Of a stretch of 64,000 nucleotides of DNA, positions 1 through 64,000 are shown piece after piece; the first letter of the stretch is position 1, and every line of letters begins with the position of its first letter. Position numbers and translations under genes: made by a program. Location of the stretch: positions 20,043 through 84,042 of the forward strand of contig PMSQ01000197.1 of the NCBI GenBank assembly GCA_003168355.1, written 5' to 3'. The notes beneath the pieces are model-generated. The model ran no database searches and was not told where the DNA came from. It saw only the letters and a program-made list of their open reading frames with translations. Source of the stretch: Acidobacteriaceae bacterium. GTDB lineage: Bacteria > Acidobacteriota > Terriglobia > Terriglobales > Acidobacteriaceae.

Positions 1-1
1 A

Positions 2-517
2 AACTTAGTTGCGGCGGCAGCCCGCGACCTCAACTGCGAGGTTGTCTTCGTGGGTGAGGGGCCGAGTCGCGATCAAATTAGCTCCATCAATTTGCAAGCG
101 CAGATTACGGGCTGGCAGCCCAGGGAACAGGTGAAAGCTTACCTGCGTTCGGCTCGATGTCTGGTATTAGCGTCTCTTTGGTATGAAGCTCAACCCATGG
201 TCGTAGCCGAGGCTGCGGCGGTTGGAGTACCGGCGATCGTTGCGGACAGGTGTGCGGGCCGCGAAATGGTTGAAAACGGTGTAACAGGACTTTGGTTCCG
301 GAGCGGTGATTACAATGATTTGCGCGATAAAATGACGATATTGCAGAATTCCGAGACTGCCGCACGAATGGGCCGGGCCGCTTATGATCGCCACTGGAAG
401 GCCCCTTTCACTCTTGAAAAGCACCTCGACGCGCTTGAACATTGTTATCGCACGATCCTAACGGGCGGAATCCACACGGGAGGAAATATTGTTCCGGTTA
501 TTGGACAAATAAATTGA
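2..517 (+). CDS. Glycosyltransferase family 4, C-terminal part (5' end outside window)
   Basis: The frame is open from base 2, so the gene starts upstream of the window; about 171 residues are visible. They form the second Rossmann half of a GT-B retaining glycosyltransferase: a strand ending FVGEGP, an ITGWQP turn, and the nucleotide-sugar binding E-x7-E region (the YEAQPMVVAEA segment) followed by GVPAIVADRCAG. The family moves a sugar from an NDP-donor onto a lipid-linked glycan at the cytoplasmic membrane face. Its TGA overlaps the TTG proposed as the start of the next gene, so it belongs to the same operon. Donor and acceptor cannot be read from the sequence. Confidence 0.85.
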   Translation, partial: NLVAAAARDLNCEVVFVGEGPSRDQISSINLQAQITGWQPREQVKAYLRSARCLVLASLWYEAQPMVVAEAAAVGVPAIVADRCAGREMVENGVTGLWFRSGDYNDLRDKMTILQNSETAARMGRAAYDRHWKAPFTLEKHLDALEHCYRTILTGGIHTGGNIVPVIGQIN

Positions 518-1353
518 AAATTCTCGATTTCTTGTCCCTTCTGGCAACCCGTCCTTCGGAAGCCTACGGTCGCATCGAAGGGATTGCGGATTCCCGATTA
601 GAGTATCTGTGGGTTAGACCGCCGAAATACAGATCGTCCCCCACCGCTTCCATTTACGAAGGACTTCATGACACGCTGGGCCTGCGGCTTGACGAATTCT
701 TGAATGAGCCAGCACTGGCAAGCATCGAGGAAGTGGTTCGGGAGCGCATGGAAGCTCTTCCCGAGGATGCTCCTTTTCCCAGATCTCTGAACGGTGACTT
801 CTCGTTGGCGAGACTGTGCTATGCGGCCTGCCGGGCCTTACGTCCTCGGCACGTCGTTGAGACGGGCGTTTGTTATGGCGTAACGACGGCATTCTTTTTG
901 CAGTCATTGCAGGAGAACGGAATTGGAGAGTTGCACAGCATTGATTTGCCACCTTTAGGAAGAAAGGCTCGTGATTTTGTTGGCACTCTCGTGCCCGCCG
1001 ATCTTCGCGCCCGATGGAAACTCCACCGAGGAACAAGCCGGATGTTATTGCCACGAGTTCTTAAGCAAATCGGGAGTGTCAATTTCTTTCTTCACGACAG
1101 CCTCCACACTTGTCGTAACATCCGCAGGGAGCTCGAGATGGTCACTCCGTATCTCACCGGGCCAGCTGTAGTGTTTTCCGACGACATCGATGGAAATCCC
1201 GCATTTAGTGAATGGGCGGAAAAGGTAAGTCCACCCTTTTGGTCCATCATCGAGCAATCATCAAAGTCGTCATTATTGGGGATCGCGGTGTTTCCCCGCT
1301 CACCCCTCAGTCTGAATAAAGAGACGGTGCATTCCTTTTCTGGTTCAAGATGA
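514..1353 (+). CDS. Class I SAM-dependent methyltransferase (Methyltransf_24-like)
   Basis: About 279 residues if the TTG at 514 is used; it overlaps the upstream stop and opens MKILDFLSLL. A longer TTG start at 442 would run deep into the upstream gene. The motif I-like segment HVVETGVCYGVTTAFFL (near residue 115) is the SAM-binding loop. An acidic strand end follows at HSIDLPP and a core FFLHDSLHT, as in small-molecule or sugar methyltransferases of this fold. The position between two glycosyltransferases suggests it methylates a sugar of the surface glycan or its lipid-linked precursor (inference). The stop overlaps the next ATG by four bases, implying translational coupling. Confidence 0.75.
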   Translation: MKILDFLSLLATRPSEAYGRIEGIADSRLEYLWVRPPKYRSSPTASIYEGLHDTLGLRLDEFLNEPALASIEEVVRERMEALPEDAPFPRSLNGDFSLARLCYAACRALRPRHVVETGVCYGVTTAFFLQSLQENGIGELHSIDLPPLGRKARDFVGTLVPADLRARWKLHRGTSRMLLPRVLKQIGSVNFFLHDSLHTCRNIRRELEMVTPYLTGPAVVFSDDIDGNPAFSEWAEKVSPPFWSIIEQSSKSSLLGIAVFPRSPLSLNKETVHSFSGSR

Positions 1354-2621
1354 GTTCTACAACTCAATTGAACGCGATGCCTCCGGCCCTGCAGAACCTG
1401 CGGGTGGCGCTGGTCCACTATTGGCTGGTGAGGCGGCGAGGCGGTGAACAGGTACTCGAAGCGCTGGCCGAGATGTTTCCGCAGGCAGACATCTTTACTC
1501 TTGTGGTGGATCCTGCCTCGCTTGGGGAAACCTTGCGTCACCGTCGTATATACACATCTTTTCTTCAGCGTGTTCCAGGCATTCGGCGTCACTATCAAAA
1601 GTTCCTTCCACTCTTTCCTTTGGCATTGGAGAACTTCAATCTTGAGGGATATGACTTGGTAGTGAGTTCAGAGTCGGGTCCGGCGAAAGGAGTGATTACC
1701 GGAAACCACACCTGCCACGTCTGCTATTGTCACACTCCCATGCGTTATCTTTGGGACATGTATGCGGACTATCGGAAAGATGTTCCCGGCGGCAGCCTGG
1801 GACGGGTTTTTTATTCTGTCGTCAGTCATTACATGCGTCTTTGGGACCAGGTCACAGCTGCACGAGTCGACTACTTCGTGGCAAATTCTCAACACGTTGC
1901 AAGCAGGATTTGGAAGACCTATCGGCGACCCGCCGACGTTATTTACCCTCCGGTAGCGGTCGACCGGTTTGACACCGTGGATGAAACAGCAAATTTTTAT
2001 TTGGTGGTGAGCCAGTTGGTCCGCTACAAGCGCGTGGATCTCGCAATCGCAGCCTGTAATCGTCTTGGGCGAAAGCTGGTTGTAATTGGCGAAGGCGAGG
2101 AATGGGATCGCCTTAGCCGTATGGCGGGACCGACCGTCACGATGCTGGGATGGCAGCCTGACGCGGTCCTAAGAGATCATTATTCCCGTTGCCGGGCCTT
2201 GCTATTTACGGGAGAAGAGGATTTCGGAATCACGCCGGTTGAGGCACAGGCCAGCGGTCGTCCGGTGATTGCATTTGGGCGCGGAGGCGCTCTCGAAAGC
2301 GTGCGAGGCTATTTTGCCGGAGCTTCCCCTTGTCTTGACCCGACGGGCATTTTTTTCGAAGCGCCATCCGTGCACTCGTTGGAGGCGGCTATTCTGGAAT
2401 TCGAGGGCAATGACAAGCAATTCTCCGCGAGAAAGATTCAAGCGCACGCTCGGCAGTTCAGCTATCAGCGGTTTAGATCAGAAATGTCGCATTTCTTGGT
2501 TTCGAAGTTAGAACAATTCCAACTCACGCAGAGCAGACCGCAAAGTAGCGGCCCTGTCAAGCATAAATCCGAGCCATCCGAGCCTTCACAAGAGGTTTCT
2601 TCCCAAGGATGGATATCGTGA
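1350..2621 (+). CDS. Glycosyltransferase family 4 (WbaZ/mannosyltransferase-like)
   Basis: A 423-residue GT-B enzyme. The N-terminal half begins RVALVHYWLVRRRGGEQV, typical of the donor-side glycine loop. It is followed by a CYCHTPMRYLWDMY segment characteristic of the WbaZ-type O-antigen mannosyltransferase group. The C-terminal half has GEGEEWDRL, MLGWQPD and the E-x7-E region GEEDFGITPVEAQASGRPV. The role is transfer of a hexose, plausibly mannose, onto an undecaprenyl-linked glycan in the cytoplasm. It starts with an ATGA overlap after the methyltransferase and overlaps the next gene by 13 bases. Sugar specificity is inferred from resemblance only. Confidence 0.85.
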   Translation: MSSTTQLNAMPPALQNLRVALVHYWLVRRRGGEQVLEALAEMFPQADIFTLVVDPASLGETLRHRRIYTSFLQRVPGIRRHYQKFLPLFPLALENFNLEGYDLVVSSESGPAKGVITGNHTCHVCYCHTPMRYLWDMYADYRKDVPGGSLGRVFYSVVSHYMRLWDQVTAARVDYFVANSQHVASRIWKTYRRPADVIYPPVAVDRFDTVDETANFYLVVSQLVRYKRVDLAIAACNRLGRKLVVIGEGEEWDRLSRMAGPTVTMLGWQPDAVLRDHYSRCRALLFTGEEDFGITPVEAQASGRPVIAFGRGGALESVRGYFAGASPCLDPTGIFFEAPSVHSLEAAILEFEGNDKQFSARKIQAHARQFSYQRFRSEMSHFLVSKLEQFQLTQSRPQSSGPVKHKSEPSEPSQEVSSQGWIS

Positions 2622-3304
2622 TTCGGTCGGTTGGTTCTGGAGTTGATCGCGATGCTGAATTGCGCGCTGCGGCTGCCCTCAACTTAATTCCTCTGGACCG
2701 CCCTTTCTGGGCGGCGGCCCTGAAGCGCTGCCTTGATGTGGTCGGGGCCTCTCTCGGATTGCTGTTATTGTTCCCGGTGTTAGTGATCATAGCCGTGCTA
2801 GTAAAGTTGCAAGATGGAGGTCCCGTCCTGTACCGGCGGAACGTGGTTGGGCGCGAAGGGCCATTCGATGCGTTCAAGTTTCGAAGCATGCACCCGGCTG
2901 CGGATGCAATGCTGCACGGTGACACCGCCCTGAGGAAACTTTTCGAGCAAAATTTCAAGCTAAAAAATGACCCCCGCATTACGAGAGTGGGCGCCTTCCT
3001 TCGCAAGTACAGCTTAGACGAACTACCTCAACTGGTGAACGTTTTCGTGGGTCAAATGAGCTTGGTCGGCCCGCGCATGATCACAGCGGAAGAGCTCGAG
3101 AGATACGGTGAGTATCGGCAGTTGGTGTTGTCCGTAAGCCCTGGGCTGACGGGATACTGGCAGGTGAATGGGCGGCAACAGGTGGGATACTCCCAGCGCA
3201 TCGAGATGGACGTGCTCTACATTCAGCATTGGTCTCTGAGACTTGATCTCCGCATCTTGCTTCAGACTCCGTGGAAGGTTCTAAAAGGAGAAGGTGCTCT
3301 TTAG
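2609..3304 (+). CDS. Short sugar phosphotransferase (polyprenyl-phosphate phosphoglycosyl transferase)
   Basis: A 231-residue monotopic PHPT without the N-terminal transmembrane bundle. One hydrophobic segment (about residues 45-68) precedes the catalytic domain with FKFRSM, the catalytic Asp-Glu dyad in YSLDELPQL, MSLVGPR and PGLTGYWQVNGR. It moves a hexose-1-phosphate from a nucleotide sugar to undecaprenyl phosphate, the first membrane step of glycan assembly. A GTG at 2618 preceded by AAGGA would give a four-base GTGA overlap with the upstream stop, so the true start may be nine bases downstream. This paralogue has an intact dyad, unlike the longer one at 5224, and is the better initiating enzyme. 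Confidence 0.9.
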   Translation: MDIVIRSVGSGVDRDAELRAAAALNLIPLDRPFWAAALKRCLDVVGASLGLLLLFPVLVIIAVLVKLQDGGPVLYRRNVVGREGPFDAFKFRSMHPAADAMLHGDTALRKLFEQNFKLKNDPRITRVGAFLRKYSLDELPQLVNVFVGQMSLVGPRMITAEELERYGEYRQLVLSVSPGLTGYWQVNGRQQVGYSQRIEMDVLYIQHWSLRLDLRILLQTPWKVLKGEGAL

Positions 3305-3305
3305 C

Positions 3306-4286
3306 ATGGCCAACATTTTGATTACGGGCGGTGCTGGTTACATTGGGTCAATTTGCTGTGCACAGTTGATTGAAAATGGCCATTCCCCGATCGTCGTGGA
3401 CGATCTTTCCACTGGTTTTCGAGAAGCAGTTCCTGTCGGGGTTCCTTTTTATCAGGCTGACATTCGAGACCAGCAGCGCATTCGGCAGATACTGGGCGAG
3501 AATCCCATCGATGTGGTCTTCCATTTTGCGGCCAAGGCACTGATTCCAGAATCGGTAAGCAATCCAGGTCTCTTTTTCGATGAAAACGTGGCTTCCGGAA
3601 TTCTTTTTCTTGAACAATTGCGTCGGGCCGAAATCCGGGCTTTTGTTTTTTCTTCGTCTGCCGCTGTATACGGTAACCCGGAGACAACCCCAATCCTTGA
3701 GGGCCATCGCAAAGAGCCGGTCAATTCGTATGGCGAGACTAAACTGATGTTCGAGCGGATTTTGGCTTGGTATGCTCGTGCCTATGGCTGGGGTGTCGCT
3801 GCGTTGCGCTATTTCAATGCGTGCGGTGCGTCGGGAGCTATGGGCGAGCGGCATGACCCTGAAACTCACATTATTCCGCTCCTGTTGCAGGCGGCAGTAG
3901 GGAAGATCGAGGTATTCAACGTTTTCGGGACCGATTATCCCACCCCGGATGGAACATGTCTGCGCGACTACGTACATGTGCTCGACATCGCTGATGCGCA
4001 CATCCGAAGCATGCAGTTGCTGGATGCGCCGGGCATGGATGCCTTTAACATAGGGACCGGGCAAAGTCACTCGGTGAGAGAAATCATCCGGGTAGCCGAG
4101 CGCGTCACCGGGAAGTCGATCCCCGTTCGAGGCAGCAAGAAGCGTCCGGGAGACCCGGCTGTTCTATGCGCAAGTCCGGAAAAACTCCGGCGTACCCTGG
4201 GATGGGAACCGAGGCATTCAGATCTCACCAATATTGTGCGTACCGCTTGGGAGTTTCAACAGTGCACTAGTCAAGTGTCAACATGA
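3306..4286 (+). CDS. galE: UDP-glucose 4-epimerase
   Basis: A 326-residue short-chain dehydrogenase/reductase of the extended type. The NAD-binding GGAGYIG lies at residues 8-14. The catalytic Ser region is SSSAAVYG, and the Tyr-Lys pair is in SYGETK. ALRYFNACGA and DGTCLRDYVHVLD are near-diagnostic for GalE. It interconverts UDP-glucose and UDP-galactose (or the N-acetyl forms), supplying the neighbouring transferases. I chose ATG 3306 because the fold starts immediately after it; a GTG at 3294 lies closer to the AAAAGGAG at 3283 and would add four residues. It follows the PHPT stop directly. Confidence 0.93.
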   Translation: MANILITGGAGYIGSICCAQLIENGHSPIVVDDLSTGFREAVPVGVPFYQADIRDQQRIRQILGENPIDVVFHFAAKALIPESVSNPGLFFDENVASGILFLEQLRRAEIRAFVFSSSAAVYGNPETTPILEGHRKEPVNSYGETKLMFERILAWYARAYGWGVAALRYFNACGASGAMGERHDPETHIIPLLLQAAVGKIEVFNVFGTDYPTPDGTCLRDYVHVLDIADAHIRSMQLLDAPGMDAFNIGTGQSHSVREIIRVAERVTGKSIPVRGSKKRPGDPAVLCASPEKLRRTLGWEPRHSDLTNIVRTAWEFQQCTSQVST

Positions 4287-4344
4287 TTTCCTGGGCAGGG
4301 TTCATGAAAAATGTCCTTAGTTCTGCGGTATGAAGTTCGGCAAC

Positions 4345-4373
4345 GACTTTTCTTGGATTGATGTGTTTATAAT
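4345..4373 (+). promoter_or_regulatory. Putative sigma-70 promoter before the heptose genes
   Basis: A perfect TATAAT lies at 4368-4373, with a weak -35 (GACTTT, 4345-4350) 17 bases upstream. It sits in the 110-base gap between galE and the isomerase gene and would give a leader of only about 17 bases, carrying the AGGAG at 4382. The -10 is seen directly; use as a promoter is inference. Confidence 0.4.
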
Positions 4374-4396
4374 CCCAGCATAGGAGCTTTTTTTCC

Positions 4397-5047
4397 ATGA
4401 CGAGTTCCGCGCGAAGGCTATATGTGGATGCGGGCAATATGGCCTTATCGGAAATTAACTGCGCCGAGACCTACTTCCGCGGTCTTGCCAGGACATTGCA
4501 GACGTTGGCTCACGACGGTATCGACGAAGTTGCCCGGGCTTTATTGCGGGCTTATCAGGACCGCAGTTCGGTCTTTGTTTTCGGCAATGGTGGGAGTGCG
4601 GCACTGGCTTCGCATCTGGCTTGCGACCTTGGAAAAGGTACGGCCATCGACGGTTGCGAACGATTCCGGGTTCTGTCGCTCACCGACAACGTACCTTTGA
4701 TGACAGCCTGGGCGAACGATGCGCGATACGAAGATATATTTGCCGAGCAATTGCGTAATTTCATTCGGCCCGGCGATGTGGCATTCGGTATTAGTGGTAG
4801 TGGGAATTCGCCCAATGTGCTGAATGGTCTTCGGGCAGCGCGGGAAGCGGGAGGGTTCAACATCGGCCTAGCGGGCTATCAGGGGGGGAGGATGAAAGCC
4901 TTGTGCGACCTCTGTGTGATCGTTCCCTCTGAGAACATGCAAGTCATCGAAGACCTGCACTTGAGCATTAGTCACTGCGTATTTAGCCTGGTGCATAACG
5001 AAATTGCCGAACTCGCCGCAGCTGTAATTCACAGTCCTCGTTCATAA
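4397..5047 (+). CDS. gmhA: SIS-domain sedoheptulose-7-phosphate isomerase (GmhA-like)
   Basis: A 216-residue single SIS-domain protein. FVFGNGGSAALASHLACDL is the phosphosugar-binding loop, GISGSGNSPNVL the second SIS motif, and EDLHLSISHCVF near the C-terminus carries the catalytic His region of GmhA. It would convert sedoheptulose 7-phosphate to D-glycero-D-manno-heptose 7-phosphate in the cytoplasm. The downstream kinase and nucleotidyltransferase support that role over a generic SIS isomerase. AGGAG stands ten bases before the ATG. A Glu of the classic GmhA active site is replaced by Asp in the ACDL segment, as in many GmhA-like SIS proteins; this residue match is by eye. Confidence 0.82.
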   Translation: MTSSARRLYVDAGNMALSEINCAETYFRGLARTLQTLAHDGIDEVARALLRAYQDRSSVFVFGNGGSAALASHLACDLGKGTAIDGCERFRVLSLTDNVPLMTAWANDARYEDIFAEQLRNFIRPGDVAFGISGSGNSPNVLNGLRAAREAGGFNIGLAGYQGGRMKALCDLCVIVPSENMQVIEDLHLSISHCVFSLVHNEIAELAAAVIHSPRS

Positions 5048-5223
5048 GCATGGTCTAGAATCCGGTCGCATACGATTTTCTCCTACAGTGGCAAACCGCT
5101 AGCAAAACAACTCTTCACCGGGGTCAAGATTCCAGGTCTGGGTTTTGGGACGACTTGTACGGCCCTTGCCAGAATGGATGCTCTTCGATACTTTTAATGC
5201 TTCCCGCGTTCTGAAATGCTTAA

Positions 5224-6669
5224 ATGAACCCCATGAAAAAGCAAAGGCTTCAACATTGGATTCTAGCTGCGGATCTGACATGGATGTTGATCGCCATAGC
5301 GACGGCGTACATTTTGCGGAATGGCCCCAGGTGGTATGGGCTTGGCGGTAGCTCTCTCGCAACCCTCGTGCCCGCTCTACTGGCCGCGCTAGGTCTTTGG
5401 ACCGTGATGTTTTCGGTCATGAAGCTGGACGGTTTTCGCCGTGGCTGGGAATTTTCGGCCGTTATTTCACAGTTATTTCTAGGGGTTTGCTTTTTGGTGA
5501 CATTTTTGCTAGCAGGCAGCTATCTGGCTCGCAGTTTTGTTTACCGCCAGGCCTTAGCCTATTTCGGCGTGCTGCTATTCGCGGGGTTTGTTGCAATCCG
5601 CTGGGTCGCACATGAGATCTTGGGTTCTGAGTACGTCCTCGGAGCTGTGCGCCGCGTGGTTATTGTTGGTAACGGGCCAGTGGCGCGCGAGATGGCTACC
5701 AAAATCGAACGTCACCCCGAAATGTTATGCAGAGTAGTGGGTTTCCTTTGCTCCGAGGACACGTCCGTCGACGGTCGCATCCCGGGAGTCGCAGATGAAA
5801 CTGTCGCGGTCCACACCCTGGGCGTTATCGATGTGCTGCGGGAGTGGCGAGTACACGAAGTCATTATCACTCTCGCCAAGCCTGGGCTTCCGGAAGTCAT
5901 GAATTTAGCTGAGCGTTGCCGCCGGGAAGGCATAGGAGTCAGTGTAGTGCCACACCCTTACGAGCTCTACCTCTCTAAACCGCAACTTCTCGATATTGGA
6001 GGATTACCCGTACTGCATTTGCACGAGGGGAATGTGAACTACTCTAATGTGTTCTGGAAACGCGGCATGGATATCATTTTCAGCTTTATACTTTTCGTGT
6101 TTTCCCTGCCGGTGATCGCCATTGGAGCCACTCTTTTGCTGGGCAAGAAGGGCGGTCCTTTTCTGCGAGAGCTTCGCTGCGGACAATCCGGCAAGCTGTT
6201 CTGGATGTGTCGTCTGAACTCCGATCGCGATTGCGAGAACCTGCCTCGCCCTGAAGTAATCCTTCAGCAGTTGAGTATCACTGAATTGCCCCAACTCTGG
6301 AATGTCCTGCGCGGAGAAATGAGTTTGGTCGGCCCAAGGCCGGAATCGCCGGAGCGAGTGAAGCACTATTCCGATTGGCAACGGCAGCGTCTCAAAGTAA
6401 AGCCAGGGATGACGGGACTGGCCCAAGTTCATGGGTTGCGACAGCAGAACTTGTCAGAAGAGAAGACCCGGTTTGATCTCCAATACATGTTGCATCCTTC
6501 GTTGTTCCTAGATGTCTCCTTGCTGCTACAGACAATGTGGACCTTGGCGGGAAGACTGTTCCGATTGGGTGGGCGCAACGTCGAATTTGTGCAGGATGAA
6601 AATGAAGCTAACATACTCTTAAAAGGAGCCTTACCCAGTGCTCATAGTACGCAGTCCAGTGCGGATTAG
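5224..6669 (+). CDS. Long polyprenyl phosphoglycosyl transferase-like protein with degraded active site
   Basis: A 481-residue WcaJ/EpsL-type architecture. Four to five N-terminal membrane spans (to about residue 125) are followed by a Rossmann-like CoA-binding-3 domain starting RRVVIVGNGPVAREM, another span at about 280-305, then a C-terminal PHPT domain with MSLVGPRPESPERV and PGMTGLAQVHGLR. The catalytic part is abnormal. The usual KFRSM motif reads WMCRLNS, the following segment is about 20 residues shorter than usual, and the Asp-Glu dyad (DELPQ) reads TELPQ. It may be inactive or regulatory. It overlaps the next gene by 32 bases. Confidence 0.82.
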   Translation: MNPMKKQRLQHWILAADLTWMLIAIATAYILRNGPRWYGLGGSSLATLVPALLAALGLWTVMFSVMKLDGFRRGWEFSAVISQLFLGVCFLVTFLLAGSYLARSFVYRQALAYFGVLLFAGFVAIRWVAHEILGSEYVLGAVRRVVIVGNGPVAREMATKIERHPEMLCRVVGFLCSEDTSVDGRIPGVADETVAVHTLGVIDVLREWRVHEVIITLAKPGLPEVMNLAERCRREGIGVSVVPHPYELYLSKPQLLDIGGLPVLHLHEGNVNYSNVFWKRGMDIIFSFILFVFSLPVIAIGATLLLGKKGGPFLRELRCGQSGKLFWMCRLNSDRDCENLPRPEVILQQLSITELPQLWNVLRGEMSLVGPRPESPERVKHYSDWQRQRLKVKPGMTGLAQVHGLRQQNLSEEKTRFDLQYMLHPSLFLDVSLLLQTMWTLAGRLFRLGGRNVEFVQDENEANILLKGALPSAHSTQSSAD

Positions 6670-7726
6670 TTTCGGGGGAGGCGGTACCGATCTACCCGCA
6701 TATTACGAGCAGTTCGGAGGTGCGGTCCTCAGTGTCTCGATCAACAAGTATTTTTATACGATTCTGGGTGCGCGAAACGATGGTCGTATCCAGGTGATCT
6801 CCTCGGATTTACGAGTTTTCGAAACTTGGAACGACATTGCCAACATGCCGCTGAAGGGCAGCGAATTGGAGATCCCGCTGGCTGTGCTTAAGGAGGTAGG
6901 ATGTAAGATTTCTGTGGATCTCTTCTTGGCGTCGGAAATACCTCCAGGGACTGGGCTAGGGTCTTCGGCGAGCGTATGTGTGAATATTCTGAAGACGCTC
7001 ACTAACTATATTCAGAAACCACTCTCGAAGTATGATCTGGCAGACCGGGCTTTTAGCATCGCGCGTCACACGCTGGGCAGACACGTTGGCAAGCAAGACG
7101 AATACGCGGCCGCTTTTGGGGGCCTGAATTACATATCATTCCATAGGGACGGCAGCACGCAAGTGGAGCCGCTTGACCTGGAAGGAGGCATCTTACGAGA
7201 GCTTCACTCCAAGCTGATGCTCATTTTCACGGGCTCCGCCCACCATTCCTGGACCATTCTGCGCGAACAAGAAAACTCCACTCGAGAACGAACCGGTTCG
7301 ACCGTCGACGCTTTGCACGAGGTCAAGGCGCTGGGAGCTGAGATGCGAAGGAGTTTGGAGCGCGGAGAACTCAGACGGTTTGCCGAGCTCCTTCACGAGG
7401 GGTGGCTGGCAAAACAGCGTATATCGAGTAAGATTTCAAACGCTCGGATCGATTTGCTGTATGCCATGGCTCGTGAACATGGGGCGATTGGCGGCAAGAT
7501 CACCGGAGCGGGGGGTGGAGGATTCCTGCTTCTGTACTGCGAATTGGATCGCCAGCAAGCGGTGCGGCGGGCATTGCTGACGGAAGGGGTTCAGGAAATG
7601 GCCTTTGATTTTGATATGCAGGGAGCACAGGTCATCGTAAACGATCCATTTATTGATGCCGATCAGAAAGGTGGTTCACGCTGGATATTTGTTCCAACTT
7701 CCGCAGCCGCCGCTTCAAGCAAATAA
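6638..7726 (+). CDS. hddA: GHMP-family D-glycero-D-manno-heptose 7-phosphate kinase (HddA-like)
   Basis: 362 residues from a GTG start, with AAAAGGAG nine bases upstream. The N-terminus SPVRISFGGGGTDLPAYY is the sugar-binding signature of HddA and related kinases. Motif 2, PPGTGLGSSASV (near residue 110), binds ATP, and GGKITGAGGGGFLLLY is motif 3. It would phosphorylate heptose 7-phosphate at C1 to the alpha-1,7-bisphosphate. Its place between the GmhA-like and nucleotidyltransferase genes fits the GDP-D-alpha-D-heptose branch. A related GHMP sugar kinase cannot be fully excluded. It overlaps the upstream gene, so expression is probably coupled. Confidence 0.87.
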   Translation: MLIVRSPVRISFGGGGTDLPAYYEQFGGAVLSVSINKYFYTILGARNDGRIQVISSDLRVFETWNDIANMPLKGSELEIPLAVLKEVGCKISVDLFLASEIPPGTGLGSSASVCVNILKTLTNYIQKPLSKYDLADRAFSIARHTLGRHVGKQDEYAAAFGGLNYISFHRDGSTQVEPLDLEGGILRELHSKLMLIFTGSAHHSWTILREQENSTRERTGSTVDALHEVKALGAEMRRSLERGELRRFAELLHEGWLAKQRISSKISNARIDLLYAMAREHGAIGGKITGAGGGGFLLLYCELDRQQAVRRALLTEGVQEMAFDFDMQGAQVIVNDPFIDADQKGGSRWIFVPTSAAAASSK

Positions 7727-7760
7727 CCGCGTTTGACCGGTCCGAAGGGCAGGATTTGTT

Positions 7761-8453
7761 TTGAAGGCCTTTCTGCTGGCAGCTGGACGTGGCACCCGGT
7801 TGCGGCCGTTGACAGACCAGACGCCTAAGTGTCTTCTGCCTGTGCGCGGCAAACCCATGATCCAGATCTGGCTCGAAAAGTGTCGCCTATTTGGCATCGA
7901 TGAAGTGCTCGTCAATGTTCATACCCATGCCGACAAGGTGCGCGACTTTCTCGCAAACAATAGCAACGGTCTCAATGTTCAAGTCGTTGAAGAGCGGGAA
8001 CTGCTGGGCAGCGCCGGAACGTTGCTTGCGAACCGTGAGTGGGTGAAGGGGGAGCTTTTTTTCTGGGTTTTCTACGCAGACGTCCTGCACCAAGCAGACC
8101 TCTCGGCGATGCTCCGGATACAAGAGTCGGAGGAGCCAGCCGCAACGCTTGGAGTTTACCGGGTTCCGGATCCTACGCGCTGCGGAATTGTTGAAGTGGC
8201 GGAAGATGGCACTATCCGCGAGTTCGTCGAGAAGCCGGAACGGCCCCGGAGCAACCTTGCCTTTTCCGGGCTCATGATTGCCACCCCAGCGCTGCTTGAT
8301 GCTATTCCACGCAAGCTTCCGGCGGACATTGGGTTTGATGTTCTACCGCAATTGGCGGGCCGCATGATGGCCTACACCATTTCTGATTACCTGATCGATA
8401 TTGGCACGATGGAGAACTACTATCAGGCCCAGCGTAGCTGGCAAGATGTTTGA
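7761..8453 (+). CDS. hddC: Heptose-1-phosphate guanylyltransferase-like nucleotidyltransferase (HddC-like)
   Basis: 230 residues from a TTG start. The N-terminal AAGRGTRLRPLT is the NTP-binding signature, followed by PKCLLPVRGKPMI, FYADVL with the metal-binding Asp, and the C-terminal DYLIDIGTMENYYQA typical of sugar-1-phosphate nucleotidyltransferases. In this context it would activate D-glycero-alpha-D-manno-heptose 1-phosphate to GDP-heptose. A mannose-1-phosphate guanylyltransferase-like activity is the main alternative. It is the last gene of the operon. A frameshifted relative lies near 22.3-22.8 kb. Confidence 0.85.
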   Translation: MKAFLLAAGRGTRLRPLTDQTPKCLLPVRGKPMIQIWLEKCRLFGIDEVLVNVHTHADKVRDFLANNSNGLNVQVVEERELLGSAGTLLANREWVKGELFFWVFYADVLHQADLSAMLRIQESEEPAATLGVYRVPDPTRCGIVEVAEDGTIREFVEKPERPRSNLAFSGLMIATPALLDAIPRKLPADIGFDVLPQLAGRMMAYTISDYLIDIGTMENYYQAQRSWQDV

Positions 8454-8656
8454 TGGAGCGAGCCCGAAGGGTGGACTTGCTGACTCTCTGGTTCATCAAT
8501 AATATCTGGCAGTATCAGATCTTACGCCGTATCACTGAGATCCTCTGAGGCCGGCCGAGATTCCAGCGGGTCGAGTTTTCAGTTTAGGACAGCAAGTCGA
8601 GCGCTCGCGCCGCGCAACGGGAGTCGTGTCACGGTCGCGGCCTAGTATGATTACAG

Positions 8657-9874
8657 TTATTGAGCCCAGTAAAGCAACAAGGGTTGTATTCCGTAGCCTG
8701 TTCCCTTCGGGGGAATTACGGAAACTTCTCCCTCAAGATTTCGGGCACGGTTCACGTGCCAGGATGGTGGAATGTCCATGCCCGCAGGGCCATCCGGATT
8801 CCAGATGATCTTACTGGTGGTGTCGCCACGCTGAATATCGCATATCCAGGGTGCATGGGAAGCGTGCCAAGCTTGCGGGATATCGGTCGAGGTGCATGAC
8901 TTCAGCACCGCCCCCACTAACCATTCTTGCAGAACGCCAAAAGCCTTCCCTGCCAGCGTGGGGGTTACTCCGTCCTCCCGGACGAGCGGAAGTGGGACCT
9001 TGGGATCGCCCCAGATATACCAGTAAGCCCGCGAAGTGCCGGCCGCGTAGCTAAGAATCATCGCGCGTGCGATGTAGGCTACCGCCGTGCGTTCGTCGAG
9101 TTTCTGTCCCGTCCAGCCAAATTCATCGTTCCACAGCGGTTTTCTCACCCCATTTTTCGCCATAATTGCGCGCACCGCCGCGACCTCGCCGAAAACACTT
9201 TCCGGAGGGGAAGGCGCAAAATAGAAATGAAATCCTACGATGTCGACGTAATTCCCTCCACCTTTTTGCAAGAACTGATCCATCCAAGTGAAACCCGAGG
9301 CGCCCACGGGAGAGGGTGAAATGATCTGGTTTGCTGGATCAATCCTTTTCAATTCCTCGTATGCAGCCTGGGTCAAAGTAACCAGGGCCCCAACGTCGCT
9401 TCGGTAAAAGGCTCCTTCGCTCGGTTCATTCCAAATTTCCCAGTAGTGAACCTGCCCCTTATATCGGTTGCCCATGGCCTTGACGTACTCGCGCCAGTCT
9501 TGGAGGTTCGCCGGCTCCCAGCACGCCCCGGGACCCACTGGGCAGGTTTCGTTTGGCCTGGAAGAAGCCCAGGGGGGACTAAATGCCAACCCGCCGATTA
9601 GGTCGACATTCGGCGTCTTCAGGGTTTGCTGTACCAGCGAGTCCGTTCGTTTGTAATCCCATTCCCCGCGATTTTTCTGCACCCAGGTCCAGCTCAGAGT
9701 AAGCCTTCGACCGCCAAAAGGCACCGACGGCGCATTATCTCCGTAGTGCATACCGAAATAGCTAGGCGGAATGGGAGAGTCACTGGGAGGCGTCTGTCCT
9801 GCAGCTAGAATGGTGAACGTCAAAAAAAGCACACAATACAGAATGCCTGCCTTACTAGCTCCGGTCCATTGCAT
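8657..9874 (-). CDS. Secreted clan-A glycoside hydrolase (GH39/cellulase-like)
   Basis: 405 residues. The ATG at 9874 is preceded by GAGGTG at a good distance; a longer frame exists upstream but adds nothing recognisable. Residues 1-26 form a signal peptide. A TIM-barrel follows with the acid/base Glu150 in YWEIWNEP, the His-x-Tyr strand FHFYFA, and the nucleophile Glu251 in LWNDEFGW; the spacing and motifs fit clan GH-A, closest by eye to GH39-type enzymes. It probably acts on a plant or microbial polysaccharide outside the cytoplasmic membrane. It faces the glycan operon convergently. The substrate is not readable from sequence. Confidence 0.8.
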   Translation of the reverse strand: MQWTGASKAGILYCVLFLTFTILAAGQTPPSDSPIPPSYFGMHYGDNAPSVPFGGRRLTLSWTWVQKNRGEWDYKRTDSLVQQTLKTPNVDLIGGLAFSPPWASSRPNETCPVGPGACWEPANLQDWREYVKAMGNRYKGQVHYWEIWNEPSEGAFYRSDVGALVTLTQAAYEELKRIDPANQIISPSPVGASGFTWMDQFLQKGGGNYVDIVGFHFYFAPSPPESVFGEVAAVRAIMAKNGVRKPLWNDEFGWTGQKLDERTAVAYIARAMILSYAAGTSRAYWYIWGDPKVPLPLVREDGVTPTLAGKAFGVLQEWLVGAVLKSCTSTDIPQAWHASHAPWICDIQRGDTTSKIIWNPDGPAGMDIPPSWHVNRARNLEGEVSVIPPKGTGYGIQPLLLYWAQ

Positions 9875-10143
9875 TGAAATGCACCTCAGATGATTGGGGT
9901 TTCGGAAAAGGAAACTCAAACCGAGCGATTCCTTTCGCTCCTAGTGTCGTCGCCATTATAGCCGGGGGAGCGGAAGAATTCTCTAGAGGGCACGGCGTGT
10001 GTCGTCGGGCGAAGTAGACAAGGAGTTTTCTTGGAGGCGCTCCAAAATAAATAAGGGGTGATTTCGTCCGCGCTAGGAGGCCACCAAATATTACCGCTGG
10101 CCTGCGTGGGAGAAGTAAATTGGCCGTCGAGCGTATATCCACC

Positions 10144-10467
10144 CTACGGGATCGAGAATTGGTTGCCAGCAATCGGAAAGCTCTCAGTAGCGGGGTTCTT
10201 GCAAGATGTGTCGAATTGCATCTGGTCCGGTGCGCCAGGTCCAGAGAACTGAATGCAGAATACCGTGTTATTAGGCTCGACTATGAAGCGGATGGTCCCG
10301 TAGCCACCGCCGAATGCATCGGGCTGGCTGAAGGTACCGACCCATGAAGTGCCACTATTGCTACTACCACTGCCGCCGCAGCAGAGCGTTGCAAGCGACA
10401 GTAAAACAAGCAAAGACCACGCAACAGCTTGTCGGAAAGCCTTTGCCGATTCGCGCTGTTTGGGCAT
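10144..10467 (-). CDS. Small lipoprotein, probably truncated by an in-frame amber codon
   Basis: 107 residues from ATG 10467. The N-terminus has a hydrophobic segment and a lipobox (SLATLCCGG), then a Gly/Ser linker and a small beta-rich domain with SWVGTFSQPDAFGGGYG. It stops at TAG (10144-10146), but the same frame stays open and protein-like for at least another 25 codons (GGYTLDGQFTSPTQASGN and beyond), so the domain is probably cut short. A single C-to-T change at a Gln codon would explain it (inference). Function unknown; the predicted location is membrane-anchored. It lies upstream of the glycoside hydrolase on the same strand. Confidence 0.6.
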   Translation of the reverse strand: MPKQRESAKAFRQAVAWSLLVLLSLATLCCGGSGSSNSGTSWVGTFSQPDAFGGGYGTIRFIVEPNNTVFCIQFSGPGAPDQMQFDTSCKNPATESFPIAGNQFSIP

Positions 10468-10612
10468 TGGCAAACTTTCGGGTGAATTCTAGCCGGCCTC
10501 CGCTGCCTTTACAACCGCAGGTGGCCTCTCGTGCAAGAACCCGAGGGATCAAGCTTTGTTTCGGTGGCAGTCGAATGATGGCAAACCATGGCTGAAGCAG
10601 TTATTACGGAGC

Positions 10613-11320
10613 TTAGCCGGCTGCGGTGCCCGTGATTCTCACCGCGACTTGCTCATTCGTCATCACATATCCCAGGTACTCGAATTGCAGTTGCCGCGCG
10701 GAGACAAACTCTTGAAAGGCGAGAAATTCTCCCTTTTTCCAGCCGGGATAATTGAAGAATTCGTCGAACACAAGGACAGTGCCTTTTACGATTCGATTTC
10801 CGAAGACCTCGAATACAGTTTTGGTTGATGAATAAAGATCGCAGTCGATGTGGAGGAAGGAGCAATTGCCGGGGTGTTCGTGTGCGAAGGCGGGCACGCT
10901 TTCATTGAACCAGCCTTTTATGAGCTTAACGTTTTTTCGGACACGCGGAAGCGCCTTCATGCGAAACGTGCCCTTCTCTACGCCGGGCTGCCAATCCTCC
11001 GGCAGGCCTTCGAAAGAATCGAAGCCATAAATTGTTTTCGGAACCCGGGAGGCGATAAAGTTGATGGTTGAGCCGCTGTAGACCCCAAATTCGCAAAAGA
11101 GGCCGGCATTAGAAGCTACGGAACCAAGGGCGGCCTCCAGAAGACCGAATTTATCGCAGAAAGATTTCGTGTCAGACATATGCTCTTCGACGAAGAAAAG
11201 CGTTTCCTGCATAGCTTTTCTTCGCATGGCCCGGTGAAGATTCTTAGCATCGGCCTCTAAAACGTAGTCTCCCACCCTGGCCACGGCTCTTCTTAGCAAC
11301 GCTTTTGCATCAAGTAACAT
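10613..11320 (-). CDS. TylF/MycF-like O-methyltransferase
   Basis: A 235-residue class I methyltransferase. FCEFGVYSGSTINFIA (near residue 75) is the SAM-binding loop. YGFDSFEGLPEDW is the hallmark of the TylF/MycF sugar O-methyltransferase family. FLHIDCDLYSSTKTVF and VLVFDEFFNYPGW carry the metal-binding acidic residues. It probably O-methylates a sugar hydroxyl. No clear Shine-Dalgarno sequence precedes the ATG. It is divergent from the membrane phosphatase/sulfatase-like gene. The acceptor is unknown. Confidence 0.82.
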   Translation of the reverse strand: MLLDAKALLRRAVARVGDYVLEADAKNLHRAMRRKAMQETLFFVEEHMSDTKSFCDKFGLLEAALGSVASNAGLFCEFGVYSGSTINFIASRVPKTIYGFDSFEGLPEDWQPGVEKGTFRMKALPRVRKNVKLIKGWFNESVPAFAHEHPGNCSFLHIDCDLYSSTKTVFEVFGNRIVKGTVLVFDEFFNYPGWKKGEFLAFQEFVSARQLQFEYLGYVMTNEQVAVRITGTAAG

Positions 11321-11626
11321 GATCCATACACTAAACGATTCTCGTCCTCAGCGACAACCTAAGCTGCGGGCGGAACCGACGATGCGAGAATCGGCCGGCG
11401 CGTGCTTGAAATATCCGCGTCAGCTAACGTAGTATGAACGCACCGTAGCGATAGACGTACCCTACGCCGTTTTGCAGTGCGGGTGAGAGCTCAGGCCGCT
11501 TCGAACGCGAAACTCGCAAAGCGCCAGGCATTCAGGCTATCCCACCAGTTTTCAGTAAATTTTTAGTGCTCAGTGTGTTGATCCGAGATCCTGATCGATG
11601 CTCGGAAACTCCGTTCCTGGAGAATC
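11321..11626. other. 306-base divergent intergenic region, no gene seen
   Basis: It separates the minus-strand TylF-like gene from the plus-strand sulfatase-like gene, so promoters for both should lie here. I could not identify convincing -35/-10 pairs. The only clear signal is GGAG ten bases before the ATG at 11627. Confidence 0.5.
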
Positions 11627-13594
11627 ATGCTCACCGAATCGCCTGAGAAAATTGAGTCCGAAAAGGAAATACCCCTCGCCCTTCGTCCCGCATTGGCGCT
11701 CACCGGCATCATCGCGATTATATGTTTGAGTCTGGAAGTCGAGGTCTTGGAAAAAATCGACGGGCTTTCGCTTTACATGCGTTACCGCGAGATAGCGCTG
11801 GACGTCGGTGTCGCTTTGATTATCCTGCTGGGATTCTCAGTAGTGTGGTGGGTCTTGATGTTACTCGGTGTGAAGCTTGCGAGTCTAGTTTTCCCGTCTT
11901 CAAGAAAGCAATCCATCACGGCATTGGGCTGGCATTTGGGACTCGGAATTCCCTTCTCCTACTTATTGCTGGACATTTTCGGTGCTGTGAGGCTGGAGCT
12001 TATCCCACATTGGCATCCCGCGCTGCGCGGCTGGATATTCCTGAGTCTGCTTTTCCTGGGAAGCGCCATTGGCGGTCTCTGTGCAATCAGCGCGGCGAGG
12101 TTGCAGGAATTCTGCCAGACTCGGTTGGCGCCTATTGCGTGGGCCCACCTCTTCCTGGGTTTCGTCGCATTTTTGTTCTTGTGTAGGCCCGGAGTATATC
12201 TGTTCCGCGACTACGCACACCCGGGCCGGCCTTCGATTACTGCGGATTTGCCTGACGTCTACCTCATTACTATCGATGCGGCGAGAGCCGATGATCTATC
12301 TCTTTATGGGTACTGGCGCCCTACCACCCCAAACCTGGAGCGATTTGCCCAGAAGGCATACACCTTTGATTATTTCTTTGCTAATTCGAATTTTACTACG
12401 CCGGCTACGACGTCCATTGAGACCGGTCAGCTACCTTGGACACATCGTGTATTTCAAGCAGGGAGCTTTCCCAGGGTTCAGTCTCAGCATGAAACACTCG
12501 CTTCCGTGTTGCGTCAGCACGGCTATTACACCGCAATGATTTCTTCGAATTACCTTGCATCTCCGGTCCACCACAGAACGATCGAGAGCTACGACGCGGT
12601 GGGTTTTTCTGCACCAATCGATGCATCCGGGCCCTGGCTGCGTTTTACCAATCTCGTCGGCGCCAATACTCAATACACGCTGTTTGCTTCGTTGCTACAG
12701 AGTCTGGCTGGCATCAGGTTTTACCTGGATTCTCTGGTTTGGGGCAACGACTATCCCTACCCTGCGGAACCGGTCTTTGATCGGGCTCGCTCCTTACTTG
12801 AGCGCCACGATATCGCGCAACCACGTTTTGTATGGACGCATGTGTTTCCTCCGCATGATCCTTACGTGGCGCCTGCGCCATTTAGAACGCACTTCCTGGC
12901 CTCGAACAAGTTAACTCATGTGTACGACTATTTGGGTTTTCACGCCACGACGCTTCCCCATGGGGCAACCATGTCAGATCTGCAGGCGCGCTATGACGAA
13001 ATGGTTCTGTATGCAGACTCTGCGGTGGGAGGCTACCTTGACTGGCTCGACCGGACAGGGCGGCTGGATCGCTCAATCGTTATCGTCACGGCGGATCATG
13101 GCGAGTCCTTCGAACACGATTGGATGATGCACACAGGCCCGTACCTGTTTAATGGGTTGGTTCACATTCCACTGCTCATCCACGTCCCCGGGCAAAAGCA
13201 AAGCGCACGCGTCAGCCAAGCGGCGCAACAGGTGGATTTGCTTCCTACGGTGCTGGACCTTTTGGGAATACCGGAGCCAGATTGGACCGACGGGGTGTCG
13301 CTCAAACCCGCTTTGGACGGCAAAGAATTGCCCAATCGGTTTATCTACACCATGAACTTAGAGCGCAATCGCGTCTTTGACCCAGTCTCTAAAGGCACAG
13401 TGGCAATCATTGATAATGAGTACAAATATATCGACTACCTCGACGCAAAAAAAGAATCGCTTTACCGATATAGAAACGATCAGTATGAGCAAAATGATCT
13501 CGTCGACTCGGAACGCGGTGTTGCGGCAGCTCTGCGGGCTGCGCTACTTGACAAATTGAGAGAGGTCAATCAACCACCGATCTGGAAACCGTGA
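11627..13594 (+). CDS. Membrane alkaline-phosphatase-superfamily (sulfatase-fold) enzyme
   Basis: 655 residues. Five hydrophobic spans occupy about residues 20-190; a periplasmic sulfatase-fold domain follows. Metal ligands are visible in LITIDAARADDLSLYGY and VTADHGESFEHD, with a His in WTHVFPPHDPY. The nucleophile region reads TTPATTSIETGQLP: there is no Cys/Ser-x-Pro-x-Arg formylglycine signature, so a Thr nucleophile, as in phosphoglycerol or phosphoethanolamine transferases, is more likely than a true sulfatase. The membrane bundle plus catalytic domain also matches that class. It is followed by a sulfotransferase gene. Confidence 0.8.
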   Translation: MLTESPEKIESEKEIPLALRPALALTGIIAIICLSLEVEVLEKIDGLSLYMRYREIALDVGVALIILLGFSVVWWVLMLLGVKLASLVFPSSRKQSITALGWHLGLGIPFSYLLLDIFGAVRLELIPHWHPALRGWIFLSLLFLGSAIGGLCAISAARLQEFCQTRLAPIAWAHLFLGFVAFLFLCRPGVYLFRDYAHPGRPSITADLPDVYLITIDAARADDLSLYGYWRPTTPNLERFAQKAYTFDYFFANSNFTTPATTSIETGQLPWTHRVFQAGSFPRVQSQHETLASVLRQHGYYTAMISSNYLASPVHHRTIESYDAVGFSAPIDASGPWLRFTNLVGANTQYTLFASLLQSLAGIRFYLDSLVWGNDYPYPAEPVFDRARSLLERHDIAQPRFVWTHVFPPHDPYVAPAPFRTHFLASNKLTHVYDYLGFHATTLPHGATMSDLQARYDEMVLYADSAVGGYLDWLDRTGRLDRSIVIVTADHGESFEHDWMMHTGPYLFNGLVHIPLLIHVPGQKQSARVSQAAQQVDLLPTVLDLLGIPEPDWTDGVSLKPALDGKELPNRFIYTMNLERNRVFDPVSKGTVAIIDNEYKYIDYLDAKKESLYRYRNDQYEQNDLVDSERGVAAALRAALLDKLREVNQPPIWKP

Positions 13595-13632
13595 AGCCAC
13601 CACTCCACGGACCGACAGTTAAGACCGACATT

Positions 13633-13662
13633 ATAAGTAATGACCCAATAAGTAATGACCCA
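13633..13662 (+). repeat. 15-base tandem duplication spanning a start codon
   Basis: Two exact copies of ATAAGTAATGACCCA lie at 13633-13647 and 13648-13662. Each contains an ATG in the same frame. The first ATG (13640) runs into TAA after three codons because of the duplication; the second (13655) opens the sulfotransferase. Confidence 0.9.
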
Positions 13663-14758
13663 ACGCTTGCGGCTAACTCGCCCGGCATGGCGGCGATTGT
13701 CGTCGAAAATAGAGGCTGCTGGCGTTCGTTTGACGCGACGGACTAATCTTCTTTACCGCTTGACCAGCATCAACTCATCGATCCTGCTTCGGCTTCAACA
13801 TGCCAGCTACAGGGAGGCTCTAGAGAAAGCCAGTCCGCCCGCTCCGATCTTTCTTCTCGGATTTTGGCGATCCGGCACAACACTGTTACATGAGTTTTTC
13901 TCGCGTGACCTGCGATTCGGTTTCCCCAGCACCTACGCGTGTCTGAACGCAGTGCACTTCTTGCTCACTGAGTCATTGGTCCGCAACCAGACAAAGCAGC
14001 GACCGGTTCGAAGGGCAATGGACAATATGAACTACTCGTGGTCCTCGCCTCAGGAAGACGAGTTCGCGCTGTTTGCTTTGGGTGCTCCCTCGCCCTACGA
14101 AGCATTGCTCGTGCCCTCTCTGATGTGTGACCCCAGATCGCTCCTTGATCCGCGGACGCGTCCAGAGGAACAGCAAGAGCGATGGAAGGAGGCTCTGCTT
14201 TATTTCTTGCGTCTGCTCACCGTCCAACAAAATAAGCCGATGGTGCTCAAGTCCCCGCCGCATGGTTTCCAATTACCCGCATTGCCCTCGTTGTTTCCCG
14301 AGGCGCGCTATGTCCTCATCGAGCGTAATCCCTATGAGGTGTTTGCCTCGAATCTTAAACTTTGGCCGACGCTTGTCAACTTGTACGGCCTGGAATCCAT
14401 TTCTTCGCAGGTTGTGGAGTCATTCGTACTTGCCGCTTATCTGCTCCATGAAGAAGCGATCGCAGAGGGCGTTCACCAATTGCCACCCCGCTCTTTTGCA
14501 AGAGTGCGCTACGAAGATTTGGTTGCGGATCCGGTTCGGCAAATGGCTCGTTTATATACAGAGCTAGGGCTCGATGATTTCGAGAGTGCACGACCCCTGG
14601 TCCAACAACACGCTTTGAGCATTGCCGGGCATGCCCGAAACCACTTCTTGCTTTCCGAAAGTCAGAAAGCAAGCGTTGAATCGGCATGGAGCGAAATCAT
14701 TCGAGACAAGGGTTATGGCTGGGACGGGCAATATGTCAAGCTGAAGAAGGGGGAATGA
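13655..14758 (+). CDS. Sulfotransferase family protein
   Basis: A 367-residue cytosolic-type sulfotransferase. The PAPS 5'-phosphosulfate loop is FLLGFWRSGTTLLHEF (about residues 65-80). A 3'-phosphate region is recognisable around YVLIERNPYEVFASNLKLW, and FARVRYEDLVADP is a further family signature. It would transfer sulfate from PAPS to a carbohydrate or lipid hydroxyl. Together with the preceding sulfatase-fold gene it may modify surface glycans (inference). No good Shine-Dalgarno sequence precedes the ATG, and the start sits in the duplicated 15-mer. Confidence 0.85.
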   Translation: MTQRLRLTRPAWRRLSSKIEAAGVRLTRRTNLLYRLTSINSSILLRLQHASYREALEKASPPAPIFLLGFWRSGTTLLHEFFSRDLRFGFPSTYACLNAVHFLLTESLVRNQTKQRPVRRAMDNMNYSWSSPQEDEFALFALGAPSPYEALLVPSLMCDPRSLLDPRTRPEEQQERWKEALLYFLRLLTVQQNKPMVLKSPPHGFQLPALPSLFPEARYVLIERNPYEVFASNLKLWPTLVNLYGLESISSQVVESFVLAAYLLHEEAIAEGVHQLPPRSFARVRYEDLVADPVRQMARLYTELGLDDFESARPLVQQHALSIAGHARNHFLLSESQKASVESAWSEIIRDKGYGWDGQYVKLKKGE

Positions 14759-14808
14759 CTGCTGTCCCCTCTTGCGTCACATCCAGCTTCGCAAGAGGAA
14801 CGTTCGGA

Positions 14809-15033
14809 TTACTCGGCGTTTGGCTTGGCTGGCTCCGATCCTCTCAACCTGCGCACGAAATTGCCCACGGTCCGACGAACCCGATTGGCAAAAATCATCC
14901 ACATGGCCCAAAGCGCGGCTAAGGTCGGCATCAGAATTTGGAATAATGTTCCACCGCTTGGATCGCCGTAAGCGTACGCAGGAATTCCTACGAGCATCAA
15001 AAGGACGACCAGCACCAGGATTTTCACCCGCAC
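14809..15033 (-). CDS. Small two-span membrane protein, unknown function
   Basis: 74 residues from a GTG start that follows AAGGAGG by eight bases, a near-ideal ribosome binding site that decides the start over a much longer open frame. The N-terminus MRVKILVLVVLLMLVGIPAYA looks like a signal peptide or first span. A second span (about residues 33-48) is followed by a basic tail (RVRRTVGNFVRRLRG). I do not recognise a family. It stands alone between the sulfotransferase and the 15.3-18.5 kb island. Confidence 0.6.
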   Translation of the reverse strand: MRVKILVLVVLLMLVGIPAYAYGDPSGGTLFQILMPTLAALWAMWMIFANRVRRTVGNFVRRLRGSEPAKPNAE

Positions 15034-15288
15034 GCTTAAAACCTCCTTGAAAGGAAGACAATGTGGACGGCCTCCCAGTATGCGATTCTGCTTGAGATTT
15101 GTCAATATGGAATCCTTGAGGGTAGTGGGCGACTTTGAATTTCCACAGGGCAGGGAGATTTTGCCCGTTCCCGATTCCGGTAACTTTCCCGGAATATTAG
15201 GGTAATTCGACCAGTACACTTACGTACCCGCCCCAAAAGGCCGGAAATACTGATAAAATTTAGCTATTGAACGATAGACAGGTTAGTT

Positions 15289-16152
15289 CTATGATTCGGC
15301 GTCAAACCAAACGACTTGGGATCGAATCTGAAGTTCGCATCGTTTTTTACGGAGTCTGACTCTCATGCAAAAGCGTTCATCGAAGAAATCCGCGAAAAGA
15401 GGCGGTCGCAAACCGCGAACCATATCGCGCACGCCTTGGTTTGGGGATTGCGGAGACAAAACAAAGTCCGCATCGGTGGTAAGCAGCGCTATGAGCGAAC
15501 GATCCATGCCCTCCGGGTACTCGTTGGTCATGAGCGCAAAGGATCGGTGGTAACCGGCCCATAGAAGCAACCGCTGATCGAACGCCGTCGTGGTGATGTG
15601 CTTGGCCATTTCCTGAATCGCAAATCCTCCCGGATTTAGAAACGTAAACACGAACTCACCGTGCGGTATCTTGACGTTCACCGCGTTTGGAGCAGCGGCA
15701 ATCTGGAGTTGCTGCGCAGCGGGTGCGGCGTGTAATCCAAGGCAGTGCCGGATTTTCCCATTCGGTGCGCGCATCTGCCGTGCGTACTGTTGCGACCTTT
15801 CTGTTACCACAATCAATTGGTGCGCGACACACTCCATCACGTTTACCTTGATGGCCTCCAGCACGTTGGTAGCGCCGCGTGCTCTCAGCGTATTGACATA
15901 AGTGGCTGCTTCCCGGTTTTCAGCGGCAGTCAAGGGCAATCGCTGTGGCGCGAGGGCGGGGCGCTCGGGGAGGTTATCGACTGCGGCCTTGTATCGTTGC
16001 CAGATTCCCTCTGCTTGCTCTGCTGTAAGCGGGGAATCGAAGTAGCATTCATTCTGGAGATAGTGAATCGCAAATTCGCGAGGCATCCAGCCAGGGAGAA
16101 TCGCCCCTTCTAATGTGAGCGGCGGATTAGGTAAGGTCAGATTAGCTGCCAT
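15289..16152 (-). CDS. Uncharacterised 287-residue protein of the transposase island
   Basis: Not recognised. It is soluble with no signal peptide. The N-terminal part is rich in Pro/Leu and ends in a helical stretch with AATYVNTLRARGATNVLEAIKVNVME. The C-terminal half has a striking LLLWAGYHRSFALM segment and ends in a basic strand RVRLRKKRCELQI. The GYHRSFA phrase slightly recalls the substrate-loop phrasing of ParB-like proteins, but I would not assign that. It starts six bases downstream of the IS1-like transposase stop, on the same strand, which suggests co-transcription or co-transfer. Confidence 0.65.
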   Translation of the reverse strand: MAANLTLPNPPLTLEGAILPGWMPREFAIHYLQNECYFDSPLTAEQAEGIWQRYKAAVDNLPERPALAPQRLPLTAAENREAATYVNTLRARGATNVLEAIKVNVMECVAHQLIVVTERSQQYARQMRAPNGKIRHCLGLHAAPAAQQLQIAAAPNAVNVKIPHGEFVFTFLNPGGFAIQEMAKHITTTAFDQRLLLWAGYHRSFALMTNEYPEGMDRSLIALLTTDADFVLSPQSPNQGVRDMVRGLRPPLFADFFDERFCMRVRLRKKRCELQIRSQVVWFDAES

Positions 16153-16158
16153 GAAGTG

Positions 16159-17004
16159 TCATGCCGCTGCGGACACTGCTTTTTCTCCTAGTATGGAAAC
16201 CAGTTCATGCAATGACCAAACGTGATCCGCGAGGCCAGATTCCATCGCTGGCGTAACCCGCAAGGTCTGGTGCACGCGGCAGTAATTGTAGTACATGAAG
16301 TGCAAAGCTACCGAATGTTTTAAGTTGTCTAGCTTCTTAGAGAAAGCGTTAGTCAGGCGAGTGAATCGCCTCATACTCATCCGAATCGTAAGATTCTGTC
16401 GTTCTACATAACTGGTTGAAATGTGCCTCGAATCCGGCGCGCCAGCGACGACCGCCAGTTGTGTGCTGATGATTCGACCGGGACTATAGCGAGTCTCAGT
16501 TTCGGGTGCCGCTCCGTAAACCTTGACCAGCATCGCGTAGTCGATTTCCGAGCCGAATGTCTTTTCAACCGCATTGAGGTACACGTGATGACCATCTGTT
16601 GTTAATTGGAATCGGTTGGCCACCCGACTGGATAGGTCAAGCATCAGACGATGGGCATCAGCCGCGTCCCTCTTGCCTACGAGGTAGGAAATACCGAGCT
16701 TGGTATCAGCATCAATTGCAATCCATGTCCACACGTCGCCAGCGCCGAGTGCCTTCTTATCATCCGGCGCATTTTTGGCCTTCGCGTAACAAAAATTCCA
16801 AATCTCATCACATTGCACATGCCGGGGTTTTACATTGCGAACGTGGCTATTGTGATAGGCAGCACATGACGTACCGAGATCGACTAATAGTTTAAGAACT
16901 GTATCCTTGCAGACGCCAGTCATCCTGACGGTGGCTCTCACAGAGTTGCCTTCGATGAGTGCAGATACAACCTGCGCACGTTTCTCAATATTCGGACAGT
17001 TCAT
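16159..17004 (-). mobile_element. IS1-family-like DDE transposase gene
   Basis: About 281 residues from ATG 17004 (a GTG at 17013 is possible). An N-terminal helix-turn-helix (SVRATVRMTGVCKDTVLKLL) precedes a DDE core: Asp in HVQCDEIWNF, Asp in LTTDGHHVYL, Glu in SYVERQNLTIRMSMRRF. The signature and domain order fit the IS1-type transposase group with a single uninterrupted frame. Clear terminal inverted repeats could not be found; only an imperfect AGCGG/CATG match at the two flanks. The gene is complete, so the element may be recent or the transposase domesticated. Confidence 0.8.
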
Positions 17005-17096
17005 GGCAACCACAGTATGCTTGAGCGGTCATGCAAATGTCAAGCAAAAAAGAAAGGGCCGATGGCGGCCCTTGGCTTCTTAGGTTGTCGGTGATA

Positions 17097-17300
17097 TTAC
17101 TGCATCATTGCGGCACGACGCTTGTCTTTTTGCTTTGCTTGATCTTGATCCTCGCGTCGCTCTCCGTAGGAGGCACTTCGGCGGGAAGTATCCCACGCCT
17201 TCGGAGGGGTCACCTTGCCGATTTCATAGGGCGGCGGAATAAACCTCTTGAGGCTGTCGCTAGGCTCAAATTTACGCTCCGTCGTTTTCTTTTTGGTCAT
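17097..17300 (-). CDS. Small basic hydrophilic protein, unknown
   Basis: 67 residues from ATG 17300, preceded by AAAGGAGG at seven bases, which favours this start over an ATG six codons upstream. The sequence is very charged (MTKKKTTERKFEP at the start, DQAKQKDKRRAAMMQ at the end) with no predicted membrane span. It lies 18 bases downstream of the SDH-type protease gene and is probably co-transcribed with it. No family recognised. Confidence 0.55.
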   Translation of the reverse strand: MTKKKTTERKFEPSDSLKRFIPPPYEIGKVTPPKAWDTSRRSASYGERREDQDQAKQKDKRRAAMMQ

Positions 17301-17318
17301 ACGCTTCCCTCCTTTCAT

Positions 17319-18242
17319 TCAATTGGCAAACGGATTCAGCACGTGAAAGTGCTCCGTTGCGGTCTCCACTAGCTTCACGGTCTTCGTCGAAAACGTCGAA
17401 ACCATATAATTGCAGCGCACGTACAACTCCCAGATGTCCTTCCATATAGGACTATCCAACTCGTACATTGTTACATCTAGGCCGCAGTTTTGGACGACAT
17501 CTGCGTAAATCGGTCGTCCGTGTACTTTGGTGAATTCCGGCAACAGGAATGGTTCTATCTTGGCCGCTATTTGCCTATCGCTCTTGCCCTTCATTACTCC
17601 CGTTTTAAGCACGCTGATGGCAATGCTTTTAGAGAGGTCCTGCGCCGATTTTATCCACCGAATCTGAGTTGCATCGAACCTGCTTAACTGTTGCAAGTAG
17701 GGGTCCAAATTACCCTTGCTTTTGTTAGCTTTAGTCATCAGTTCGTTGTAGCTCTCAACGATTTCATGGGCTGCGAAATAGGCGTCATCGCCCACTTTTA
17801 TTTGCGGATCAATTGGCCCCAATTCTGATGTTCTGCTCATCCCGATGGTAGCCGCACCCAAGCACACCATCGTCGCCGCTGATTTTGCCATCTTGGGAAC
17901 GATCACTGAAAACTTACCGTCCTTGCCGAAGCTCCGGCACACGTTAACCATTCGTTCGGCAGCGAGTGCGTCTCCGCCTGGGCAATTTATTATCAGCACC
18001 AATTCCTTCTGGCCGTAGCAGCAATTGTGAAGGACCTCCTCCAGCATGTCCGCATCACGATTGTCCAATTGCACAGGCCACTCGAATGTCGTGAAAAACG
18101 AAACCAGCTTCTTATCTGCCCCAAGTTGGGCCTCGATCTTAGTGTAGAGGTCTTTGCGGGTGCTGTGGTCCTGATTGGCCTCGTACAAGACCTTCAGGTA
18201 CGTGGACGTTTTGGCAGGAGCTTGCATTGAACCGAGAAGCAT
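17319..18242 (-). CDS. SDH-type serine protease (ClpP/crotonase fold)
   Basis: 307 residues resembling the serine dehydrogenase proteinase (SDH_sah) group of ClpP-fold enzymes. INCPGGDALAAERMV is the oxyanion/GG strand, PKMAKSAATMVCLGA carries the candidate nucleophile Ser after Lys, and RTSELGPIDPQI is the conserved Gly-Pro-x-Asp segment. There is no signal peptide. Such proteins are soluble or membrane-associated peptidases of poorly known role. It lies between a small basic protein gene (ending three bases upstream) and another small protein, forming a three-gene cassette on the minus strand. Cassette function is unknown. Confidence 0.78.
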   Translation of the reverse strand: MLLGSMQAPAKTSTYLKVLYEANQDHSTRKDLYTKIEAQLGADKKLVSFFTTFEWPVQLDNRDADMLEEVLHNCCYGQKELVLIINCPGGDALAAERMVNVCRSFGKDGKFSVIVPKMAKSAATMVCLGAATIGMSRTSELGPIDPQIKVGDDAYFAAHEIVESYNELMTKANKSKGNLDPYLQQLSRFDATQIRWIKSAQDLSKSIAISVLKTGVMKGKSDRQIAAKIEPFLLPEFTKVHGRPIYADVVQNCGLDVTMYELDSPIWKDIWELYVRCNYMVSTFSTKTVKLVETATEHFHVLNPFAN

Positions 18243-18245
18243 ACC

Positions 18246-18446
18246 CTACTTATTCGTGACTTGCCATCTTGTTTTAGCAGCGATACTAGCAATCGAGGAT
18301 CGCTGCTCGGGAGTCAACTTGTCTGCTCTCGCCTTACCACCCTTCAGGCCGCCGCGTCTGCCCAGCAGCACTGCAGCGGGATTTTTTCTCCGCTTTTTCT
18401 TCGGTGTGCCGATTTTCGCAGCTCTTTCGACAACCCCGAATGCCAT
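18246..18446 (-). CDS. Small basic protein with Gly-Gly-Lys-rich motif
   Basis: 66 residues from the ATG at 18446, which has AAGGA ten bases upstream; an ATG at 18479 would add 11 residues. The middle is Lys/Arg-rich (TPKKKRRKN), followed by LGRRGGLKGGKARADKLTP and a C-terminal helix IASIAAKTRW. This arrangement is common in small DNA- or RNA-associated-looking bacterial proteins of unknown function. It ends three bases before the protease ATG, so the two are very likely translated together. Nucleic-acid binding is inferred from composition only. Confidence 0.6.
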   Translation of the reverse strand: MAFGVVERAAKIGTPKKKRRKNPAAVLLGRRGGLKGGKARADKLTPEQRSSIASIAAKTRWQVTNK

Positions 18447-18663
18447 TTCATTTACATCCTTGCTTGAGCGTTTATGCATGACATAATCATGCCCACGTAC
18501 TAGTTAGCTTGTCAACTAAAATGCTAGGCTTTGTTACGGAATCCGAACATGCTTTCCCGAGACCTCGTAATGCTTGACCGCTCTGGCAAGTTTGATGCCG
18601 TTCCGGGCGGGAGGATTCAGCAAACCAGCCCACTACCTCCTTGAGTAGAAACGCCAGAGAAGG

Positions 18664-18981
18664 CTAACTGTCGGCGAGCGCTGGAATCTCTATTCTCCAA
18701 TGAAAGTTTAGCAAGTACAAGACGACTGCAATCAACTTGACGGTTAAGTAGCCGCCTCCAGGAGTGGGGTTCGTGACAGTAACCAGAACGGTGCTTGCAG
18801 TGGCCAAGTCAGCCGCAGGAACGGTGGCACCCGGAGCAGCGCTTACAGCGGCCAGCGGCAGGTAAATCAATGGGACTGGATTTGTCTGTGCCAGCGTTAT
18901 TGTGCTGGCAAGAAGCGTAAACAGCACATTGAGCCCTGCAGACTTTATGGAGGTTCCGGTCAAGAAACCTTGAGTTCTCAT
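18664..18981 (-). CDS. Short secreted IPT/FG-GAP-like remnant protein
   Basis: 105 residues from ATG 18981, with AGGTG six bases upstream. A signal peptide ends near STITLAQ. NPVPLIYLPLAAVSAAPGA then resembles the beginning, and AADLATASTVLVTVTNPTPGGG the end, of the immunoglobulin-like repeat found in large acidobacterial FG-GAP/IPT surface proteins. The roughly 35-40 residues normally between them appear to be missing. The C-terminus (LTVKLIAVVLYLLNFHW) looks out of frame or unrelated. It is probably a deleted relic that is still openly readable. Confidence 0.45.
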   Translation of the reverse strand: MRTQGFLTGTSIKSAGLNVLFTLLASTITLAQTNPVPLIYLPLAAVSAAPGATVPAADLATASTVLVTVTNPTPGGGYLTVKLIAVVLYLLNFHWRIEIPALADS

Positions 18982-19179
18982 TTGGACACCTGTTAACCGC
19001 ACGAGCGTATGTAAGAGAGCCCAGAATAAGAAAGGGCTAGGGGAGTCTTAGCGAGGCAGTATATCCCGAAACTGTCCTGCCACCAAAGGAACAATGAGGT
19101 TTCTCTTCCTGCTATAGTAGGATTTCCGCTCTTGCTTTGTGCGACACCCAAAGCCGCGACAGTATTGGATTCCTAATCT

Positions 19180-20028
19180 ATGACATGGATGCTTCAGGTG
19201 GCTCGAGTTCTACCCAATCCGATCATAGAAGCCGCATTGCGCGCACGGCTAAACAATCCAATCTTGAAACCCGCATTCGATTGGTGCGCCAAGAGAATGA
19301 GGAACCAAGACGGTCTCATTCAGCGCGGGGTTGGTGAGGGCCTACGGTTTAACCCGGGTAATTCCGTCGCCAGTTATCTTCTAGGTAAGGCTGAAGAGCC
19401 GCTGCAGGATCTGCTGCAACAGTGGCTGAGCCCAGACATGACCGTGTATGACATCGGTGCCAACGTCGGGTTTCTCACGGTGATTGCAGCGCGCCTGGTC
19501 GGCGAGACGGGAAGAGTTTACGCTTTTGAGCCGGTGTCGTCATTGGCAAACCGGGCAGAGTACAACGCAAACTTGAATCAGTTTCAACAAGTCATCGTTC
19601 AGCGCAAGGCTCTAGGCAATCGCGATGGCGAGGCCACCTTTCAACTTGCTCCAGACGTCATGACGGGGGCACTCCTAAGCAGGCCGACTGTGGAGAGCTA
19701 CAGTGAGACGATGCTGACGGTCGAGATCCGGAAACTTGATACTTTGGTTGAAATTGACAAATTGACTCCGCCAGACTTGATAAAGATTGACGTAGAGGGT
19801 GCGGAAGCGGATGTGTTAGATGGAGGAACTCACGTCCTGCGAAAAACGCGCCCACTGCTGATTATCGAAGTGCATTCTACCAGCGTCGCGGTAGCTGAAC
19901 GGCTGGCCCAATTGGACTATGTTGGGCGGGTTTTGGGGAGCGATGCGCCAATTCCCAATTCCCCGCCGCACGCTACGGTTGCCGCGGTACCCAAGGAACG
20001 TGCGTCTCTACTCGAAACTGTCTCCTGA
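19180..20028 (+). CDS. FkbM-family methyltransferase
   Basis: 282 residues. The SAM-binding loop is TVYDIGANVGFLTVIAARL (about residue 88-106), followed by VYAFEPVSSLANRAEYN and the FkbM signature DLIKIDVEGAEADVLDGG. LLIIEVHS closes the core. Family members O-methylate sugars, fatty acids or natural products. It is isolated between the IPT relic and the large secreted protein, both unrelated, so the substrate cannot be guessed beyond a surface-glycan link. No strong ribosome binding site is visible. Confidence 0.82.
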   Translation: MTWMLQVARVLPNPIIEAALRARLNNPILKPAFDWCAKRMRNQDGLIQRGVGEGLRFNPGNSVASYLLGKAEEPLQDLLQQWLSPDMTVYDIGANVGFLTVIAARLVGETGRVYAFEPVSSLANRAEYNANLNQFQQVIVQRKALGNRDGEATFQLAPDVMTGALLSRPTVESYSETMLTVEIRKLDTLVEIDKLTPPDLIKIDVEGAEADVLDGGTHVLRKTRPLLIIEVHSTSVAVAERLAQLDYVGRVLGSDAPIPNSPPHATVAAVPKERASLLETVS

Positions 20029-20163
20029 AGCGATCCAGAAAATTTCAGTTTCGAGAACTGTGCGGAGATTAGCGGCATGGGCTGCCGAAACACGTGAGCG
20101 TTTTGGGATGTGGAAGTCGGATTTCTGATGTGAACAATATTTCAGTCTGAAGAAGAGGTGGGG

Positions 20164-22113
20164 ATGAAGCTTCGCATTAGCTGCGCGGCAATTGCATTTT
20201 TTTCGCTAGTACTATCAATAGCGGCCCAGATCGACGGAAGCAACATTACAGCACCGTCCGCTCAAGTGCCGCGATTGGTGCGTTTTGGCGCAACTCTCAA
20301 GGACGAGTCTGGGAATCCCTTGAGTGGCACGTTGAATCTTACGTTCTCGCTCTACTCCGATCAAACGGGCGGAACGCCCCTTTGGCAAGAGACGCAGAAC
20401 CTTGTGCTGGACGTTAACGGCCATTACTCAGCTCTGCTCGGTTCCACACAGCCCAACGGTGTTCCACTTGCTTTGTTCACCTCAGGAGAGGCGCAGTGGT
20501 TGGGAGTACAACCCCGAGGGCAGGCAGAGCAACCCCGCGTAATGCTGGTGAGCACCCCGTACGCTCTGAAAGCGGCCGATGCGGAGACCATCGGCGGATT
20601 GCCGCCTTCCGCGTTCGCTTTAGCCTCCCCCACCAGCGCTATGTCCCCTGACGAACCGGCGCCTTTTTCGTATCCCGTAACCTCGATCCTAGATTTTTCC
20701 CAGCCAGGCGGAAGGAACCCCGGAGCTCCGAAGACTAGTTCTTACAATTCTGACTACGGAAATGGAGTGATCTATGCCAGCGTTTTGCCTGGAACAGGCA
20801 ACGGCGATATAGGTGACCGCGTGATGCAGGCCTACAGCCAATATTGCCTCGCCAGTGGTTGCCGGATTCGCATCGCTCCCAACCCCGCGGGTGGGTGCTG
20901 GTCGTACACAACTCCGATCGCTTTCAATGTTGTAGGGAAGCCGGTGACTCTTGAGGGCGACGCGGGCGGTGCCAGCTGCATTTTATTCACGCCTTCGACA
21001 GGCATTGCCGTTCTATTGGACTGGGGTTTGTTGCATTTGTTTGGGGCCGGTGTGAGAGATTTAACTATCCTGGGAACCTGCACTGCGAGCAGCGGCGGAG
21101 TCCCCAACTGTAACGGTGTGACCTCTCAAGGTTTGGTGCTTGGTCTCAACAACGGAGTCGACGGAGCATTCATTTCGAATGTCAACGTTGGCCGGAGTAA
21201 GAATGGTTTTCTAACTGGAATTGTGACTGGCGGGCAAGGGTTGGTTACGGGGTACCTGGCCCAGTTCCTGAACGACACGTCCAACGGCAATGCCGTCGGT
21301 GTTCTCGAGAGCGGAGCCGTAGAAAATACAAAGTGGATCGGCGGCTCCATTTCAGGAAACGGGATTGGCCTCTCGATCACCGCCGGAGGGTCGGATGTTG
21401 GGTTTGAATACATATCTTTTGACGCCAATTCTACATGTGCGGTTTCGCTCACGGGGAATTCCGACCTGACACTAAAAAGTGATCACTTCGAGAATCCTTC
21501 CTATGGAACCAACTGTTGGCTGGTCGCAACCAACGGCGATGTGGTTTGGGCGTATGGAGATATTTTTGACGATGTAGCCACGGGAACCGCAAGTGCTCCG
21601 ATTACTTTCGGGGGAAACTCTCTTGTGTTTGACCATGTGCCCGTCGTGACTGCGGGAAGAGCCATCCCGGAAATCATCGATTTCACGGTGAACGCACTCG
21701 CTTGGCTCACGCCTTTCAATAAGAACTATATCAAGCAGCCTTTGGACTACGTTTATAGTGGACTTCAGGGCCGGGTTTTCTATCTTCCCTTGTATGGCCC
21801 AACTGTCGAGGTTCCGGCCAATTTGTCGTTCTACTCCTTAGCGTTGGACAGTGTAAGTCTTGGCGGCGGTCAGAAGATCGCGAATAGCAGCAATATTGTC
21901 CAGTTTGTTGGAACCATCGCCACCACAACCTCTGCCAGCAATAATCTATCCATCTCTGGACTCACGTCTTCCGGTCATTGCAGCGCCCAGGCGACAAACT
22001 CAGTCGGTGCTAGCCTTACTGGAGTCTACATTGTCACCGGTTCTGGCGCGGCTACGCTCTACCACTCCGCGACTGCCGGGGGAACATTCAACGTATTTTG
22101 TTCGTTCGACTAA
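20164..22113 (+). CDS. Large secreted beta-rich protein, probably parallel beta-helix
   Basis: 649 residues from ATG 20164, with GAGGTGG directly upstream (a GTG at 20158 adds two codons). A signal peptide of about 20 residues ends in SIAAQ. Residues 30-150 form a fibre-like domain with GNPLSGTLNLTFSLYSD, PLWQETQNL and YALKAADAETIGGLPPSAF, a phrase common in acidobacterial and tail-fibre-like surface proteins. Residues 160-520 have repeating short strands (GAFISNVNVG, ESGAVENTKWIGG, GLSITAGGSDVGFEYISF) as in pectate-lyase-type helices. A Ser/Thr/Gly-rich C-terminal domain follows. It is an adhesin or glycan-binding candidate; no catalytic site is recognised. Confidence 0.7.
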   Translation: MKLRISCAAIAFFSLVLSIAAQIDGSNITAPSAQVPRLVRFGATLKDESGNPLSGTLNLTFSLYSDQTGGTPLWQETQNLVLDVNGHYSALLGSTQPNGVPLALFTSGEAQWLGVQPRGQAEQPRVMLVSTPYALKAADAETIGGLPPSAFALASPTSAMSPDEPAPFSYPVTSILDFSQPGGRNPGAPKTSSYNSDYGNGVIYASVLPGTGNGDIGDRVMQAYSQYCLASGCRIRIAPNPAGGCWSYTTPIAFNVVGKPVTLEGDAGGASCILFTPSTGIAVLLDWGLLHLFGAGVRDLTILGTCTASSGGVPNCNGVTSQGLVLGLNNGVDGAFISNVNVGRSKNGFLTGIVTGGQGLVTGYLAQFLNDTSNGNAVGVLESGAVENTKWIGGSISGNGIGLSITAGGSDVGFEYISFDANSTCAVSLTGNSDLTLKSDHFENPSYGTNCWLVATNGDVVWAYGDIFDDVATGTASAPITFGGNSLVFDHVPVVTAGRAIPEIIDFTVNALAWLTPFNKNYIKQPLDYVYSGLQGRVFYLPLYGPTVEVPANLSFYSLALDSVSLGGGQKIANSSNIVQFVGTIATTTSASNNLSISGLTSSGHCSAQATNSVGASLTGVYIVTGSGAATLYHSATAGGTFNVFCSFD

Positions 22114-22274
22114 TCCGCGCTGGAGTCTCGTACCGGCCCTCGGCTGACAGTGGAAGATGGATCAGTCTTTCGAAGGATCGGGTGTGTTTAGTGTAGAAGA
22201 CCCACGAGAAGTCCTTCGAGCAAACGCGCTGGTGTGTTCGTCCGAAACTTGCATGACCGTGGTAGCATTCCTCG

Positions 22275-22794
22275 GTGCCCGAGTTCGTGCGGCAGCAGAC
22301 CGAGGCAATTCCGGTGCGCATAGTGGAAAGCCGTCGTTGCTGGGCAGCGCAGGAACTTTGCGGGCGAACCGCAATTGGCTTGGGTCGGATGATTGTTTCG
22401 GGATATTCTATACTTATGTTCTCAACTGCTACCGACCTTGGAGCCATGTTGCGCATGCATCTTGACCGCAGGCCGGCAGCGATTCTCGGCGGCTACCAAG
22501 TCCCGTACCCCTGCTCCGGCATTGTCAGCACCAATGGCGACGGAGTAATCGAGCAGTTCGTTGAAACGCCCACAGAGCCGGCAGGCAAATTGGGCGTTTT
22601 CGGGATTGATGATAGGCACGGCGGAAATGCTGGATGTTTATCCCGGAGAATCCCCCCAACATTGGGTTCCGTTCTGCCGCGGCTCACCGGCCGCATGGTC
22701 GCCTTTCCCATTACACGATTACCTCATCGACATCGGCACGATGGAGAACTATCAAAAGGCGCAGGCAACCTGGCCCGGATTTCCGCAGGCCTGA
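22275..22794 (+). pseudogene. Frameshifted HddC-like nucleotidyltransferase relic
   Basis: Pieces of the protein encoded at 7761 can be followed through three frames. EFVRQQTEAIPVRIVES is in one; LLGSAGTLRANRNWL and GIFYTYVL in a second; AMLRMHLDRRPAAILGGYQVP plus GVIEQFVETP back in the first; then FSGLMIGTAEMLDVYPGES and DYLIDIGTMENYQKAQ in the third. At least three frameshifts and a missing N-terminal NTP-binding region make it non-functional. It ends two bases before the Shine-Dalgarno region of the HAD phosphatase gene, suggesting an old operon. Confidence 0.82.
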
Positions 22795-22804
22795 GGTGAA
22801 TCGC

Positions 22805-23458
22805 ATGTTGGGTGGTGTGGTGTTCGATATGGACGGAGTGATCATCGACAGCCATCCGGCGCATCGCTTGGCCTGGAAGGGTTTCCTGGAAAGCGTGGGC
22901 TGCGAGACCCGCGATGAAGAGCTGGATTTCATTCTCGATGGCTGCAAGCGCGCTGAAATATTGAAGCACTTCCTGGGCGAGCTGACTCCCGAGCAAATTG
23001 CCGACTATGGAAACCGCAAGGACGAGCTCCTGCAAAAGCACGGTGACGCGGTCCAGCCCATGCCTGGTATCGTCGAATTCCTGGGGCATCTGTCGGCGGC
23101 AGGTATTCCTAGCGCCGTTGCAACATCAGCCACTCGGCGCCGCGCCTTTGGAACCCTCGAGGAATTGGGGCTCACCTGTTATTTCCGTGCGATTGTGACG
23201 GGCGATGACGTAACTGTCGGAAAGCCTGATCCCGCCATCTATCAGCTCGCCGCCCAGCGCATGCAGGAATCTCCGGAGCGCCTGGTCGCGGTAGAGGATG
23301 CAGCCTCTGGCGTAAAGTCCGCGAGGGCCGCGGGAATGCGGTGCCTCGGGGTCGCGCCTTCACGGCGGGCCTCCCTTCTCCGGACTGCGGGTGCAGACCC
23401 CGTCATTCCGGATTTTCGGGAGTTCTCGTTCGGCCAACTCGAAGAATATTTCCGTTGA
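22805..23458 (+). CDS. HAD-superfamily phosphatase/phosphomutase (beta-PGM-like)
   Basis: 217 residues from ATG 22805, with GAGGTGA five bases upstream. Motif I FDMDGVIIDSHPAH sits at the very N-terminus, a helical C1 cap covers about residues 18-85, motif II Thr/Ser lies in VATSATRRR, motif III Lys in VGKPDPAIY and motif IV in VAVEDAASGV. This is the beta-phosphoglucomutase-like HAD-IA group: sugar phosphate dephosphorylation or mutase chemistry. The preceding heptose-nucleotidyltransferase relic suggests a sugar-activation operon. It is not of the GmhB (HAD-IIIA) type, so a role in heptose bisphosphate hydrolysis is only speculation. Confidence 0.85.
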   Translation: MLGGVVFDMDGVIIDSHPAHRLAWKGFLESVGCETRDEELDFILDGCKRAEILKHFLGELTPEQIADYGNRKDELLQKHGDAVQPMPGIVEFLGHLSAAGIPSAVATSATRRRAFGTLEELGLTCYFRAIVTGDDVTVGKPDPAIYQLAAQRMQESPERLVAVEDAASGVKSARAAGMRCLGVAPSRRASLLRTAGADPVIPDFREFSFGQLEEYFR

Positions 23459-23879
23459 CGGCCACGCAAATCCTAACCGCATGCCGGACGCAACTTCGGC
23501 AGCGCGGTTTCCGTTTTACCCAGTCCCCATTCGCTGCTGCAAGCATTTCTTCTTCCCGCCTGCGAACCGGCGCCTGAGTGCATGTGCAATTAACCTTTCG
23601 ATTTCCTGACGATTCCTCCACGCCCGCTCGATACAGCCTCGGTTCGCACCCCGCCTTGTTCCTTCCTGAAAGAATCCAGTAGAGTTCGAATCTCTCTCTC
23701 CGGCAAGATTTGCGACTCCGTCTGCTTCCCTCTGATTTCCAGTTAAATTCCAAAAACTCTGTGAGTATTGCTTCCGGTATTGTGACCGGACTGTACGCCG
23801 CCTGCCTGGCGGACTGCATTTCGTCAGCGCTGAAGCATAAACGACAGCGCGGCTGAACCCACCACTACCCAGCCCGCAA
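23459..23879. other. 421-base intergenic gap, no gene supported
   Basis: It separates the HAD gene from the convergent CHAT gene. Open frames across it are Arg/Ser-rich with no family resemblance and no ribosome binding site. No tRNA-like cloverleaf or T-tailed hairpin is evident. Confidence 0.5.
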
Positions 23880-26432
23880 TCAAGATCCTGTGTAGAGCTG
23901 AAATGGCGCCCAATAAAAAGGTTTCCGGAAGGCAGCGCCGGAGTGAAGCAGGGTGAGTTTGGCGGTGCGCAGGGCTGCGTCGGGCGTCTCTCCTTTTTTC
24001 AACTCCGCATAGAGTTCGTCCATCAGCTGCGGAGTTGTGTCGTCACTCACATCCCACAGAGCTCCAATCACATTGTGAGCGCCGGCGCGAACAAAAGCCC
24101 AGGAAAGCCCCACCAGTCCTTCTCCAGAGTAGGCACGCGCGCCCGCACTGCGGCAAGTGGAAACCGTGACCAGTTCAGCCCGCAACGGATGTTGAATGAT
24201 ATCGCGGGCATAGAGCTTGTAAGAATCGCCTTCGGTGGCATTCGCCCTGGAAAGCACAATGGCCGAGTCGAGCGGACTCAGCCGGCTCGCCGTTCCATGC
24301 GCGACAAAATGAATATAAGCGAAGCGCTCCGGCTGGCTGCTCAGATAGGTCGAGGGAGTCGCCTGATCGCGCGAGAACACGTGCTCATGACTGGCCGGAA
24401 AGTGCTTTTCGATGCTCTCCATCTCGATAGCGGCCTTCGGCAGTTGAGGAAAGTCCTCGCTTGGCGTAATGGAATTGCCGAAGAGCAGCAGGTCACCCGT
24501 GTCTTTGCGGCGCGCTGCGTGAAAGGCTTGCAACATTCGGAGCGAACTCGCGCTCGATAGCGTTACGTCCTCGATCCAGTAATGCGGCTGAGGCGCAGGC
24601 GCCAACAGGGTTTCAAAATTCAGGCTGTTCAGGCTGCCGTCAGGAATGATGAAAACTTTTCCGTTTTTTGATAAAAGATCGGCCGCCGGTTCCACCAGGA
24701 TGCGATAGAGCGCGGCGCCATCGTCGTTCGCGGTTTGCGAAGATTCCCGTTGGTCGATGATGGCCTTTCGATAGCGCTCTACTCTCGTCTTGATCTCCGC
24801 CGCCGGAGGCAATCGAAACAGACTAATTTTCTGCGGCGTGATCGCCCACAAATAAGATTGCTCTTCGCCCAGCCAATAGAACAAAACTGTGCCGCCGGCC
24901 TGGCGAGCAATCTGCCGAGCATTCACCTCGTACGGAGCAAACGAGGTTCCCTTAGGCAACAATCCCAGCCCTTCCGACAAAGTTCGCGCTCGGCTGAAGT
25001 CCGCTACCTGTAAGGCCTCGGCGGTCTTGCCCCGAGCCACGAGAAAGTGAATGTAGTCGTCATAGATGCGCGCTGCATTGCTGAGAAACGGCAGCCGGGA
25101 ATCTTCGTGCTGCAGTTCGGAGCGCGCAGTTTCAAAAGTGGTAAGCGCAGTGCGATACTCGCGGTTGGCGGAATCGAACTGGCTCTCATCTTCATACAGC
25201 CGAGCCAGCGACCGCTCCGCCTCCCACTTCAAGAAGACCGGACTATCCTGCGATTGCGCAACCTCGCGGAACGCATTCTCCGCGGTAGCAGGATCATGCA
25301 GCCGCGCCGCAACGCGCCCCTCCACCAGCAGCGGATACACCTGGTCCCGTCCATTCTTATCCTCTCGCGCCTTGGCAAGTGCCTCGTCCGCGTAACGCTT
25401 AGCGTCGTCCAGTCTGCTGGTTCGCTCGGAGACAAAAGCCAGGGCAGTGAGTGCGTCGACGATGTCTTCCCGGCTGTTAATTTGCTCGGCAAGCTTCCGC
25501 GACTCCAGAAAAGACCCCTCGGACAGTTTGAAATCACCCGCATCCATGTAAGCGTATCCCAAGGCGGCGAGCCAACCCGCCTCGCTGGCTACATCCCCCA
25601 GCTTTCCCGCCTGGTCCTTAGCCTCAATAAACATTCCCTCAGCTTTTTCGGTATCGCCAAGCTTGTAGTAGGCCCAGGCCATATCGCCGAGCGCGGTTTG
25701 TGCGATGTCAGCATATCCGTGCGCCGTGGAAATTTGGCGGGCGGCATTGGCCCAATCGAGCGCCTCATCAAAGTGCGTCTGCTTGTTCGCGGACCAACTT
25801 AGGTTCAGCAGGATGTTGGCTTCGAGGAATCGATCACTGATCGTGCGCCCGGAGGCCAAAGCGCGCTCGAGGAGACTTTGCGCTTCGGGGTAATGGCCGC
25901 GTCTCATTTCAAATACGCCTTGCGTGCTCGCAAGGTCCATGCAGGAAGGGTAAGAGGAATCGATGCACAGTTGTTCCGCGGCGGCCAGTTCGCGCTCGGC
26001 CTCAGGAAACCTACGCAGGGCTGCGTAGGCGACAGTTTCGAGACGATGCCTTTGGACGGCTAGATCGTCGGATGAAGGAGGTGCCGGCTCAGCGGTCAAG
26101 AGGCCTAGCGCCCGGTCGCTGCTGCCCTGCCAATTCAGTATTCTCGCCCTGAGAACCGTGAACTGCCATGCCCAGTTCGGACTGACGCGATGGAACTCCC
26201 TATAGCCTCTATCCGCTTCGTCTGCAGCCGCAGTTATGTCACCGTGCCAGAAGGACTGCTTCGCGTGATCGAACGCAACCTGTGGATTCCGTTGAGCGCA
26301 GCCAAACAGCGCCGCGATCACGAACATCGACGCGGCCACCATGCCCGCCCTTGCTGGAGCACGCTCCCGCCATCCAGGTTTTGAGTCGGCTCGGCCGACG
26401 ATCCGCGCAAGAACCATTGCTGTTCCCGTCAC
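23880..26432 (-). CDS. TPR-CHAT domain lipoprotein (caspase-like protease)
   Basis: Up to 850 residues. The N-terminus has a hydrophobic stretch and a lipobox ending ALFGC (Cys45 from this GTG start), so it is probably an anchored lipoprotein. Residues 55-470 contain many degenerate TPR units (e.g. AWAYYKLGDTEKAEGMF, ALGYAYMDAGDFKLSEGSF). The C-terminal CHAT domain (about 560-850) has the catalytic His712 in YIHFVAHGTAS and Cys760 in VTVSTCRSAGARAYSGEGL, then AGAHNVIGALWDV. CHAT proteins are peptidases cleaving partner proteins on a signal. It is last in a minus-strand run behind an ECF sigma/anti-sigma pair. Target unknown. Confidence 0.88.
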   Translation of the reverse strand: MTGTAMVLARIVGRADSKPGWRERAPARAGMVAASMFVIAALFGCAQRNPQVAFDHAKQSFWHGDITAAADEADRGYREFHRVSPNWAWQFTVLRARILNWQGSSDRALGLLTAEPAPPSSDDLAVQRHRLETVAYAALRRFPEAERELAAAEQLCIDSSYPSCMDLASTQGVFEMRRGHYPEAQSLLERALASGRTISDRFLEANILLNLSWSANKQTHFDEALDWANAARQISTAHGYADIAQTALGDMAWAYYKLGDTEKAEGMFIEAKDQAGKLGDVASEAGWLAALGYAYMDAGDFKLSEGSFLESRKLAEQINSREDIVDALTALAFVSERTSRLDDAKRYADEALAKAREDKNGRDQVYPLLVEGRVAARLHDPATAENAFREVAQSQDSPVFLKWEAERSLARLYEDESQFDSANREYRTALTTFETARSELQHEDSRLPFLSNAARIYDDYIHFLVARGKTAEALQVADFSRARTLSEGLGLLPKGTSFAPYEVNARQIARQAGGTVLFYWLGEEQSYLWAITPQKISLFRLPPAAEIKTRVERYRKAIIDQRESSQTANDDGAALYRILVEPAADLLSKNGKVFIIPDGSLNSLNFETLLAPAPQPHYWIEDVTLSSASSLRMLQAFHAARRKDTGDLLLFGNSITPSEDFPQLPKAAIEMESIEKHFPASHEHVFSRDQATPSTYLSSQPERFAYIHFVAHGTASRLSPLDSAIVLSRANATEGDSYKLYARDIIQHPLRAELVTVSTCRSAGARAYSGEGLVGLSWAFVRAGAHNVIGALWDVSDDTTPQLMDELYAELKKGETPDAALRTAKLTLLHSGAAFRKPFYWAPFQLYTGS

Positions 26433-26567
26433 AAGATTCTAACTTGAAAGGCAGACAGCCTTCACAGAATCCCGCGAGGGGAAGATCATGTTTCCCTGGT
26501 TTATTTCACTATTCCTACTCCTGAGTTCTACTCCTGCGGCGACTTGGAGTGAACTGGCAGGTGAGCT

Positions 26568-27467
26568 CTAGCCGCCGCCTTTGCCCTGACCGTTTGTCTC
26601 CGCCGTCGTGATGTTGGTCGTTCCTTCTCCGATACATCCCATCTTCACCCGGATCATGGTCAGGTGGAACCTGTATTTGTCGTAAATTCCCTTGTTCGGA
26701 TCGCCCAGCTCCCGCACCACCCTTAACTCGCCCAAAAATATCTTCCCAAAATGCGGCAAGTCGATCACGTGTCCGAACGAAAGCCCGGGAGCGCCCGCCA
26801 CGCGGTTGACCAATGAGCATTTCAGTGTTCCATTCCCGTTCAGCACAGGCTGGCCCCTGGGATACTCTTCGCTGGCCCAGTCTGGAAGCTCGGCTGCGGT
26901 GGCAATCCGGTCGTATTGCTGCGAAAGCCGGTCGAGGACATTGCCATTTTCAAAGTACGATTCGTCGTCCGCCGGTTTGGGACCAAGGATGTCGAGACAA
27001 CGGTCCACCTCAACCTTGTGTCCGGCAATCCGCAGATTGTCGAAGCGCGTGCCCAGAAACGTAACCGAAGGCACCTGCCCCGTTCCGTATGCCGGATGCA
27101 CAGTAGAGATTTGCGCCACCACGCGGTCGGCGGTCACCACGTCGAGCACGTTCAGCCCCTCGATTACGGACGTGGCCAGCGTGGAGAACCCAGCAATCTT
27201 CGAACTCGGATGTCCCGCCACCTGGGTGTATCCGCCCTCATAGGAAAGAATGCCATCCAGGTGCAAGGGATCGGCCTTCTTGTAGTGATAGTGCCCCTTG
27301 TCCTCGCAATGCCCTTTCTTGGACAGCTCCACATACGCTCGAGGCTTGATCACATCTTGCACCGGCTGCTGAATGTCTGCACTCAGAACATCGGCTTCCG
27401 CATAATATTCGTGAACTGCATCGGGGTCTGGCTCAACCATCGATAGGTCGTTCGGTAGTGCTGCCAT
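26568..27467 (-). CDS. Uncharacterised protein of the sigma/CHAT operon
   Basis: 299 residues from ATG 27467, with GGAGG six bases upstream; this rules out a longer start. Not confidently recognised. There is no signal peptide; the C-terminus is Gly/Lys-rich (NGQGKGGG). A central beta-rich part contains ATSVIEGLNVLDVVTADRVVAQIST and SVTFLGTRFDNLRIAG, which faintly recalls choice-of-anchor P proteins; an HxH-like KGHYHYKK segment is near residue 58. It starts 24 bases after the anti-sigma gene stop and precedes the CHAT gene, so it may be a partner or a CHAT substrate (inference). Confidence 0.7.
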   Translation of the reverse strand: MAALPNDLSMVEPDPDAVHEYYAEADVLSADIQQPVQDVIKPRAYVELSKKGHCEDKGHYHYKKADPLHLDGILSYEGGYTQVAGHPSSKIAGFSTLATSVIEGLNVLDVVTADRVVAQISTVHPAYGTGQVPSVTFLGTRFDNLRIAGHKVEVDRCLDILGPKPADDESYFENGNVLDRLSQQYDRIATAAELPDWASEEYPRGQPVLNGNGTLKCSLVNRVAGAPGLSFGHVIDLPHFGKIFLGELRVVRELGDPNKGIYDKYRFHLTMIRVKMGCIGEGTTNITTAETNGQGKGGG

Positions 27468-27490
27468 ACATTTCCTCCGTTCGGGTGAGT

Positions 27491-28156
27491 TCACTTCTGA
27501 TCTTGTAGCTCGATCGGATACCGGCCGAGATCCACACTTTCACCGCTGGTGGTGATGCCATACACCGCCAGCGTACTGGGCGCATGATCGCTTCCCGGAA
27601 CATAGAGCGAAAGCGCGTCGCTCCCTGCCGCCGGGATCGAGCGCGACCATTCTAGCCTTCCCTGCGCGCTATACAAGTCCAATTTGTAAGAAGAATAACG
27701 GCCGTTGGGCGGAACGTTCAAGGCCAGCCCGAAGGGTTGTCCCGCGCGGGCCGGAACCGCAATTGCCTCCATGCCTCTGGTACCGACGTTGACCACTGCC
27801 GATGCCAGAAACTGGGGACTTGTTGCCGCCTGTTGCAATCGAGAGTAGGCCTGATTTTGATACACGATGACGGCCAGCAACAGGGCAAGAACGGGCACCG
27901 CAATCGCAGGCCGCAGCCATGCGAACCATCCGGAACCCGCTGATACGGGAACGCGCACGCGCACCGCAGACGGGGTCGCCTTCTCAGCCAGGATCACCTT
28001 GCTCTGCTCGATCAACATAGCTGCCGCACGCAGATCCAGTGCGCAATCCTGGCAGTCGAAGAGGTGCTCCTCGAACTGGTCGCGCAGCCCGGGATCGAGT
28101 TCATCGAGCATGTATTTTTCCGTGGCTTTCTGCCGGACCGCCTCATCATGGTCCAT
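27491..28156 (-). CDS. zf-HC2 membrane anti-sigma factor
   Basis: 221 residues from ATG 28156, preceded by GAGGGGGAT. The N-terminal cytoplasmic part has the anti-sigma zinc motif His-x3-Cys-x2-Cys (EEHLFDCQDC, about residues 29-38). A single span lies near residues 80-100 (IAVPVLALLLAVIVY), and the external part is beta-rich (VPPNGRYSSYKLDLYSAQG). It should sequester the ECF factor encoded immediately upstream; the ATGA-overlapping upstream frame is kept only if a longer start is used. Release probably follows an envelope signal. The pairing is inferred from adjacency. Confidence 0.85.
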   Translation of the reverse strand: MDHDEAVRQKATEKYMLDELDPGLRDQFEEHLFDCQDCALDLRAAAMLIEQSKVILAEKATPSAVRVRVPVSAGSGWFAWLRPAIAVPVLALLLAVIVYQNQAYSRLQQAATSPQFLASAVVNVGTRGMEAIAVPARAGQPFGLALNVPPNGRYSSYKLDLYSAQGRLEWSRSIPAAGSDALSLYVPGSDHAPSTLAVYGITTSGESVDLGRYPIELQDQK

Positions 28157-28203
28157 TTGTCGATCCCCCTCAATAGAATAGTGTGCCGCGACTGCAAAGC
28201 GTT

Positions 28204-28818
28204 TCATGTTTTTACAGCGGCCACCACGCCCGGCGGACGGGCCGCCAGGTCCTTTAGATACAATGACTTAAAAGATCGCTTGGCGCGATGAAGCAGCACT
28301 CGAAGGTAGTCGCGGTCGACGCCAAAATCGCGGCAAACCTCATCCTTGTCCCGTTCCTCCAGAAAAATGGCCCGCAGCAATCGCCGGTCTCGTTCCGGCA
28401 TCTCCTCCAGAATCTCCCGGACCTTATCTTGCATTTGTTTGGCGGCGATGGCCCCAATGAAGTCGACTGTCCGATCCGGAAAGTCCTGATCCTCTTCGTC
28501 TTCGAGGAATGTGTCGCGTTGCGACGATCGGTAATACTCGAGCAACACATTGTTGCAGATCGAGTTTACGTAGGATCCAAGGCGCTCCGGCTGGCGAATC
28601 TTTCCCTCCGCGCGCAGCGCCGCAAACACACGGGCAAAGGTCTCCTGCCTCACATCCTCGATCGCTTGCGGCGATTGCACGCGGGAACGGAGTTTCAGTT
28701 GGACCAGTTCGCTGAAGTAAGCAACAAAATGCTCCTGCGTGCGAAAGTCTCCCGCACGAAGACGTTCTAGATAGGATTCGTCAAAGGACTGGAATTGCAA
28801 GGACTTCCCTCGGCCCAC
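28204..28818 (-). CDS. ECF-type RNA polymerase sigma factor
   Basis: 204 residues from a GTG at 28818; a TTG at 28800 has GAGGGA six bases upstream and may be the real start. Region 2 runs through RLRSRV-like helices with EDVRQETFARVFAAL and LGSYVNSICNNVLLEYYRS. Region 4 covers MPERDRRLLRAIFLEERDKDEVCRDFGVDRDYLRVLLHRAKRSF, the helix-turn-helix that reads -35 elements. It heads the operon with the anti-sigma factor, the unknown protein and the CHAT lipoprotein, and is likely to activate it. The region 2-4 linker is acidic (FLEDEEDQDFPDRT). Confidence 0.9.
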   Translation of the reverse strand: MGRGKSLQFQSFDESYLERLRAGDFRTQEHFVAYFSELVQLKLRSRVQSPQAIEDVRQETFARVFAALRAEGKIRQPERLGSYVNSICNNVLLEYYRSSQRDTFLEDEEDQDFPDRTVDFIGAIAAKQMQDKVREILEEMPERDRRLLRAIFLEERDKDEVCRDFGVDRDYLRVLLHRAKRSFKSLYLKDLAARPPGVVAAVKT

Positions 28819-28949
28819 AAGTGGCAGCTAGTTTAGCATTTCGCGCGAAAGGGATGGTGTTGGCCTTTGGCGGTGTAACGAAAGGGTTCCGGGCAGCACC
28901 ATTCCGTTTGGAAGTTGACCAAGAAACCACCGAAATTCGAGGAGATTCA

Positions 28950-29216
28950 TTGACTCAACACTCTCTGCCGCCACGCACCCGGGCTGTCGCTGGAATGCGG
29001 CAACCGGGGGCCTTCCAGCGCGCCCTGCTGCGGGCGTTCGAACTCCCCAAAGCCTACCGGGATGTGTTTGTTCTGACGGATATCCAAGGCTATACGCTGC
29101 CCGAAATTGCATCCATGCTGAGGATCAGCACCGGCACTGCGCGCGCCCGCCTGAAACGAGCACGCCGTGAGGTTGGTTCTGTTGAGGACCACGCCGACAT
29201 GGAGCGTACGCGATGA
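28950..29216 (+). CDS. Sigma-region-4-only mini protein
   Basis: 88 residues from a TTG with CGAGGAG at five bases. The body AFELPKAYRDVFVLTDIQGYTLPEIASMLRISTGTARARLKRARREVG is a clear sigma-70 region 4 helix-turn-helix, but there is no region 2. It is either a fragment of a former ECF gene whose 5' half is lost, or a stand-alone region-4 regulator. It is divergent from the ECF/CHAT operon. Its stop overlaps an ATG (29213) that opens a 71-codon frame with no recognisable family. Confidence 0.55.
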   Translation: MTQHSLPPRTRAVAGMRQPGAFQRALLRAFELPKAYRDVFVLTDIQGYTLPEIASMLRISTGTARARLKRARREVGSVEDHADMERTR

Positions 29217-29821
29217 CAGCTTATGCGAATTCCTCTCTGCGACCGCAATCCGCAATAATGTTGGACAGGATCGAATCCAGCCCAGAGAAAACCGATGTTC
29301 ACCGGCCTGTGAACGACCTTGGCAACCGGCGATGCCCACGGGCAGGCGAGAAGCTTCTTGAACTCATCGAACTGGCCAGACGATCGGCTCCAACCGTCCT
29401 CGTGATAGCGCTGAGAATCTTCCCCTAGCCGGTTCCACCATCGCGCAACATCCTTTACTGCTGGCTTGAAATGCAGATCCCATCCGATTGATCGTGAGTG
29501 CTGTGCAGCGGGCCGGAAATGGTTGAGGAAAGCGCAGGCCTGCAATGCTCTGAAGAAGTTCCCAAGCTGGTTCTTGCACTGAAAGCCCGAAGATCGCCGG
29601 AGCCATTTCCCCTTCGGCTCCGGCGATCTGAAGCACCCCAGCCTCCCCCCGGCTACTGTGGGTTCTTCCATGTCGGGATTATTGAATCTACTGCAGCCGC
29701 ATATTCCGCGACTTGTTCTGCTCAATGCCATATAGTGCAAAGACCCCGCAAATCATTTCAATGAAAAGATGGGGCTGCCCAAACTGTTAATAACTGGTAC
29801 CCCGCCCACACGATTTTCGGA
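29217..29821. other. 605-base region without a confident gene
   Basis: A 71-codon plus-strand frame starting with an ATGA overlap at 29213 and a 216-codon minus-strand frame cross this area. Neither has a ribosome binding site or family match that I trust. The area also contains a strong hairpin at 29591-29629. It may be a decayed locus between the sigma fragment and the tricorn gene. Confidence 0.45.
29591..29629. repeat. Perfect 14-base inverted repeat
   Basis: AGATCGCCGGAGCC (29591-29604) and its exact complement GGCTCCGGCGATCT (29616-29629) flank an 11-base loop. There is no T-run on either side, so an intrinsic terminator is unlikely; a repeat-element hairpin is the better guess. Confidence 0.85.
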
Positions 29822-32800
29822 TCATTGCGCCCCGCGCCGGTTGTAGCTTGGATATTCCGGCCTATGCGGTTCTGGCGCCGGGTGCTTCGCCAGTTCGTCC
29901 AGCGCCAGACTTACAGCTTTTTCAAGCTGCGCATCGTGACCCTCGCGGACCTCCTTCGGTTCCATATCCACTTCGTAATCTGGTTGCACGCCACGGTTCT
30001 CTACATCCCATTGCCCCTGCGGATTGAAGAATCCAAAACTGGGTGAGGTGACTCGGCCGCCGTCCATCAGCACCGGGATGCCTCCGATTCCAACCAGCCC
30101 GCCCCACGTGCGCTTGCCCACCAGCGGGCCCAGTTGCGCTTCGCGGAAGTACCACGGCATCGCATCGCCACCGGAGCCGGAGAATTCATTGGTGATCATC
30201 ACCTTTGGTCCCAGCACGGAGGCCTGCGGCGTGCGGTAGATCGCTCCATAGCGCGGAGCCCACCAGCTCATGAGCGTGCGCTGCATGGCATGGATGATGT
30301 AATCCGCCGCCTGACCTCCACTGTTGAAGCGCTCGTCAATCACAGCCCCTTGCTTGTCGAGCTGCGCGAAGTAGTAGCGGTTGAAATTCGTCAGACCGCC
30401 CATCGCCGTGTCCGGCAGATAAACGTAGGCCAGCTTTCCGGCACTCAGTTCCTGCACTTTGCGCCGGTTCGCCTCGATCCACGTCAGGTTGCGCAGGCTA
30501 AGATCATCGGCGATCGGCGTCACCGTAACCTCATGCGCATCTTTGCCGCTCGCGTCTGCGGCGATCTTCAGTACAACCTGGGTTCCGGCCGTGCCCTCCA
30601 GCAGCCGCTGAATGTCATCGGAGCCGCTCAGGTCCCGGCCTCCGACGGCAAGGATAAAATCCCCTTCTTTAACTTTCACTCCCGGCTCCGCCAGCGGCGC
30701 ATGCGCCTGTGGATTCCAGTGCTCACCCGTGTAAATGCGTTCAATGAGGTAACGCCCGTCCACGATCTCGTAGTCGGCCCCCAGCAGACCACCCCGCACG
30801 CGATTGGGATGGGGAATTGTTCCTCCGTTGCCCCGCAGATGGCCGATCGAGAAGTCGCCGAGCATCTCCTGAAAGAGATAATTCAGATCGCTGCGCGCCC
30901 CAACCTCAGCCAGATATGGTTTGTACTTCGCTTCCGCCGCAACCGTGTCCACGCCGTGATAATGCGGATCGTAGAAGAAGCTGCGCTCGATCTGCCATAT
31001 CTCGTGAAACATCTGCTGCCACTCGGCACGCGGATCCACGCGGACTTCCATCTTGGATAGCTCGAGTTTGCCTTCGCCGGGTTTGACGGGTGCGTCGGCG
31101 GGAACGATGACGAAGGTTGGCGCTGGGCCGTCGGCCGCCTGCGGGCCCTCTGGCTCGTCGCGCGCCATCTCCAGAAGCATCTTGTTCCCGTCGAATGAGA
31201 GATCAAATCCCGCAATGTGATCGGCCAGCTTCTCAGGTTTCCTTGTCTTCAGAACGAAGCGAGTCAGGGTCTGGCCGTGGTCTGCCTGGAATCTTCCTCC
31301 ACTCTCGAGCAGATAAAGAATGCCTTCCTTGCCGGCCGCCAGACCTGTATAACCGCTTGCAGGCAGGGGGAGCGCGACGGCGCGATCCTGCAGATGTTCG
31401 AGATCGATCTTCACCGGCTTTGGCTTCTCCGGCTTTTCTATTTTTTCGGGCTTGTCGGCGTCTTCGGATTTTTTCGCATCGTCTTTTTTCGCATCAGCGG
31501 ATTTGTCCTTATCCGCGTGCTCGTCGTCCGAGTCCTTCTTGTCCTTGTCCTTTGCGTCGGGCAGCTTCTCGTCTTCACCTTGGGGTGCAACGGGAGAAGC
31601 CGTATCCGCCGCCAGCGCCAGCCCGTACACGCTGCGGGTCACGTTAAAGGCGTCGCTGCTCATGTCCAGCCCGCTGGTGGACGTGCCGTAATTCGTGCTT
31701 TCCGTGAAGTAAAGATACTTCCCGTCGCGATCGAATCCAGGGAAGCGAACATCGCTCATGCCATCGGTGACCTGCATGCTCTTGCCCGACGCGACGGAGT
31801 GTACGAACAACGCATGGAATCGATTCGTCACCGTCTGCGTGTAGGCGAGCCACTTTGAGTCTGGTGACCAGGCAGCGTCGTAGTCTCCGTCGTCGTCAAC
31901 AGCCTTATCGATGACCGTGGCCTTGCCCGTCGCCATATCCAGCAGCCAGATTTCCGTCTTGTTGTCGTGGAAGGCGATGAGCTTTGAGTCCGGCGACCAG
32001 ACCGGCTTGAAATAATATGTCGCATCGTTGGCTAGCGGGAACTTCTTCACTTCGCCCGCGCCGCTCTGTTTGCTGATGTGCAGCGCATACTGGCCTGATT
32101 CATCGGAGAAATATGCGATGCTCTGTCCATCCGGGGACCACGCCGGCTCTCGCTCCATTACACCCGGGGTGCCGGTGATATCGCGTGTGGTGCTTTCCTT
32201 TTTCGCGGGCACAGTCAGGATGTCGCCGTGCGCCTCAAAGGCCGCCCGCAGGCCGGTGGGCGAGATGCTATAGCGCTGAATCTCGCGATCCGCCGGCGAA
32301 ATACGTTGGCGCACATCGGGCAAGTCGGCGTTTACCTCCACGCTGATCTGGCGTGCCTGGCCGCTCTGCGTATCGTACAAAAACAGCTCGCCAAACCGGT
32401 CGTAGACGATGCCGCCCGGTCCCGCACTTACCGAACGAATATCCGCGCCGTCATTCTTCACCACTTCTGTCATAGCCTTCGTCTCCGGGTCGAAACGAAA
32501 CAACGATATCGGCCCGTTGCGGTCGGAAAGAAAATACACCTGCTTGTCCACCCAGACAGGATTGAAATCGTTCGACCGCTCACGTGGGACCTTCACTACG
32601 TCCAGAGTTGCCATGTCGACTATCCACACCGAGCTTGCAAGGCCGCCGCGATAATTTCTCCACGCCACATACGAGGAATAATTGAAGGGCGACGCGCCGC
32701 CCACCGGCGAATACGCAAAGTACTTTCCGTCGGCGGAAAACTTGCCGGAGAAGGCCATCGGCAATGGCAGAGCCGTGGCCTGACCACCATTCAGCGAGAT

Positions 32801-33223
32801 CTTGAACAGTTTCGTGTATCGCGGGCTGCTGCTTTCGCGGTTGGAGCGGAAAATCACGTACTTTCCGTCAGGTGTCCACCCAACGGCAGCATCCGCTGCC
32901 GGATGATACGTGAGGCGCTTGGGAACTCCTCCGATGGATGGGACAACAAAGACATCCGTGTTTCCGTCGTATTCCCCCGTAAAGGCAATCATGTTGCCGT
33001 CAGGCGAAAAGACCGGGTCAGTCTCAATGCCAGTCCCCGTGGTCAGTCGAGAGGCGTGGCCGCCATTGCGGTCCACGGTCCACAAATCGCCGGCGTAAGA
33101 AAAGACAATCAAGCTGCCGTTGAATGCCGGCCGCTGCAGCAATGGGCGCGACGCCTGGGCGGTGACAGCAAGCGGGCAAAGTACGGCGAAAATAAAGGCA
33201 AGTACCTGTTGAATCACTTTCAT
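29822..33223 (-). CDS. Tricorn-type protease homologue with PDZ and S41 domains
   Basis: 1133 residues from ATG 33223, a position giving a clean signal peptide ending AVTAQA. Residues 30-530 are WD40-like beta-propeller blades (DLWTVDRNGGHASRLT, PVFSPDGNMIAFTGEYDG, AWSPDGQSIAYFSDESGQYAL and others). Residues 545-605 are a Lys/Asp/Glu low-complexity insert. A C1 domain with SFFYDPHYHGVD (the charge-relay His), a PDZ domain at about 830-910, and the S41 core with the nucleophile Ser in NEFSGSGGDAMPWYF (near 1014) follow. It probably degrades peptides in the periplasm, because it has a signal peptide, unlike archaeal tricorn. Confidence 0.93.
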   Translation of the reverse strand: MKVIQQVLAFIFAVLCPLAVTAQASRPLLQRPAFNGSLIVFSYAGDLWTVDRNGGHASRLTTGTGIETDPVFSPDGNMIAFTGEYDGNTDVFVVPSIGGVPKRLTYHPAADAAVGWTPDGKYVIFRSNRESSSPRYTKLFKISLNGGQATALPLPMAFSGKFSADGKYFAYSPVGGASPFNYSSYVAWRNYRGGLASSVWIVDMATLDVVKVPRERSNDFNPVWVDKQVYFLSDRNGPISLFRFDPETKAMTEVVKNDGADIRSVSAGPGGIVYDRFGELFLYDTQSGQARQISVEVNADLPDVRQRISPADREIQRYSISPTGLRAAFEAHGDILTVPAKKESTTRDITGTPGVMEREPAWSPDGQSIAYFSDESGQYALHISKQSGAGEVKKFPLANDATYYFKPVWSPDSKLIAFHDNKTEIWLLDMATGKATVIDKAVDDDGDYDAAWSPDSKWLAYTQTVTNRFHALFVHSVASGKSMQVTDGMSDVRFPGFDRDGKYLYFTESTNYGTSTSGLDMSSDAFNVTRSVYGLALAADTASPVAPQGEDEKLPDAKDKDKKDSDDEHADKDKSADAKKDDAKKSEDADKPEKIEKPEKPKPVKIDLEHLQDRAVALPLPASGYTGLAAGKEGILYLLESGGRFQADHGQTLTRFVLKTRKPEKLADHIAGFDLSFDGNKMLLEMARDEPEGPQAADGPAPTFVIVPADAPVKPGEGKLELSKMEVRVDPRAEWQQMFHEIWQIERSFFYDPHYHGVDTVAAEAKYKPYLAEVGARSDLNYLFQEMLGDFSIGHLRGNGGTIPHPNRVRGGLLGADYEIVDGRYLIERIYTGEHWNPQAHAPLAEPGVKVKEGDFILAVGGRDLSGSDDIQRLLEGTAGTQVVLKIAADASGKDAHEVTVTPIADDLSLRNLTWIEANRRKVQELSAGKLAYVYLPDTAMGGLTNFNRYYFAQLDKQGAVIDERFNSGGQAADYIIHAMQRTLMSWWAPRYGAIYRTPQASVLGPKVMITNEFSGSGGDAMPWYFREAQLGPLVGKRTWGGLVGIGGIPVLMDGGRVTSPSFGFFNPQGQWDVENRGVQPDYEVDMEPKEVREGHDAQLEKAVSLALDELAKHPAPEPHRPEYPSYNRRGAQ

Positions 33224-33378
33224 CTTCTCTGCTCCGTGAGAACGCATACAGTATCAACTCGGGCAAGGGCTCATATCATACGACCTCTGGCAAGGACTAA
33301 AAAAGGGAAATGCGAGGTAAACAGAAACCACGCTTCGTGACCGATCCCATACTCACAAGCCCTACACGCCGCGGGATC

Positions 33379-34263
33379 TCATCGATCCTTCATCGTCGAT
33401 GCCGCCGACTTTGCCCGAGCAAGCAGATTGGGCGCCTTCATTTGCTGGCAGCATTCCTCAAAGTTCGAGCGCGGTCCTTTCCAACAGAGATCCTGGACCG
33501 TATCGAAAACGGGCACATCCAGCCGCAGGGTGGCGAGCGTGCGAAACAACAGTGCGTCTTCCCATGCATTGAATAGCGACTCGGAAAGCAAGCGGGCCTT
33601 GCGGATGGAAGGATGCCATTCCCGCCAATCTTTCGGAATGTCTTCGAGGTGGGGATACTGAGATAGGGTAAGAGCGGCAGCCTTTGCGCCCCATCCAGGC
33701 ATACCTGGGAAGCCATCCGCGCTGTCGCCGACCACCGCCAGATAGTCCGGAATCGATTGCGGTTTCACCCCAAACTTGGCCACAACGCCCGCTTCATCGC
33801 GCAATATGTCGCGCCTGCGGTCCAGTTGAACGACCCGCGTCCCCACCACGCATTGACTGAGATCCTTGTCCGGCGTGCAGATCAGCACCCGGCTCACGCG
33901 TTCATCCTGCGCCGCCTTTCCAGCCGCAGAAGCGAGCGCATCATCCGCTTCGAAGTAGACCATGGGCCAAACCACAACTCCCATCGCTTCCAGCGCTTCT
34001 TCGAGCACGGGGAACTGCGAGAGCAACTCCGGAGCTACACCTTCGCTGGTCTTGTACCCGGGATATAGATCATTCCGAAACGACTCCACAACATGATCGG
34101 TAGCGACTCCAATGTGGGTTGCGCCTCGCTCCATCATGGATAAAACGGAAGCCAGGACACCACGCACGGCGCCAATTTCCTGGCCATTCACATCGGCCGC
34201 GGCGGGCACGGCATAAAAATATCGGAACAATTCATAGGTTCCGTCAACCAAGTGAGCATCCAT
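33379..34263 (-). CDS. 5'-3' exonuclease (PolI N-terminal / flap nuclease family)
   Basis: 294 residues. MDAHLVDGTYELFRYFYA is the N-terminal metal site. ATDHVVESFRNDLYPGYK is the arch region, followed by FEADDALAS and ICTPDKDLSQCV with metal-binding Asp residues, then the helix-hairpin-helix VGDSADGFPGMPGWGAKAAALT. It is a stand-alone 5' nuclease domain like those fused to DNA polymerase I, acting on flaps or primers. GGAG stands five bases before the ATG. It follows the fatty acid transporter with a 55-base gap, with no obvious functional link. Confidence 0.85.
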   Translation of the reverse strand: MDAHLVDGTYELFRYFYAVPAAADVNGQEIGAVRGVLASVLSMMERGATHIGVATDHVVESFRNDLYPGYKTSEGVAPELLSQFPVLEEALEAMGVVVWPMVYFEADDALASAAGKAAQDERVSRVLICTPDKDLSQCVVGTRVVQLDRRRDILRDEAGVVAKFGVKPQSIPDYLAVVGDSADGFPGMPGWGAKAAALTLSQYPHLEDIPKDWREWHPSIRKARLLSESLFNAWEDALLFRTLATLRLDVPVFDTVQDLCWKGPRSNFEECCQQMKAPNLLARAKSAASTMKDR

Positions 34264-34318
34264 GCAGCTCCGATCATCTCTCTGCCAACAAAATTATCCG
34301 GTCCTCTCCATCCCGTCG

Positions 34319-35731
34319 CTATTTCATGGGCGGCAGATACGGAATATATCGGGCGAACAGCCAACACAGAAAAAACACGACCGGCACGTGAACCATCAAC
34401 TGCAGCACTCCATATCCCACAATGTCTCTGGCCTTCAATTTCAAGATGCCCAGCAACGGCAGCATCCAGAAGGGATTCACCAGATTGGGCAGCGCTTCCG
34501 ACGCGTTGTAGATCTGCACCACCCACCCCAGGTGCACCTGGTGCAGGTTCGCGGCCTGCAACACATACGGCGCTTCGATGACCCACTTGCTGCCGCCGGA
34601 GGGAATGAAAACCCCGAGCACCGCCGAATACACCGCGACCAGCAACGGATATGTGTTGTGCGTGCTGACGGAAGCGAACAGTTTCGCCAGCGCATCCGCG
34701 ATCCCCGTCCCCGCAATCATCCCAAAGATCACTGCGTAAAACGGAAACTGGATCAGCACGCCTCCGGTGGCGGGAACGCATTCCACAACCGCGCGCATAA
34801 AGCGCTTCGGGCGCCAGTGCAATAAAAGCCCAACCGTGATGAACATGAGGTTGTAGGTATTAAGGTCCAGCGCTGCCAGTGCGCCTTGCGGTGAGGTGCG
34901 GAAGACATCGATCAGATAACAGCACAACAGCGAGGCGACAAGAATTGTCAGCAGGGGACTGTATTCCAGCCACTCGCCGGGTTTGCTCCTGACCTCAAGG
35001 CGGGAGCGAATCGGCTCGTATTCAATGCCGTAGGATTCCGCGGTTCTGGCGTTCTCCGGCGACGGCGTAGACAAGTAGGCAATCAGCACCGATAACACGA
35101 TCAGGATCGCCGTGGTCGCGATGCTTTGCCACAAGAACAAAGTCTGGGTCAGCGGGATCAACCCGCTGATATTGAATAATGTCGGCGGCATGGCAGACTT
35201 GGTCGCCATCAGCATGGCCGCGGAAGAAGACAGCCCCATCGCCCAGACCGCTCCCAGCCCAAGATACGCAGCAGCGCCGGCGGCCCGGTAGTCAAGTCCC
35301 TTGATGCGATGCGCCAATTCGCGGACAAAGAGTCCGCTGAAAATCAGACTCAAGCCCCAGGAGATCAGCGAAGTCAGCATGGAGAACAACGCCACCAACG
35401 CGACCGCTTGCCGCGGTGTCTTCGGAATCCCGGCCAGGGCGCGGATGGCGCGATACACGATCGGCGTCGAGGCGACGACGTACCCACCCACGATGATCAT
35501 CACCATCTGCATGGTGAAGGGAACCAGAGTCCAGAAGTTCTTCCCGCCCTGGATGGCAAGCTTGGCAGGACTCTGATGAAGTATCAGGCCAACCACAAAG
35601 ACCACCACGATTCCCAGCAGCGCAAAAATCAGCGGATCCGGAAACCACCGTTCACTCCAGTTGGCCAGGCCCAGGCCAAAGCGGACAAGGCGTTGCTCAG
35701 TTGCCGCGTGCTTCTCTTGTGGCATGTGCAT
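34319..35731 (-). CDS. atoE: Short-chain fatty acid transporter (AtoE family)
   Basis: 470 residues, about eleven to twelve membrane spans. The family signature is spread over WFPDPLIFALLGIVVVFVVG, GLSLIFSGLFVRELA, the conserved loop SSSAAMLMATKSAMPP and VFIPSGGSKWVIEAPYVL. AtoE-type carriers import acetoacetate and other short-chain acids. AAAGGA precedes the ATG. The gene is monocistronic or followed by the exonuclease. No atoDAB genes are nearby, so the substrate assignment rests on family membership only. Confidence 0.85.
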   Translation of the reverse strand: MHMPQEKHAATEQRLVRFGLGLANWSERWFPDPLIFALLGIVVVFVVGLILHQSPAKLAIQGGKNFWTLVPFTMQMVMIIVGGYVVASTPIVYRAIRALAGIPKTPRQAVALVALFSMLTSLISWGLSLIFSGLFVRELAHRIKGLDYRAAGAAAYLGLGAVWAMGLSSSAAMLMATKSAMPPTLFNISGLIPLTQTLFLWQSIATTAILIVLSVLIAYLSTPSPENARTAESYGIEYEPIRSRLEVRSKPGEWLEYSPLLTILVASLLCCYLIDVFRTSPQGALAALDLNTYNLMFITVGLLLHWRPKRFMRAVVECVPATGGVLIQFPFYAVIFGMIAGTGIADALAKLFASVSTHNTYPLLVAVYSAVLGVFIPSGGSKWVIEAPYVLQAANLHQVHLGWVVQIYNASEALPNLVNPFWMLPLLGILKLKARDIVGYGVLQLMVHVPVVFFLCWLFARYIPYLPPMK

Positions 35732-35950
35732 GGTCGATCCTTTCGGTCCGTCGGCGGCACGTCGCAGAGTGAAAGGTGCTCAGCGTCGATGCAGAACCGG
35801 GGCTTCCGATTTATGCTCGACATTGTAGCGTGTGTTTCGCGCAGGAGAAGTGGTTGCGCCGGATTTCATGGTATTTGATCCGGAGGCGAGGATCGGCAAC
35901 GGTCTTGCACTCCTGGCGAGAACAGAATAATCGTCGTGCACCGTATCGCG

Positions 35951-37645
35951 TCAGTAAGGAGATGTAACCACCGCATCTTCGGGATAACCCAGCATCCCAA
36001 ATTCAGGAACGTCGAGGCCTTCTTCCTCCACTTCCGGCGCCACTCGCATGCTTTTCACTTTGTTAACGGACCAGAAGACAGCGTACGTCGCACCGAATGC
36101 CCATACGGCATACAAGGTTGCGCCCATAAGCTGGCACCAGAACTGCCGCATATCTCCGTGGAGCAATCCCGTGACCCCTTGGCCGGCACGTCCCAAGTAG
36201 GACGTTGCGCCCACGCCATTCCATCCGGCGCCATAAGCACCGTCGGCAAAGATACCTACGCTGACGGCGCCCAACCATCCACAGTAGCCGTGTACCGAAA
36301 TCGCGCCACAGGGGTCATCGATCTTGAGAACCCGGTCGTTGAAGAGAACGCCGCCACAGACCAGGCATCCCGCCAGTGCGCCGATGATTGTTGCCGAAGT
36401 CGGAGACACAAAAGCGCACGGAGCAGTGATGGCTACCAAGCCGGCCAGCATTCCATTGCAGGCCATGGTGATGTCGGGTTTGCCGAACGCGCAGTACCAC
36501 AACAGCATCGCAGCCGCGGAGCCCGCGACGGCAGCCAGATTGGTGTTCACTGCGACTACGGAGATACGAAGGTCCGTTGCTCCGAGCGTAGAACCAGGGT
36601 TGAATCCCATCCATCCAAAGAGCAGGATGAACGTCCCGGTCACGACATACACAATGTTATGAGCAGGAAAGACGCGGATCTTCCCCCCCGGTCCATATTT
36701 GCCCAGACGCGGACCCAAAATAATAGCGAGAGCCATGGCGCAGAAACCACCTACCGCATGCACCACAGTCGATCCCGCGAAGTCTACATAGCCGTGACCC
36801 AGGTTCAATGTGGATCCCACTTGCGACAGCCATCCCCCACCCCACGTCCAGCAACCGGAGATCGGGTAAAGGATCGCGCCGATGAAAAGTTCACAAAGCA
36901 GGAACGCCCAAAAGGTGATCCGCTCGCACACCGCGCCGACAATAATGTAGCCAGCCGTTTCCATGAACACGACTTCGAATAGCGTTAGGCAGTTGCTGGC
37001 ACTGTCGTAGGCTGGACCGACAAGGAAGAATCCTTTCCCCCCGACGAATCCCCACTGCCCGCTTCCAATCAGAAAGTGGTTGAGCGTAGGAATGCCCCCA
37101 AGGTTGGTGGGCGCGGCATTGATCGCAACGGCTCCAAACTGGAATGCATATCCAACGGCGTAATAAGCCAGAAACGCAAACACGTAGGCTGCGAAATTCA
37201 GCATCATCAAGTGAGCTGCGTTTTTCTTTCGAACCAGTCCGCAGGTGAGCAGCGCAAACCCCGCCTGCATGAAGAGGACTAGGTAGCCCGTATTCAAGGT
37301 CCAGGCAAAATTTGTCGCGACCCGAACGTGCCCCACACTGTCAGCCAGTTTTAGCACCAGCGGCTCTTTTGCCGCCTGCGCCTGATAGTCATCGAATGCC
37401 TTTTTGTTCGCGGCATAGTCTGGAGCGGTCTTATCGGTGGGCTCGGAAACTACAAAAGAATTTCCGGCAGCATCCACCGCGGTAGTCTTGTCCCCCGTCG
37501 CCGTGCCCGACGGATCGGGCTTTGGCCCATCGTCAGCAAAGCACGGCGTTGACAAGCCAGCGAACAATCCGACGGCTAAAAGGATGGCGGCACCGGTCGA
37601 CACCAACCACAGGCGCAGAAAGTGCCTGTCGGCTCGTTTTGTCAT
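35951..37645 (-). CDS. amtB: Ammonium transporter
   Basis: 564 residues from ATG 37645, with AGGAG nine bases upstream; a longer open frame upstream is not protein-like. A signal peptide ends about TPCFA, then a roughly 75-residue Asp/Thr/Lys-rich stretch (ADDGPKPDPSGTATGDKTT) before the first of eleven core spans (NTGYLVLFMQAGFALL). Twin pore His residues are in PAHNIVYVVTG and SVHGYCGWLGAV. ETAGYIIVGAVCERITFWAF is the family signature. Amt conducts ammonium across the inner membrane. No GlnK gene adjoins it, unlike the common amtB-glnK pairing. Confidence 0.93.
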   Translation of the reverse strand: MTKRADRHFLRLWLVSTGAAILLAVGLFAGLSTPCFADDGPKPDPSGTATGDKTTAVDAAGNSFVVSEPTDKTAPDYAANKKAFDDYQAQAAKEPLVLKLADSVGHVRVATNFAWTLNTGYLVLFMQAGFALLTCGLVRKKNAAHLMMLNFAAYVFAFLAYYAVGYAFQFGAVAINAAPTNLGGIPTLNHFLIGSGQWGFVGGKGFFLVGPAYDSASNCLTLFEVVFMETAGYIIVGAVCERITFWAFLLCELFIGAILYPISGCWTWGGGWLSQVGSTLNLGHGYVDFAGSTVVHAVGGFCAMALAIILGPRLGKYGPGGKIRVFPAHNIVYVVTGTFILLFGWMGFNPGSTLGATDLRISVVAVNTNLAAVAGSAAAMLLWYCAFGKPDITMACNGMLAGLVAITAPCAFVSPTSATIIGALAGCLVCGGVLFNDRVLKIDDPCGAISVHGYCGWLGAVSVGIFADGAYGAGWNGVGATSYLGRAGQGVTGLLHGDMRQFWCQLMGATLYAVWAFGATYAVFWSVNKVKSMRVAPEVEEEGLDVPEFGMLGYPEDAVVTSPY

Positions 37646-37959
37646 GTTTGGTTGCTCCTGTTTTTGCGGGGTGGATAATTCTTTGGTGATCGTACGCCTG
37701 CCGGAAAAGCACCAGCAAATGCCGATACGACCGCACTCGCGAATCTTGGAGGGAAGGGCTGACCCAGGAAAGAGCCGACCCCGATGAGCGCCATTTGCGT
37801 TCAATCGCAGTCCTCTCCCTAATCGCAGACGATAAAGGGATGGATCAATCGAGTCCAATTCAAATTTCTCATAGCGCCGATCAGTGGCTTCAATCATGCT
37901 CGACGCGAATTGCTCAACACGAAACTGCCCGGCACGAATTGCCCGACTTCCAGACGCGC
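37646..37959. other. 314-base amtB upstream region
   Basis: It lies between threonine deaminase and amtB, both on the minus strand, and should hold the amtB promoter. I searched for a sigma-54 GG-N10-GC pair and found none with correct spacing. Short direct repeats of CGAATTGC occur near 37910-37945. Confidence 0.4.
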
Positions 37960-39168
37960 CTACAGAATTCTTTCGTGGGCATAGCCGGCCGCCAGCAACG
38001 CCGCGAGCAACTCGGCGATATGAGCCGGTCCTCTGGTTTCCATGGTGATGTCAATGGCGGTATCGCCCAGATTTACCCCGTGATAAGCCCGGTCGTAAGC
38101 GGTTTCAACAATATTGGCGCGATGCTCGGCCAGGATTCCCGTGAGCCGGTGCAACGCGCCCGGATAGTCCGGCAAATGAACTCGCAAGCGCACCAGCCTG
38201 CCATCTTTCACCAGGCCGCGCTCGATGATCCGGGAAAGCAGCGTAACGTCGATGTTGCCGCCGCACACTAGCACCGCAACCTTTTTGCCCTCGAGTGGAA
38301 GTTTGTGATTTAACATGGCGGCAATGGAAGCCGCGCCCGCGCCTTCCGCCAGAGTTTTCTCCCGCTCCAGCAGCAGCAGAATCGCGTTGGCAATTTCCTC
38401 CTCTTCGACCGTGACAATGTCGTCCACATATTTCTGAACCAGCGGAAATGTCCGTTCGCCGGCTCGTCGCACGGCAATTCCGTCGGCAATCGTCGCAGCG
38501 GGTTTAAGGGTTACAGGTTTTCCTTGCTCGATCGCAGCTTTCATGGAAGGCAACCTGACTGGTTGTACTCCGAAAACTTGGACGCGCGGATTCATCTCTT
38601 TTACCGCACAGGCAATGCCGCCGATCAGTCCTCCTCCGCCAATGGGCGCAATGATCGCCTCGATGTCAGGTTGCTGTTCCAGAATTTCCAGTCCCAACGT
38701 CCCCTGCCCGGCGATGACGGCATCATCGTCGAAAGCGTGAATCAGGGTGAGATGGCGTTCCCGGCTTTGTTGAACCGCCTCCTCATACGCCTCGTCATAA
38801 TTCGTGCCGTGCAGAACCACCTCTGCCCCGTAGGCGCGCGTGGCCGATACTTTCGTGAGCGGCGTGGGCAAAGGCATGTAAATGCTTGCCCGGATTCCCT
38901 GCCGCCCCGCGTGATAGGCCACGCCCTGCGCATGATTTCCAGCGGACGCGGCAATCACCCCCTGGACTCGTTCTTCGGCGGTCAGCGTGAGTAATTTATT
39001 CAGCGCGCCGCGCTCTTTGAAAGCTCCGGTACGCTGCTGATTATCCAGCTTGAGGAAGATTGCGTTATTGGTGAGCGTCGAAAACGTTTCCGAATGCGTA
39101 CAGGGAGAAACGCGAATGGCTTCGCGAATCCGCCCCATCGCAGTTTGAATATCCTGGATCCCAATCAT
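37960..39168 (-). CDS. ilvA: Threonine ammonia-lyase with C-terminal ACT domain
   Basis: 402 residues, the short single-ACT type rather than the longer two-ACT biosynthetic form. The PLP lysine is Lys51 in RTGAFKERGA; the phosphate-binding loop is IGGGGLIGGIA. ASAGNHAQGVAYHA and AGAASIAAM are fold-type II signatures. An ACT module occupies about residues 325-402 (VHLPDYPGALHRLTGILAEH). It deaminates threonine to 2-oxobutanoate and ammonia; the ACT domain implies ligand control. It is downstream of gltBD on the same strand, with a gap of 51 bases. It could be catabolic (TdcB-like) instead of feeding isoleucine. Confidence 0.9.
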   Translation of the reverse strand: MIGIQDIQTAMGRIREAIRVSPCTHSETFSTLTNNAIFLKLDNQQRTGAFKERGALNKLLTLTAEERVQGVIAASAGNHAQGVAYHAGRQGIRASIYMPLPTPLTKVSATRAYGAEVVLHGTNYDEAYEEAVQQSRERHLTLIHAFDDDAVIAGQGTLGLEILEQQPDIEAIIAPIGGGGLIGGIACAVKEMNPRVQVFGVQPVRLPSMKAAIEQGKPVTLKPAATIADGIAVRRAGERTFPLVQKYVDDIVTVEEEEIANAILLLLEREKTLAEGAGAASIAAMLNHKLPLEGKKVAVLVCGGNIDVTLLSRIIERGLVKDGRLVRLRVHLPDYPGALHRLTGILAEHRANIVETAYDRAYHGVNLGDTAIDITMETRGPAHIAELLAALLAAGYAHERIL

Positions 39169-39219
39169 TGCGTTCGCGCAGTCATCATACCTTGGGATCG
39201 TCGCCGGTGGTCACGATTA

Positions 39220-40671
39220 TCACGCGATTTGCTGCGCTGCGGAAAGCAGGGGAGCAGTACGCACGGCCGCAGCTCTTAGGTATGTATCAACCGCCGCAGC
39301 CGCCTTGCGGCCCTCGGAAATGGCCCACACCACAAGCGATTGGCCTCGCCGCATGTCACCCGCCGCAAAGACGCCCGTCACGGAGGACATGTAGTTCTGA
39401 TCGGTCGCCACATTGCCGCGCTGGTCGAGCACGACTCCCAACTGCTCGATCATCCCATTTCGAACCGGACCGAGGAAGCCCATCGCAATGAGCACCAGGT
39501 CTGCTTCAATGGTGAATTCGCTGCCCGGAATCGGCTCGAATTTCGGCGGAGGACCAACGCGCACGGCATGCAGTTGTTTGACGCCGCCCGCCTCGCCAGT
39601 GAATTTTGTAGTGGCAATGCTCCAGTCGCGAATGCCGCCTTCCTCGTGCGCTCCTTCCGTCCGAAGCTGCATCGGCCACAGCGGCCAGGGAGTCAGTGGT
39701 GACCGCTCATCTGACGGCTTGGGCATGATCTCGAACTGATACACCGAAATCGGCTTTTGACGATGACACGTTCCCAGGCAGTCTGCGCCGGTGTCGCCGC
39801 CTCCGATGATGACCACTCGTTTGCCGGTAGCCAGGATCTCGGTTTCTGCTTCGACCGTGTCTCCGAGGCAGCGCCTGTTCTGTTGCGGCAGGTATTCCAT
39901 TGCAAAATGAATTCCCTTCAGCTCACGCCCTGGAACCTTGAGATCACGTGGATGCTCAGATCCGCCCGCCAGCACAATGGCGTCGAAGTCACGGCGCAGA
40001 TCTTCCACCGCAACATTTTTCCCAACTTCAGCACCGGTAACGAACTTCACGCCTTCAGTCGACATCTGCTCCAGCCGGCGATCGATAATGTGTTTCTCCA
40101 GCTTGAACTGCGGAATTCCGTAGCGCAACAATCCGCCGATGCGGTCTGCCTTTTCGTAGACCACAACCGCATGCCCGGCGCGGCACAGTTGCTGCGCCGC
40201 CGCCAGTCCCGCCGGTCCAGAACCCACAACCGCAACCTTCTTGCCGCTGCGAACCTTTGGCGGTTCAGGCCGGATCCAGCCTTCCAGAAATCCGCGCTCC
40301 ACAATGTTCTTTTCGTTTTGTTTGATCGTCACTGCCGGCTGGTTGATACTCAGCACGCACGACGCTTCGCACGGCGCGGGGCAAATGCGGCCGGTGAACT
40401 CAGGAAAATTGTTAGTCGCGTGCAACTGCCGGACCGCGTCCTTCCAGCGTCCGCGATACACCAGATCGTTCCAGTCGGGAATCAGGTTGTTGACCGGACA
40501 ACCTGTCTGGCAGAAAGGTACGCCGCAATCCATGCAGCGTGCGCCCTGTTTCCTGAGGGTCTCTTCAGGAAGATCGAGATAAATTTCGAACCAATCATTC
40601 ACCCGCTGCGTGACGGGACGGCGCGGGGCAAGTTCTCGAGAATATTCCAGAAAGCCGGTGGTCTTACCCAT
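39220..40671 (-). CDS. gltD: Glutamate synthase small subunit
   Basis: 483 residues from ATG 40671, overlapping the gltB stop by eight bases. Cys-rich segments [17 protein letters not shown] and CPAPCEASC bind 4Fe-4S clusters. [13 protein letters not shown] (FAD) and [10 protein letters not shown] (NADPH) are the two nucleotide sites. [13 protein letters not shown] is nearly diagnostic of GltD. It passes electrons from NADPH to GltB for glutamate formation in the cytoplasm. Coupling to gltB ensures stoichiometry. The C-terminal [15 protein letters not shown] is normal, so the gene is complete. Confidence 0.95.
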
Positions 40672-43600
40672 GTTGAACCGGCCCATTCTGCACCCGCGCA
40701 TCGTGCACGTGCTCAGTGTGCGTGAGAGCCGCCAACTGCTGGCTCGATCCATAAACCTCGCGCCTGCGGCTCATCCCCAGCACTCGTTTGAATTCGTGTG
40801 GAAAAACCTTGATGAAGCGCGGCAGCATCTCAGGCCAGTTTTCGAGAATCCACTTTGCGCGGCGGCTGCCAGTCAACTCCAGATGCCGGGCAACAAGTTC
40901 TCTTACGGTCTGCACATCTTGCACTTCGACCACGGGCTCAAGATCGACAGAACCTAGATTGCATCGCTCTTCCATAAAGTTGCGGCGCTCCTCAAAGACA
41001 TAGGCCACGCCCCCGCTCATGCCGGCGGCGAAATTTCTTCCACACGATCCCAGCACTAGCACCAGTCCCTTCGTCATGTACTCGCAGCCGTGATCGCCAA
41101 CTCCCTCCACCACTGCGGTCGCTCCGGAGTTGCGAACTGCGAACCGCTCTCCGGCGACTCCGTTGAAAAAAGCTTCTCCGCTGGTAGCGCCGTAGAGCGC
41201 AACATTTCCGATCAGGATGTTCTCTTCGGGAGCGAACCCGGAGGTTCGCGGGGGGTACACGACCAGACGCCCACCGGACAAGCCTTTGCCGACGTAGTCG
41301 TTCGCTTCCCCTTCGAGAGTGAGAGTGACACCGTTTGCCAGAAATGCACCCAGGCTTTGCCCAGCCGATCCCGTCAACTGAATCCGAATCGTGTCGTCCG
41401 GCATTCCCGCGGAACCGTACTTGCGGGCTATTTCCCCACTTAGCATCGTACCCACCGTGCGATGCACATTGCGCACGGGCAAGTTGATCTCGACCGGAAC
41501 GAGCGTATCAATGGCGGCGCGCGACGCGGCAAGAATCTTGTGATCGAGTGCCTCCTCCAGTCCGTGATCCTGCGCCTGCATGCATCGCCGGGCCACACGC
41601 GATGGCATCGGCGGGCTGTAGAGAATCGCCGAAAGATCGAGGCCTCGCGCCTTCCAGTGATCGATGGCAGGCTCAGCATCAAGCATGTCAACCCGCCCCA
41701 CCATCTCATCGAAGCTGCGGAACCCCAGCTCCGCCATGTACTGCCGCACTTGTTCGGCAAGAAAGAAAAAGAAATTGATCACGTGCTCGGGCTGCCCCTG
41801 GAACTGCTTTCGCAGCACAGGATCTTGTGTCGCAATACCCACCGAGCAGGTATTGAGATGACACTTTCGCATCATCACGCATCCCATCGCCACCAACGGT
41901 GTTGTGGCAAACCCGAATTCCTCCGCGCCCAGCAGCGCCGCAATGACGACATCCCGGCCCGTCTGCAATTTGCCGTCAGTTTGTACCCGAATGCGGCTGC
42001 GTAGGTCGTTCAACAGCAGCACCTGCTGTGTCTCCGCCAATCCCAATTCCCACGGAATGCCCGCGTGTTTGATGGAACTCAGCGGCGACGCACCGGTTCC
42101 ACCGCTGTCCCCGCTGATCAGAACCACATCGGCGTGCGCCTTCGCTACGCCTGCGGCCACCGTGCCCACGCCCGACTCGGCCACCAGTTTCACCGCGATG
42201 CGGGCTTGCGGGTTGATGTTCTTCAGGTCGTAGATCAGTTGCGCGAGATCTTCGATGGAGTAAATGTCATGATGCGGCGGCGGCGAAATGAGCCCAACCC
42301 CGGCAATGGAGTGCCGCAAACGCGCGATCACTTCGTCCACCTTATGTCCTGGAAGTTGACCGCCCTCTCCGGGCTTAGCCCCCTGCGCCATCTTGATCTG
42401 CAATTCGTCTGCGTTCACCAGATAATTCGCCGTCACGCCGAAGCGCGCCGAAGCAACCTGCTTCACAGCGCTGCGCCGCAGGTCTCCGTTCGCATCTGGC
42501 AGGAACCGCCCTTCATCTTCTCCACCTTCGCCCGTGTTCGACTTGCCCCCAATGCGATTCATGGCGATCGCGAGGGTCTCATGCGCTTCTTTGCTGATGG
42601 AGCCGAATGACATCGCCCCCGTGTTAAAGCGCTTCACAATTTCCTTGGCGGACTCGACCTCTTCAACCGGAACCGGCGTTTCGCTCTTCTTCAAGTTCAT
42701 CAAACCGCGGAGCGTACACAAGCTGCTGCTCTGCTTGTCGATGAGCTCGGTGTATTCCTGAAAGGTCTGAAAGCTCTCTTGCCGCACGGCCTGCTGCAGT
42801 TTGCTGATGGTCAGCGGATTCAGCAGGTGATACTCGCCATCCACACGCTGGTGGTAGCTGCCTCCCACCGCAAGCTCGGTCTCGAATTCAGTCACGGGAC
42901 GCAGCGAATGCTCGTGCTTAACCTGTGATTCGCGAGCGAGAACGTCGAGCCCCAGACCTTCCAGGCGCGACGTTGTCCCCGCGAAATAGGCCTCCACCAA
43001 CTCTTTGTTCAATCCGATTGCTTCGAAAACCTGGGCTCCCTGATAGCTCTGCAAGGTCGAAATCCCCATCTTCGCAAAGGTCTTTAACAGCCCCTTCTTC
43101 ACCGACTTCATAAAATTCTTCACCGCAAGCTCAGGAGTAATGCCGTCAGCCAGCTCGCCGCGCCACGCAAGATTCTCCACCGTCTCCAGCGCCAGATAAG
43201 GATTGATTGCGCTCGCTCCATATCCGCTAAGCAAGGCGAAGTGCATCACCTCGCGCGGCTCGCCGGATTCGGTGATGAGAGCCACCTGAGTTCGCGTCTC
43301 TTCTCTGACCAGCAGGTTATGCACGGCCGCAAGCGCCAGCAAGCACGGGATGGGCGCGTAGTCCTTGTCGACTCCGCGATCGGAAAGAATCAGCAGAGAG
43401 TATCCCGCCCTTACCGACAATGACGCCCTCTGGCACAACTCGTCGAGCGCCCGCTTCAGCCCGGCTTCTGCTTCGCTTGCCCGGAACAGCGCAGGCAGCG
43501 TGGTGGCAAGCAGATCCCGGTGCGACACCCGGCGCAGCTTCTCCAATTCGCGATTGCTCAGCAGCGGATGCTCCAGCTTCAACATGTGGCAGTTTTCCGG

Positions 43601-45283
43601 CGCTTCCTCGAGAATGTTGCGCTCGCTGCCGATGTAGCTGATCAGCGACATCACCATTTCCTCGCGAATGGGATCAATCGGAGGATTAGTCACCTGCGCG
43701 AACAACTGCTTGAAATAATTGAACAGCGGCTGCGGCCGGTCTGAGAGACAAGCTAGCGGCGTGTCCGTTCCCATCGAGCCAACCGGTTCTTCTCCCGCCG
43801 AAGCCATGGGCCCAAGGATCATTCGCAGATCTTCGTCGGTATAACCGAAGGCGCGCTGCCGGCGGAGAAGGGTCTCAGGGTTAGGCGGGTGCGTCCGCGA
43901 AGGCTCGGGCAGTTGGTTCATCGTAATCTGGTTATCCGTGAGCCATTGCGCGTACGGTTGCTGCGAGGCCAGTCGATGCTTGATCTCCTTATCCGCAACG
44001 ATGCGGCCCTCGACCGTATCCACCAGAAACATTTTTCCCGGTTGCAGCCGGCCTTTGGTTTTAACTTGCTCCGGCGCCACATCCAGCACACCGGCCTCCG
44101 AGGCCATAATCACGACGTCATCATGAGTCACCACATATCTTCCGGGTCGCAGGCCGTTGCGGTCGAGCGTGGCTCCGATGACACGGCCGTCCGTGAACGC
44201 GACCGCTGCCGGACCATCCCACGGCTCCATCAGGCACGCGTGATATTCATAAAAAGCCCGCTTCTCGGGTTTCATGTGCGGATTCCCCGCCCACGCTTCC
44301 GGAATCAACATCGCCATCGCATGAGGCAGGCTGCGCCCGGCCTGCAGCAAAAGTTCGAGCGCGTTGTCGAAACTGGCGGAGTCGCTCCCCTCCGGCTCGA
44401 TGATGGGAAACAGTTTTTTCAGATCCTCGCCAAACAGTGGCGATGCCAGCAACGACTGGCGAGCGTGCATCCAGTTAACATTGCCCCGGAGCGTGTTGAT
44501 CTCTCCGTTGTGCGCAATATAACGATAAGGATGCGCGCGCTGCCAACTCGGAAACGTGTTCGTCGAGAAGCGCTGGTGAACCAGACAGAGCGCACTGGTC
44601 ACATCCGGATCGGAAAGCTCGCGGTAGAAGCTCGTGAGCTGCGAAGCCAGCACCAACCCTTTGTAGACGACTGTCCGGCAAGAAAGAGAAGGACTGTAAA
44701 ACATCCCTGCATCTTCAATACCCGACTCGCGGACTTCATTTTCTGCGCGCTTGCGCACCACGTACAATTTGCGCTCGAATGCGTCTTCATCCAGACCCGC
44801 TGGCCGTCCGACAAAAATCTGCTGGATGTAAGGTTGCGAGGCTCGCGCCACACGCCCGATCGCCGATGCGTACACCGGCATATCCCTCCAGCCCAGCACC
44901 GCCAAACCCTCTTCGCGGACGATTCGCTCAAGAATCCCCTCGCACTGCAACCGCGGGTGCTTTTCCACCGGAAGAAATGTCATTCCCACGCCGTAAGAAC
45001 CGGGCAGGGGCAGCTCGAATCCCAGCTTGGCGCATTCTCGCGCGTAAAATTTGTGAGGAATCTGAATCAGCACACCGGCGCCGTCGCCGGTCTCGGAGTC
45101 GCAACCACAGGCGCCGCGATGCGCCAGATTCAGCAGTACCTGGATCCCTTTGAGGAGGATGTCATGGCTCTTCTCGCCCCGGACACTGGCCACGAACCCG
45201 ATCCCGCAGGCATCATGCTCTTGCGCAGGATCGTACAGACCTTGCGCCGGCGGCATGCCATTCATAAGCCTTGCACGGGACAT
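40664..45283 (-). CDS. gltB: Glutamate synthase large subunit
   Basis: 1539 residues from ATG 45283, preceded by GGAGA. The propeptide ends before Cys26 in EHDACGIGF, the N-terminal nucleophile of the class II glutaminase domain (to about 430). A central domain and the FMN/TIM-barrel synthase domain follow. The 3Fe-4S motif is Cys-x5-Cys-x4-Cys in [14 protein letters not shown] (near residue 1137), and the C-terminal beta-helix holds [12 protein letters not shown]. It converts glutamine plus 2-oxoglutarate to two glutamates. Together with GltD and AmtB nearby it forms the main ammonium assimilation route. Confidence 0.96.
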
Positions 45284-45585
45284 TACAGCTTCTCCGGGGG
45301 TGAATTTGCTACCACGAATCGGGCTGTTCCTGAACTCGAGCCAAAGGCTGCGGGCGCAGCCCACACCTCACTCCAAGCCTACCTCGCAAATTCTGTGATA
45401 AGCCCTCGCTCTCGACAAGTACAACTCAGAATTTCGATGCGGCGTATGTGAATTTCAGAATCGTGCTTCGCACCGCTTGGCCGCCTTTCGAGCGAGCGAT
45501 TGAGGTTCTCGCGAACCGGGGTCCCGGCCGTCGCGATACCGCCGATCGAAACTCTCAGGATCCCTGAATGGTGTAGCCTAAAAGC
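45284..45585. other. 302-base divergent region upstream of gltB
   Basis: It separates gltB from the plus-strand two-span protein gene and should hold promoters in both directions. No clear promoter hexamers, operator palindromes or leader structure were recognised. Confidence 0.4.
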
Positions 45586-45879
45586 ATGCCGCCGACCCCG
45601 CGACCGCCCCGCTGGTATACCATTCCGGTGCGCGTCCTGCTGGTGACGTTCATCGGTACGCTCATCTCGTTCGCCGTCAGCCTCCTGCTCGGCATCATCG
45701 GGATCGTGGCCGTCTCAGCTCTGCGCCGGGTCCATCCCAACCTGACCGCAGCCTACCGCCAAGTCGCTTTTCCCGCAGCCGTGGTCGCCGGAAGCATCAT
45801 TTTTGTGCTCGCGCTGACTATGGAAATCCGCCACTACCGCCAGTCCAAGGCCTTGGCCGCGATCGCGAGGATGAGCTGA
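45586..45879 (+). CDS. Small two-span membrane protein
   Basis: 97 residues. A Pro-rich N-terminus (MPPTPRPPRWYT) is followed by a span VLLVTFIGTLISFAVSLLLGIIGIV, a loop RRVHPNLTAAYR, a second span VVAGSIIFVLALTM and a basic tail. No family recognised; the PRPPRWYTIPVR start resembles short acidobacterial envelope proteins. Its TGA abuts the GTG of the amidotransferase gene with no gap, so the two are likely co-translated. Confidence 0.6.
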   Translation: MPPTPRPPRWYTIPVRVLLVTFIGTLISFAVSLLLGIIGIVAVSALRRVHPNLTAAYRQVAFPAAVVAGSIIFVLALTMEIRHYRQSKALAAIARMS

Positions 45880-46707
45880 GTGCCAACTAACTCCCGGCCC
45901 CGCATCGCCATCCCCATGCCGCACTCGATTGACCACGAATATGCCGAACGCGCCATCCCACAATACGAGCGCGCCATCGAACAAGCGGGGGGCGAGCCGG
46001 TCCGTATTCCGCTCGACCAGACTCCCGCCGAAGTGGTGAAAATCATCGAGCACTGCGACGGCGTGCTCCTGCCCGGCAGCAATGCCGATGTCGATCCCTC
46101 CAGGTTCGGCGCAGCCCGCTCGCCGCACACCGCCGCCGCCGACTCGCGGCGCGACACCGTCGACGATCTCCTGTTGCAGGACGCATACAACACGCGCAAG
46201 CCTGTTCTCGGCATCTGTTACGGCCTGCAGAGCCTCAATGTCTACCGCGCCGGATCGCTCATCCAGCACATCCCGGATTTTCTGCCGGAAGATCTGCGCA
46301 CGCGCGTCGATCACGAAGCAGGAAAGAAAGTTGCAGTTGCACACGCTGTCGAGATTGAGAATGATTCAAGGCTGGCGGAAATCGTGAAGAGGGAAGACTG
46401 GGGAGGGCACGGCTTCAGCCGTACCGATGCGACTGCGGGAAAAAGTCTGGCTTTAGTCCCTGGGGAGAATAAGCTCTTGCTGCCAGTGAACTCTTCCCAT
46501 CACCAATCGGCCGACGCGATCGGCGACGACCTGCGTATCTCCGCGCGCTGTCCCGACGACGGCATCATCGAAGCCCTGGAAGGAACTACCCCAGATCACT
46601 TCGTCCTCGCCGTGCAATGGCATCCCGAGCGCTCCGTCGAGGAAGACGCACCCTCCCGCGCCATCTTCCGCGCCCTGATCCAAGCAGCGGAAGCGCGGCC
46701 CAAGTAG
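45880..46707 (+). CDS. Class I glutamine-amidotransferase-like hydrolase (peptidase C26)
   Basis: 275 residues. The nucleophile Cys is in LGICYGLQSLNVYRAG (about residue 111); the His-Glu pair is VQWHPERS near the C-terminus. GVLLPGSNADVDPSRFGA is a family signature of gamma-glutamyl-gamma-aminobutyrate hydrolases (PuuD type). It hydrolyses a gamma-glutamyl amide, perhaps in polyamine catabolism. The start is GTG, immediately after the preceding stop. No puu genes are in the window, so the substrate remains open. Confidence 0.82.
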   Translation: MPTNSRPRIAIPMPHSIDHEYAERAIPQYERAIEQAGGEPVRIPLDQTPAEVVKIIEHCDGVLLPGSNADVDPSRFGAARSPHTAAADSRRDTVDDLLLQDAYNTRKPVLGICYGLQSLNVYRAGSLIQHIPDFLPEDLRTRVDHEAGKKVAVAHAVEIENDSRLAEIVKREDWGGHGFSRTDATAGKSLALVPGENKLLLPVNSSHHQSADAIGDDLRISARCPDDGIIEALEGTTPDHFVLAVQWHPERSVEEDAPSRAIFRALIQAAEARPK

Positions 46708-46708
46708 C

Positions 46709-47254
46709 TTAAAGCCGCTTTGTCTTCTTCCGCGTCTTCTTCCGCAACTTCTTCGGATTCCGCCGCTTCTCCAGCAACACCACCACGTGCGCGACCGCGG
46801 CGTTCTCCAGGTTCAAACCCTCCGGAGTCTTCGCCTTCAACCCGACACAATCGGCGCGAACCCCCAACAATTGGGCTGTGCGTACCCGAATCGCAGCCGC
46901 GTGCGGACCAATCTTCGGAGCGGCAAGAATCAGGCTGGCATCGATGTTGGCCACAGCGTATCCCGCGCCGTGAACGCGCTTCAGCGCTTCGCGCAGAAAG
47001 ACGGTCGAGTCCGCGCCCTTCCACTTCGGATCGGAAGGCGGAAACAGCGCTCCAATATCGGGCGCCGCCACGGCCCCGAGCAGCGCGTCGGTGATGGCGT
47101 GCAACAGCACATCGCCATCGGAATGCCCGCCCAGCCCCTTGTCATGGATCAGCGTAATCCCGCCGATCTTCAGCGGAATGCCGGGTTGGAATTCGTGTGA
47201 ATCAAAACCGTAGCCGATGCGGGTCGTTGGTCGTTGGTCGTGGGTCGTTGCCAT
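46709..47254 (-). CDS. ispF: 2-C-methyl-D-erythritol 2,4-cyclodiphosphate synthase
   Basis: 181 residues. The zinc Asp-x-His is in GYGFDSHEF, and the second His in GLGGHSDGDVLLHAI. PSDPKWKGADS and AKTPEGL are family loops. It catalyses the cyclisation step of the MEP isoprenoid pathway. It is longer than usual at both ends: residues 2-11 derive from a GGTCGTT-type tandem repeat, and a basic tail (NPKKLRKKTRKKTKRL) follows the core. It lies seven bases downstream of ispD, matching the common ispD-ispF pairing. Confidence 0.94.
   Translation of the reverse strand: MATTHDQRPTTRIGYGFDSHEFQPGIPLKIGGITLIHDKGLGGHSDGDVLLHAITDALLGAVAAPDIGALFPPSDPKWKGADSTVFLREALKRVHGAGYAVANIDASLILAAPKIGPHAAAIRVRTAQLLGVRADCVGLKAKTPEGLNLENAAVAHVVVLLEKRRNPKKLRKKTRKKTKRL
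47222..47250. repeat. GGTCGTT-type tandem repeat at the ispF start
   Basis: Four imperfect units of GGTCGTT/GGTCGTG overlap the first codons of ispF and translate into the DQRPTTR-like N-terminal tail that IspF proteins normally lack. Confidence 0.7.
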
Positions 47255-47260
47255 TCCCTT

Positions 47261-48010
47261 TCAGTGCCGATCCGCACTCTTTAGATAGAACTCCGCCAAT
47301 TCCATATCCGCCGGGGCAGTTATCTTGATATTCCGTGGCGAGCCCATCACCACAGCTACCTCGTGTCCCGATCGTTCCACCAGCGACGCTTCGTCGGTGC
47401 CGAGAAATCCATCCGCGGAAGCCTCATCGAAGGCCTTCTTGATCACGCCGTAGCGAAAGCCCTGTGGCGTTTGCGCCATCACGATTCCCGCGCGCGGAAT
47501 TGTGGCCTTGATCAGCGCGCCCTCGGCCGTGCGCTCGACTTGCTTCACCGTGTCGACGGCGGGCAACCCTGCCACCCCCGCGCCATATTTCCGCGCTGCC
47601 TCAATCACTTCCTGAATAATTTCGCGGGTTACAAAAGGGCGCACCGCATCATGCACAAGAATGATATCTTCCGCTGCCGCCACCACCGCCTTCAAAGCAT
47701 TCTCCACCGACTGCTGGCGGTGTTCGCCGCCGACCACCAGCTCGACTTTCTTCGTCAGCAGGTCTTTCGCTTCGCTCTCAAGCCGCGCACGAAACCCTTC
47801 AATCTCGTTTTCCCGCAGTGCAACCCATATCTCGCTGACAGCGTCGACGGCGGCAAACTTGCGCAGCGTATGAATGAGAATCGGTGTGCCGCCTAATTCG
47901 GTGAACTGTTTCGAGGGCGGCGTCTTCTTCTGCTTGCCTTTGGCGCCGACGGGCATCGGAGCCATGCGGGTTCCGAGCCCCGCAGCCGGAATAATCACAA
48001 CCACCTTCAT
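47261..48010 (-). CDS. ispD: 2-C-methyl-D-erythritol 4-phosphate cytidylyltransferase
   Basis: 249 residues from ATG 48010. The CTP-binding signature IIPAAGLGTRMAP is at the N-terminus, VHDAVRPFVT carries the catalytic Asp/Arg region, and QTPQGFRYGVI and TDEASLVERSG are conserved. An insert of about ten residues (GAKGKQKKTPP) sits between the loop and the Lys of KQFTELGG. It transfers CMP to methylerythritol phosphate. It is upstream of ispF and downstream of the PIN-TRAM gene on the same strand, an arrangement common in several phyla. Confidence 0.93.
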   Translation of the reverse strand: MKVVVIIPAAGLGTRMAPMPVGAKGKQKKTPPSKQFTELGGTPILIHTLRKFAAVDAVSEIWVALRENEIEGFRARLESEAKDLLTKKVELVVGGEHRQQSVENALKAVVAAAEDIILVHDAVRPFVTREIIQEVIEAARKYGAGVAGLPAVDTVKQVERTAEGALIKATIPRAGIVMAQTPQGFRYGVIKKAFDEASADGFLGTDEASLVERSGHEVAVVMGSPRNIKITAPADMELAEFYLKSADRH

Positions 48011-48070
48011 AGCGGGCTGCAAGTATACGAGTGCCGGTCAGGGAGTTCAAATGGGAGCCGTCGCCGTGCC

Positions 48071-49171
48071 CTAAGGCTGGGCGGGCTTGGTCTCAACCAG
48101 TGCACTTGGCACCGCCGCCACAGGCACCGCCGTCGCGGGAATCGCCTGCACTGCGGGCTGGACGGGTGCGCTCGTCCGCGCAAAAGCGCGTTCATCCCAT
48201 TTGCCGAAGATCATCTTTCCCGCCGTGGTTTGCAGCACTGAGGTGACCGAGACGTCGATCGTTTTGCCGATCATTTTCCGTGCGTTGTCCACGACCACCA
48301 TGGTGCCGTCGTCCAAATAAGCGACGCCCTGGTTGTATTCCTTGCCTTCTTTCAGGATGAAGACCTTCATGATCTCGCCCGGCAGCACGATGGGCTTCAG
48401 AGAGTTCGCCAACTCATTGATGTTCAGCACCTCGACGCCCTGCAACTGCGCCACTTTGTTCAGGTTGAAGTCGTTGGTGATGATCTTACCCTCGTAGACT
48501 TTGGCCAGTTCGATCAGCTTCAGATCGACCTCACGGACGGCGGGGAAATCATCTTCCACAATCTGAATCTGCAGTGTGGCCATCTTCTGCAGGCGCTGCA
48601 AAACGTCGAGCCCGCGGCGGCCGCGGTTGCGCTTGAGCGAGTCGGCCGAATCGGCCACCAGTTGCAGTTCGCGCAGCACAAATTGCGGCGTGACGATGAT
48701 GCCGTCGAGAAATCCGGTTTCTGCGATGTCGGCGATGCGCCCGTCGATGATGACGCTGGTGTCGAGGATCTTGTAGCTCTTCTTGCCTTGCTTCTCGCCG
48801 CCAAAGATCCCGCCCAAAGCCGCCAGGTTGAGCAGGTCACCCTTGCTCGCGCCCACGATCAGGCCCACATAGGCCATCAGCAACATGACCAGGATTTGCA
48901 GAAAACTCTGGGTGCTGCCGGCAGGCACACTGCTGCGAATCACCAGCGCAAACAGGTAGGCCCCGCAGATGCCGAGGATGCTCCCGATGGCCGCCCCGAT
49001 CAGCCGCTTCAGGCTGACGGTACGCAACTTCCATTCGAACACAACGATCCCCGCCCCAACCAGTGCGCCGATTCCGGCATCCAGGTTGCGCGGCAATCCG
49101 AACGGAGCAATTACATAGCAGGTAACCGAAACTACGATAACAAAAAGAAGACGTACCAGAATCAAATCCAC
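48071..49171 (-). CDS. PIN-TRAM membrane protein (YacL-like)
   Basis: 366 residues from GTG 49171, with AGGAGGT six bases upstream. Four spans (about 1-115) precede a PIN domain with acidic residues in [35 protein letters not shown] and [12 protein letters not shown], then a TRAM domain ([31 protein letters not shown]). PIN-TRAM proteins are putative membrane-tethered RNases. A Pro/Ala/Val-rich tail of about 35 residues is unusual. It precedes ispD, as in many genomes. Confidence 0.88.
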
Positions 49172-49409
49172 AGTAAGACCTCCTCCGGATGCGCTTCGCT
49201 GAACATCTGGCGAGATGCACCGGTGCCTTGTCCTCGCCGCCCCGGGCAGGGATAGGCCAATCAGTATGCGGGGCGCGCAAGAATTAGGGGAATGAATGTA
49301 CGCCCCGTTCCGGCCCGTAGAGGCGTGGCCGGAAGGACCTTCGTAAACCAACGCCAAGAGTATATACCTGACTGCAATTAGGCGGCGGAGAAAGTAGAGG
49401 TGGCGCCCG

Positions 49410-49449
49410 TTGACGTTCTGCCAGCCCAGTTGACGTTATACCAGCCCAG
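49410..49449. repeat. Two 20-base direct repeats upstream of the oxidoreductase gene
   Basis: GTTGACGTTCTGCCAGCCCA (49410-49429) and GTTGACGTTATACCAGCCCA (49430-49449) differ at two bases and are exactly adjacent. They end 36 bases before the ATG at 49486; a regulator site or simple duplication is possible. Confidence 0.8.
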
Positions 49450-49485
49450 CGGTGCAAGGATCGCCAGCCTGCTAGACTTCCCTCC

Positions 49486-50499
49486 ATGAAAGCCTTGGTC
49501 ATCACCAGCTTGTCTGGCCCGGACGCGCTCGCCGTCCAAGACGCCGCCGAACCCGCCCTGAAGCCGGGACAAACGCTGGTCCGCGTCGCCGCCGGAGGGC
49601 TGAATTTTGCCGACTTCATGACCGCCCAAGGCGGCTATCCCGGAACGCCGGCTCCGCCGCTGATCGCCGGACGCGAATTCTCCGGTGCGGAGGAGAATAC
49701 CGGTCATCGCGTCATGGGCTACATCCAGTGGGCTGCCTTCGCCGAGAAAGTCGCTGCCCACGCCAATATGCTCTGGCCCGTCCCCGATCATTGGACCGAC
49801 GAACAAGCCGCCGCTTTCCCCGTTAACTACTTCACCGCCTATCTCGCCTACTGGCAGGCCGGTATGACCTCTCAGCTCATGTGGGGGCAGCCGCCCTCGC
49901 CTGCCCTGAGCGAAGTCGAAGCGGCTGTCAGGCGGAGCGAAGCTCCGCGCCGCGTGCTCATCCACGCCGTTGCGGGAGGCGTGGGCACGGCGGCCGTTCA
50001 GATCGGCCACATTCTCGGCGTTGAAATGTACGGAACCTCGTCGTCGGAGGACAAACTCTCGCGCGTAAAAGAACTCGGCCTGCAGCACGGCATCAACTAC
50101 AAGCAGCACGCCTACGAGGAAGTCGTAAAGAACCTCACCCACGGCGAAGGCGTAGACGCCGTCTTCGAAATGCTGGGCGGCGAGCACACCGCAAAAAGCC
50201 TGCGCTGCCTGCGCGACTTCGGACGCGTCATCCAGTACGGCACCGCCACCGGCAAGCCACCGCAACTCGATGTGCGGGCTCTGTATGCGAAATCCGCCAT
50301 CCTCCAGGGACTATGGCTTACCTACCTCTGTCAAAAGCCGGAGATCATGAACCCCGCATGGAACCAGCTCTCCGAATGGATCGCGCAGCGCAAGTTGACT
50401 CCCGTGATCGGCCACGTCTTCCCGCTCGACCGCGCCGCGGAAGCTTACAAGCTGTTGCAAGAAGGCAAAAACTACGGCAAGGTCGTGCTGAAGATCTAG
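49486..50499 (+). CDS. NADPH:quinone oxidoreductase, MDR superfamily
   Basis: 337 residues. A GroES-like domain (LVRVAAGGLNFADFM) lacks structural zinc ligands, as in quinone reductases. The Rossmann part starts VLIHAVAGGVGTAAVQIGHILG, and GVDAVFEMLGG follows. It reduces quinones or enones with NADPH in the cytoplasm. Residues 138-156 (SPALSEVEAAVRRSEAPRR) come from an inserted palindromic repeat (49904-49948), in a loop just before the Rossmann domain. The gene is otherwise regular. Confidence 0.88.
   Translation: MKALVITSLSGPDALAVQDAAEPALKPGQTLVRVAAGGLNFADFMTAQGGYPGTPAPPLIAGREFSGAEENTGHRVMGYIQWAAFAEKVAAHANMLWPVPDHWTDEQAAAFPVNYFTAYLAYWQAGMTSQLMWGQPPSPALSEVEAAVRRSEAPRRVLIHAVAGGVGTAAVQIGHILGVEMYGTSSSEDKLSRVKELGLQHGINYKQHAYEEVVKNLTHGEGVDAVFEMLGGEHTAKSLRCLRDFGRVIQYGTATGKPPQLDVRALYAKSAILQGLWLTYLCQKPEIMNPAWNQLSEWIAQRKLTPVIGHVFPLDRAAEAYKLLQEGKNYGKVVLKI
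49904..49948. repeat. In-frame repeat insertion with hairpin
   Basis: CCCTGAGCGAAGTCGAA (49904-49920), a sequence resembling a widespread bacterial intergenic repeat, is followed by GCGGAGC-GAA-GCTCCGC (49932-49948), a 7-base stem with a three-base loop. Both lie inside the oxidoreductase frame without breaking it. Confidence 0.75.
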
Positions 50500-50603
50500 C
50501 CCGAGTTGCACGCCGGAACCGTGTAAACTTGTTCCGCGGCAAACCGAATTCATCGCGCCGCGCATCCTCATCGACGACATATCCCATCGGCACGAGGTCT
50601 TCC

Positions 50604-53201
50604 ATGTCGAAGCTTTCTCGATTCTTGTTGTGCGCGCTCCTCATCACCCTTGCACTTCTTCCGTCTCACGTCGCATTCGCGCAAGCTCCGGTCCCATCCA
50701 GCCCCGAGATCGATCGCAGGGTCGAGTCCATACTCAGCAAGATGACGCTCGAGGAAAAACTTGACTACATCGGCGGCACCGGCTTCGCCGTCCGGGCGCT
50801 GCCCAGGCTGAACCTTCCCGCACTTCAAATGTCCGACGGGCCGCTCGGTGTGCGCAGCAACGCGAAGTTCCCATCTACCACTTACGCTGCCGGCATCGGC
50901 CTGGCCGCTTCCTGGGATCCGCAACTGGCGGAGCGCGTAGGCGCGGGCATCGGCAAGGATGCTCGTGCACGCGGTATTCACTTCATGCTCGGACCCGGCG
51001 TCAACATCTACCGCGCGCCCATGAACGGCCGCAACTTCGAATACTTCGGCGAAGATCCCTTCCTCGCGGGCGCCGTCGCTACGGGCTATATCACCGGCAT
51101 GCAGAAGCAGGGCGTCAGCTCAACGGTAAAACATTTCCTCGGCAACAACTCGGAGTTTCTGCGGCACGACAGCGATTCCATTATCGACGAACGCGCGGTG
51201 CGCGAGATATACCTGCCGGCTTTCGAATCCGCGGTGAAGAACGCAAACGTCGGCTCGATCATGGATTCCTACAATCTGATCAACGGCCTGCACTCCACGC
51301 AGAACGGATACTACAACACCGACATTGTCCGAAAGCAGTGGGGATTTCAGGGCGTCATGATGTCGGATTGGGTTTCAACCTACGACGCGGTGGGCGCGGC
51401 CAATGGCGGCCTTGACCTTGAAATGCCGAAAGGCGACCACATGAATAGGGAACAGCTGCTCCCCGCCATCCGCGACGGCCGCGTCAAAGAGGCGACCATA
51501 GATGAAAAAGTACGCCGCATCCTGACCACCGCGGCACGCTTTGGCTGGCTTGATCGGGTGCAGACCGATCTCTCGCTTTCGAATTACAACGAGGAGAATC
51601 ACCGCGTGGCCCTCGACGGCGCGCGCGAAGGCATCGTGCTGCTCAAGAACGAAACTTCACTTCTGCCTCTCGACAAGCAAAAAATCAAGAGCATTCTTGT
51701 CGTCGGTCCGGACGCTCATCCCGCGCAACCCGTTGCCGGAGGCAGCGGCAAAGCGATTCCGTTCTCCGCGGTCAGCATTCTGCAGGGCATCGGCGACTAT
51801 ATCGGCACGGCCGCAACCGTCTACTACGAACGCGGCATTCCCAAGATGATCGACCTCGCCACCTCCACCGAATTTTTCACGGCCGCGCAAGATGGCGAGC
51901 GCGGCCTCAAGCTGGAAACGTTTCCAAACGGCGACCTCTCGGGATCTCCCGCATCTACCCAGAAGGTGCACGACCTGAATTTCGTTGGAAGGTCATGGGA
52001 GGACTTCGACAACATGGACGAAGCTTTGGATCTGTTCGTCGCCGGCAAAAAACCTTCATCCCGGCGCTGGACGGGCTTCTATATCGCTCCGCAAGCTTCT
52101 TCCTACGAAGTCGCCGCTGAATATTCCGGCGAAGGCAACGGATATCGCCTTTTCGTGGATGACAAGCTGGTATTCGATCAGTGGAAGACAGCCACCGCGC
52201 TACAGGACCACGCGACCTTGAATCTCTCCGCGGGACCGCACAAGATTGTTGCCGAAGCGTTCCAGGATTACCCCGTCGGCGGCCGTTTGCGCATCGGCAT
52301 TATGGACCAGGGCAAAATCGTTTCTGCGGCCGCGAAGGCCCTTGCCGCCAAAGCCGGCGTCGTGATCATCGCCGCAGGGTTTGACGCGAATAGCGAATCG
52401 GAAGGATCGGACCGCACCTTCAGTCTTCCGTTCGGTCAGGACGAACTGATCCGCGAACTCGCCGCGATCAACAAGAACACGATCGTCACCGTCACATCGG
52501 GAGGCAATGTCGATCCCGACGGCTGGCTCGATCGCGTCCCTGCTTACCTCGAACTCTGGTATCCCGGAGAGCGTGGCGGCACCGCGCTCGCGGAAATTCT
52601 TTTCGGCGCGGTAAATCCGTCGGGACATTTGCCCGTCACTTTCGAACGACGCTGGGCTGACAATCCGGCTCACGACAGCTACTACGCCGATCCCGGTACC
52701 GATCGCGTCCTATACAAAGAGGGTGTGTTCGTCGGCTATCGCGGCTACGCACATAATCACGTAAAGCCGCTCTACCCGTTCGGCTATGGTTTGTCTTATA
52801 CGACATTCAGGTACAGCCACCTGGAAGTAAAAGCGATGAGCGGATCGTCGACGGAAGCGAGTTCTGGAGCTTCGTTTAGTGTTTCGTTCGACGTGACCAA
52901 CACGGGCGCTCAAAGCGGCGCCGACGTGGCGCAAGTCTACGTGGCGGAGGCAGAGCCGAAAGTGCCGCGCCCGCCCAAGGAACTCAAAGGCTTCTCCCGC
53001 ATTGAACTCGCTGCGGGCGAAACTAAACACGTTTCCCTGCCGCTCAACCCGCGCGCCTTCGCCTTCTACGACGTTGCCGCGAAACACTGGCACGCGGATG
53101 CAGGAAAATTTTCCGTAGAGGTGGGCCGCTCATCGGAAGATTTGCCTCTGCACTCCGACGTCATTCTTTCCGGCGCCTACGACGTTGAGAACGACAAATA
53201 G
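50604..53201 (+). CDS. Secreted GH3 beta-glucosidase with PA14-like insert
   Basis: 865 residues from ATG 50604, with GAGGTC five bases upstream. The signal peptide ends ...VAFAQA. The GH3 N-terminal barrel has KHFLGNNSE and the nucleophile Asp255 in GVMMSDWVSTYDAV. The second domain begins at DGAREGIVLLKN. About residues 440-580 form a PA14-type carbohydrate-binding insert (WTGFYIAPQASSYEV, GNGYRLFVDDKLVFD). A fibronectin-III-like domain closes the protein (TNTGAQSGADVAQVYV). It hydrolyses beta-glucosides in the periplasm or outside. Monocistronic. Confidence 0.92.
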   Translation: MSKLSRFLLCALLITLALLPSHVAFAQAPVPSSPEIDRRVESILSKMTLEEKLDYIGGTGFAVRALPRLNLPALQMSDGPLGVRSNAKFPSTTYAAGIGLAASWDPQLAERVGAGIGKDARARGIHFMLGPGVNIYRAPMNGRNFEYFGEDPFLAGAVATGYITGMQKQGVSSTVKHFLGNNSEFLRHDSDSIIDERAVREIYLPAFESAVKNANVGSIMDSYNLINGLHSTQNGYYNTDIVRKQWGFQGVMMSDWVSTYDAVGAANGGLDLEMPKGDHMNREQLLPAIRDGRVKEATIDEKVRRILTTAARFGWLDRVQTDLSLSNYNEENHRVALDGAREGIVLLKNETSLLPLDKQKIKSILVVGPDAHPAQPVAGGSGKAIPFSAVSILQGIGDYIGTAATVYYERGIPKMIDLATSTEFFTAAQDGERGLKLETFPNGDLSGSPASTQKVHDLNFVGRSWEDFDNMDEALDLFVAGKKPSSRRWTGFYIAPQASSYEVAAEYSGEGNGYRLFVDDKLVFDQWKTATALQDHATLNLSAGPHKIVAEAFQDYPVGGRLRIGIMDQGKIVSAAAKALAAKAGVVIIAAGFDANSESEGSDRTFSLPFGQDELIRELAAINKNTIVTVTSGGNVDPDGWLDRVPAYLELWYPGERGGTALAEILFGAVNPSGHLPVTFERRWADNPAHDSYYADPGTDRVLYKEGVFVGYRGYAHNHVKPLYPFGYGLSYTTFRYSHLEVKAMSGSSTEASSGASFSVSFDVTNTGAQSGADVAQVYVAEAEPKVPRPPKELKGFSRIELAAGETKHVSLPLNPRAFAFYDVAAKHWHADAGKFSVEVGRSSEDLPLHSDVILSGAYDVENDK

Positions 53202-53310
53202 CGCGCCGAAAGGGACGACACAACCCGTGTAGAGCGAGCACTCGTGTCCGCTGCGTTTGACTTTGATCTTTGATGGCGATCGTGGACGGCGACCCTGAGC
53301 GCCATTGTTC

Positions 53311-53336
53311 ATGCCATGTGGTAAAATAAATGGCAT
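53311..53336. promoter_or_regulatory. Inverted repeat overlapping the antitoxin start codon
   Basis: ATGCCAT (53311-53317) and ATGGCAT (53330-53336) form a perfect dyad separated by 12 AT-rich bases; the right half contains the ATG at 53335. Its position suits autoregulation by the AbrB-like product. Confidence 0.45.
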
Positions 53337-53595
53337 GAAACTGCGCCTCGACAAATCTGGACGGGTGGTCTTGCCGAAGCCGCTCCGCCAACGCATGGGG
53401 CTGAGGGCCGGCACGACGTTCGAGGCGATGGATGCCGCCGAGGGACTTCTGCTGCGGCCTGTCACCGAGCGGCCGTCCTTGGTCGAACGCGACGGATTTC
53501 TGGTACACACCGGCCAGGCAACGCGAGCCTTCGACTGGCAACAGCTTTCCCGCGATCTGGAGGAGGAAAGGCTGCGAGATATCCTCGGCCGATGA
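53335..53595 (+). CDS. SpoVT-AbrB (VapB-like) antitoxin
   Basis: 86 residues from ATG 53335. MKLRLDKSGRVVLPKPLRQRMGLRAGTTFE is the swapped-hairpin AbrB DNA-binding domain. The acidic C-terminal helix QQLSRDLEEERLRDIL would neutralise the toxin. It is followed after 51 bases by a PIN-domain gene, the classic VapBC order. It is likely to bind its own promoter; an inverted repeat overlaps the start. Confidence 0.85.
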   Translation: MKLRLDKSGRVVLPKPLRQRMGLRAGTTFEAMDAAEGLLLRPVTERPSLVERDGFLVHTGQATRAFDWQQLSRDLEEERLRDILGR

Positions 53596-53597
53596 GG

Positions 53598-53630
53598 TTC
53601 GGCCTAATGAAGTTCGGCCAATTTTCGGCC
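53598..53630 (+). repeat. Three TTCGGCC heptamers between antitoxin and toxin
   Basis: TTCGGCC occurs at 53598-53604, 53613-53619 and 53624-53630, with CTCGGCC at 53584-53590 just inside the antitoxin. The spacing is irregular. They may be a local duplication product or binding sites. Confidence 0.5.
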
Positions 53631-53646
53631 AATAGAAGATCGGTCC

Positions 53647-54082
53647 ATGAAGGTCTATTGCGACACTACCGTGCTGGTCGCGGCCTCCGTATCATCCCAC
53701 CCTCATCATGCCCAGTCGCTCGCCTTGCTCAAGCATATCCGCGGAGGGAAACTGGACGCGGTCATCAGCGCGCACGGCATCGCGGAGTTTTATGCCGTGC
53801 TCACTCGCGCTCCTCTGACTCCACCTGTCTACCCGAGTGAGGCGTGGCGGCTCCTTGCGGAAAACATTCTGCCCCATTTTCACATAGCCGCGCTCAGCGC
53901 CACGCAATATACATCCCTGCTGCGGCAAGCCGCGGAAAAAGGGATGGACCGGCGGCCTCGTGTACGACGCGCTCCACCTCGCCGCCGCCACCAGCAACCA
54001 CTGCAAGCGAATCTACACCTTTAACCTGCGCCACTTTCTCCAGCTCGCTCCCCAATTACAAGACGCCATCTGCAGTCCCTAG
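53647..54082 (+). pseudogene. PIN-domain (VapC-like) toxin with frameshift in an A-tract
   Basis: MKVYCDTTVLVAA and HGIAEFYAVL supply the first PIN acidic residues, in the frame starting at 53647. After a five-A tract (53936-53940) that frame turns into Arg/Pro noise. In the +1 frame the missing half continues as GWTGGLVYDALHLAAATSN and KRIYTFNLRHFLQLAP to a TAG at 54080. Removing one A would restore a normal VapC of about 144 residues. It is either a pseudogene, a reversible slippage state, or a sequencing error. It is paired with the AbrB-like antitoxin upstream. Confidence 0.78.
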
Positions 54083-54091
54083 CGCAAAGCC

Positions 54092-54532
54092 TCAGACGAA
54101 GGCGTGACACAGCCGTGCGGGCGCGAATACCCACTCGTTGCTCACCAGAAAATTCGCCAGCGAGCACACAACAATCGCGACGCCGTTCGCGGCGAGATAA
54201 TTGATGTGACCCAAGCCGACTAGAAGCTTCATCAGAGCCAGATTTCCTAAGATGGAAACTCCGCCGGTGGTTAGATTGAAACGCAGCCACCGCGGCAGCG
54301 ACTTCCGCCACGAGGGCTGCACCCGGTCCGCCCAGGTATAGCGCTCGTGCCAGAAGAAGTTGTGCACGACCGCGGCTTCCACCGCCAGCGCGGTCGCCGG
54401 CAGATAGTCGAGATGGAATCCGCTCCGCAGGCCGAGCAACACGATCAACTGCACTCCGATCCCGAGTGCTCCCACGGCGTTGAACTTCAACCAGCGCACG
54501 ACAGTGCCGCACCCGGTCGCCCCACCTCTCAT
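54092..54532 (-). CDS. GtrA-family membrane protein
   Basis: 146 residues, four spans. The first span starts FNAVGALGIGVQLIVLL; then VVHNFFWHERYTW, a GtrA hallmark, LTTGGVSILGNLALMKLL and the last span with FLVSNEWVF. GtrA-like proteins are thought to flip or assist polyprenyl-linked sugars for glycan decoration. It overlaps the CDP-alcohol transferase stop by four bases (ATGA), so the pair is coupled. Confidence 0.87.
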   Translation of the reverse strand: MRGGATGCGTVVRWLKFNAVGALGIGVQLIVLLGLRSGFHLDYLPATALAVEAAVVHNFFWHERYTWADRVQPSWRKSLPRWLRFNLTTGGVSILGNLALMKLLVGLGHINYLAANGVAIVVCSLANFLVSNEWVFAPARLCHAFV

Positions 54533-55266
54533 CGGGCGATCCTCTCTTCGCGATAAAGCCGCACCGTATTCTGGAGAGTGAAGTAAACCAGCATCAACGC
54601 CATTCCAACCAGACCCATCGCTCCCCCCACGTCGAACAGCTTGTAGAATTCACCGAGAAAATGCACTCGCGGCTTCCAAAACAATGCCAGGTTGCCCACT
54701 GCCAGCAATATTCGCAACTCCGTCGGCCCAAAGCGCCAGAACGACAGCCGAAACTCGCCCAGCGCGTATGTCGCCAGATAGGACTGAATCGAAAGCATGA
54801 GGAACGCAACCAGCAGGCCCATCGCGATCCAGGGATGCATATATCCTGACAAGGCCAGCCCACCCATTAGCACCAGAGCGCCGAAGCTATCGACCATGTG
54901 GTCCACATAAAAGCCGTAGCGTGGACGCAATTGTTGCCGCACCCGCGCCAGCGTGCCATCGAGCGAGTCGCCCAGCCAGTTCAGTGCCAGGCAGGCAATC
55001 GCGCCGAGGAGCGCATATCTGTTCCAACGAGCCAGTGCATAGCACGCGCCCGCCCCGATCTGCGCCACCAGCCCCAACGCCGTCAAACAGTCAGGGCCGA
55101 TCCATTGCGGCAGGCGAGCCGCCAGCCACCGCAGCGCCCGCTTCTCAGCTCCAGCCACCCAGCTTTCCTGCACCCGCCGCATCTCCGGAAACGGCTGTGT
55201 GCTCCTCATCTCGAGTAGCACACGCGGATACACCTGCTCACAAAATTCCGTCATCCCACTTGCCAT
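54529..55266 (-). CDS. CDP-alcohol phosphatidyltransferase family protein
   Basis: 245 residues from ATG 55266, with GGGGGAG just upstream. Six spans. The active-site signature D-x2-D-G-x2-A-R-x8-G-x3-D-x3-D is fully present in GDSLDGTLARVRQQLRPRYGFYVDHMVD-type order (about residues 104-131). It forms a phosphodiester from a CDP-activated donor and an alcohol at the membrane; the product could be a phospholipid or inositol-phosphate-like lipid. It overlaps the GtrA gene, so a glycolipid-linked role is inferred. It is divergent from the GT39 gene. Confidence 0.86.
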   Translation of the reverse strand: MASGMTEFCEQVYPRVLLEMRSTQPFPEMRRVQESWVAGAEKRALRWLAARLPQWIGPDCLTALGLVAQIGAGACYALARWNRYALLGAIACLALNWLGDSLDGTLARVRQQLRPRYGFYVDHMVDSFGALVLMGGLALSGYMHPWIAMGLLVAFLMLSIQSYLATYALGEFRLSFWRFGPTELRILLAVGNLALFWKPRVHFLGEFYKLFDVGGAMGLVGMALMLVYFTLQNTVRLYREERIAR

Positions 55267-55490
55267 ATTCTCCCCCTCGCGGCTTCGCTCTAACGTCTGC
55301 CTACTGCACTCGGAAGCCACTTTGCAGGCAAAGGGCGTTCCGCGGCAATGCACCGCCGCTCAAACGTTCCTCAAGAACACCTCATCGCGTAAGTGATTGC
55401 AGGATTAGTTGGTTACAGGCAAGAATCATCTCGGCGGAAGGCCTCGTTTGCCCTGACGGGACTTCCGGCTATCTTGCTACACTCCCTTTG

Positions 55491-57209
55491 ATGGCATCGG
55501 CTACCCAAAGAATCCAGACGAAGCATTCGCAACTTCGTTCCTACGTATTTCTTACGGTGGCCTTGTTCGCCTGCCTGCTCCCATTTTCTGGAAAAGCCTT
55601 CAACATCGACGACACCTTATTCGTGTACGTGGCGCGGCAGATCACCCAGCACCCGCTTGATCCCTTCGGGTTCAAAGTGAATTGGTTCCTGGACGCTGTA
55701 CCGATGGCGTACGAAACCAAGAATCCTCCATTTGCGTCTTACTACATCGCCGCAGCCGCGAGCTTCGTCGGGTGGTCTGAACGGGCATTGCACCTCGCCT
55801 TCCTCCTGCCGGCGCTGGCGGTCGTATGGGGCACGTATCGTCTGGCGCAGCGGTTTACAAATTCACCGCTGCTGGCTGCCGCAGCCACGCTCCTCACACC
55901 GGCGTTCCTCGTATCAGCCAACAGTGTGATGTGCGACACAATGATGTTGGCACTTTGGCTGTGGGCCATCATCTTCTGGATCGAAGGACTTGAGCCGCGG
56001 AAGCCGTGGTATTTGGCCTTGTCTGTCCTGCTGATCACTTTGTGCGCCTTGACGAAATACTTTGGCGCAGCTTTGATTGTTCTGCTCGCGGCGTATTCTC
56101 TGGCACGGCAGCGGCGATTCGGAAGCTGGGCTTGGTACCTATTGCTGCCTATCCTGGTTTTGACCGAATATCAGCATTGGACGAAGACGGTCTACGGACT
56201 GCGCATGATTACGAGCGCAGCCCATTTTTCCACTGGGATGCGCCAGACGAGGCAGTCTTCAATCCTGGCCAAGGCGTTGGTAGACCTCAGCTTTGTTGGC
56301 GGTTGCGCGCTTCCCGCTCTGACGCTTGCTCCCCTCCTCTGGCCACGCAAGAAAATTCTCGTCGTCTGCATAGCAAGCGCAATCGTGGGATTCCTGATCA
56401 GCACCGGCAGAATGTTTCTCGGCAAAAACTTGTGGCCGTTCGAGTTTTATCCGCACTGGTTCTTGGTCGGCATTCAGTTGACGCTCTTGATCGCGGCTGG
56501 ATTCTCCGTGATGTGGCTGGCGGCGGCGGATGCATGGAAACGCAGAGACGCCGACTCTTTGTTGCTGATGCTTTGGGTTTTCGGGACATTCATTTTTGCC
56601 GGTTTTGTGAACTGGATCATCAACGTTCGTTCCGTGCTCCCGCTGGTTCCGGCCGCCGGCATCCTTTTCGCACGGCGCGTGGATACGCTGCGAGTACACC
56701 CCCTGCGCTGGCGCGCCGTCACGTTGGCCGTAGCGTTAGCAGCGGCGGGCGGGTTATCGCTCTGGCTGACGTGGGCCGACACGGAGTTGGCAAACTCGGC
56801 GCGAACTGCAGCAACCGTGATCGAGCAGAGGACCCGGAACCAACCAGGCGCAGTCTGGTTCACCGGGCACTGGGGGTTTCAGTACTACATGGAGTCCTTT
56901 GGCGCGCATGCCGTGGTGGTTGATGATCCTCCGCACCGCACCGGAGATTACCTCGCCGTGGCCGAGAACAGCCGGCTCTTCGAAATGCGGCCAGCGTTTG
57001 TGACTGCGTGCGAGGTCATTCAGATACCCATGAATCTCGGCATCACGACGGCCCAACGCGAGCTGGGCGCGGGTTTCTACTCCGCCGACTGGGGACCTCT
57101 GCCTTTCGCGATCGGGCCGGTCCCGCCCGAACGCTATGCCCTAATCCAACTGGGGCCGAGCCGCGCCTCCACAAATGCCGCGCAAAAGGATTGGCTCCAG
57201 TGTCAATAA
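55491..57209 (+). CDS. GT39/ArnT-like membrane glycosyltransferase
   Basis: 572 residues from ATG 55491. Ten to twelve spans. The first external loop has the acidic pair in FNIDDTLFVYVARQI, the catalytic Asp region of PMT/ArnT-type GT-C enzymes. ERALHLAFLLPALAVVWGTYRL and ALTKYFGAALIVLL are typical spans; a C-terminal periplasmic domain of about 150 residues follows. It would move a sugar from a polyprenyl-phosphate donor in the periplasm, which fits with the GtrA-like flippase-type protein across the divergent promoter. The acceptor is unknown. Confidence 0.82.
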   Translation: MASATQRIQTKHSQLRSYVFLTVALFACLLPFSGKAFNIDDTLFVYVARQITQHPLDPFGFKVNWFLDAVPMAYETKNPPFASYYIAAAASFVGWSERALHLAFLLPALAVVWGTYRLAQRFTNSPLLAAAATLLTPAFLVSANSVMCDTMMLALWLWAIIFWIEGLEPRKPWYLALSVLLITLCALTKYFGAALIVLLAAYSLARQRRFGSWAWYLLLPILVLTEYQHWTKTVYGLRMITSAAHFSTGMRQTRQSSILAKALVDLSFVGGCALPALTLAPLLWPRKKILVVCIASAIVGFLISTGRMFLGKNLWPFEFYPHWFLVGIQLTLLIAAGFSVMWLAAADAWKRRDADSLLLMLWVFGTFIFAGFVNWIINVRSVLPLVPAAGILFARRVDTLRVHPLRWRAVTLAVALAAAGGLSLWLTWADTELANSARTAATVIEQRTRNQPGAVWFTGHWGFQYYMESFGAHAVVVDDPPHRTGDYLAVAENSRLFEMRPAFVTACEVIQIPMNLGITTAQRELGAGFYSADWGPLPFAIGPVPPERYALIQLGPSRASTNAAQKDWLQCQ

Positions 57210-57339
57210 AGGAACCATCCAAGTCTGATTCGAGCGATAAACTCCATCGCGGATACGAGCCTCTGGTAGGCTTTGAAGGAAATTCACGTTTCGTTCACAG
57301 GTAACAGCAGTTCGCGTTGCCAGCGTAAATCTGCGGCCC

Positions 57340-58974
57340 ATGACCAGACTTCTGCGGTTCTTCCGACCGTCCCATCAGCACACGGCTTTTTCTGCCACTC
57401 TGTTGCTGATGTCGGCGGTCATGCTCTCGCGCGTGATCGGCTACGTGCGCGAGGCTTACATCGCCTACGCCTTCGGCGCCGGGCCGCAGACCGACGCTTA
57501 CGTCGCCGCCTTCACTCTGCCCGACTGGCTGAACTATATCGTCGCCGGCGGCGCGGCTTCGATTACATTCATCTCCATCTATACGCGTTTTCTGGCCGAG
57601 AAACGCGACGCCGATGCGCAGAAGACCTTCTCCGTCGTCATCACCGTCATGAGCGCGGTAATGGTCGCCGGCACGATCGTCTGTGAAATCTACACACCGC
57701 AGTTTGTGCGCTGGATGTTTCAGGGCTTCTCGCCTGCGCAAGTGGACTTAACCGTTCACCTCACGCGAATTCTGCTGCCGGCACAGATTTTCTTCTACGT
57801 TGGCGGAGTGGTCTCCGCCGTTCTGCTTTCTCATCGTCTCTTTCTCTTCCCTGCGTTCGGGCCGCTGCTCTACAACATATTCATTATCGTCGGCGGAGTC
57901 ATTGGCGGACGCCACTTCGGAATCGCAGCGTTGGCCTACGGCGCATTAGTGGGAAGTGTGGTGGGACCCTTTCTGGCCAGCGTGATCGGCGCAGCCCGCA
58001 TCGGTACGGGATACAGGCCTTCATTCGACATCCTGAACCCGGCGTTCCGCGAGTGGGTGCGGCTCTCGGTCCCGCTGATGCTTGGCGTCTCCCTGGTCAC
58101 AGCCGACGACTGGATCCTGCGCCATTACGCTTCCAGCGGCATCGGCGACATTGCCCGCCTGAATTACGCGAAGAGATTGTTTGCCGTTCCGATTGCCGTG
58201 CTCGGGCAGGCCACCGGACAAGCCTCGCTGCCGTTCTTTGCGCGATTGTTCAACGAGAAGCGCCTGAAGGAATTCGCTGCGACGGTAAACGATTCGGTCT
58301 ACCGCGTCTCCGCCGCGTCGTTTCTCGCCACCGGATGGATGATGGCCGCCGCCTTCCCGCTGATCGACTTGGTCTACCGCCGCGGCCGTTTCCTGGTTTC
58401 CGACACGCAAACGACGGCAGTTTATTTTTTCTGGTTTTCGCTTTCGCTGGCCCTCTGGTCCGCCCAGGGACTCTACGCCCGCGCCTTCTATGCCGCAGGC
58501 AACACCTTGACGCCAATGTTTGCAGTCACAGTAATCACGGGCGGTTCGTTGCCCGTGTATTCGCTGCTGTTCCATAGATATGGTGTAGTCGGCCTGGCCT
58601 GGGCTTCCGATATCGGCATCGGAGCCAATTTGCTGGCGCTGGCCTTGCTGCTGCACTACCGCAAACTGGTTTCGCTGAAAACCCTGCGCTGGGATGAAAT
58701 AGGAAAGTCCGCTCTGACCGCGGTGATCGCCGGCGGCATCAGCTTGGAAGTCGCAAGAAGTGTAACGCCGTTTATTTCGGGTCACGGCAGCCGCACCGCG
58801 GACGTGTTGCAGCTCGCGTTAATCTCGATCACCTGGGCCGCAGCAGTTGCCGTCGGGCTGTGGCTTCTTCGCTCGCAGTTGCCCAACGACCTGCGCCGCC
58901 GTAGAGTTACGGCGTATCCGGCAGTTGCCGAGGGTGAGAGCAAAGAAATTATGGGAGCGGGAACGCAACCGTAA
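57340..58974 (+). CDS. murJ: Lipid II flippase MurJ
   Basis: 544 residues, 14 spans. MLSRVIGYVREAYIAYAFGAG is the TM1 signature with conserved Arg residues, DAYVAAFTLPDWL follows, and conserved charges recur in RLNYAKRLFAVPIAVLGQATG. It flips lipid-linked peptidoglycan precursor across the inner membrane. It stands alone after the GT39 gene. Several MurJ/MviN-like flippases serve exopolysaccharides instead, and the nearby glycan-lipid genes leave that open. Confidence 0.87.
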   Translation: MTRLLRFFRPSHQHTAFSATLLLMSAVMLSRVIGYVREAYIAYAFGAGPQTDAYVAAFTLPDWLNYIVAGGAASITFISIYTRFLAEKRDADAQKTFSVVITVMSAVMVAGTIVCEIYTPQFVRWMFQGFSPAQVDLTVHLTRILLPAQIFFYVGGVVSAVLLSHRLFLFPAFGPLLYNIFIIVGGVIGGRHFGIAALAYGALVGSVVGPFLASVIGAARIGTGYRPSFDILNPAFREWVRLSVPLMLGVSLVTADDWILRHYASSGIGDIARLNYAKRLFAVPIAVLGQATGQASLPFFARLFNEKRLKEFAATVNDSVYRVSAASFLATGWMMAAAFPLIDLVYRRGRFLVSDTQTTAVYFFWFSLSLALWSAQGLYARAFYAAGNTLTPMFAVTVITGGSLPVYSLLFHRYGVVGLAWASDIGIGANLLALALLLHYRKLVSLKTLRWDEIGKSALTAVIAGGISLEVARSVTPFISGHGSRTADVLQLALISITWAAAVAVGLWLLRSQLPNDLRRRRVTAYPAVAEGESKEIMGAGTQP

Positions 58975-58992
58975 GATAGGCGACAAACAAAA

Positions 58993-59026
58993 CGGCGGAC
59001 ATTCGCATTCCCTGCGAACGCCGCCG
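58993..59026. terminator. Hairpin between convergent murJ and bactofilin genes
   Basis: CGGCGG (58993-58998) pairs with CCGCCG (59021-59026) and TTCGCA (59002-59007) with TGCGAA (59013-59018), around a five-base loop. Only a loose T/C-rich stretch follows, so termination would be weak or bidirectional. Confidence 0.45.
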
Positions 59027-59079
59027 CTGATCTTCTTCCGTAACCATTGCCCCCGACCGAGACGTTTCCTAGCGCTGAC

Positions 59080-59628
59080 CTACGCCCGTGCGCCAATCGC
59101 CGCCGGTTCGGGCGCTGCAACGCTCTTGTCTTCGCCGTTGGGCTTGGTCTGCCCGGGCTGGCCACCCTTGCGGATGTCGATGCCGCCCTTGAAGTAGGCG
59201 CCGTCTTCGATGGAGATGCGTGCCGCTACCACGTCGCCGGTGAGCGATCCGTCGCTGCGGATGTCGACGCGGTCACTGGCGGTCAGGTTGCCGCGCACTT
59301 TGCCCAACACCACAATCTCGCGGGCATTGATGTTGGCGGCGACCACCCCGTTACGCCCGATGGTGACGCGGTTGCCAGCCAGGCTGATCGAGCCTTCCAC
59401 CCGGCCGTCAATGTAGAGTGATTCCGATCCGGTTACCTCGCCCTTGATCACCAGCGATTTACCGATGGTCGCCTGGTCCGCGGTGGTCGTGGTCGTAATC
59501 GCCGGACGCGACGCAACTGCGGGTTCATTCGCTATGGTAATGGTGGGCGCGCTCGGGGTAGACATGGTTGGACGCTCCGGCTCTGCTGGCCGCCCGGGGG
59601 TCTGAGGCTGATTCGTCGGCTTCCACAT
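59080..59628 (-). CDS. Bactofilin
   Basis: 182 residues from ATG 59628, with AAGGAAAGGAA upstream; an ATG at 59676 is an alternative. A Pro/Thr-rich N-terminal tail (to about residue 55) precedes the right-handed beta-helix core: ATIGKSLVIKGEVTGSESLYIDGRVEGSI, ANINAREIVVLGKVRGNLTASDRVDI and ARISIEDGAYFKGGIDI. A Pro-rich tail follows. Bactofilins polymerise without nucleotide and organise envelope growth or shape. The adjacent murJ suggests a cell-wall link. Confidence 0.92.
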   Translation of the reverse strand: MWKPTNQPQTPGRPAEPERPTMSTPSAPTITIANEPAVASRPAITTTTTADQATIGKSLVIKGEVTGSESLYIDGRVEGSISLAGNRVTIGRNGVVAANINAREIVVLGKVRGNLTASDRVDIRSDGSLTGDVVAARISIEDGAYFKGGIDIRKGGQPGQTKPNGEDKSVAAPEPAAIGARA

Positions 59629-59945
59629 GGATGCAAAGTTCCTTTCCTTGTTGGGATTAGAGACCACGTGCCGCACTTACGTGACCAAATCGAATTGTAC
59701 TCTGCAGTCTCATTCTGAGCGCTGTGGAAAACCCTTTATTTTCAACGAAGTTTCCTACCTTGATACCTACTTCTGTGTCCACGCGAGGCGCGGCACCGTA
59801 TCTCCCGGCCGTCCATTTTGCTCTGCCACCGTGTAAGGATTCCCGAATAAACACTCCGCCGAACCACCATTCCACAGCCCCTCGGAGTATGCTTCTGGGA
59901 TCGAAGATTTATCGAAGACCGAATCCAGCCTCGCGGGAGCCAGAC

Positions 59946-60506
59946 ATGCCAGAATCAGCCGTAGTCACTCCTCCAACCTTCAACATTGGCCAGCCTCAGC
60001 CCGGCGAGTACGCGCCTTACTACGAGCGCTATATTTCTCTGATTCAGGGCAACGACATTCTCGAAACGCTTGACCAACAGCGCCGCCAGACGATGCTATT
60101 ACTCTCCGGCCGCGACGATGACGACGGCGACTTCCGCTACGCGCCGGAGAAATGGAGTGCCAAGGAAGTTCTCGGCCACGTCTGCGACACCGAGCGCATC
60201 TTCGCCTATCGCGCCCTGCGTATTTCACGCGCCGACGCTACTCCCCTCGAAGGCTTCGAGCAGGATGACTACGTACGCCACGGTCCTTTCGCGCATCGTC
60301 CGCTGGCCGATCTGGTCGAAGACTTCATCGCCGTGCGCCGCGCCACGCTTTCGCTGTTGCGCAATCTCGACCAAGCCGCGTGGTCGCGGCGCGGCATTGC
60401 CAACAAGAATGAAGTCAGCGTGCGGGCGCTGGCTTATATCATCGCGGGCCATGAGTTGCATCATCGGAGAATTCTGGAAGAGAAGTATTTTTCGGCGAGC
60501 CGCTGA
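59946..60506 (+). CDS. DinB-family protein
   Basis: 186 residues from ATG 59946, with GGGAG seven bases upstream. The metal-binding His triad is recognisable in the helical bundle: EVLGHVCDTERIFAYR, then the C-terminal YIIAGHELHHRRIL. APEKWSAKEVLGH is a typical DinB_2 phrase. Function is a putative metal-dependent hydrolase or thiol transferase, generally uncharacterised. A second DinB gene follows after 11 bases. Confidence 0.87.
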   Translation: MPESAVVTPPTFNIGQPQPGEYAPYYERYISLIQGNDILETLDQQRRQTMLLLSGRDDDDGDFRYAPEKWSAKEVLGHVCDTERIFAYRALRISRADATPLEGFEQDDYVRHGPFAHRPLADLVEDFIAVRRATLSLLRNLDQAAWSRRGIANKNEVSVRALAYIIAGHELHHRRILEEKYFSASR

Positions 60507-60517
60507 GACTCGGATTC

Positions 60518-61021
60518 ATGTCGTCACGCGCACTCATTGAACTGCTCCACGGCAAAGGAGCTCACGCCGACCCCGCGGCCTGCGTCGAAGATCTCTCAGC
60601 TGAATTAGCCGCGCGCCATGTTGCAGGCTTTCCACATTCGATCGGACAGCTTGTTTTCCACATGAACTACTGGATGACCTACGAACTGCGCCGCATTTGC
60701 GGCGAGAAGCCAGCTTATCCGGAGCACAATTCTGAGAGCTTCCCACCGGCGCCGGCGCCCGCCGACGCAGAAGAATGGGATCGGCTGCGAAATATCTTCG
60801 CCGACCTGCTGGCCAATTTCGCCGCTTTGGCGAATTCCGCTCCGAAAGAAATGCAGCGGGAGATCGAAACTGCGCACGAGGGGGATACGAAAGTCGCGGG
60901 AACGCTTGAGGCCGTGCTCTGGCAGATGGTCGCGCACAATAGCTATCATACTGGCCAGATCGCAGTGATCCGGCGGGCGCTCGGCGCGTGGCCGCCACGG
61001 GGCGGTGGAGACGCGTGGTAG
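60518..61021 (+). CDS. Second DinB-family protein
   Basis: 167 residues. The DinB fold is recognisable from VAGFPHSIGQLVFHMNYWMTYEL (first His residues) and the C-terminal VAHNSYHTGQIAVIRRALGAW, whose His is the third ligand. Putative metal-binding, function unknown. It is closely linked with the preceding DinB gene and probably co-transcribed; the two sequences diverge strongly, so this is not a recent duplication. Confidence 0.87.
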   Translation: MSSRALIELLHGKGAHADPAACVEDLSAELAARHVAGFPHSIGQLVFHMNYWMTYELRRICGEKPAYPEHNSESFPPAPAPADAEEWDRLRNIFADLLANFAALANSAPKEMQREIETAHEGDTKVAGTLEAVLWQMVAHNSYHTGQIAVIRRALGAWPPRGGGDAW

Positions 61022-61075
61022 GAACAGAGTCGCCAGGGGCTTGTCACTGGTGGTTGCTGCAAGGAGGATGAGACG

Positions 61076-61552
61076 ATGAGAATCATTGCCGTTTGCTTGC
61101 TGTTGCTTCCACTCCTGCTCAAGGCGCAGACCGGCACGGACGCGGATGAGCACGCCATTCGCGCGGTGGTTGACCGGTTCGTGGACGCATGGAATCGCCA
61201 CGATGCCAAAGCATTTGCGGCGGTGTTTGCCGAAGACGCAGACTTCACCAACGTGCGAGGCATGGGCGTGAGCGGCCGCGCGAGGATTGAAGCCTTCCAC
61301 GCGCCCCTGTTTGCCACCATCTTCAGCAAAAGCCACCAGGAATCTACCGACATCAAGACGCGGTTTATCCGTCCTGACGTTGCAGCCGTCGATGTGCGGT
61401 GGAAGATGACAGGCGCTATGGACGCGCAAGGCAATCCTCGGCCGGAGCGGGAGGGACTGTTGAGCTTCGTGATGGCAAAGAATGCGGCGCAATGGGAAAT
61501 CGTGGTAATGCACAATCTGGATATCTCGGCGCTGCCACCACCTCCCAAATGA
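61076..61552 (+). CDS. SnoaL-like/SgcJ-type secreted protein
   Basis: 158 residues with AAGGAGG eight bases before the ATG. The signal peptide ends about LLLKAQ. The cone-shaped fold is recognisable in IRAVVDRFVDAWNRHDAKAFAAVFAEDADF, VSGRARIEAFHA and a final strand QWEIVVMHN. SgcJ/EcaC- and DUF4440-type proteins have small ligand pockets and mostly unknown roles. The start is unambiguous. Confidence 0.83.
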   Translation: MRIIAVCLLLLPLLLKAQTGTDADEHAIRAVVDRFVDAWNRHDAKAFAAVFAEDADFTNVRGMGVSGRARIEAFHAPLFATIFSKSHQESTDIKTRFIRPDVAAVDVRWKMTGAMDAQGNPRPEREGLLSFVMAKNAAQWEIVVMHNLDISALPPPPK

Positions 61553-61577
61553 AGGTGGGGTATTCTGACAGCTCCGC

Positions 61578-64000
61578 ATGCTTTCCGATTCCACCATCCT
61601 GAAACACATCGCCCGGCAGCCCAAGCGCGCGGCCGGATTCAAACAGCTGGTGCGTGAACTCGGCCTGCACGGCGAAGCTCGTGGAGATCTCGACGCGCAT
61701 CTGCAGAAGCTGGTCGCCGCAGGCGAGCTGGTTCAATTGAATTCCGATCGCTACGCTCTGCCGCAACCCGCCGCCCACAAGAATGACAAGAACTTGGTCG
61801 TCGGCCGCCTCACCATGCACCGCGACGGCTTCGGCTTCGTCATCCCCGACGCTAGTTCCCTGAGTCCCTCTCTCAAATCGCGGCTTGTGGGAGATATCTT
61901 CATCGCGCCCCACGCCATTGGCAACGCCATGCACGGCGATCGCGTGCTCGTCGATATCGTCGCCACTCGTCCCGATGGCCGCGCCGAAGGCCGCATCGTG
62001 CGGCCGGTGGTGCGCGCGCATCCCACCGTGGTTGGGATTTTTCACTACGGCGCCCGCCATAATTCCGTGAAGCCTATCGACAGTAGGATCACGATGGACA
62101 TCGTGATCCCAGCCGGAATGGAGTATCCCGAAACTGTACCGCCGCCGTCCCCGGCGGCGCTACAAAGAAACACTGTCGACCGCGTGCTCGGCGACGAAGC
62201 CGCGCGCCGCGCGAAATGGGACGATCTCGAAGGCGTAGTCGTCGATGTTGAAATCACCGACTGGCCCACACCCACGCAAAATCCACGCGGCCGCGTCATT
62301 GAAGTCCTCGGCCGGCAAGATGACTTCGGCGTCGACGTCGAAATCACCATCCGCAAGTTTCATTTGCCGCATCACTTTCCCGCGGCAACGCTCGAGGAGG
62401 CGCAGAACATACCCGCCGTCATCCCGTCGCAGGAACTTCGCCACCGCCGCGACTTCCGCGCCCTGCCCATCGTTACCATCGACGGCGAAACCGCACGCGA
62501 CTTCGACGATGCCGTCACCGTGCGCAATCTCGCCAATGGAAATTTCGAGTTGCAAGTTCACATTGCCGACGTGGCCCAATATGTCACGCCAGACTCAGCG
62601 CTCGACCAGGAAGCGCGCCTGCGCGGTACCAGCGTCTACTTCCCCGACCGAGCCGTGCCCATGCTGCCGCTCGAACTATCGACGGACATCTGCAGCCTGC
62701 GGCCGCACCTTGACCGGTTGGTGCTGTCGTGCGTGATGCAAATCGATCCCCACGGCGAAATCGTCGGCTACGAGCTGAGCGAAGGCGTGATCTGCTCTGC
62801 CGAGCGCATGACCTACACTGCCGTCAATGCCGTGATTGAAGGCGATGCCGCCGCGCGCGAGCGTTACGTGGCGCTTGTGCCCACCTTCGAACTCATGCGT
62901 GATCTGGCGCTGATCCTCAACCGCAAACGCCAGCGCCGTGGATCGATTGACTTCGACCTGCCGGAGCCGGTCATCGAATTCGACGAATTCGGCTTGATGA
63001 AAAGTATTACGCGCTCGGAGCGCAACATTGCCCACCGGCTGATCGAAGAGTTCATGCTCTCGGCCAACGAGTGCGTTGCCCAGTATCTGGAATCGAAGCG
63101 TATCGCTTCGTTATATCGAATTCACGAAAAGCCGGATGCCAAGCGCGTTTACGATTTCGAAGTGATCGCCGCGACTTTCGGCTATTCGCTGGGCGTAGGC
63201 GCGCTGCCCATTCACCGCGTGCAGTTCAAGACCGACCGGCGCGCGGCACGCGGTGGTGGCAAGCAAGCGCGCACCATCGAAGTTCCCAAGGATGTTCACA
63301 TCACTCCACGCATGTACCAGAAGCTGGCCGCCAAAATCGCCGGCAAGCCAGAAGAGCGCATTCTGAGCTACTTGATGCTGCGCTCGCTGAAACAGGCGCG
63401 CTACTCCGAGGAAAACCTCGGCCACTTCGCGCTGGCAGCTACCAGTTACACACATTTCACATCGCCCATCCGTCGCTATCCCGACCTGGTCGTGCACCGC
63501 ATCTTGAAAGAAGTGTTGCGCGATTCGGCGGAGACTCACGAAGGCGAAGTTCCGTTGGGAATATTCCCTGCTGCATCAAATACCGTGGAAGAGCGGCGCT
63601 TTAGCGCCGCGTCGAGAGATCTGGATAACGGGGTTTCAGCCCCTGAGGCGTCGCGGGGACAGCCGCGCCGCCTTGACACCGACGCCCCATCGCCCTGGTC
63701 CAAACGCCGCGACCATGCTGGGCACCGAGAAGCCCACGAGCCCTTGGGCGGCCCAATCTCGCTCGACGAACTCCACGACATTGCCGAAGAGTCCAGTCAA
63801 TCCGAACGCCGCGCCGACGAGGCCGAACGCGAATTGATGGAGTGGAAGAAGGTCAAGTTCATGCAGGACCGCGTGGGCGAAGACTTCGACGGCCTGATCA
63901 CCAGCGTCACCAAGTTCGGCTTCTTCGTCGAACTCACCGACTTGTTCGTCGAAGGTCTGGTCCCGCTGAACACGCTCACCGATGACTTCTACACCTACCA
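61578..64000 (+). CDS. rnr: Ribonuclease R (3' end outside window)
   Basis: About 807 residues to the window edge. An N-terminal winged-helix domain (LKHIARQPKRAAGFKQLVRELG) is followed by cold-shock domains (HRDGFGFVIPD) and the RNB catalytic domain with Asp308, Asp310 and Asp311 in ARDFDDAVTV. YTHFTSPIRRYPDLVVHR ends the catalytic core, and an S1 domain starts in GLITSVTKFGFFVEL. It degrades structured RNA 3' to 5'. Two segments look inserted: about residue 185-200 (VPPPSPAALQRN) and 655-725. Both carry palindromic DNA. Confidence 0.93.
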   Translation, partial: MLSDSTILKHIARQPKRAAGFKQLVRELGLHGEARGDLDAHLQKLVAAGELVQLNSDRYALPQPAAHKNDKNLVVGRLTMHRDGFGFVIPDASSLSPSLKSRLVGDIFIAPHAIGNAMHGDRVLVDIVATRPDGRAEGRIVRPVVRAHPTVVGIFHYGARHNSVKPIDSRITMDIVIPAGMEYPETVPPPSPAALQRNTVDRVLGDEAARRAKWDDLEGVVVDVEITDWPTPTQNPRGRVIEVLGRQDDFGVDVEITIRKFHLPHHFPAATLEEAQNIPAVIPSQELRHRRDFRALPIVTIDGETARDFDDAVTVRNLANGNFELQVHIADVAQYVTPDSALDQEARLRGTSVYFPDRAVPMLPLELSTDICSLRPHLDRLVLSCVMQIDPHGEIVGYELSEGVICSAERMTYTAVNAVIEGDAAARERYVALVPTFELMRDLALILNRKRQRRGSIDFDLPEPVIEFDEFGLMKSITRSERNIAHRLIEEFMLSANECVAQYLESKRIASLYRIHEKPDAKRVYDFEVIAATFGYSLGVGALPIHRVQFKTDRRAARGGGKQARTIEVPKDVHITPRMYQKLAAKIAGKPEERILSYLMLRSLKQARYSEENLGHFALAATSYTHFTSPIRRYPDLVVHRILKEVLRDSAETHEGEVPLGIFPAASNTVEERRFSAASRDLDNGVSAPEASRGQPRRLDTDAPSPWSKRRDHAGHREAHEPLGGPISLDELHDIAEESSQSERRADEAERELMEWKKVKFMQDRVGEDFDGLITSVTKFGFFVELTDLFVEGLVPLNTLTDDFYTY
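62140..62159. repeat. Palindrome inside the RNase R gene (first)
   Basis: CGCCGCCG (62140-62147) and CGGCGGCG (62152-62159) form an 8-base stem with a TCCC loop. It encodes the PPPSPAA part of a segment not expected in RNase R. Confidence 0.55.
63593..63643. repeat. Double hairpin repeat inside the RNase R gene (second)
   Basis: GCGGCGCT-TT-AGCGCCGC (63593-63610) is followed by GGGG-TTTCAG-CCCC (63630-63643). This REP-like pair sits within about 200 inserted bases between the RNB and S1 domains and keeps the frame. Confidence 0.7.

Follow-up and report, generated by a model that had tools for sequence, protein, structure and literature searches.

A conserved Acidobacteriota module of ECF sigma factor, membrane anti-sigma factor, choice-of-anchor P relative and TPR-CHAT protein, with a probable promoter of its own

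The window, a stretch of 64,000 nucleotides from the genome of an Acidobacteriaceae bacterium, carries a four-gene operon on its minus strand at 23880-28818, and all four open reading frames given in the preliminary description were found in place. The ECF sigma factor gene (28204..28818, minus strand) matches TIGR02937 (1.3e-14; 54.2 bits against a cut-off of 42.9) and also Sigma70_r4_2 over its cut-off; its product comprises sigma regions 2 and 4 and no more, and it has orthologs in the module loci discussed below. Next to it lies the gene of a zf-HC2 single-pass membrane anti-sigma factor (Pfam zf-HC2, 2.5e-05, barely above the cut-off), whose open reading frame spans 27491-28207 on the minus strand and whose coding region is 27491..28156 after correction of its start. 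The third gene (26568..27467, minus strand) encodes a leaderless, beta-rich protein of 299 residues counted from its ATG, which we call MID, and the last (23880..26432, minus strand) a TPR-CHAT caspase-like protein with a lipoprotein signal, in which the CHAT domain (PF12770, 4.3e-53; 181.1 bits against a cut-off of 24) accompanies TPR repeats. No other CHAT gene was found in the 5.3-Mb assembly of the genome. Divergent from the operon stands a small open reading frame (28908..29216, plus strand) with sigma-70 region 4 only (Sigma70_r4_2, 1.7e-13); homologs with 52-54% identity occupy the same place in two other loci (L030 and L031), and it is a clade-specific neighbor of the operon.

The preliminary description had proposed that the linkage be checked across Acidobacteriota, and there it held: the order ECF, anti-sigma, MID, CHAT is the same in 55/55 loci with all four genes, across families of the phylum, the distant ones represented by L118, L119 and L128 included. 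These loci come from a scan of named genomes that gave 60 loci, nearly all titled Acidobacteriota and partly overlapping a first neighbor set; 55 are complete, four are truncated at contig ends, and the last (L081) belongs to a MAG titled Gammaproteobacteria, perhaps misbinned, in which only MID and CHAT were seen. Because many of the loci are related, the counts are not counts of independent events. The first neighbor set kept the order in 10 of 12 cases, with one contig ending before CHAT and one locus differing. Two genomes (L025 and L124) have MID, CHAT and anti-sigma genes with no nearby ECF gene, and another locus (L194) shows the module order with a gene at 7490-8449, between anti-sigma and CHAT, that looks like a very divergent MID missed by the profile. 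A search with the MID sequence recovered it from 13 of 297 Acidobacteriota genomes and a profile search from 25 of 396, and identity to the window protein drops to 24-30% among the homologs.

The CHAT residues His712 (codon 24297-24299, minus strand) and Cys760 (codon 24153-24155, minus strand), which had been described as intact, are indeed both encoded in the window sequence, and the pair is kept in all 54 alignable sequences, the window's included; four further sequences are cut or broken in this region. By its domain score, His and Cys, the window protein is a CHAT peptidase, with proteolysis predicted. To our knowledge, neither a substrate nor a signal is known for most CHAT proteins of bacteria. 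The N terminus of the window protein, MVAASMFVIAALFGC, fits a lipoprotein signal with its lipobox cysteine at Cys45 (codon 26298-26300, minus strand). A strongly hydrophobic N-terminal segment is present in 57 of 58 CHAT proteins; a simple lipobox pattern occurs in 25, others show a late Cys on inspection, and one clade has no Cys and resembles an ordinary signal or anchor. Export is therefore predicted throughout and lipidation only in part. In a profile search of 199 genomes the subfamily scored at least 475 bits (plus one copy cut by a contig end), and the many other TPR-CHAT proteins of the phylum stayed below 300 bits.

The 58 anti-sigma sequences share a zinc motif, one transmembrane helix and a beta ectodomain, and the His and Cys of the H-x3-C-x2-C motif are invariant in the aligned sequences. 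The AlphaFold2 model contains the same three parts, at a whole-model pTM of only 0.53, and places Arg127 and Gly128, which are conserved at 97 and 91% and are among the best-kept ectodomain positions, in a loop (residues 124-131) predicted to connect strands. Some caspase-fold enzymes, separase for example, cleave after Arg, and Arg127-Gly128 is for that reason a candidate cleavage site. The same Arg is also kept in related anti-sigma factors with no CHAT gene in the short stretch seen; we therefore dropped the idea of a CHAT-specific site and treat Arg127 as a candidate only. The single-pass topology, the ectodomain and the M50 site-2 type proteases present in the genome (M50 proteases being near universal) fit an anti-sigma factor of the RseA/RsiW kind. 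Translation probably starts at the ATG at 28154-28156 (MDHDEA...) rather than at 28207, as judged from the alignment, the Shine-Dalgarno sequence and the promoter spacing; the position 28207 falls on the edge of a sigma-type promoter that occupies the ECF/anti-sigma junction.

For MID, the size of 299 residues was confirmed, and the earlier statement that it is unrecognised holds only in part, as the NCBIfam model choice_anch_P matches 42 of 55 MID homologs; the window protein itself reaches 23.8 bits against a cut-off of 27, with several homologs above it. No signal peptide was found in any MID homolog. The AlphaFold2 model is beta-rich (pLDDT 91.4, pTM 0.90), with a helical stretch preceding the last strands, and the C terminus holds a conserved NGxxxP-like motif. 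Profile and sequence features make MID a relative of the choice-of-anchor P proteins that has neither leader nor anchor. A Foldseek comparison of the model with the PDB returned no match at E up to 0.001, the follow-up gave no Z of at least 5, and a sequence search of the PDB yielded nothing convincing. We accordingly set aside the idea that MID is a bacterial gasdermin or has another known fold, which does not imply a new one. The two commonest Cys residues occur together in 37 sequences, compared with ∼37.5 expected if independent; they do not co-vary and hence give no pointer to a disulfide and an oxidizing compartment. An apparent MID-CHAT fusion in one locus (L052) is an artefact, because the Ns of an assembly gap join the two frames.

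A bipartite motif was first noticed upstream of 11 ECF genes and was then counted on much sequence outside this discovery set. In its first reading, TAGTG-N16-CGTTTCA, most sites would point against the operon, and we abandoned it; read as TGWAACG-N16-CACTA, the sites stand before genes and resemble the usual -35 elements of ECF promoters. The 769 kb of module loci hold 87 copies of the motif, compared with 0.18 expected by uniform chance, and 49 of the 60 loci have at least one. It depends sharply on spacing, with two sites at 15, one at 17 and none at the other spacings from 8 to 25, and there are none in the 437 kb of 40 other CHAT loci. One-mismatch matches in the window genome did not exceed a reversed-pattern control, and exact sites alone were counted: in whole genomes, 65 in 12 module bearers versus 1 in 12 non-bearers of the same family (rank test p 8e-6, two pairs of bearers being near-identical). 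A distant module bearer (G066) has no motif sites.

Twenty loci carry the motif at the ECF/anti-sigma junction, mostly 17-37 bases ahead of the anti-sigma factor's MxH start, and in module loci it also occurs upstream of the ECF gene and downstream of the CHAT gene. In the window, an exact match at the junction, TGAAACG-N16-CACTA (28179..28206, minus strand), lies 22 bases before the corrected anti-sigma start and is a probable sigma promoter. A divergent promoter-like sequence, TGTAACG-N16-CACCA (28874..28901, plus strand), has its last element one base off and precedes the region 4-only open reading frame, and the corresponding place in L030 and L031 holds an exact TGTAACG-N16-CACTA. Upstream of the ECF gene, TGAAATG-N16-CACTA (29733..29760, minus strand) differs by one mismatch, a stringency at which chance matches are common, and is weak alone. 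Together these data suggest that TGWAACG-N16-CACTA is the probable sigma promoter of the module, presumably read by the module's own ECF factor, and that, with sites in and around the module, the ECF/anti-sigma pair probably has an autoregulated promoter.

The window genome contains seven exact sites, one of them inside the module. Genes behind the sites were assigned by a simple rule based on the start and the Shine-Dalgarno sequence, and the predicted targets in this genome include a choice-of-anchor D protein bearing propeller-like repeats, a PQQ-like lipoprotein, a 159-residue membrane protein also found next to the module in L030 and L031, and two small leaderless proteins. Those in relatives include sortilin-like propellers, PEP-CTERM proteins, Pro-kumamolisin, A4 and papain-like peptidases, an eCIS-core protein and a leaderless family of ∼720 residues. 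The predicted targets are largely exported or surface-type proteins, and the module, which is carried by soil Acidobacteriota, probably controls its own expression together with a small set of cell-surface genes. An ECF switch with a membrane anti-sigma factor, its own promoter and surface-related targets is well supported by gene anatomy and conservation. The envelope-sensing switch suggested earlier is supported in part, through the conserved linkage and the surface-related genes under a module-specific promoter.

We also looked at 40 loci around other CHAT genes of the phylum (L175-L214), chosen by score and open reading frame length; one of them, L194, proved to be a module locus. In many, an ECF gene, a gene for a zf-HC2 protein with a transmembrane helix, or both are close by; on a raw count, this proximity is a pattern and not a test. 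Examples are L176 (ECF, zf-HC2-TM, CHAT) and L182 (ECF, zf-HC2-like protein, CHAT). One protein, encoded at 5413-8868 of L191, joins a zf-HC2 domain (Pfam 2.1e-08), a transmembrane helix and TPR-CHAT, and adjoins a sigma-70 region 4 gene; another, in L203, has the H-x3-C-x2-C pattern and a transmembrane helix before TPR-CHAT, with zf-HC2 not called by Pfam. Each of the 43 other CHATs examined retains the His and the Cys. The linkage of CHAT and ECF genes, known from Craspase and ECF54, may be common in Acidobacteriota.

We tentatively favor, as a real possibility that falls somewhat short of probable, a self-regulated Acidobacteriota module in which the exported CHAT protein cleaves the anti-sigma ectodomain and so starts the release of the sigma factor. 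We infer the cleavage, its site, the signal and the role of MID, and the sequence of events would be as follows. The zf-HC2 domain of the single-pass anti-sigma factor would hold the ECF factor at the inner membrane, while the TPR-CHAT protein would be exported and then anchored in the envelope. An envelope signal, probably sensed through the TPR part of CHAT, would cause CHAT to cleave the ectodomain, with the conserved Arg-Gly loop as the candidate site, and housekeeping proteases would complete the breakdown and free the ECF factor. This would then transcribe the anti-sigma-MID-CHAT unit from TGWAACG-N16-CACTA, as feedback, along with a small number of genes whose products are secreted proteins, lipoproteins or leaderless beta-rich proteins. 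MID, co-expressed, would stay in the cytoplasm or leave by a non-Sec route, as partner or cargo. CHAT as the release-starting protease is the best fit because of its predicted export, the ECF linkage, the fusion, the catalytic conservation and the Craspase precedent, and the anti-sigma ectodomain as its substrate fits both the topology and the L191 fusion.

CHAT could instead be the output, with ECF and anti-sigma factor sensing alone and the lipoprotein processing envelope or secreted proteins, possibly co-regulated ones. This role is conceivable since the CHAT gene itself is downstream of the sigma promoter, the junction site placing anti-sigma, MID and CHAT under sigma control, and many of the predicted targets are exported; we nevertheless consider it rather unlikely, as CHATs of other subfamilies also lie near ECF and zf-HC2 genes and one is fused through a transmembrane helix to zf-HC2, at the place where an ectodomain usually senses or triggers.

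It is improbable, in our estimate, that CHAT and MID form a working pair, with MID as substrate or activator and the ECF/anti-sigma pair merely setting the level. MID is present in every complete module, is divergent in sequence yet has a confident predicted fold and a conserved NGxxxP-like C terminus, and stays beside CHAT both in the two genomes without a nearby ECF gene and in L081; other predicted targets are leaderless too, so that non-Sec export is conceivable. However, the export predictions for the two proteins are opposite, and the two commonest MID cysteines do not co-vary. The sequences make MID less likely as a CHAT substrate, since of the two only CHAT bears an export signal. Two observations sit apart here: the strict position of MID next to CHAT is unexplained by anti-sigma cleavage, and the retention of MID, CHAT and anti-sigma without a nearby ECF gene in L025 and L124 speaks against it. 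Finally, a non-proteolytic CHAT that acts as sensor or scaffold on the anti-sigma ectodomain would suit the TPR repeats as binding modules, and the L191 fusion equally with a protease, but is very improbable in view of the His and Cys kept in 54/54 sequences and in all 43 other CHATs.

Cleavage of the anti-sigma ectodomain by CHAT can be extended to a bolder proposal, which we regard as unlikely in its full form: that a membrane-tethered CHAT on the outer side of the inner membrane would be the site-1 protease of the ECF pathway, a Craspase logic moved to the envelope, and that the regulon would include leaderless extracellular-type proteins, MID among them, leaving by an undescribed route. 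For one CHAT subfamily there is now a constant set of partners, a promoter that can be read, a probable position in a pathway and a handful of predicted target genes, and module carriers occur in the named strains Granulicella aggregans, Edaphobacter lichenicola and Paracidobacterium acidisoli, which makes the role of an exported caspase-like bacterial protein directly testable. With cultured carriers it can be asked whether a caspase-like enzyme outside the cytoplasm activates gene expression inside.

No description of the four-gene module was found in the literature searched, an absence that is not proof, and its elements can be set against several known systems, of which ECF54 and Craspase come nearest. 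In Craspase, a type III-E CRISPR system, the TPR-CHAT protein Csx29 cuts Csx30, the inhibitor of the ECF-like CASP-sigma (PMC10028731). Both systems combine a TPR-CHAT protein that keeps the CHAT His and Cys with an ECF-like sigma factor and its inhibitor, whereas in the module CHAT bears an export signal, a zf-HC2 membrane anti-sigma factor takes the part of the inhibitor, and a choice-of-anchor P-like protein is always present; the window CHAT fails to match the Csx29 model, with 11.9 bits against a cut-off of 300. ECF54 genes lie beside carboxypeptidase, subtilase and CHAT genes, with proteolytic control proposed, and were described without an anti-sigma factor (PMC8999054). The module shares with them the link of ECF to CHAT and differs, in a comparison made by description, in its adjacent zf-HC2 membrane anti-sigma factor and MID. 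With RseA/DegS and RsiW it has in common a single-pass anti-sigma factor with an ectodomain and an ECF promoter in its own operon, but the proposed first protease would be the operon-encoded CHAT in place of a DegS- or PrsW-like enzyme. MID has the core motif and profile of choice-of-anchor P proteins (NCBIfam NF040603), the window protein scoring just under the cut-off, and differs from them in the helical stretch before its last strands and in lacking a signal peptide and an anchor, whereas a true choice-of-anchor P protein from a genome of the same family (L145) has a signal peptide. What this analysis adds is the probable sigma promoter TGWAACG-N16-CACTA.

The window also carries, divergently from the ECF gene, a 102-aa ORF comprising sigma-70 region 4 only (window 28908-29216, plus strand; Sigma70_r4_2, 1.7e-13), with a promoter-like site just upstream. 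Counterparts with 52-54% identity occupy the identical position at two module loci in other genomes (L030 and L031), and this region 4-only protein could serve as a modulator of the ECF factor. The genes flanking the module in the window, a tricorn-like protease of family S41 that carries propeller and PDZ domains (window 29822-33247, minus strand) and a beta-phosphoglucomutase-like hydrolase of the HAD family (window 22634-23458, plus strand), gave no sign of module membership.

A variant of the module occurs at two loci, L025 and L124, where the gene order is MID-CHAT-anti-sigma and the ECF gene is absent from the vicinity; at a third, L081, MID and CHAT are present and both ECF and anti-sigma are absent. 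The last lies in a MAG titled Gammaproteobacteria, which is perhaps misbinned, or its genes transferred. Among loci around other CHAT genes, an anti-sigma-like zinc-finger part, a TM helix and TPR-CHAT are joined in a single protein at L191:5413-8868 and L203:4792-8229, both on the minus strand, and Pfam calls zf-HC2 in the former only.

Near the module and behind the same type of promoter, several Acidobacteriaceae encode a family of leaderless, beta-rich proteins of ∼700-730 aa (LLANPNYFGNL...), for which comparison with Pfam and NCBIfam returned zero matches. Members lie at L033:2507-4672 (plus), L039:2335-4440 (minus), L040, L042, L050, L056 and L316:348-2474 (plus). Exact promoter sites also precede other genes. 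In G233, the protein encoded ∼450 bases downstream of such a site (L298:1073-3085, minus strand) has a C14 caspase domain and probably a signal sequence; the distance makes the link between gene and site weak. In G257, a protein with an eCIS-core domain (PF13699; L289:172-1644, plus strand) is encoded 54 bases downstream of an exact match, which points to a possible link with extracellular injection systems.
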